IMG/VR virus record: IMGVR_UViG_3300044612_000068
Span: 1-20,448 of that record
Length of the DNA: 20,448 bases
Direction: 5' to 3' (one strand)
From: a virus
Made by a program: the position numbers and the translations under genes
Part shown: piece by piece, positions 1 through 20,448 of the stretch
Numbering within the stretch: position 1 is the stretch's first letter
Layout: the number at the start of each line of letters is the position of its first letter
Notes under the pieces: generated by a model
Databases searched by the model: none
Seen by the model: the letters and a program-made list of their open reading frames with translations, nothing else
Told to the model about the DNA's origin: nothing

Positions 1-1452
1 ATAAAGCTTGAACGTCAACGGATACGACGACGCATCAACTCTCGCAGCCTGTGGGCAGAATGCCCGTGGCGAGTAGAACTGCTTTGACTTCCAAGTGTAC
101 GTTAGGTTCGATCCAGCGTCGAACTTGTGAAGCTGACCAGCAATCAGCAGGTAAAGCTCATCTTCATCGCGAGCGTAGAACCCGGCAGTCGCCGTAAAGT
201 TAATGTCGATCAGTGCGTTCTTCTCGCCTCGCGGATCAAAGATAAATCCGCCAGTCCCGTTGAACGCAATGTACTTGCCGTTGTGTTGATACGCGTGAAT
301 CGTTGACGGGCTGTAAGCGTTCCATTGCTCGCGAGTCAAAATCTCTTGAGTTAGAACCCTGATGCCATCAGCGCCAGCGGCCACTAGGCCATTCGTCGAT
401 GCATAGATAGCGTACTCGCCCATGTCCACCATTGATCTCTTCGACACACATGGGAAGTTCGCATCAAGCTCCTGAACTGACATCGCGGCAGGAGAGGTTC
501 CTTGAGCGATGACAGGCTTGCCGGTTGTTGCGATGAGAAGGCCGGGGCCAATCGAGGCCAGCGCCACAACAGGGCTGCTGGTCGATATCTGATATTCAGT
601 CGGCCAAGCGTGAGGCAAATAAGCCTCGGAGAAGCACACGGTGTTCCCACTAAAACCAGCCATCATGCCGTTGGGCATGGCGGTGAGTCCGAGCAATTGG
701 CCGCCGGGGTGATCTGCCGCAACCTCATCGGGAGGTGCAGCCCAAGTGGCGGACGGAACTGTCTCGCCCAACTGCGCATCTGTCAGCGTGTCCGAGTAGT
801 TGGACGACGGCGTCGAGATATCAGCGACGAATCTGAACGAGCCAGAGGAGTCGGTTCTGTAAAGTCTGAACTTCCGCCCAGTGGTGTAGTAGTCGCCAGT
901 CGGGAATGCCGGAATGGCGACGGTCTTCGTCTGTCCCGGAGTCCAACTAACGATATCCGCTGTCGTGACTTCTGACGGGATTGACTCCTCGCCAAAGTCG
1001 GTGACTAACGTCAGGACATACGCAATCTCTTGCGGCGACTCCCCCTCTGTCGCTGTACCACCCAGTGTTACGGTTGGCTTCGCGGGGCGAGGGAGGCCGA
1101 GGCGATACAGTGTACCCGGATACGGGGGGCCAGCCGTCGCGCCGACGTTATTGGTCATGCGCGGGTAGGTGGCTCCGCTGAAGTAAACGCGGTCGTGCGG
1201 GTCTTCAGGAATCGGGCTTTTGACTACGTCAACCTGAGAGTTGAACTGGAACCAGATGTTTGCCGCGTACTTGTAAATCGTCTGCACGGGGCCGGTCAGG
1301 GTCGTGCCTGTAGCAAGGTTTCCCTTGAGCGGCTTGATCTGGCCAGACTCAAGATTCAAGTTCAAAGCTGTCTGTGCCGAATCCTCTGGGATCAGCCGGG
1401 GCGAGATCTTGGTGATCTTGCCGCTAAAAAATTGAATCTTGAATACAGCCAT
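1..1452 (-). CDS. Virion structural protein, probably tail-hub/beta-propeller type (partial, runs off left edge)
   Basis: An open frame of 484 codons reads from ATG at 1452 to the left edge with no stop, so the C-terminus is missing. The N-terminus is MAVFKIQFFSGKITKISPRL. A GGAG site at 1462-1465, nine bases upstream, supports the start. The visible protein has no signal peptide or membrane segment. It is rich in aromatic, Gly and Thr residues and contains short recurring beta-strand-like units such as YAIYASTNGLVAA, GKYIAFNGTGGF and AGFYARDEDELYLL, which look like propeller blades. By position and composition it resembles the large tail-hub or stabilisation proteins of podoviruses, but that is inference; no diagnostic motif was recognised. 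It starts 17 bases after the endolysin stop, so it is co-transcribed with the lysis genes. Confidence in the coding call is high and in the role low. Confidence 0.82.
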   Translation of the reverse strand, partial: MAVFKIQFFSGKITKISPRLIPEDSAQTALNLNLESGQIKPLKGNLATGTTLTGPVQTIYKYAANIWFQFNSQVDVVKSPIPEDPHDRVYFSGATYPRMTNNVGATAGPPYPGTLYRLGLPRPAKPTVTLGGTATEGESPQEIAYVLTLVTDFGEESIPSEVTTADIVSWTPGQTKTVAIPAFPTGDYYTTGRKFRLYRTDSSGSFRFVADISTPSSNYSDTLTDAQLGETVPSATWAAPPDEVAADHPGGQLLGLTAMPNGMMAGFSGNTVCFSEAYLPHAWPTEYQISTSSPVVALASIGPGLLIATTGKPVIAQGTSPAAMSVQELDANFPCVSKRSMVDMGEYAIYASTNGLVAAGADGIRVLTQEILTREQWNAYSPSTIHAYQHNGKYIAFNGTGGFIFDPRGEKNALIDINFTATAGFYARDEDELYLLIAGQLHKFDAGSNLTYTWKSKQFYSPRAFCPQAARVDASSYPLTFKLY

Positions 1453-1469
1453 GAAAATCTACTCCGAGA

Positions 1470-1976
1470 TCATGAAAGGTACAAAGCCCGTTCATCCTTC
1501 CGTCTAGAAACAAGCCCGGGGAGAACTCGGCCACCGCCCTTAGTCCACTTCATGAACTCCTCTGCGGCCTCATCAAATTCTCCACGGTTGTTCTTCATCC
1601 GAAGCCCAGACCGCTGAAGGTTCCCCAAACCAACATTGAAAGAGAAGGAAACGAGGCTGTCGAAGCGGCTTTGGCTATCAAGAGCATTAGGGCAATATCT
1701 GGCCACGCCACGCTCAAATCGCGCAAGGTCTTTAGCGAGCAAATCGTCCACTTCAGAAGCAGTCCAGACACGGTTGTCCTCCGGGCGTAAGGGAAATTCC
1801 TTACGAAGCATCTTTCCCGCGTTCTCTACCGTGCGAGCATAGGGCAGAGCCGCCTGCTCCGGATAAAGAACGTGGCCGACGCCGACAGTCCACAAGCCAG
1901 CAGGACAGAGGTAAGGACGATTCCTCACCCCTTCATGGTGCTTGACCATCAGCAACGCTTTTTCGCTTACCTTCAC
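1470..1976 (-). CDS. Endolysin, GH24 lysozyme (T4/P22 type)
   Basis: A 168-residue muramidase that cleaves the MurNAc-GlcNAc bond of peptidoglycan. The active-site block is at the N-terminus: E15 in KHHEG, C24 in PYLCPAG and T30 in LWTVGVGH. This reproduces the Glu-8-Asp/Cys-5-Thr spacing of GH24 enzymes (E11, D20, T26 in T4 lysozyme), with Cys in the Asp position. The length is normal for the family. There is no signal peptide or SAR anchor, so it should depend on a holin to reach the wall. The start is GTG at 1976, which overlaps the holin stop as GTGA. A later ATG at 1949 would leave only five residues before the catalytic Glu and is less likely. The gene contains a perfect 7-bp hairpin at 1786-1805. 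Confidence 0.93.
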   Translation of the reverse strand: MKVSEKALLMVKHHEGVRNRPYLCPAGLWTVGVGHVLYPEQAALPYARTVENAGKMLRKEFPLRPEDNRVWTASEVDDLLAKDLARFERGVARYCPNALDSQSRFDSLVSFSFNVGLGNLQRSGLRMKNNRGEFDEAAEEFMKWTKGGGRVLPGLVSRRKDERALYLS

Positions 1977-2458
1977 TTCTTATTGAACGCTTGTGTGCCG
2001 AACCAGAAGGCGATGATGCTGCTCAGGATAAGCATCTCGTCATCCGAGAAGACGTTATCCATCGCAATCGCGAACGGGATTCCCGTCGTGTATGCATACC
2101 AAACGCCAGCGACATTAAGAGCGACAAGCTCAAGAACAAAGATGTACGTCACGACAGGGCGAACCGAAGCGCGAAGGTTGATCATCCACTGGGATGCGCC
2201 TTTGCCAATCTCGATGTCGTGCTGATACAGGGCTTGACGCTCCTCCCCAGCGGTCTGCGTTTGGATTTGCTCAAGCTTGATCTCTTCGACCTTGGCCTGT
2301 GCAAGGAATCCACGTTCGGCCAAAGCGAGTTCCCGCTCTTTCTGGGCGGCAACAAGAGCAAGTTCATGCTTCTTGTCCTGACGGTCTTGGAAGATAGAAA
2401 GAATCTTCGGAAGGCCGCCAGCCAAAAAGGACAAAAAGGTAGAAACCATGGTCATCAT
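1973..2458 (-). CDS. Holin, 3TM (Holin_3TM / gene-transfer-release) type
   Basis: A 161-residue protein with a hydrophobic N-terminus (about residues 5-22), a long charged, helical and coiled-coil segment (24-75), then WMINLRASVRPVVTY leading into a membrane segment (about 100-122) and a second one (about 141-158, ending in FWFGTQAFNKK). The RASVRP motif before the first strong membrane helix and the FWFGxxA ending are typical of the 3TM holin family found beside phage lysozymes. The role is to permeabilise the inner membrane and release the endolysin. The start ATG overlaps the upstream stop (ATGA), and the stop overlaps the endolysin start (GTGA), so the three genes are translationally coupled. 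A second ATG six bases further in could also be used. Confidence 0.85.
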   Translation of the reverse strand: MMTMVSTFLSFLAGGLPKILSIFQDRQDKKHELALVAAQKERELALAERGFLAQAKVEEIKLEQIQTQTAGEERQALYQHDIEIGKGASQWMINLRASVRPVVTYIFVLELVALNVAGVWYAYTTGIPFAIAMDNVFSDDEMLILSSIIAFWFGTQAFNKK

Positions 2459-2712
2459 TTGCTGCGTTCCTCTAGCAACTTGACCCTAACTTTAAGGTCG
2501 TGGATGTCTGTATAGATCTCTTCTTTAAGCGAGTGCCTACGCTCTGCAGAAATTGGGCTGTCCGTTGGCACGCCCTCCGGCGTGATCAGCGCAGGCATCT
2601 TGCTTTCGATTGACAAGAGTCGATTATTGAAAGATGCGATCTCGGCCAAGAGCCAACCAACTGCGGCAAGCAAGACCGGGAAAAGCATGTCGATGACTTT
2701 CTGCATTGTCAT
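2455..2712 (-). CDS. Small membrane protein with coiled-coil tail, lysis region
   Basis: An 85-residue protein with one N-terminal membrane segment (about residues 6-23, MLFPVLLAAVGWLLAEI) and a charged helical C-terminal half ending in LKVRVKLLEERSK, likely a coiled coil. I do not recognise a named family. An N-terminal anchor plus a periplasmic coil is the layout of i-spanins (Rz-like), but the soluble part is short and no embedded lipoprotein (Rz1-like) frame was found. A small accessory holin or antiholin is equally possible. It sits between another small membrane protein (3-base gap) and the holin (4-base overlap), so a lysis role is inferred from context. The start could be the first ATG at 2712 or the third codon at 2706; the Shine-Dalgarno sequence is weak. 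Confidence 0.72.
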   Translation of the reverse strand: MTMQKVIDMLFPVLLAAVGWLLAEIASFNNRLLSIESKMPALITPEGVPTDSPISAERRHSLKEEIYTDIHDLKVRVKLLEERSK

Positions 2713-2715
2713 TTT

Positions 2716-2868
2716 CTAGCTCTTGTTTCTATTGATGAGGTCAAAAAGCGTTTTTACCTTGTCTTCAAGAACAGCCACTCGAAGGTCAAGCTTTGCCAAG
2801 ACGATTATCAGGGTGATAATAGCCAGAATCACTGGCCAGCCTTTTATAAAAAGCTCTATTACTTCCAC
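2716..2868 (-). CDS. Small single-TM coiled-coil protein, lysis region
   Basis: A protein of about 50 residues if it starts at GTG 2868. It has one membrane segment (about residues 10-26, GWPVILAIITLIIVLAKL) and a short heptad-like tail (LRVAVLEDKVKTLFDLI). The open frame extends up to a TTG at 2943, but those extra 25 residues are basic low-complexity sequence and overlap the preceding small gene by 50 bases, so the shorter start is preferred; its ribosome site (a GGGGG run) is poor. It ends three bases before the next gene. The family is unrecognised. Together with its neighbours it forms a set of tiny membrane and coil proteins next to holin and lysozyme, so a part in lysis timing is a reasonable inference. 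Confidence 0.58.
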   Translation of the reverse strand: MEVIELFIKGWPVILAIITLIIVLAKLDLRVAVLEDKVKTLFDLINRNKS

Positions 2869-2893
2869 AAAGAATGCCCCCGTATTAGAGTTC

Positions 2894-3043
2894 CTACTTC
2901 TTTCGCTTGTTCTTTCTTTTCTTTGGTTTCTTTGGCTTCTCAATGGTCAGGTCGTGAATGTAGTAAACCGTTTCGTACTCTTCCTTTTTCTTGAAAGGCC
3001 AAAGAGACAAAAGCCAAGCCTTAAACATAGCAAGCTGATTCAT
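2894..3043 (-). CDS. Tiny basic protein (49 aa), hypothetical
   Basis: ATG at 3043 is preceded by AGAGGA at good spacing and opens 49 codons ending in TAG at 2894. The N-terminal third is hydrophobic and aromatic (MNQLAMFKAWLLSLWPF), followed by KKKEEYETVYYIHDLTIEK and then a strongly basic Lys/Arg/Pro tail of about 14 residues. The layout suggests membrane association by a short amphipathic helix with a nucleic-acid- or phospholipid-binding tail, but no family is recognised. It fits tightly between neighbours: 10 bases after the upstream stop and 25 before the next start. Without it there would be an unusual gap in a compact operon. Coding is supported by the ribosome site and spacing; the function is unknown. 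Confidence 0.55.
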   Translation of the reverse strand: MNQLAMFKAWLLSLWPFKKKEEYETVYYIHDLTIEKPKKPKKRKNKRKK

Positions 3044-3053
3044 GACTAATCCT

Positions 3054-3266
3054 CTATTTGAAAAAGCCTAGCCAGTCAGCCAGCTTCATTAGCGCAGCGC
3101 CAAGAATTCCAGCGAGACTAGAAACGGCAACCAAGGTTCTCCATCCTCCCTTCGCCTCCGCAAGCATGAGCTTGATGTCATGGACATCGCTCTTGAGGGA
3201 CTTCATATCTTCCTGAAGACCCTCTATCTGGGCGTCGTGCCGCCCTAGATCTCGCTGGACTTCCAC
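3054..3266 (-). CDS. Coiled-coil protein with C-terminal membrane anchor
   Basis: A 70-residue protein starting at GTG 3266, with GGAGGG eight bases upstream. Residues 1-38 form a clear heptad coiled coil (MEVQRDLGRHDAQIEGLQED, then MKSLKSDVHDIKLMLAEAK). AKGGWRT leads into one membrane segment (about 43-61), and the protein ends LADWLGFFK. This coil-then-KGGWR-then-TM layout is common among small phage and prophage proteins near lysis genes and recalls XhlA-type haemolysin/holin helpers, but I cannot name the family with certainty. It starts three bases after the preceding gene. A holin accessory role is inferred from topology and neighbours. Confidence 0.75.
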   Translation of the reverse strand: MEVQRDLGRHDAQIEGLQEDMKSLKSDVHDIKLMLAEAKGGWRTLVAVSSLAGILGAALMKLADWLGFFK

Positions 3267-3269
3267 TTA

Positions 3270-3434
3270 TTATCCCTCCGTCTTCGGAGCCTCAGCAGGA
3301 GGCGGCAACTGCGGCATCGCCTGCTGCTGGAGCTTCTGGATCAGGCCAGCCACAGACTCGAACGGCTGCTTGGCAAGAGCCGCAATCAACAGGTTCGCTT
3401 CCTCCATCGACACTTCAAATTTCAACGTATTCAT
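3270..3434 (-). CDS. Conserved small phage protein (54 aa), unknown function
   Basis: The start is placed at ATG 3434 (MNTLKFEVSMEEANLLIAAL) because a consensus AAGGAGGT lies just upstream. An in-frame ATG at 3476 would add 14 residues but has no ribosome site. The protein is amphipathic helical (VSMEEANLLIAALAKQPFES, then VAGLIQKLQQQA) with a Pro/Ala tail. The pattern LxxxEANLxLAALxxxPFExV..LIxKIQQQ is familiar from short conserved proteins in tailed-phage structural and lysis regions; no function is known to me. It is the first gene after a candidate promoter and so heads the lysis transcription unit. Confidence 0.8.
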   Translation of the reverse strand: MNTLKFEVSMEEANLLIAALAKQPFESVAGLIQKLQQQAMPQLPPPAEAPKTEG

Positions 3435-3438
3435 AATT

Positions 3439-3446
3439 ACCTCCTT
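3439..3446 (-). promoter_or_regulatory. Consensus ribosome binding site
   Basis: The minus strand reads AAGGAGGT, a full match to the anti-Shine-Dalgarno sequence, with GGAGG five bases before ATG 3434. It is the strongest such site seen in the window and fixes the start of the 54-residue protein. Confidence 0.85.
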
Positions 3447-3487
3447 GATTGAATTAACATTCAACAAACTGCTCATAACGAGCGGAA

Positions 3488-3516
3488 ATTATAATTCTAT
3501 TTGATTGCTACAGGAA
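3488..3516 (-). promoter_or_regulatory. Candidate sigma70-type promoter of the lysis cassette
   Basis: On the minus strand there is a perfect -10 hexamer TATAAT (3493-3488). Seventeen bases upstream is TTCCTG (3516-3511), a weak -35. An overlapping alternative is TTGGGT (3521-3516), 16 bases before TAGAAT (3499-3494). Transcription would start near 3481, leaving a leader of about 46 bases before ATG 3434. The site lies in a 103-base gap between the fibre-associated genes and the lysis genes, where a switch in expression would be expected. The call rests on the -10 box only. Confidence 0.42.
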
Positions 3517-3521
3517 CCCAA

Positions 3522-3536
3522 GCGCGACCGACGCGC
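3522..3536 (-). other. GC-rich stem-loop after the fibre-associated gene
   Basis: GCGCG and CGCGC arms (5 bp) surround a 5-base loop, one base after the stop codon of the upstream gene. No T-run follows on the minus strand, so it is not a convincing intrinsic terminator. It could stabilise the upstream mRNA end or separate it from the lysis promoter that follows. Confidence 0.35.
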
Positions 3537-3537
3537 C

Positions 3538-4023
3538 TCACTCATTGCCTTCTGTTTCTAGGATGATTGTGTAGTAGCGGGTGGTGCTACCCGAGGTAGC
3601 GTTAAGCGTCCATTCCGAATAACGGTAGTTCACGCCTTTAGCCATCGAGAACGTGATCGTCGTCCCGGTGCCGCCGCTTGCGACGTTTGCGCTGCCAAAG
3701 ATGCCGGTGACGAATGCGTAAGTCCACGTCGCGCTTTGCGTACAAGTCACCGTGACCGACGCGGTTCCGAACGCTCTGTAATCCGAAAGCGTGACGCGCG
3801 ATCCGGAGCTTGTGCCGCCGTCTGGACTGAACGTGCCTCCCGGAGCGGTCTTCCGCTTCGAGTAAAACTCGTTCATCGATATCGCACCGGACGAGAACGT
3901 GCCGGAGCCACCGGCATCCGTGTACCACGTCACGCCGCGATACGCATTCAAGTTGTTGCCCAGCGCGAACTCAGCATTGATGTCGTTAATGCTGATCGCG
4001 CCGGACGACTGAAGCGTAGGCAT
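3538..4023 (-). CDS. Fibre/virion-associated protein with duplicated SGAIS motif
   Basis: A 161-residue protein. Near the N-terminus it carries two copies of a known phage structural motif: SSGAISINDINAEF at residues 6-19 and SSGAISMNEFYSK around 44-56. The rest is Thr/Ser/Gly-rich beta sequence (VTVTCTQSATWTYAF, TTITFSMAKG, TTRYYTIILE), like a small beta-sandwich. The SGAISxNDI motif is common in proteins attached to tail fibres or appendages. It starts three bases after the preceding stop, and a GC stem-loop follows its own stop. A virion accessory role is likely; the exact function is unknown. No signal peptide or membrane segment. Confidence 0.82.
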   Translation of the reverse strand: MPTLQSSGAISINDINAEFALGNNLNAYRGVTWYTDAGGSGTFSSGAISMNEFYSKRKTAPGGTFSPDGGTSSGSRVTLSDYRAFGTASVTVTCTQSATWTYAFVTGIFGSANVASGGTGTTITFSMAKGVNYRYSEWTLNATSGSTTRYYTIILETEGNE

Positions 4024-4026
4024 CGA

Positions 4027-4419
4027 TTACTCAGCAGTCGGTGGCGCAGCCGGGGCAGGAGTTTCGGGAGCGGGTTCCCACGGAAGCGGCTTCTGCTCCA
4101 TCGCAAGCTTCTCCACTTCCTTGGCGACGACGTATGCGATGTGCGCCTTAATGCCTTCGAGCGGCGTCGGAACGCCCGGCAGCGCGTCCGAAGTCGGCGG
4201 GGTGTCCAGCCAAGCCAAGATCTGCTCTTCGGTGAGGTCGCCAAACGCAGTGAAGCTACCGGGGTCAGCCGCACCAAGCTTGATGGTAGTAGGCAGATCG
4301 AACTTCGCCGCGCCGTCAGCGCCGCTCACAATGACCTCTACTTCCTTCACCACGTCCGTAAGACCGCCCTCGGCAATCACGCGAACGCCATTAACTTTAT
4401 ACGAATAAACAATAGCCAT
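4027..4419 (-). CDS. Conserved phage protein next to tail fibre, unknown function
   Basis: A protein of 130 residues if it starts at ATG 4419 (MAIVYSYKVNGVRVIAEGGL). AGAGGG lies eight bases upstream of this codon. An ATG two codons earlier at 4425 is only two or three bases from the same site and is less likely. The N-terminal half is a beta-rich domain (KEVEVIVSGADGAAKFD, SFTAFGDLTEEQILAWLD). The FxxFxDLTEEQxLxWL pattern matches a widespread family of short phage proteins encoded beside fibres. The C-terminus is a Pro/Ala/Glu-rich tail. It follows the giant fibre stop by 12 bases, so a fibre-assembly or virion role is inferred only from context. Confidence 0.82.
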   Translation of the reverse strand: MAIVYSYKVNGVRVIAEGGLTDVVKEVEVIVSGADGAAKFDLPTTIKLGAADPGSFTAFGDLTEEQILAWLDTPPTSDALPGVPTPLEGIKAHIAYVVAKEVEKLAMEQKPLPWEPAPETPAPAAPPTAE

Positions 4420-4431
4420 CGTCATGCCCTC

Positions 4432-7400
4432 TCAGTGGAGTTTAGATTTTAACTCGGCCAGCTCACGTTTGAGCTGAACCAATTCCTTCGCAAGCTCAAC
4501 CGCAGACGCCATGGCAGCGTTGCCGTAGGAAACGGACAGCGTTCCCATTTCATCGCCAGCCTTGGTGATCGCCTCGGGCAGTAACCTCTGTAAGGACTGC
4601 GCCGAGACACCAACCTGCGTGATTCGCTCGCCGTCGGTGCGGTCGTAAATACCAACCTTCACCGCAGCCAACCTCTCGACGAAGCTTTCCGGCATCGGAC
4701 GCCAATTAGTCTTAAGCCGTTCGTCCGAGTACGCCGTCACGTTGCCGGACGCCTTGATCGAGTACGACATGCACGAACCAAAGCCGCCGTTGATTAGTAC
4801 CAACATGCCATGGCTGTCGAGGTTGCCAGCGACGCCGCCAGCGTTCGGATGAGACCACGCCATGCCGTACAGCGACCCGGTGGTAGTGCCGTCGGCTGGC
4901 AGCTTGTAGCTGTCACCCATAGCGAACACGCCTTGATAGCGAGTCGAGGCGTAAGCGCCAACGATGCCGTTGCCGTAGTTGTCGTCGATGTAGAGGTTGC
5001 CATTAGCGCGTGTGGCGCGGGCTGCTGTGCCTGTGGTATCGGAATATGCAACCCGGCAATCAGCATGGAAGCCGTCGCCAGAATAGCCAGCCAAGTACCA
5101 ATGCGAGCCAGTCCAGTACGTCTGAACGCTGTAGTCGCTGTTGTCATCGCGGCGATACAGACGGGTCACGCCTCTGCTGTTTCGACTGTCGCTGTTTAGA
5201 CTTGAGTTGTAGGTTAGCGAGACCGCGTAATCAGTGTAGTTGTTGTCGTCAATCTGCCTGCGCCATGAGCTAAAAGACCCGCCGCTACAACCGCGTGAGA
5301 ACAGCAAGCCACCTTGGTTGTACTGTCCGGCGACCTGAATGCCGTATGCGTTTCCTCCAGTTGATCCAAGGCTGTTTGTTGTGTAGTGAAGCGCATTGAA
5401 GCCTTGAATGTGCGAAGTGCCGCTCGGATAGTTGCTGCCGCTCCAGATGTCGAAGAAGCCGGAGCCGCCGTGGAACGTCTCGTTTGCCCCGTACCCGCTG
5501 TGACCGAATGAGCCGACCCAGTAATTGCTGTCACTGGTGTAGTCGATGCGTCGGCTGTAGTTGTTCTTTGCGGACTCACCAATGTGAACCTTGAAGTCTG
5601 TCAGCGTCGAGTAGCGCAGATAGTCGTCGTAAGACGAATATATCCGAGTCAATCTGTTTTCTACGCCGCTGTTACCGCTAGTTGTGTTGATCCATCCAGC
5701 TTGGATGTAGCCGTTGCCATCCGTTCGGACGATCTTGTTTGCGTTATCGTTACGACCGGAGTGGACATCGAGACCGCCAACTGTAGCGGCGTTACCAGTA
5801 ATGCTGATTCCCCACGTTCCGCTTGCTCCGCTGCCGGTGAGCGAAGGCGCGTAGCTAGTGTAGTTACCGGCATGAAGCGCAACGTACGCAGAGCCGCCGC
5901 CGTATGTCGAATTGCTGATATAGAAGGCGCCGCTTTCGTGGTAGTACTTCCACCCGTAGCCGTGCGTGTAGTAGCCAGTCGTGTTGCCGTTCGTCATCCA
6001 CCCAGCGCTGCCAACGCCGGTTGAAAACATCGTTCCCCAGTACCCGTTACGTGATCCATCAATCAGAACTGAGCCGTAAGAGCTAGATGATGGCGTCAAG
6101 TGCGTCATTGACCCAGAGCCGGGGAAGTACAAGCCGTATCCCGTGCCGCCGTGGAAATGGAGCCACGTATAGACGTTGTTGTACGAGCCGCTGTAGTTAT
6201 CGAAGCGACCGTTCGACACGTTAGTGGCGTACGTGGCAGTGCCGCTTATATTGATGCCCCACGTTCCGGACGCGCCGCTGCCGGTGAGCGATGGGGAGTA
6301 GGAGGTGTAGTTACCAGCATGGAGAACGCGGTTGTTGCCGTCGTAATGTTCCGACTCGTTACGGATTGGCATCCGAGAGGTGACCTCCGAGGCGACCGTG
6401 CTCGAATTGTACGAACGCGGCGAGAACGTCGCGCCGTTGGATGCGGTGTAGGTGCTGTAGTAAGGCGTCGCGCCTTTATACATTCCGCCGGGACCGTGGA
6501 AGCGATAGTAGGCATTGCCGCCGCGAAGCCAAACGATGAGTCCGTTGACCGACAGCGCCATGCCGCCGACCATTGTCGTGTACTGCTCGGAGAACTGGTT
6601 GACGCGGATCGTCTTGTCGTTACCACCCCACCCGCCGTCGCCCGACCATTCCCAAGTGAGCGTCAAACCGCCACGGTGTGCGCCAGTGCCTATTGGGTCC
6701 CACGGAGCGGTGTCACCGTAGCCGCGAGAGATCGACCAGCTTCCGAAGTGGAACCACGCATACACATCGAAGCGAACTGGGTAGTACGTGTTTGCGTCGC
6801 CGCCGACGTAGAACTCGATAAACGAATCGTTCTCAAAGATTCGTATGTCTCGACCATTAGCAGTGATTGAGCTGTTAAATGTGGTCGGCTGCGACATTGT
6901 AATCGTGCCGTTCTCAAGAGTGAGAAGCGGCTGCGAGCCATAACCATAGCGGTCAAATACGAATCGGCTCCCGCTGAAGGTATGGGTTCCACTACTAGAA
7001 GTTGATAGTGACGACCACGAGTTGACGCCGCCGACCGTGCCGCCGTAATAGATCGTCCCCGTAAGGTGCGTCGTTCCTTGAACGCCAAGGTTCGCGTCGG
7101 TGTTAGTCGAGCCACCGGCAGTGATTTGGCTTGCGCGAATCGCGCCACTTATTGTGCCGCCGCTTGTCGTTAAAAGACCAAGCTGGCTAATAACGTGAGC
7201 TGGGCTTGACTTACGGCAGTAGTTATCCGACCCGCTGTTCGTCCAGAAAGCCGCGATCGACGGGTTCTCTGTGTTACTGCTTGACTGATTGAAGTGAACG
7301 CCGAAGAAGTAGCGACCGTAAATGTCGCCGGCGCTGTCTCGCTGGACGAGCCTGTTCGCGGTCGCTGCGGTGTCGGCGCCAACAGTGATTGTTCCGTTTC

Positions 7401-10400
7401 CGGCTGCGTCTCCCATCCGCAGACCGCCGCGAGCCTCGATCGGGCTTTGCACATAAAGCCCAGCAGTCTGTCCACCTCTTGGGAGGTACAGCCCGTAGCT
7501 TGCAAAATTGGCAACGTCGTCCGTTGCCTCGGATCGAATTGTTAGCCGTCCACCAGCCTTGGATATGCCATTGGTGCTGTCAGTAAAGTAGAGAGTGCCG
7601 GTCAGCGTCCCGCCGGTTAACGGCAGCTTCGTGCTGTCAGTCGCGGACGTTGCTGTCGCAGCGTTGCCGGTGATGTTGATGCCCCAAGTGCCGGACGCGC
7701 CTGTTCCGGTCAGCGATGGGGAGTAGGAGGTGTAGTTACCGGCGTGGAGGATGAGATGGTTTGACGCTGTCGCGTAGTTATTTGCGCTTTGCAAATAAGT
7801 CCCGCTGTAATTTTCGCCGATTTGAAGCTGTGCGCCGTTCGTGCTGCCTTCCATCGCACGAAGGCCGCTGAAATAGATACGGTTGTTCCCGCCGGTAAAG
7901 TACAGCCCGGTGCCGTTGCCGGAAGCCGTCAGATTCCCCGTCAGCGTCCCGCCGGACAGCGGAAGCGCGTAGCTGTTGTAGTTCCCGGCGTTGAGAACTA
8001 GATTTCCGGTTAAGTATCCATTCGCGTAAATGTTTCCAGCGACATACAGATTGTTGCTGCCACCGCCTTTTCCAATCTGAACGTGCTTGCTACTGTTGTC
8101 ATATTGCAGCCATAGGTGATCTGTAGCGGCAGATCCCAAAGCCTTGCCCCAAATATGCCGAACCTGTATCCGACCTTGCCCTGTTCCGCCCACGTTAAGT
8201 GCAGGCGTTGCGTCGTCCCACGCTAGTGTCGACGTGATGGTTACTTGCCCGGTTATCGCCCCGCCGGACAGCGGCAAATAGCTCGACAGCGCCGAGCTTG
8301 TGATGTAGCCGCTCGGGTTCGTGCTGTTATATGGCGTGTAACCAAGAGCGGTCGTTACCTGTGCGCCAGTGATACCAGTCAGGTATCCGCTGTCGTTCGT
8401 AAACGTGCTGACATTTGTCGGCTGCGTATACGAGAACACGCCAGTCGATGAGTTATACGAAAGTGATCCAGTCGCGCTTACGGCTGAACGCGCACGGGCG
8501 TTCGTGAAGTACAGGTTAGTGCTGCCTTCTGTAATGCCATCGCTGTTTGGCGTGGTGTAGCTGAAGGTGCCGGTCGTATTGTTGTACGACAAAGAGCCAG
8601 AGGCTGAGATCGAAGTCCTTACACGAGAGGTCGTGTGGTAAAGATTCGTGCTGCCTTCCGGAACCGCATCAGTGCTTCCGGGTGATGCGCTAATTTCAAC
8701 GTATGCTGAACCAGACCAGCGATAAACCTTCGCGCTGTCTATGGCGATGTAGATCTTTCCAGAGTCTCCAGTCGCTGGGAAAGCCGCGAGGTTCGCGTAC
8801 TCAAGGACGTCGTCAACGTAAGACGGCAAGTGCGATGACGCAATCTTTCCGGAGCTGTCTAGTCCGGCGTAGCCATTAGCAACGCCCTTATTTGCGGCGT
8901 TCTCTGGCGTAAATCCGAGTGCGGTCGTTACATCGCCGGACGCAATATTCGTGCCAACGGTAACGCGGCCTTTCCCATCAACAGTTACTTTCGAGTACGT
9001 TCCAGCGGTGACGCCGCTATTCGCAAGCGTCAGCGCGACAGGTGAGCCGGTCGTGCCGGTTCCGGTAACGTCTCCGGTGAAGTCAAGGGAGCCAGACGGA
9101 ATGGCGACCCAAGACGGATTAGTGCCGTCGGTGCTGAGGTACTTTCCGCTGTTGCTAGTCTGCGAAGGCAGAAAGCTATTCTTAACAGCAGCACTCGGGC
9201 TGCGAACCTCAGATACATGCAGATACTGCGCGTGATCGTCATCGCCCAAGCCGGAAAGGTTGCCGTGATCCTGAACGAGGGCAGCAGCAACGCCAGCAGA
9301 CTGCAAGGCGCGAAGGTCGTACACAGCGACCGTACTGGCTTTAACGCTGTTCGTGAAGCCAGTCTTGTGGGTGTAGATGACCTTATAAAGAGGGCGGAAC
9401 TCGACTGATGGGAACCCGCTGAGGCTCAATCCCTCAAAGGTCATCGCCTCTGCTTGCGATAGCTGGTTCGTCGGAGCCTGACTGATGATCGAAACAACTG
9501 GGTAATTCAGGTTGTTCGTGGCGAGAATCCACGAAACGAAGTACTCGTTGTTATTAACGCTCGCCGTAGACCAAGTCCCGCCGCTGTACAGGTTGTACTG
9601 CGGAATGCCGCCAACAACCTTGAACGGGAAATCGGTCGGCGCGTCAATTACCCAAGCATTGCCACTAAGGTACAGAACAGGGATGCGAGCAGGGCCAGAC
9701 AAATCCTGCTGCCACGTATTTGCGACAGGCGAATTAGTCGAGACGATATCGACCTGCATGTCTTCGTCGAAGAACGTGCCGCCGCCGATGTCGATTTGCG
9801 CATCCGCATCAGTCGCGCCAAGGCCAGTCGTCGTGTATCCGCTTGCGCCAAACCCGTTGGCAATTGCAGCACCGCGAGTACGGTGAAGGTACTCGTGAGT
9901 CTGCCAGTCAAGCGTGATGCCATGACGCTCATCGCCAAAGTAGACAGCCGTCGATGTAGTCGCGTTCCAGTAGACGTACGCTGTCGGCGCATGGTCTTCC
10001 CAAGTGAAATACGACATCTGCGTCGAAAGGACGCCAGACTGATTGAAGTAGATAAAATGCAGACCAGTCGTATTAGGAATGACGACGGTCTGCGCGGACG
10101 TATAAGTATATTTTACGCCCTTACACCAAACAACAAATTCAGTCGCAACAGGGGCAATCGTAAACGTACGAGTGCCGCTATCGAATGAGATCGATGACTG
10201 AGTCTTATCGGCGTGACCAATAGGCTCGCCCGTAGGCTCTGTCGAAGGCTCCCACGCAGTACCGTTCCAGACGAGTTTCTCTCCTGCGGCCGGCGCGTCA
10301 GTCGAGACAGCGCGGCCTTGGATCTTGGCTACGTTTGGTGCGGAAGAAGTACCGGAAAGATCTCCACCAATCTCAACCTTATCCGAGTTGAGATTGGTGA

Positions 10401-10467
10401 AGTTGGCGTCCAGCTCATTATTGGTAAGCGGACTGCCCTTCCCTGCGCGGGTAGTAATATTCGACAT
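4432..10467 (-). CDS. Giant tail fibre with C-terminal S74 intramolecular chaperone
   Basis: A 2011-residue receptor-binding fibre. The N-terminus (MSNITTRAGKGSPLTNNELD) is a typical virion-attachment start. The shaft contains repeated modules: EGSTNLYxTxxRxRxxxSAxGSLSY twice (about residues 605-665), LPLxGGxxTG units, and three copies of a segment around SLTGxGASGTWGI (starting near 907, 1382 and 1531). Near 1255-1310 is a Trp/Gly-rich domain (LTLTWEWSGDGGWGGND), and near 1707-1738 a pyocin-knob-like segment ending SSWRRQI. WSHPNAGG at 1871 precedes the C-terminal domain. The last 98 residues are a peptidase S74 chaperone with the S1914/K1919 dyad in SDERLK, a pattern that cleaves itself off at the Ser-Asp after trimer folding, followed by a coiled-coil tail. 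The start has AGGGGA at good spacing. Confidence 0.97.
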   Translation of the reverse strand: MSNITTRAGKGSPLTNNELDANFTNLNSDKVEIGGDLSGTSSAPNVAKIQGRAVSTDAPAAGEKLVWNGTAWEPSTEPTGEPIGHADKTQSSISFDSGTRTFTIAPVATEFVVWCKGVKYTYTSAQTVVIPNTTGLHFIYFNQSGVLSTQMSYFTWEDHAPTAYVYWNATTSTAVYFGDERHGITLDWQTHEYLHRTRGAAIANGFGASGYTTTGLGATDADAQIDIGGGTFFDEDMQVDIVSTNSPVANTWQQDLSGPARIPVLYLSGNAWVIDAPTDFPFKVVGGIPQYNLYSGGTWSTASVNNNEYFVSWILATNNLNYPVVSIISQAPTNQLSQAEAMTFEGLSLSGFPSVEFRPLYKVIYTHKTGFTNSVKASTVAVYDLRALQSAGVAAALVQDHGNLSGLGDDDHAQYLHVSEVRSPSAAVKNSFLPSQTSNSGKYLSTDGTNPSWVAIPSGSLDFTGDVTGTGTTGSPVALTLANSGVTAGTYSKVTVDGKGRVTVGTNIASGDVTTALGFTPENAANKGVANGYAGLDSSGKIASSHLPSYVDDVLEYANLAAFPATGDSGKIYIAIDSAKVYRWSGSAYVEISASPGSTDAVPEGSTNLYHTTSRVRTSISASGSLSYNNTTGTFSYTTPNSDGITEGSTNLYFTNARARSAVSATGSLSYNSSTGVFSYTQPTNVSTFTNDSGYLTGITGAQVTTALGYTPYNSTNPSGYITSSALSSYLPLSGGAITGQVTITSTLAWDDATPALNVGGTGQGRIQVRHIWGKALGSAATDHLWLQYDNSSKHVQIGKGGGSNNLYVAGNIYANGYLTGNLVLNAGNYNSYALPLSGGTLTGNLTASGNGTGLYFTGGNNRIYFSGLRAMEGSTNGAQLQIGENYSGTYLQSANNYATASNHLILHAGNYTSYSPSLTGTGASGTWGINITGNAATATSATDSTKLPLTGGTLTGTLYFTDSTNGISKAGGRLTIRSEATDDVANFASYGLYLPRGGQTAGLYVQSPIEARGGLRMGDAAGNGTITVGADTAATANRLVQRDSAGDIYGRYFFGVHFNQSSSNTENPSIAAFWTNSGSDNYCRKSSPAHVISQLGLLTTSGGTISGAIRASQITAGGSTNTDANLGVQGTTHLTGTIYYGGTVGGVNSWSSLSTSSSGTHTFSGSRFVFDRYGYGSQPLLTLENGTITMSQPTTFNSSITANGRDIRIFENDSFIEFYVGGDANTYYPVRFDVYAWFHFGSWSISRGYGDTAPWDPIGTGAHRGGLTLTWEWSGDGGWGGNDKTIRVNQFSEQYTTMVGGMALSVNGLIVWLRGGNAYYRFHGPGGMYKGATPYYSTYTASNGATFSPRSYNSSTVASEVTSRMPIRNESEHYDGNNRVLHAGNYTSYSPSLTGSGASGTWGINISGTATYATNVSNGRFDNYSGSYNNVYTWLHFHGGTGYGLYFPGSGSMTHLTPSSSSYGSVLIDGSRNGYWGTMFSTGVGSAGWMTNGNTTGYYTHGYGWKYYHESGAFYISNSTYGGGSAYVALHAGNYTSYAPSLTGSGASGTWGISITGNAATVGGLDVHSGRNDNANKIVRTDGNGYIQAGWINTTSGNSGVENRLTRIYSSYDDYLRYSTLTDFKVHIGESAKNNYSRRIDYTSDSNYWVGSFGHSGYGANETFHGGSGFFDIWSGSNYPSGTSHIQGFNALHYTTNSLGSTGGNAYGIQVAGQYNQGGLLFSRGCSGGSFSSWRRQIDDNNYTDYAVSLTYNSSLNSDSRNSRGVTRLYRRDDNSDYSVQTYWTGSHWYLAGYSGDGFHADCRVAYSDTTGTAARATRANGNLYIDDNYGNGIVGAYASTRYQGVFAMGDSYKLPADGTTTGSLYGMAWSHPNAGGVAGNLDSHGMLVLINGGFGSCMSYSIKASGNVTAYSDERLKTNWRPMPESFVERLAAVKVGIYDRTDGERITQVGVSAQSLQRLLPEAITKAGDEMGTLSVSYGNAAMASAVELAKELVQLKRELAELKSKLH
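4562..4613. repeat. Nested inverted repeat in S74-domain coding region
   Basis: TTGGTG/CACCAA (6), CTCGG/CCGAG (5) and GCAGT/ACTGC (5) stack in order with small bulges. A 7-bp hairpin, CAGCTCA-CGTT-TGAGCTG (4459-4476), lies near the fibre stop. Confidence 0.72.
5774..5877 (-). repeat. Fibre shaft repeat, copy 3
   Basis: Begins LHAGNYTSYAPSLTGSGASG and continues TWGISITGNAATVGG. It differs from copies 1 and 2 at a few residues and leads into the distal receptor-binding half of the fibre. Confidence 0.83.
6224..6324 (-). repeat. Fibre shaft repeat, copy 2
   Basis: Begins LHAGNYTSYSPSLTGSGASG and continues TWGINISGTATYAT. It is closest to copy 1 in the N-terminal half and diverges after GINISG. 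Confidence 0.85.
7648..7749 (-). repeat. Fibre shaft repeat, copy 1 (LHAGNY...SLTG...NAATAT)
   Basis: Encodes about 34 residues beginning LHAGNYTSYSPSLTG and ending NITGNAATAT. It shares most residues with the copies at 6224-6324 and 5774-5877, and the DNA is also similar, so the copies probably arose by duplication or recombination within the fibre shaft. Confidence 0.85.
10365..10399. repeat. 13-bp perfect inverted repeat near fibre gene start
   Basis: Arms CACCAATCTCAAC and GTTGAGATTGGTG with a 9-base loop, within codons 23-35 of the fibre gene. It is far longer than expected by chance and placed where mRNA structure can affect early elongation. Confidence 0.9.
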
Positions 10468-10479
10468 GCCTTTCCCCTA

Positions 10480-10923
10480 TTAGGAGATCGTTACAGTCCA
10501 AGTCACCGTCATCGTGTCGGCAGCCCCCTTGTTCACGACTGCGAACACGGTACGGCAGAGCATGGTTCCGCCCACGCCAGAGTTGAAAAGCCCCGCCTCG
10601 GTCACCGCGCCTGTGCCGATTCCGGCATTGAAGGTGGCAACGTAGGTCGCAACCGCGTTGGTCGCGGTTCCGCTGGTCAGCGAAGCGCGGCCAAGCTCGC
10701 CGCCGAGGGCGGTATCGCCAACGACAGGAGAGGAGGTTCCAGAGCCGACAGCCATGTGGCTCATGACCGCAGATGCCGTGCCAACCATGCGAGAAGCAAT
10801 GAAGTTCTTGCCGGTGGTTACGACGAGGTTGTTGAGGTCACGCTCGTCCTTCAGATTTCCACTTTCGTCGAAAATCTTGATCTGAAGCCGACCGCTAACC
10901 TTGATGTCTTCGAAAGCTTTCAT
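10480..10923 (-). CDS. Phage virion protein (147 aa), tail/fibre connector type
   Basis: A protein with N-terminus MKAFEDIKVSGRLQIKIFDE, then VVTTGKNFIASRMVG, a central MAVGSGTSSPVVGDTALGGE segment, and the ending CRTVFAVVNKGAADTMTVTW. The combination of the MxVGSGTxxPxxxDTxLxxE segment and the NKGAxDxxTxTWT ending is familiar from small structural proteins just upstream of fibre genes in many tailed phages. It is predicted to be mostly beta and without membrane segments. AGAGG sits nine to ten bases before ATG 10923. It ends 12 bases before the fibre start. A role linking the tail and fibre is plausible by position; the precise role is unknown. Confidence 0.84.
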   Translation of the reverse strand: MKAFEDIKVSGRLQIKIFDESGNLKDERDLNNLVVTTGKNFIASRMVGTASAVMSHMAVGSGTSSPVVGDTALGGELGRASLTSGTATNAVATYVATFNAGIGTGAVTEAGLFNSGVGGTMLCRTVFAVVNKGAADTMTVTWTVTIS

Positions 10924-10937
10924 CTAATTAGCCTCTG

Positions 10938-11891
10938 TCAGAAGTAGAAAGAAGAACCAACATAGTCTTCGGCAAAGTAAGTGATGTCGGCATAATCCGT
11001 CATCCTTGCGTAGCCGGAGTCCGATGCGGCCAACGATTCGCTGGGATTCTTTCCGAACTCCAGCAAAGAGTCGTCTATTGCATACTCAACGTCATCTTCG
11101 GTTCTGCCAAAGAAGGCGAGGTATGAAAAGTTATCAATGGCAGACGCCTCGTCCGCCCTCTGGGTCGAGAAAACAGAAGAAATCCCGTCCCCGAATACTA
11201 CATTTTCTGAAGCCCCCTTTGAAGTTTCCAGAGAGTGGGCTTCTTCAACTGACTGTGAGTCAGAGAGCGATAATCCAAAGTCTAGGATTATCTCGTCAAT
11301 CTGCGGGAACTCATCAGACAGTGACTTGCCTGAAGATATCCTCGCGCTGTCTGTAGTGCCGTTAGATGTTTCCAAAGACTTTTCAAAGCCTTTGGAAACA
11401 GCATCTATCGCCGAGTAGAGATCAGAGAACCCCTTGGAGGTGTCAAACGCAAGAAGCTCGGAAAACCCATCAATCTGATCCGAGATATGCTTACCAGCGT
11501 CGAATCGGCTGAAATCGTATACGCCAAACAGATCGTCAAGATTCAACCCGAAATCAAGCGTTGATGCGTCAAACGCATCGACCGCATCAACGAGGTTCTT
11601 GTCAAACAACAAGAACGCCTGATCGACAGGAACCTGAATCGTGTCGTTGACCCAGCGATCTGGCGGGGTCGGGTCGGCGAACACATTGGCCGCCGCAAGC
11701 TGAACGTAGCTCGACAACGCATAAGCGTTGACGAACGTGACCGCGTTCTTGAGATTTACGTAATCAGCGGAGTCCCGAAGATTTACGTATTGAGTAGTCG
11801 CCCTCGCGTAGACGTGAAGCGGCTCAGTGCGGAGTTTCTGGAACTCCACATCTGGTGCAGCTTTTGGGATATCGAGGACAACACGAATCAT
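10938..11891 (-). CDS. Acidic repeat protein (317 aa), putative virion component
   Basis: The N-terminal third (MIRVVLDIPKAAPDVEFQKL, then repeated YVNLRDSADYVNL) is followed by about ten degenerate repeats of 17-19 residues. Examples are TLDFGLNLDDLFGVYDFS, RFDAGKHISDQIDGFS, ILDFGLSLSDSQSVEE and SLLEFGKNPSESLAASD, with the pattern (L/F)xFGKxLSDxxxxxD. Such regular acidic repeats suggest a solenoid or a chain of ligand-binding turns. The C-terminus ends in aromatic residues (VGSSFYF). No named family is recognised. It overlaps the preceding gene by one base (TAATG) and ends 14 bases before the next gene, in the tail and fibre part of the operon. The DNA also holds several long perfect hairpins (see separate entries). 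Confidence 0.84.
   Translation of the reverse strand: MIRVVLDIPKAAPDVEFQKLRTEPLHVYARATTQYVNLRDSADYVNLKNAVTFVNAYALSSYVQLAAANVFADPTPPDRWVNDTIQVPVDQAFLLFDKNLVDAVDAFDASTLDFGLNLDDLFGVYDFSRFDAGKHISDQIDGFSELLAFDTSKGFSDLYSAIDAVSKGFEKSLETSNGTTDSARISSGKSLSDEFPQIDEIILDFGLSLSDSQSVEEAHSLETSKGASENVVFGDGISSVFSTQRADEASAIDNFSYLAFFGRTEDDVEYAIDDSLLEFGKNPSESLAASDSGYARMTDYADITYFAEDYVGSSFYF
11269..11292. repeat. Inverted repeat in repeat-protein gene (8 bp, loop 8)
   Basis: GATAATCC/GGATTATC around AAAGTCTA. A 6-bp hairpin (CTGACT-GTG-AGTCAG, 11249-11263) lies just beside it. Confidence 0.82.
11363..11407. repeat. Long inverted repeat in repeat-protein gene (9 + 6 bp)
   Basis: TTTCCAAAG/CTTTGGAAA stacked on TAGATG/CATCTA with a 3-base bulge. 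The 12-base apical loop can form a further CTTT/AAAG pair set. Confidence 0.87.
11595..11616. repeat. Inverted repeat in repeat-protein gene (8 bp, loop 6)
   Basis: GTTCTTGT-CAAACA-ACAAGAAC. A competing partner with one mismatch (GACAGGAACCT) lies downstream, and a 7-bp hairpin (GATGCGT-CAA-ACGCATC) lies at 11563-11579. Confidence 0.82.
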
Positions 11892-12259
11892 TAGAAGTCA
11901 GAGCGAACGCGCAACTTGATGAGATCGTAAACCGTCTGGATTCCAGAGCTGTTCTCCATCTCGATTTCCGCCTCATACACTCCGGCGGCATCCAAGGCTT
12001 GGGAAGTCCACTGGAAAGCAACGCGGCCATTGACGGCGTCCGTCACGGAGCCGGTGATGGTCGTCTTAATGGTTGTTGATCCGACCTCGCGAATCTTCAA
12101 GCGAACCGTCGCCCCGGTCAGGTCGATCGGCTGCCAAGTATTGGGATCGCTTTCGTCGAGAATCTGCCCGGTAGCGGCAGAGTTGCTGTCCTTCAGGTTC
12201 AGATAAAGAACCGGCAGCGTATCGCCTTCTACGAGCGGGATGGTTGCGCTATAGCTCAT
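11891..12259 (-). CDS. BppU-N-like Ig/beta-sandwich baseplate-type protein
   Basis: A 122-residue protein with segments typical of the N-terminal domain of upper-baseplate proteins (BppU_N-like): an N-terminal strand with a polar ligand segment (EGDTLPVLYLNLKD), LTGATVRLKIREVGSTTIKT, VTDAVNGRVAFQWTSQALDA and AGVYEAEIEMENSSG. These form an immunoglobulin-like beta-sandwich that in other phages attaches fibres to the tail. There is no membrane segment. GGGAG sits seven bases before ATG 12259. The start overlaps the preceding gene by four bases (ATGA), and its stop overlaps the next start by one base. A connector role between tail and fibre is inferred. Confidence 0.86.
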   Translation of the reverse strand: MSYSATIPLVEGDTLPVLYLNLKDSNSAATGQILDESDPNTWQPIDLTGATVRLKIREVGSTTIKTTITGSVTDAVNGRVAFQWTSQALDAAGVYEAEIEMENSSGIQTVYDLIKLRVRSDF

Positions 12260-12891
12260 ATGAACTCCCTAGGGGCAACCGACAACGCGCCGCCAGCATA
12301 GCCGTGCTTAGACTTGCGGATCGCAATCCCAAGCGCCTTGTCGAAAAGAATTTTGTTCATGCCAGCGCGATCCGGGTCAGACCAGACCTTCTGGGGCTGA
12401 ATCTGAAGCCGGTACAACGCACCCTTGATGAGCGTCTCAGAGTTCTCGTTCGCGATGTAATCCGGGATCGAAGTGCTACTCTGAGACGGCTTGAGCGAGT
12501 ACAGAACATACAGCGTCTCGCTCACGGAAGGCGTCGGAGCCACCGTAATGGTGTCGCTATCGTTCATCGTGTACACGCGAGCGGGGCCGCTGCCAGCCGC
12601 CATGTAGATATCTACCGGGGTTACGGCAGATAACTTCTCATAGCTCGGCGAAGCGGTCGTGCCGCGATTCCGGTAGAGGCCGAGAACATGATTGATCTCG
12701 GCTCCAGCCGGAGGACTCAGGTCGATTTCGTTTGTTCCAGCCGGGACAATCGCGTCTTCGATTGGCTGAATCCAGACGTCAGTCTTGATACAGAACTCAA
12801 TCGCCGCATCCTTTAGGCACTGCGCGATCGAAAAGACGGGGCATCCCGGAACTTCCAGCAGGACTTTGTTTGCTAGATCGGTATATTTCAC
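12256..12891 (-). CDS. Phage adaptor/head-tail connector-like protein (211 aa)
   Basis: Starts at GTG 12891 with AAGG five bases upstream. The N-terminus (MKYTDLANKVLLEVPGCPVF, then CLKDAAIEFCIKTDVW) is an alpha-helical adaptor-type start. The middle is beta (NEIDLSPPAGAEINHVLGLY) and the C-terminus helical (ENSETLIKGALYRLQIQPQK, then DRAGMNKILFDKALGIAIRK). This helix-beta-helix layout and the position two genes after the capsid resemble podovirus connector or tail-tubular-A-like proteins, which join portal and tail. It is separated by 50 bases from the upstream gene, a gap that holds a small inverted repeat at 12923-12936. The assignment is by architecture and synteny. The gene contains two long inverted repeats at 12433-12524. 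Confidence 0.82.
   Translation of the reverse strand: MKYTDLANKVLLEVPGCPVFSIAQCLKDAAIEFCIKTDVWIQPIEDAIVPAGTNEIDLSPPAGAEINHVLGLYRNRGTTASPSYEKLSAVTPVDIYMAAGSGPARVYTMNDSDTITVAPTPSVSETLYVLYSLKPSQSSTSIPDYIANENSETLIKGALYRLQIQPQKVWSDPDRAGMNKILFDKALGIAIRKSKHGYAGGALSVAPREFI
12433..12524. repeat. Two overlapping long inverted repeats in connector gene (11 and 8 bp)
   Basis: CGTCTCAGAGT (12433-12443) pairs with ACTCTGAGACG (12478-12488). TGAGCGAG (12492-12499) pairs with CTCGCTCA (12517-12524). Confidence 0.8.
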
Positions 12892-12941
12892 TCTGCCTTA
12901 CCCCGTTTCAGCCCCTAAATTTCCCGCTCGGGAACTCGATA

Positions 12942-13634
12942 TCAGCCCTGCGCCGCCTGCCCCGGAGGGATTCGCGGACGCGGAGTGGATGCCGAATCGG
13001 ACTGCGTCTTGATGCCAAGCGAGTTCTGGAACGCCTGAAGATGCGCTTGCGCACGGGCAACATTCCCGGCGTACTCGGAGTCTTTCGAGTAAGCGCGATA
13101 CAGGAGGTAGTCGAGAATCGCGTTGGCGTAGATGTCGTCGATATCGATGACGGTCGTCGCGATATCCGCAAGATCGTTCGGGCCGCCAGTTGACGTTACC
13201 GTCGTCGGGGCGGAGCTATAAACGATCTCGATGGAAGCCACACTCGTCGGCTTCGGATACAGATAAAACGTCTTCGGATCGAGCGGGTTGTAGATGTAAT
13301 GCTCGATCAAGGTCGTGCCAACGGTCGGCGTGTTGTGCCAATCCGGAAGCTGATCGTCCATGATTCGCCGATCAATCTGGCGAATCGCCTTGCCGCCGAC
13401 GTTGCGCACAACGTCAAGCAAGCGAAGCGCGGCAGAGGGAAGCGTCTGCTTCGACCCAGCGGCGCAAGTGAAAGTCGTGTTTACAGTCTTCGCGTCAGGG
13501 CGAACAAGGACAACCTCGCGCTGCGCGTCATTGAAGAACTTCAGAAGTTCCTGCTTCGCCCAGCGAGTGCCAGTCGTGTCCTGAAGGATGATCTGCGCAC
13601 GGTCAATGATCTCAACCACTTTTACCGTAGCCAT
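12942..13634 (-). CDS. DUF6682-like phage structural/adaptor protein (230 aa)
   Basis: Starts MATVKVVEIIDRAQIILQDT and continues TGTRWAKQELLKFFNDAQRE, a recognisable signature of a conserved phage family (annotated elsewhere as DUF6682). The beta middle includes LRLLDVVRNVGGKAIR and IYNPLDPKTFYLYP. The helical C-terminal part, IDIDDIYANAILDYLLYRAY then SKDSEYAGNVARAQAHLQAF, is also typical. The extreme C-terminus is Pro/Arg-rich. The family lies between capsid and tail genes in short-tailed phages and probably forms part of the head-tail junction. GAAGG sits seven bases before ATG 13634. It begins three bases after the preceding stop. Confidence 0.88.
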   Translation of the reverse strand: MATVKVVEIIDRAQIILQDTTGTRWAKQELLKFFNDAQREVVLVRPDAKTVNTTFTCAAGSKQTLPSAALRLLDVVRNVGGKAIRQIDRRIMDDQLPDWHNTPTVGTTLIEHYIYNPLDPKTFYLYPKPTSVASIEIVYSSAPTTVTSTGGPNDLADIATTVIDIDDIYANAILDYLLYRAYSKDSEYAGNVARAQAHLQAFQNSLGIKTQSDSASTPRPRIPPGQAAQG

Positions 13635-13637
13635 GTT

Positions 13638-13913
13638 TTAACCTTCGTAATACGGTTCTAAATCAGGGTTGTCAGCGTACACAGGGTTCCAGTCCCAGAT
13701 CACGCCGGTACGTTTGTTTCGAAGTTTCTTGGTTGGAGCGACAGGCACATCTTGCACCTGAATCCTCGGCTTTCCAAGAGCCTCGACCTCATGTTGCAAA
13801 TCATGCAACTTCTTTCTTCGGTCAATCGTCACGCCAAAGTTTGCCTTGGCGTATTCGTAGAGTTCGTCTTTGCTCATGCCATTGATATCCATAAGAAGAA
13901 TCGGGGAGAGCAT
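13638..13913 (-). CDS. Small HeH/SAP-like phage protein (91 aa)
   Basis: The core DELYEYAKANFGVTIDRRKK followed by LHDLQHEVEALGKP resembles the short helix-extended-helix (HeH/LEM/SAP-like) motif of small phage proteins placed after the capsid gene. The C-terminal half is basic then acidic (KKLRNKRTGVIWDWNPVYAD, ending EPYYEG). The start is uncertain: ATG 13913 is 13 bases after GGAGGG, while ATG 13892 and ATG 13877 (MSKDEL) lack good sites. The last would give the motif its usual N-terminus. The HeH-like motif suggests binding to DNA or a protein partner; a capsid or packaging accessory is possible. It contains 6- and 7-bp perfect hairpins (13793-13809, 13831-13852). Confidence 0.7.
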   Translation of the reverse strand: MLSPILLMDINGMSKDELYEYAKANFGVTIDRRKKLHDLQHEVEALGKPRIQVQDVPVAPTKKLRNKRTGVIWDWNPVYADNPDLEPYYEG

Positions 13914-13939
13914 GGTTACCCATGCCCTCCCCTCTCCTA

Positions 13940-14821
13940 TTACATGCCGGTCAGCTTGAGGGCCACGCCACAGGTCGGGTGAACAACCTTGTAGCCATAG
14001 ACCTTCAGGCCGCGAACGCCATCACCGAAGGACGACTCAAGGCGAACCGTCTCAGTGTTGGTGAACTGCGAAGCGAAGCAAGCGAACTTCTTGTGACCAG
14101 CCAAGCAGAGGCGCTTGCCAGCGTCACCGCCCGAACCAGCGGCGAGGAGGTTCGACTGATAGACCGTGAAGCGGTCGATCATGCCAACCTTGCCGTTGCG
14201 CAGCGGCGAAGCCGAGTCACCAGTGAGGTACGCGAACTTCAGATCCGACTTCTTGAGAAGCTCGATCACCTTCGGCGAGACAACAAGGAAGCGATCGCTA
14301 TCCGGGATGTTGTCTTCGTCGAGGATACGGGCGGCCTCAAGGATCGGGTCGAGGATGTTCGACGCGGTCGGGGTCGTGGTCACGTCCACCGAGTTGCCAG
14401 ACGCCACGCCAGACACGATGTTACCGAGAACGTCCGTCTCGACAGCAATGCGCATCTGCTCGGAAGCGTCACGGGCAGCCTCGTCCCAGAAAGCGATGTC
14501 GCTTTCGGCCTTCAGCACATCGTCCACCTTGAAGGCGTACGACTTGGCCTTGTCAACGAGCAACTCGATGGTCGAGGTCGTCACGTCCTGATACGAGATC
14601 GTGCCGGTGTAGTTCGCGACGGTGATCGCCGGAACCGTACGGATCACAACCTTCGAACCCTGACCCGAGATCTCACCCTCGTAGTCGTTGTTCGTCACCT
14701 GCTCAAGAACAGACGCCGCGTAGAACTTCGCCTGAAGCTTCTTCGAGAAGATATCAGGGACGAAACCCGCCGCGTTGTTCGCAACCCAGCCGCCATTGGC
14801 GACCGTAAAGTTCATAGCCAT
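13940..14821 (-). CDS. Major capsid protein (HK97-fold expected)
   Basis: A 293-residue protein: MAMNFTVANGGWVANNAAGF, then VPDIFSKKLQAKFYAASVLE, VVIRTVPAITVANYTGTISY, a spine-helix-like stretch (DEAARDASEQMRIAVETDVL), DEDNIPDSDRFLVVSPKVIE, FTVYQSNLLA and a C-terminal beta region ending VVHPTCGVALKLTGM. These are the usual elements of a phage coat protein: N-arm, E-loop, spine helix, the P-domain 'DRFLVVSPxVxxLL' segment and A-domain. The position directly after scaffold supports it. AAAGG sits about ten bases before ATG 14821. Codon choice looks regular, and by eye the gene is notably poor in long hairpins compared with its neighbours, fitting a very highly translated message. Confidence 0.91.
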   Translation of the reverse strand: MAMNFTVANGGWVANNAAGFVPDIFSKKLQAKFYAASVLEQVTNNDYEGEISGQGSKVVIRTVPAITVANYTGTISYQDVTTSTIELLVDKAKSYAFKVDDVLKAESDIAFWDEAARDASEQMRIAVETDVLGNIVSGVASGNSVDVTTTPTASNILDPILEAARILDEDNIPDSDRFLVVSPKVIELLKKSDLKFAYLTGDSASPLRNGKVGMIDRFTVYQSNLLAAGSGGDAGKRLCLAGHKKFACFASQFTNTETVRLESSFGDGVRGLKVYGYKVVHPTCGVALKLTGM

Positions 14822-14856
14822 TTCAAAATACCTTTAGAAAAGAGTTGTACTGCTTG

Positions 14857-15759
14857 TCAGCGTACACGACCCTCGGCCCACGCCTTGTCGATCTCGGACT
14901 CAAGCCGCTCGTAATCACGGCGGTTCAAACCCTGAATCTCTGCGCGAGTCCAGACTCGCTTGTTGCCGACATTCGGATTTCGCGCCTTCGGCAATTTTGG
15001 CTCTGCCAATTTCTTTGCCTCGGACACTACGTCCACCTTCGGTGCAGAATTCGTGACGCTCTTAAATCGGTCGAGAAGCTCGATAACTTCCTCGGCAGTA
15101 CCGTTCTTGGCAATCCGTTTCCAAGTTCCGGTCTGTCCGTCGAGCCATGTCTGGAACCCGTCGTCTCCCGCGATATCGGCGAAATCGGGATGCTTCGCCT
15201 TCACAGCAGAGACATGGAGTTCCAAAGTTCTCTCTTCCTCAGACTTCCGATAAAGCTGCGCCGTCTGCTTGAGATCTGACTGAAGCTTCTGAAGCTGTTT
15301 AAGAAGCGGCTTGGCGATATCCGGATAGTCGCGTTCCAATGCTTCTATCTCAGGATCTGGGCCTTGCACTTCCTGCTTCTGAGCCAGTTCTTGCTCAAGC
15401 AGGGCAATTCGATTGGCAAGGGTTTCGCTAGTTTGTTTAGCGGCCTTGGCTTCCTCGATCGCCTTCGTCATTCTGGACTGCGCGTTTTTGTAGCGGTCTT
15501 CCGCTTTGGCAAGCTGCGCCTTCCAGTTATCGTCGGGCTTGGACGCACCATCATCCTCGTCCGACTTGGCCTTAACCTCAGCCTCCGTCTCCTGCGGCTC
15601 TTCAGGGGGAGTCTCTTCTTGAACCTCTTCCGGCTCAGGTTGCGGTGGAGTGTCCTCTTGGGCGTTAGCCTTCAGGGATTCCTCCTGTGCCTTCTTGTAC
15701 TGTTCAACAAGAGCGTTTGCTTCAGCTTCCAGCTTCGCTGGATCATTCCTGCTTGCCAT
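14857..15759 (-). CDS. Capsid assembly scaffolding protein
   Basis: A 300-residue, highly charged, mostly helical protein lying between portal and capsid. The order is an N-terminal helix (DPAKLEAEANALVEQYKKAQ), a Pro/Glu-rich disordered stretch (about 36-75), a coiled coil (about 80-130, DRYKNAQSRMTKAIEEAKAA), a second helical stretch (about 145-185, PLLKQLQKLQSDLKQTAQLY), a small domain with HPDFADIAGDDGFQTWLDGQ, and a basic C-terminus (RDYERLESEIDKAWAEGRVR). A basic C-terminal helix is the usual coat-binding element of scaffolds. GGAG is seven bases before ATG 15759. No protease gene is seen nearby, so the scaffold probably exits intact, as in P22; that is inference. Confidence 0.84.
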   Translation of the reverse strand: MASRNDPAKLEAEANALVEQYKKAQEESLKANAQEDTPPQPEPEEVQEETPPEEPQETEAEVKAKSDEDDGASKPDDNWKAQLAKAEDRYKNAQSRMTKAIEEAKAAKQTSETLANRIALLEQELAQKQEVQGPDPEIEALERDYPDIAKPLLKQLQKLQSDLKQTAQLYRKSEEERTLELHVSAVKAKHPDFADIAGDDGFQTWLDGQTGTWKRIAKNGTAEEVIELLDRFKSVTNSAPKVDVVSEAKKLAEPKLPKARNPNVGNKRVWTRAEIQGLNRRDYERLESEIDKAWAEGRVR

Positions 15760-15790
15760 TTATAACTCCGGGCCTTTTAGGCGTATCGGA

Positions 15791-16042
15791 TCAAAGTTCA
15801 GCAGCGCGTGTCGTTCCCCGATGCGCTGCCTCCAGTACGGCTTTCGCCGAATCCTCTAACTCAAGTAATGCGCGTAACTCAACGACCCTACCCTGTTCAA
15901 AGCGGTAGTTGTCCGTTGTTTCCAGAGCCTTGTGGCATTGGGCGAGGCGTAGGCGGAGTAGGCTGGACAAGACCGTCCACTGAGGGTGGCTGGACAGCTC
16001 CAGCAACGCCCTCGCCTGATCCTTCGTCAGCTTCAAGCCCAT
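15791..16042 (-). CDS. Small helical protein overlapping portal 3' end
   Basis: An 83-residue protein starting inside the portal gene: MGLKLTKDQARALLELSSHP, then QWTVLSSLLRLRLAQCHKAL, ETTDNYRFEQGRVVELRALL and LELEDSAKAVLEAA. GGGAG with a six-base spacer precedes ATG 16042. The first 146 bases are shared with the portal's Pro/Gly-rich C-terminus in another frame, and the rest fills what would otherwise be a 137-base gap before scaffold. The pattern LTxxQxxALxxLxxHPxW...EQGRxxELRxLLxL is familiar from small helical phage proteins encoded between portal and scaffold. It may be a head-assembly or packaging accessory; the function is unknown. Confidence 0.76.
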   Translation of the reverse strand: MGLKLTKDQARALLELSSHPQWTVLSSLLRLRLAQCHKALETTDNYRFEQGRVVELRALLELEDSAKAVLEAAHRGTTRAAEL

Positions 16043-17894
16043 TCATTTCTCCCAGCTCCGGCATTTCCTTGAGAATTCTGTCCGCGTCGATATCGAGCGA
16101 CTTGGCGATATCCTTGATAAGCGCCTCGAAGTTCACCATCTGCCCCATCGCAGGGTTTGCGACGAGCGACATGAACTGCAACAGCCGCTGCGACTGCACT
16201 TCCTTCTGGATAAGCGCAGTCGATCCACGCGCAATAATCCGCATGTCACCCTTGATGCTCTCATCAGAGTTCCACGCCATGTTCCAATCGTACAACGCAC
16301 GAACCATCGGCGCCAGCAGGAAGTCATCGATGTTCTTGATGACCGACTTCAGCGAGATGCTGGCCGCACCCATGAGCATAGACATGCCAGTGGCAGTCTT
16401 GTTCATGCCGCCAGAGGTAGAGCCATGCGTATAGGAGGGGAGCGAGGTGGTCTCATCGGCGAACCGACGGAACAACTCGATGACCCCACCCAATGCATTT
16501 GCATTACTCTCGGGCTGGTAGAAGCGAACCATCGGCATGGCAGCATCGCCGCCCTCGCGCAGGAAGATTCGCCACGGGTAGATCTGGGTCGGGTCTTCGC
16601 CAGCCGCAATCAGATCCGTGTTGACTTCAACGAGGGGGCCAGAGGAAATTGCCATGTTGTCGATGAAGATGCGGGTTGCCGCATTCATCGTCACCTGACT
16701 GTCTCGCATCTGGCGCGGTACGCCGACGCCCCAGAACTGGTGTGGGGTCTTCTCGTACGGAGCCAGTTTGTAAGGAATCTCCGCCCCGGGAAGTGGGTTG
16801 ATCTGCGCCTTTAGAACGCGGTCTGAGCAGAGCCAAACATTGGCCGAGAAGATAGAGTTGAGATCATCATCAGGGATATCAACTCCGACATCGCGGAGAT
16901 CCGCGCCGACGATGTCACCCCAAAATTCGAGTACCTCGTATCGATTCGACTCCGAGTACTCGTTAACATTGCTCAGGCTGCGACGATCCCGCTCATGCTG
17001 CAACTCTTGGTGGTTGCCATGGCGGAAGTTCGTCATGATGTAGTCGATCGCTTGATCGTCAAATCCCGGCGATGCTTTAAGCTCCGCAAGCTGCGACTTC
17101 GTGAGAACGTGACGGCGGTAAACGCCAGTCGAGTCCTGCATCGAGGTGGCAAACGGGTCGGGGTAAAGGTCGAACACGGAGACGCTTTCAATCTCCGGCA
17201 GAATCCGCTCTTCGTAAATCAGTACGTGCTGGTCGCCGTTGTGACGCCAGTGACCAGACCGCTCCACTCGCAGCGTCCCGGCCTTGATCGCCCCAGTCCC
17301 AAAGATGCACATCTCCATGATGGTCTCTTTGAGCTTCATCTCGAGATTGGCCTCGGACGTCTGATCATGGATGACCTCGGTCATCTTCTCAGCGCGTTCC
17401 CCGGCTTCCTTCTTGATGTACTCCTTGATCTCTTCGGTGCGTTCCCGGATCAAATCTTGAGCCTGTGACGGGTCAAGACCCGTCATCATTTTCATCTCCT
17501 TCGCCGCCTCGACCATGAGCTTGGTTTCCAAGCCGGGGATCGTGGGAATCGGCGTAGGGTTGATGGAATAAAAATACTCTCCCGGTTGGAAGAGCAAGTC
17601 GACGATACGGGAGTAAGCGGCCATGACCTTAGTTCTGGTAAGGCCAACATATACTCGCGAACGCCCGGGCGGGAGACGCGCCAAAATGTCAGGCTCGTAA
17701 ATGCCAAGGAACTGGCGAAGGTCAACGAGCCACTCGTCTTCTATGCGCTGGCGGGAATCTTTCCAAGTCTCGAACTGACCCCGGAGCCGGGAACCAAGGT
17801 CATTGAATACAGCGGACTGTGAATCAGTCGGCGAAGACATGCCGTTCTCGACTACGAGATCGCCCGGCTCTGGATATTCGTCTTCTCTATTCAT
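15897..17894 (-). CDS. Portal protein (P22-type, 665 aa)
   Basis: A large portal that forms the dodecameric DNA gate of the procapsid. Features include LRGQFETWKDSRQRIEDEWL, VYVGLTRTKVMAAYSRIVDL (conserved near portal N-termini), the EMCIFGTGAIKAGTLRVERS segment, ESVSVFDLYPDPFATSMQDS, TPHQFWGVGVPRQMRDSQVT (clip/stem-preceding segment), NAATRIFIDNMAISSGPLVE and HGSTSGGMNKTATGMSMLMG. The C-terminus is Pro/Gly-rich low-complexity sequence. The length and motifs fit podovirus P22-like portals rather than the shorter HK97 type. The start ATG shares its A with the terL stop (TAATG) and lacks a ribosome site, so translation is coupled. The 3' end overlaps the next gene by 146 bases. The gene holds several strong hairpins (17466-17485, 16661-16690, 16887-16916). 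Confidence 0.96.
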   Translation of the reverse strand: MNREDEYPEPGDLVVENGMSSPTDSQSAVFNDLGSRLRGQFETWKDSRQRIEDEWLVDLRQFLGIYEPDILARLPPGRSRVYVGLTRTKVMAAYSRIVDLLFQPGEYFYSINPTPIPTIPGLETKLMVEAAKEMKMMTGLDPSQAQDLIRERTEEIKEYIKKEAGERAEKMTEVIHDQTSEANLEMKLKETIMEMCIFGTGAIKAGTLRVERSGHWRHNGDQHVLIYEERILPEIESVSVFDLYPDPFATSMQDSTGVYRRHVLTKSQLAELKASPGFDDQAIDYIMTNFRHGNHQELQHERDRRSLSNVNEYSESNRYEVLEFWGDIVGADLRDVGVDIPDDDLNSIFSANVWLCSDRVLKAQINPLPGAEIPYKLAPYEKTPHQFWGVGVPRQMRDSQVTMNAATRIFIDNMAISSGPLVEVNTDLIAAGEDPTQIYPWRIFLREGGDAAMPMVRFYQPESNANALGGVIELFRRFADETTSLPSYTHGSTSGGMNKTATGMSMLMGAASISLKSVIKNIDDFLLAPMVRALYDWNMAWNSDESIKGDMRIIARGSTALIQKEVQSQRLLQFMSLVANPAMGQMVNFEALIKDIAKSLDIDADRILKEMPELGEMNGLEADEGSGEGVAGAVQPPSVDGLVQPTPPTPRPMPQGSGNNGQLPL
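16661..16690. repeat. Bulged inverted repeat in portal gene (6 + 6 bp)
   Basis: CGATGA-AG-ATGCGG, loop GTTG, CCGCAT-TCATCG. Twelve pairs with one AG bulge. Confidence 0.8.
17466..17485. repeat. Inverted repeat in portal gene (9 bp)
   Basis: TGACGGGT-CAAG-ACCCGTCA, or 9 bp with a two-base loop, encoding MTGLDPSQ. Confidence 0.83.
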
Positions 17895-19546
17895 TAGTAA
17901 CCCGCAATTGAGTCAGCAATTTCTGGCCTAGTAGACCACGTTCGTTCTCGACGCGGCATGGAGTTCAACCCGAATATTGCTATTGCATAAGCTACGACCC
18001 TGTCGTCAAAGCACCCATGCGCCGCATTCGTCTTGCCCCGTGCGTCAATGACGTACGTCCTCAACTCTTCCAGCAATTCCTTATCAGCGACCCCTGCCTC
18101 ACCCTGACGAATCAGGGCAGCGAGGTTGTCGATGATCAGCGGCTTGGTCTTACTCGTCGTAAGCCACCCCGCCTTCCGGGTCATCTTGTCCCCATAAGCG
18201 TGATCGACCGTCTGTTCGACATATAGATTTGGATAGCCCAAATCCTGTAATCTACGCAGAGTGGTCAACCCATGGTTGTTTCTCTCAACCAAGAGCCACG
18301 CCTTTTTATAATAGTATCCTAACGATTTCAAGATGTCACCATATTCCCACGGATCAACGTGTCCGTGCCAGCAGGCAACCTGCCTGCCATTGGAATCGAC
18401 AACTTGTGCGCAACTGTAGTCGCCGTTCTCCAAGCCCTCGGCGACGTCCACTCCGATCGAATAGCGTTCTCCCTCCATGGGAGGCGACCAGACTCGGAGC
18501 GGCCCCTCGGCCATAGGCCGAAAAACCCCCTCAACCACATCCCCCACGAAGGTGGGCGACCAAACCTCTTCCTGTACGGCATCCAAGTACTTCGGCTCCA
18601 CAAAGGTACGTCCCGTAGTCAGGAACGCCTCCATGGGGGTAGCCGGATACTCCTGCCGGAAAAGGTCATCGCCTAACTCGGCAACCTTCGCCCTCCGCCA
18701 ATAGAGCTGGGCATCCGTCAGCCCATACTCCTCGGCCAGCATCTCTTCTTCCTCATCCCGGACAAAGTCGCCCGGGGGCTTTCGCGAGTACTCAGGAAGA
18801 AGGAACCAAGGCACGAAGATCAGCTTGTACTCACCCTCACCCCTCAATGCCTTGAGGCAAGCCTCGTAAAACCACCCCGACATGCCGTTGGCCGTGGACT
18901 CAAGGATGACTTCCGTCCCCTCGTCACCTACGGTCTGTAAGAGGCCAGCCGAGATATCCGTACCTTCGGGGTAGTAAGCCACCTCCGACCCATGGACGAA
19001 CTGGTTAGTCTGCCCTCGGCCCGTCTGGCCGGTTCTCGCCGTACCCACTCGGTACTGCGACTCAATCCCGCCAAAGGCTATAAAGCCCTGTGAGCGGCTT
19101 TTAAGGGGTGGTTTGAAGAAGGGGTGCTGAAGCTTGTCGTAGAAGAAGCTGACCATCCTAAAGATGCTGGAGGTCGATTCCGCCAAATGGGATAGCACGA
19201 ACGCGGAACTGTTCCGCTGACCCGTTACCCGCCAGAAGTATCTCCCCTGTACATAGGTCGAGATGCCCAACTGACGGGCTTTAAGGATCAGAACCCGAAC
19301 CTTACCCGTCTCACGGCGCTGAGACTCAATCTCCTCGTGGACGAGAAGCTGGCCTCGGTTCATCCCGAAGGGGACGATCTTTCCCTGCTTGTTGACAATA
19401 CGCAACAACTTCTTTGCGTATAGAGGGAAGTCGGACTTCAGCCGCTCGGCTAACTTGACGACTCGGGGGTCGTGCTTGGTAAACCGCTTATACCGGGAGG
19501 AGGAGGTAACGTGGAGAGGCTCATGGGCGGGGGTCTGGCTGCCCAA
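17894..19546 (-). CDS. terL: Terminase large subunit (ATPase-nuclease)
   Basis: A 550-residue packaging motor. In the N-terminal ATPase domain the Walker A-like motif is KARQLGIST (89-97), a Walker B/SEVAYY segment with the catalytic Glu lies around 187-192, and the coupling motif is LESTANG (215-221). In the C-terminal RNase H-like nuclease the acidic residues are D367 in SIGVDVAEG, E421 in LLVERNNHG, and D514/D515 in CFDDRVVAYA. The length is normal. The only in-frame start is TTG at 19546, because no ATG or GTG lies between the upstream stop and residue 62. A purine-rich GGGGGAGGGGGG lies just upstream. It follows terS by 111 bases and overlaps portal by one base. It acts at the portal vertex with TerS. 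Confidence 0.97.
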   Translation of the reverse strand: MGSQTPAHEPLHVTSSSRYKRFTKHDPRVVKLAERLKSDFPLYAKKLLRIVNKQGKIVPFGMNRGQLLVHEEIESQRRETGKVRVLILKARQLGISTYVQGRYFWRVTGQRNSSAFVLSHLAESTSSIFRMVSFFYDKLQHPFFKPPLKSRSQGFIAFGGIESQYRVGTARTGQTGRGQTNQFVHGSEVAYYPEGTDISAGLLQTVGDEGTEVILESTANGMSGWFYEACLKALRGEGEYKLIFVPWFLLPEYSRKPPGDFVRDEEEEMLAEEYGLTDAQLYWRRAKVAELGDDLFRQEYPATPMEAFLTTGRTFVEPKYLDAVQEEVWSPTFVGDVVEGVFRPMAEGPLRVWSPPMEGERYSIGVDVAEGLENGDYSCAQVVDSNGRQVACWHGHVDPWEYGDILKSLGYYYKKAWLLVERNNHGLTTLRRLQDLGYPNLYVEQTVDHAYGDKMTRKAGWLTTSKTKPLIIDNLAALIRQGEAGVADKELLEELRTYVIDARGKTNAAHGCFDDRVVAYAIAIFGLNSMPRRERTWSTRPEIADSIAGY

Positions 19547-19592
19547 GGAAGCACCCCCCTCCCCCTGCTGCGTGATGTCACCTTGTGCGGAT

Positions 19593-19605
19593 ATAGGTCA
19601 CCTAT
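19593..19605. repeat. Inverted repeat (5 bp, loop 3)
   Basis: ATAGG-TCA-CCTAT. It is the leftmost and weakest member of the array and of a size that could occur by chance. Confidence 0.5.
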
Positions 19606-19613
19606 GCCTTTAG

Positions 19614-19628
19614 GATGCCTTCGGCATC
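19614..19628. repeat. Inverted repeat (6 bp, loop 3)
   Basis: GATGCC-TTC-GGCATC. Perfect stem with a three-base loop in the terS-terL gap. Confidence 0.7.
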
Positions 19629-19634
19629 TTGCGA

Positions 19635-19649
19635 TTCCCTAGAAGGGAA
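19635..19649. repeat. Inverted repeat (6 bp, loop 3)
   Basis: TTCCCT-AGA-AGGGAA. Perfect stem immediately next to the following hairpin. Confidence 0.7.
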
Positions 19650-19671
19650 GACATCCCTTAATGGGATGTCT
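19649..19671. repeat. Inverted repeat enclosing the terS stop codon (9 bp, loop 5)
   Basis: AGACATCCC-TTAAT-GGGATGTCT. The terS stop (TTA on plus, 19658-19660) is in the loop. No T-run follows on the minus strand, so it does not look like a terminator. Confidence 0.85.
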
Positions 19672-20059
19672 CGCCGTCGCCGATGTCGGCAAAAAAACCT
19701 TCGTTAACAGTCACTTGTGACTGTTCTGGAGCATAGATGCCGAGATGCTTCGCCAGAAGGTCTAGTGCCTTAACCCTTGCAGAAGGGTTTTCGGCACTAG
19801 CCGCCTCCTCTTTGAGTCGCTGAATGACCCATTCAGCGTTGACTTCCGCTTTATCCACAAGTTTTTGCCTCGTAGAGGCAATGAACTCCTGAACCTTCGG
19901 CTCCTTTAGGAGTTTGCATCCGGTCTTGGCGGCTCCTTTTTCGGAATATCCGGCCTTTATGGCCGATGCCGTGGCATTGCCGGTCTCGACATAGGCTGCC
20001 GCGAAGACAGCCCATTTGGCTGTCTTCTGCCGTTGTTTGGCGTGTCTTTCGGTGTACAT
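19658..20059 (-). CDS. terS: Terminase small subunit
   Basis: A 133-residue protein that recognises viral DNA and starts packaging. An N-terminal helix-turn-helix region lies around residues 15-62 (AAAYVETGNATASAIKAGYS, then KGAAKTGCKLLKEPKVQEFI), followed by an oligomerisation helix (about 63-108). This is the pattern of Terminase_2 family proteins. The start is ATG 20059. It has no Shine-Dalgarno sequence and a stop lies 12 bases upstream in frame, so the message may be leaderless. Unusually, the gene is full of perfect hairpins (stems of 7-10 bp at 20003, 19884, 19865, 19818, 19762 and 19706), and its stop codon lies in the loop of a 9-bp hairpin. A T7 run at codons 121-123 forms a slippery heptamer. 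Confidence 0.9.
   Translation of the reverse strand: MYTERHAKQRQKTAKWAVFAAAYVETGNATASAIKAGYSEKGAAKTGCKLLKEPKVQEFIASTRQKLVDKAEVNAEWVIQRLKEEAASAENPSARVKALDLLAKHLGIYAPEQSQVTVNEGFFADIGDGETSH
19706..19725. repeat. Inverted repeat in terS (9 bp; 8 bp with CTTG loop)
   Basis: AACAGTCA-CTTG-TGACTGTT, codons 112-118. On the minus strand it is followed eight bases later by a T7 run. Confidence 0.85.
19762..19800. repeat. Nested inverted repeat in terS (8 + 7 bp)
   Basis: Outer arms CTAGTGCC/GGCACTAG and inner arms AACCCTT/AAGGGTT around a GCAG loop, separated by a small internal loop. In total 15 bp in 39 bases of coding sequence. Confidence 0.87.
19818..19838. repeat. Inverted repeat in terS (9 bp, loop 3)
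   Basis: CGCTGAATG-ACC-CATTCAGCG, encoding the NAEWVIQR stretch. Perfect stem. Confidence 0.87.
19865..19881. repeat. Inverted repeat in terS (7 bp, loop 3)
   Basis: TTGCCTC-GTA-GAGGCAA, encoding IASTRQ. Perfect stem. Confidence 0.83.
19884..19914. repeat. Inverted repeat in terS (7 bp, loop 17)
   Basis: Arms AACTCCT and AGGAGTT. The right arm can alternatively fold with a nearer CTCCT (19901-19905). Confidence 0.65.
19951..19977. repeat. Two adjacent small hairpins in terS (5 bp each)
   Basis: CGGCC-TTTAT-GGCCG (19951-19965) is followed directly by ATGCC-GT-GGCAT (19966-19977). Each is short; their adjacency within the array is notable. Confidence 0.6.
20003..20027. repeat. Inverted repeat in terS (10 bp, loop 5)
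   Basis: GAAGACAGCC-loop-GGCTGTCTTC over codons 12-19 (KTAKWAVF). It is the longest perfect stem inside terS. Confidence 0.88.
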
Positions 20060-20065
20060 AGCCGG

Positions 20066-20095
20066 ATTCTAGTGTGACCCTCGCATCAAATGCAA
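20066..20095 (-). promoter_or_regulatory. Candidate late promoter, leaderless terS start
   Basis: On the minus strand TTGCAT (20095-20090) is followed after 18 bases by TAGAAT (20071-20066), a fair match to sigma70 hexamers. Transcription would begin about 6-7 bases downstream, right at the terS ATG (20059), which has no ribosome site. The -35 lies in the base of the 90-nt inverted repeat at 20092-20181, so DNA or RNA structure there could modulate it. The call is based on sequence match only. Confidence 0.38.
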
Positions 20096-20181
20096 TCTAT
20101 ATGCCATTAAGAGATATAAGCAATTTCATGCCAACTCCTGTTGGCATTAGAAATTGCATCTCTAATGGCATATGAGATTGC
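20092..20181. repeat. 90-nt nested inverted repeat (39 bp)
   Basis: From outside in: GCAATCT/AGATTGC (7 bp), ATATGCCATTA/TAATGGCATAT (11), GAGAT/ATCTC (5), GCAATTTC/GAAATTGC (8) and ATGCCAAC/GTTGGCAT (8), with loop TCCT at 20136-20139. Only small bulges interrupt it (G20174, A20110, 20116-20119, 20148-20149). Every arm is perfectly paired. It could extrude as a cruciform or fold as RNA from either strand. Confidence 0.92.
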
Positions 20182-20196
20182 TTCTTCATAAAGAAG
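20181..20196. repeat. Inverted repeat (6 bp, loop 4)
   Basis: CTTCTT-CATA-AAGAAG, directly abutting the 90-nt palindrome. Confidence 0.65.
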
Positions 20197-20219
20197 ATCT
20201 TGTCTCTTTGAATCCCCCT

Positions 20220-20276
20220 GACTCTTTCAGAATTTTCCTCCCGAGATTTGTGAGGGAGGAAAATTCTTTCAGAGTC
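20220..20276. repeat. 57-nt inverted repeat (14 + 6 bp)
   Basis: Inner perfect arms at 20229-20242 and 20254-20267 (AGAATTTTCCTCCC / GGGAGGAAAATTCT) around an 11-base loop. Outer arms GACTCT/AGAGTC are separated by a symmetrical 3x3 internal loop. The two sides also share a direct TCTTTCAGA. No T-run follows on either strand, so a standard terminator is unlikely. Confidence 0.92.
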
Positions 20277-20363
20277 TTCCCCCCTTACAGCCCCCATTGA
20301 ATCGGCACAATGGTTGGCGGGTTTGGATTTAGCCGGTGTACATTGAACACTACGGAGACGAAC

Positions 20364-20448
20364 ATGGGCATCCATCTCGAACGTGGCATCAAGTTTGCGA
20401 ATTCGCTGTCCGGCAATCTGTCGGCGGTTCGGCGTGAGCGGATTGACG
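20364..20448 (+). CDS. Start of divergent plus-strand gene (partial)
   Basis: ATG at 20364 with GGAG six bases upstream opens 28 codons without a stop to the right edge: MGIHLERGIKFANSLSGNLS, then AVRRERID. The visible part is too short to recognise. It is the only credible plus-strand gene in the window and marks the border between the late operon and another transcription unit. A weak promoter match (TTGGCG 20314-20319, TACATT 20339-20344, 19-base spacer) is not convincing. Confidence 0.52.
   Translation, partial: MGIHLERGIKFANSLSGNLSAVRRERID

Follow-up and report, generated by a model that had tools for sequence, protein, structure and literature searches.

Short DNA hairpins tend to be viewed either as regulatory sites that stand alone or as hot spots of mutation. 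In some phages, the pac site is located within or close to terS, the gene of the terminase small subunit. Quasipalindromes are mutation hot spots in E. coli (PMC7202029), and template switching creates and repairs hairpins (PMC8794818). In Nematomorpha, a binary pattern of perfect or imperfect pairing has been read as a sign of conversion (PMC6649704). As for phage N4, a C-G closing pair and the loop bases G and A are needed for short hairpins to be extruded from supercoiled DNA (PMC4496689).

At the locus described here, short hairpins fill an entire region of a phage genome. The region reaches into one end of the window, by which we mean the entire 20,448-nucleotide stretch analysed (positions 1 to 20,448 of the IMG/VR virus record IMGVR_UViG_3300044612_000068). 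The pattern is real, strong and apparently undescribed: no phage with such a hairpin zone was found in the literature (open-licence papers), and a DNA search of a phage collection gave no match. Our leading explanation, with a probability of roughly 0.45, is that hairpin-templated correction, i.e. template switching, is concentrated in the zone, although the cause is not settled.

A chain of hairpins over terS

The dense chain of near-perfect hairpins over terS is real. Positions 19593-20276 (684 bases) contain seven perfect stems with 7 bp or more and loops of 2-8 bases, against a mean of 0.27 and a maximum of 4 in 500 dinucleotide-preserving shuffles; a preliminary description of this DNA had accurately put the chance expectation at about 0.3. 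For stems of at least 8 bp, the numbers are 5 observed and 0.06 shuffled. The RNA folding energy of 19580-20290 lies 16 standard deviations below that of shuffles. Sixteen inverted repeats had been listed, and hairpins are indeed present at these places, but those at 19951, 19966 and 19679 have just 4-5 bp and carry no weight. The view that a normal terS underlies the hairpins, which are accommodated by codon choice, is borne out by the domain matches of its product and by codon-preserving shuffles, a check already proposed in that description. On its own, terS has five stems of at least 7 bp (loops 2-12) versus 0.45 when codons are shuffled with the protein fixed, and none of 1000 such shuffles reached five. 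The elements of the window are as follows.

17894..19546, minus strand: terL; sharp downstream edge of the zone, where the hairpin excess falls to about 2-3 fold
19593..19605: 6-bp hairpin ATAGGT-C-ACCTAT, the final one ahead of the sharp zone edge
19614..19628: 6-bp hairpin GATGCC-TTC-GGCATC; the opposite strand reads as a C(GAA)G triloop
19635..19649: 6-bp hairpin TTCCCT-AGA-AGGGAA
19649..19671: 9-bp hairpin spanning the terS stop codon (DNA folding z -5.9)
19658..20059, minus strand: terS, terminase small subunit, 133 aa, whose codons carry hairpins (PHROG 51, E 1.8e-26; Pfam Terminase_2, E 1.2e-19)
19706..19725: 9-bp hairpin AACAGTCAC-TT-GTGACTGTT, unchanged in every relative compared (z -3.8)
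19762..19800: two-part hairpin with 15-nt arms and a nested 7-bp stem at 19772-19789
19818..19838: 9-bp hairpin (z -9.0)
19865..19881: 7-bp hairpin TTGCCTC-GTA-GAGGCAA, with a triloop of the GNA type
19884..19914: imperfect hairpin, 9/10 bp paired
20003..20027: 10-bp hairpin (z -6.2)
20092..20181: long intergenic hairpin of at most 39 predicted pairs, with an 8-bp tip at 20128 (z -10)
20181..20196: 6-bp hairpin CTTCTT-CATA-AAGAAG
20220..20276: intergenic hairpin with a 14-bp inner stem, 20/23 pairs
20364..20448, plus strand: start of p112, a divergent gene of unassigned function, cut by the window end; the zone runs on through p112 (equivalent L082:2902-3237, minus strand)

Extent of the zone and controls

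Relatives from IMG/VR, with TerS proteins from identical down to 84% identical, were used to trace the zone past the window end. Counted from the terS start, the dense zone stretches from about -3.6 kb to +0.44 kb; in the relatives a shoulder follows, out to about -7 kb. The zone ends abruptly before terL. Upstream of terS, its genes lie on the opposite strand and comprise p112, an amidoligase-like gene and a gene for a class II glutamine amidotransferase (GATase); terS makes up about one-tenth of the zone. The zone comprises some 40-60 different hairpins in about 4 kb, over four genes, with coding stems of 6-10 bp. In five relatives, stems of 7 bp or longer number 13, 9, 13, 12 and 10 in the amidoligase gene alone, versus about 0.9 in synonymous shuffles. 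The feature had initially been placed on terS and its flanks. It is real there, but this placement understated it and wrongly centred it: the terS region forms the border of a roughly 4-kb zone with a shoulder, most of which lies past the window end.

Across five lineages, stems of at least 7 bp occur at 14-33 times the shuffled expectation in the zone, at 6-21 times in the shoulder and at 1.6-4.4 times in the remaining genome. The corresponding values are 0.6-2.1 times in seven control stretches, taken from relatives with a 60% or 34% identical TerL and from two other phages. The hairpin excess is a genome-wide tendency with one hot zone. Relatives with a 60% identical TerL lack the zone, and such stems are not in excess in the control phages MW202733 and CRP-7. 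More distant TerS relatives, at 27-49% identity, have loci in which no stretch of 700 bases contains more than five such stems, the usual number being 0-2.

We also considered the amidoligase/GATase module as the carrier of the hairpins and rejected it, as GATase relatives (42-68% identity) in other phages are mostly without a zone. One contig (3300042924_001589, L190:1400-5970) shows the same divergent order of terS, amidoligase and GATase genes as here, with a terS of its own beside the other two genes and no detectable relative of this TerL. Its mild hairpin excess is a different thing, due in part to the palindrome CATAACA-W-TGTTATG, which is repeated at gene starts and is probably an operator.

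As for the phage itself, its TerL matches those of Stx-type podophages at about 31% identity. A 2533-aa protein with an LPD38 domain (L129:9622-17223) is reminiscent of the giant protein of Stx-type podophages. A virion-packaged, T7-like RNA polymerase of the N4 kind was considered and discarded, since in a scan of part of the proteins this giant virion protein showed LPD38 but no polymerase domain. Positions 4432-10467 of the window encode a 2011-aa protein that resembles a tail fibre and contains repeated blocks of sequence. A scan of bacterial genomes with TerS returned relatives of 31-55% identity at best, and no host was found.

DNA-level character

The feature looks DNA-level rather than mRNA-level: G-T mismatches show no advantage over A-C, the zone covers genes on both strands as well as intergenic DNA, three-base loops are the commonest, and about half the triloops are GNA or its complement. 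If mRNA structure were kept, one-sided G-U changes on the coding strand should outnumber A-C changes. This is not observed: single-sided changes in stems comprise 222 G-T versus 284 A-C, where random column pairs give a null ratio near 1:1, and one-mismatch 8-bp stems comprise 15 G-T and 21 A-C. Among 59 distinct triloops, GNA and its complement TNC are about equally common on one strand (17 and 15) and together reach 54%, versus 13% both in the background and in a control region. Their share climbs with stem length in the zone only. In the core, 26 of 52 triloops are GNA or TNC, 13 of them with C-G closure; hairpins of this kind may be able to extrude. Only the core genes show the GNA enrichment; terS and the shoulder do not.

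Evolution of the stems

Some hairpins are common to all relatives and others are lineage-specific, while their total is constant. The fate of a stem is binary: it is either nearly intact or replaced. Between relatives G002 and G009 (90.7% identical), change amounts to 0.049 per site in stems versus 0.085 outside. All five pairs changed on both sides are still Watson-Crick, where 0.74 both-changed pairs were expected (P 0.0002; this and the following P value are approximate, because pooled tests reuse related sequences or overlapping comparisons). In all comparisons, third codon positions evolve more slowly within stems. In replaced lineage-specific stems, codon positions 1-2 change at 0.239 versus 0.166 in the flanks (P 0.002). 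At 78% identity, 21 of 45 stems are kept, whereas by our own estimate neutral rates would leave only a few per cent; the kept class is low in change by definition, and its informative part is its size. Furthermore, codon registers that pair synonymous with constrained sites are preferred, and the 3:3 register is depleted relative to synonymous shuffles.

Paired changes are common. Compensatory synonymous changes, which the preliminary description had suggested seeking, do occur in relatives: the 20003..20027 stem carries a silent paired A-T to G-C change in G009. In the 19818..19838 stem, a paired T-A to C-G change in G005 alters an amino acid on one side (Gln to Arg). In relatives, the 20092..20181 hairpin has changed on both sides of its pairs and never on one side alone (wobble). 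As for the 20220..20276 hairpin, relatives have paired insertions and substitutions across both arms, with G-U at a few positions. Its loop, TCACAAA..TC, is strongly conserved while the stem changes in pairs, and it is possibly a separate regulatory element.

Origin of the hairpin zone

The excess of hairpins, the extent and edges of their zone, its DNA-like character, the bias towards perfect pairs, the paired changes and the turnover have been shown here; which process accounts for them is a matter of likelihood. In the leading explanation, short inverted repeats in the approximately 4 kb at the junction of the divergent terS and early operon would form hairpins when the DNA is negatively supercoiled or single-stranded. 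Strand synthesis over a folded hairpin would copy one arm from the other, as in quasipalindrome correction or template-switch mutation. Imperfect repeats would turn perfect, a mutation in one arm would be reverted or copied onto its partner, and fresh hairpins would arise continually. Codon degeneracy would absorb most of the changes, and the proteins would remain functional.

For 8-bp arms, the excess is 44-fold with no mismatch, 3.5-fold with one and 1.2-fold with two, a steep fall like the one read as conversion in Nematomorpha (PMC6649704). The paired changes between G002 and G009, the lack of a G-T preference, the faster codon positions 1-2 in lineage-specific stems and the mild genome-wide excess are further points for template switching. 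A 30-nt insertion in G002 (L126:1210-1270) is an inverted copy of its own flanks and is missing in G001, G003 and G004; it is likely a fresh template-switch event. Relatives G005 and G007 have the same right arm and differing 5-nt left-arm blocks, each of which perfects the hairpin in another register. Judging from their sequences, this insertion and these arm blocks look like single copying events. Loops of the C(GNA)G type, which favour folding, also speak for template switching. A systematic scan for multi-base clusters copied from an unchanged nearby arm was close to negative: 10 reverse-complement cases among about 600 zone clusters are a weak excess, close to the controls (2 mirror, 3 complement). 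Lineage-specific stem differences are spread over both arms with no one-arm excess, which repeated changes may mask at 78-82% identity. Template switching, named third among the possibilities at the outset, now ranks first, but the near-negative scan leaves the cause unsettled.

The zone coincides with a divergent promoter region and with the cumulative GC skew minimum. Candidate causes of its location are therefore negative supercoiling by divergent transcription, an origin and the processing of a packaging-cut end, for which the phage encodes an exonuclease (YqaJ) and an annealing protein (Sak) as candidates. That template switching chiefly generates the hairpins, and that one of these three circumstances determines where they lie, is our inference. 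Against template switching, the boundary of the zone is sharp, no mutational mechanism has been demonstrated that would halt there, and the GNA loops are enriched in the core alone.

This sharp boundary speaks for the main rival, a selected array of DNA structures, in which extruded hairpins would help to start replication, initiate packaging, protect against nucleases or handle the chromosome, with selection on their number and stability rather than on their sequence. We regard such selection as possible, while leaning against it. The density is constant over five lineages despite hairpin turnover, stems are retained far above neutral rates, and the slower third codon positions in stems, the preferred codon registers and the covariation in both intergenic hairpins point the same way. 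The core is also rich in C(GNA)G loops, the type required for extrusion of the N4 promoter hairpins (PMC4496689). Conversely, most hairpins have no fixed position, a protein would find neither a common sequence nor a fixed spacing to recognise, a mild excess extends to the rest of the genome, and lineage-specific stems come with amino-acid changes. To our knowledge, no function requires some 40-60 different hairpins in 4 kb, which counts against selection. That selection in a dsDNA phage should keep dozens of extrudable hairpins, unrelated in sequence, over four genes as a physical element for replication, packaging or protection, read by shape and not by sequence, strikes us as somewhat unlikely.

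Ordered structure in the mRNA of terS and the early operon, which might stabilise the message, control translation or evade RNA-targeting defence, is improbable. The RNA fold z-score of -16 and the position of hairpins within transcribed genes would suit it. However, G-T is not favoured over A-C either in single-sided changes or in one-mismatch stems, GNA and TNC are equally frequent on one strand, loops peak at 3, transcription runs in opposite directions within the zone, and an Rfam search of the zone matched no family. The earlier suggestion of ordered late mRNA structure is likewise disfavoured by the lack of G-U tolerance on the coding strand, by the inclusion of two divergent directions and non-coding DNA, and by the DNA-type loops.

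A pac array at terS, recognised by TerS, had also been put forward, and the coincidence of the zone edge with the terS/terL junction is in its favour. It fails to explain the extent of the feature, because the zone extends far beyond terS, reaching 3.6 kb upstream through genes of the other strand rather than being limited to terS or its border. Moreover, the hairpins are unrelated in sequence, and the loci of distant TerS relatives have few such stems. Packaging recognition is hence a very unlikely origin.

Chance and assembly or amplification artefacts are refuted by the shuffles, whose counts are far exceeded, and by the five-lineage comparison: contigs from two samples do break inside terS, but at each break the contigs share an exact word (99 and 74 bases), which is what joins in an assembly graph should leave, and the zone recurs in contigs of many independent metagenomes. 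These overlaps (end of G007 with start of G012, end of G008 with start of G011) mark a branching point of the assembly graph in terS, perhaps reflecting strain variation.

With relatives at graded distances, the birth, perfection and decay of hairpins can be traced base by base. Under the leading explanation, the phage zone is a natural laboratory for DNA-hairpin mutation, and selection and copying could be told apart with recoded phages. If the hairpins are functional, they would constitute a DNA-shape code on top of protein genes, and the zone a place to study an undescribed DNA-structure function.

Comparison with known systems

The genome-scale ordered RNA structure (GORS) of RNA viruses resembles the phage zone in its dense local structure over coding sequence. 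The zone differs in being DNA-like, with no wobble tolerance, both strands involved and triloops. The pac sites of P22/SPP1-type phages are alike in their location at terS, but the known ones occupy one short region, versus about 4 kb and four genes here.

The promoter hairpins of the N4 virion RNA polymerase share the short stems and 3-base loops, and they need C-G closure and G..A loop ends to extrude at physiological supercoiling (PMC4496689). N4 has three such promoters with conserved stem bases, whereas the phage zone has no common stem sequence.

The coding palindromes of Nematomorpha mitochondria (PMC6649704) are closer, being perfect repeats in protein genes that are gained and lost between species, with binary perfection and unequal codon registers. 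They are long (up to 284 bp) and few, in contrast with the short (6-15 bp) and very dense stems of this dsDNA phage, which occur in genes on both strands; with coding stems of 6-10 bp, the zone lacks the long arms of the Nematomorpha type (tens to hundreds of bp).

Finally, quasipalindrome correction and template switching in E. coli, yeast and RNA genes (PMC7202029, PMC8604942, PMC8794818) show the same perfected short repeats, paired changes, stable loop motifs and occasional inverted-copy insertions. The one-arm signature appears here in single cases and not systematically. Elsewhere these processes have been described at single hot spots or as scattered events, whereas here 40-60 hairpins fill about 4 kb in one phage lineage, up to a sharp edge.
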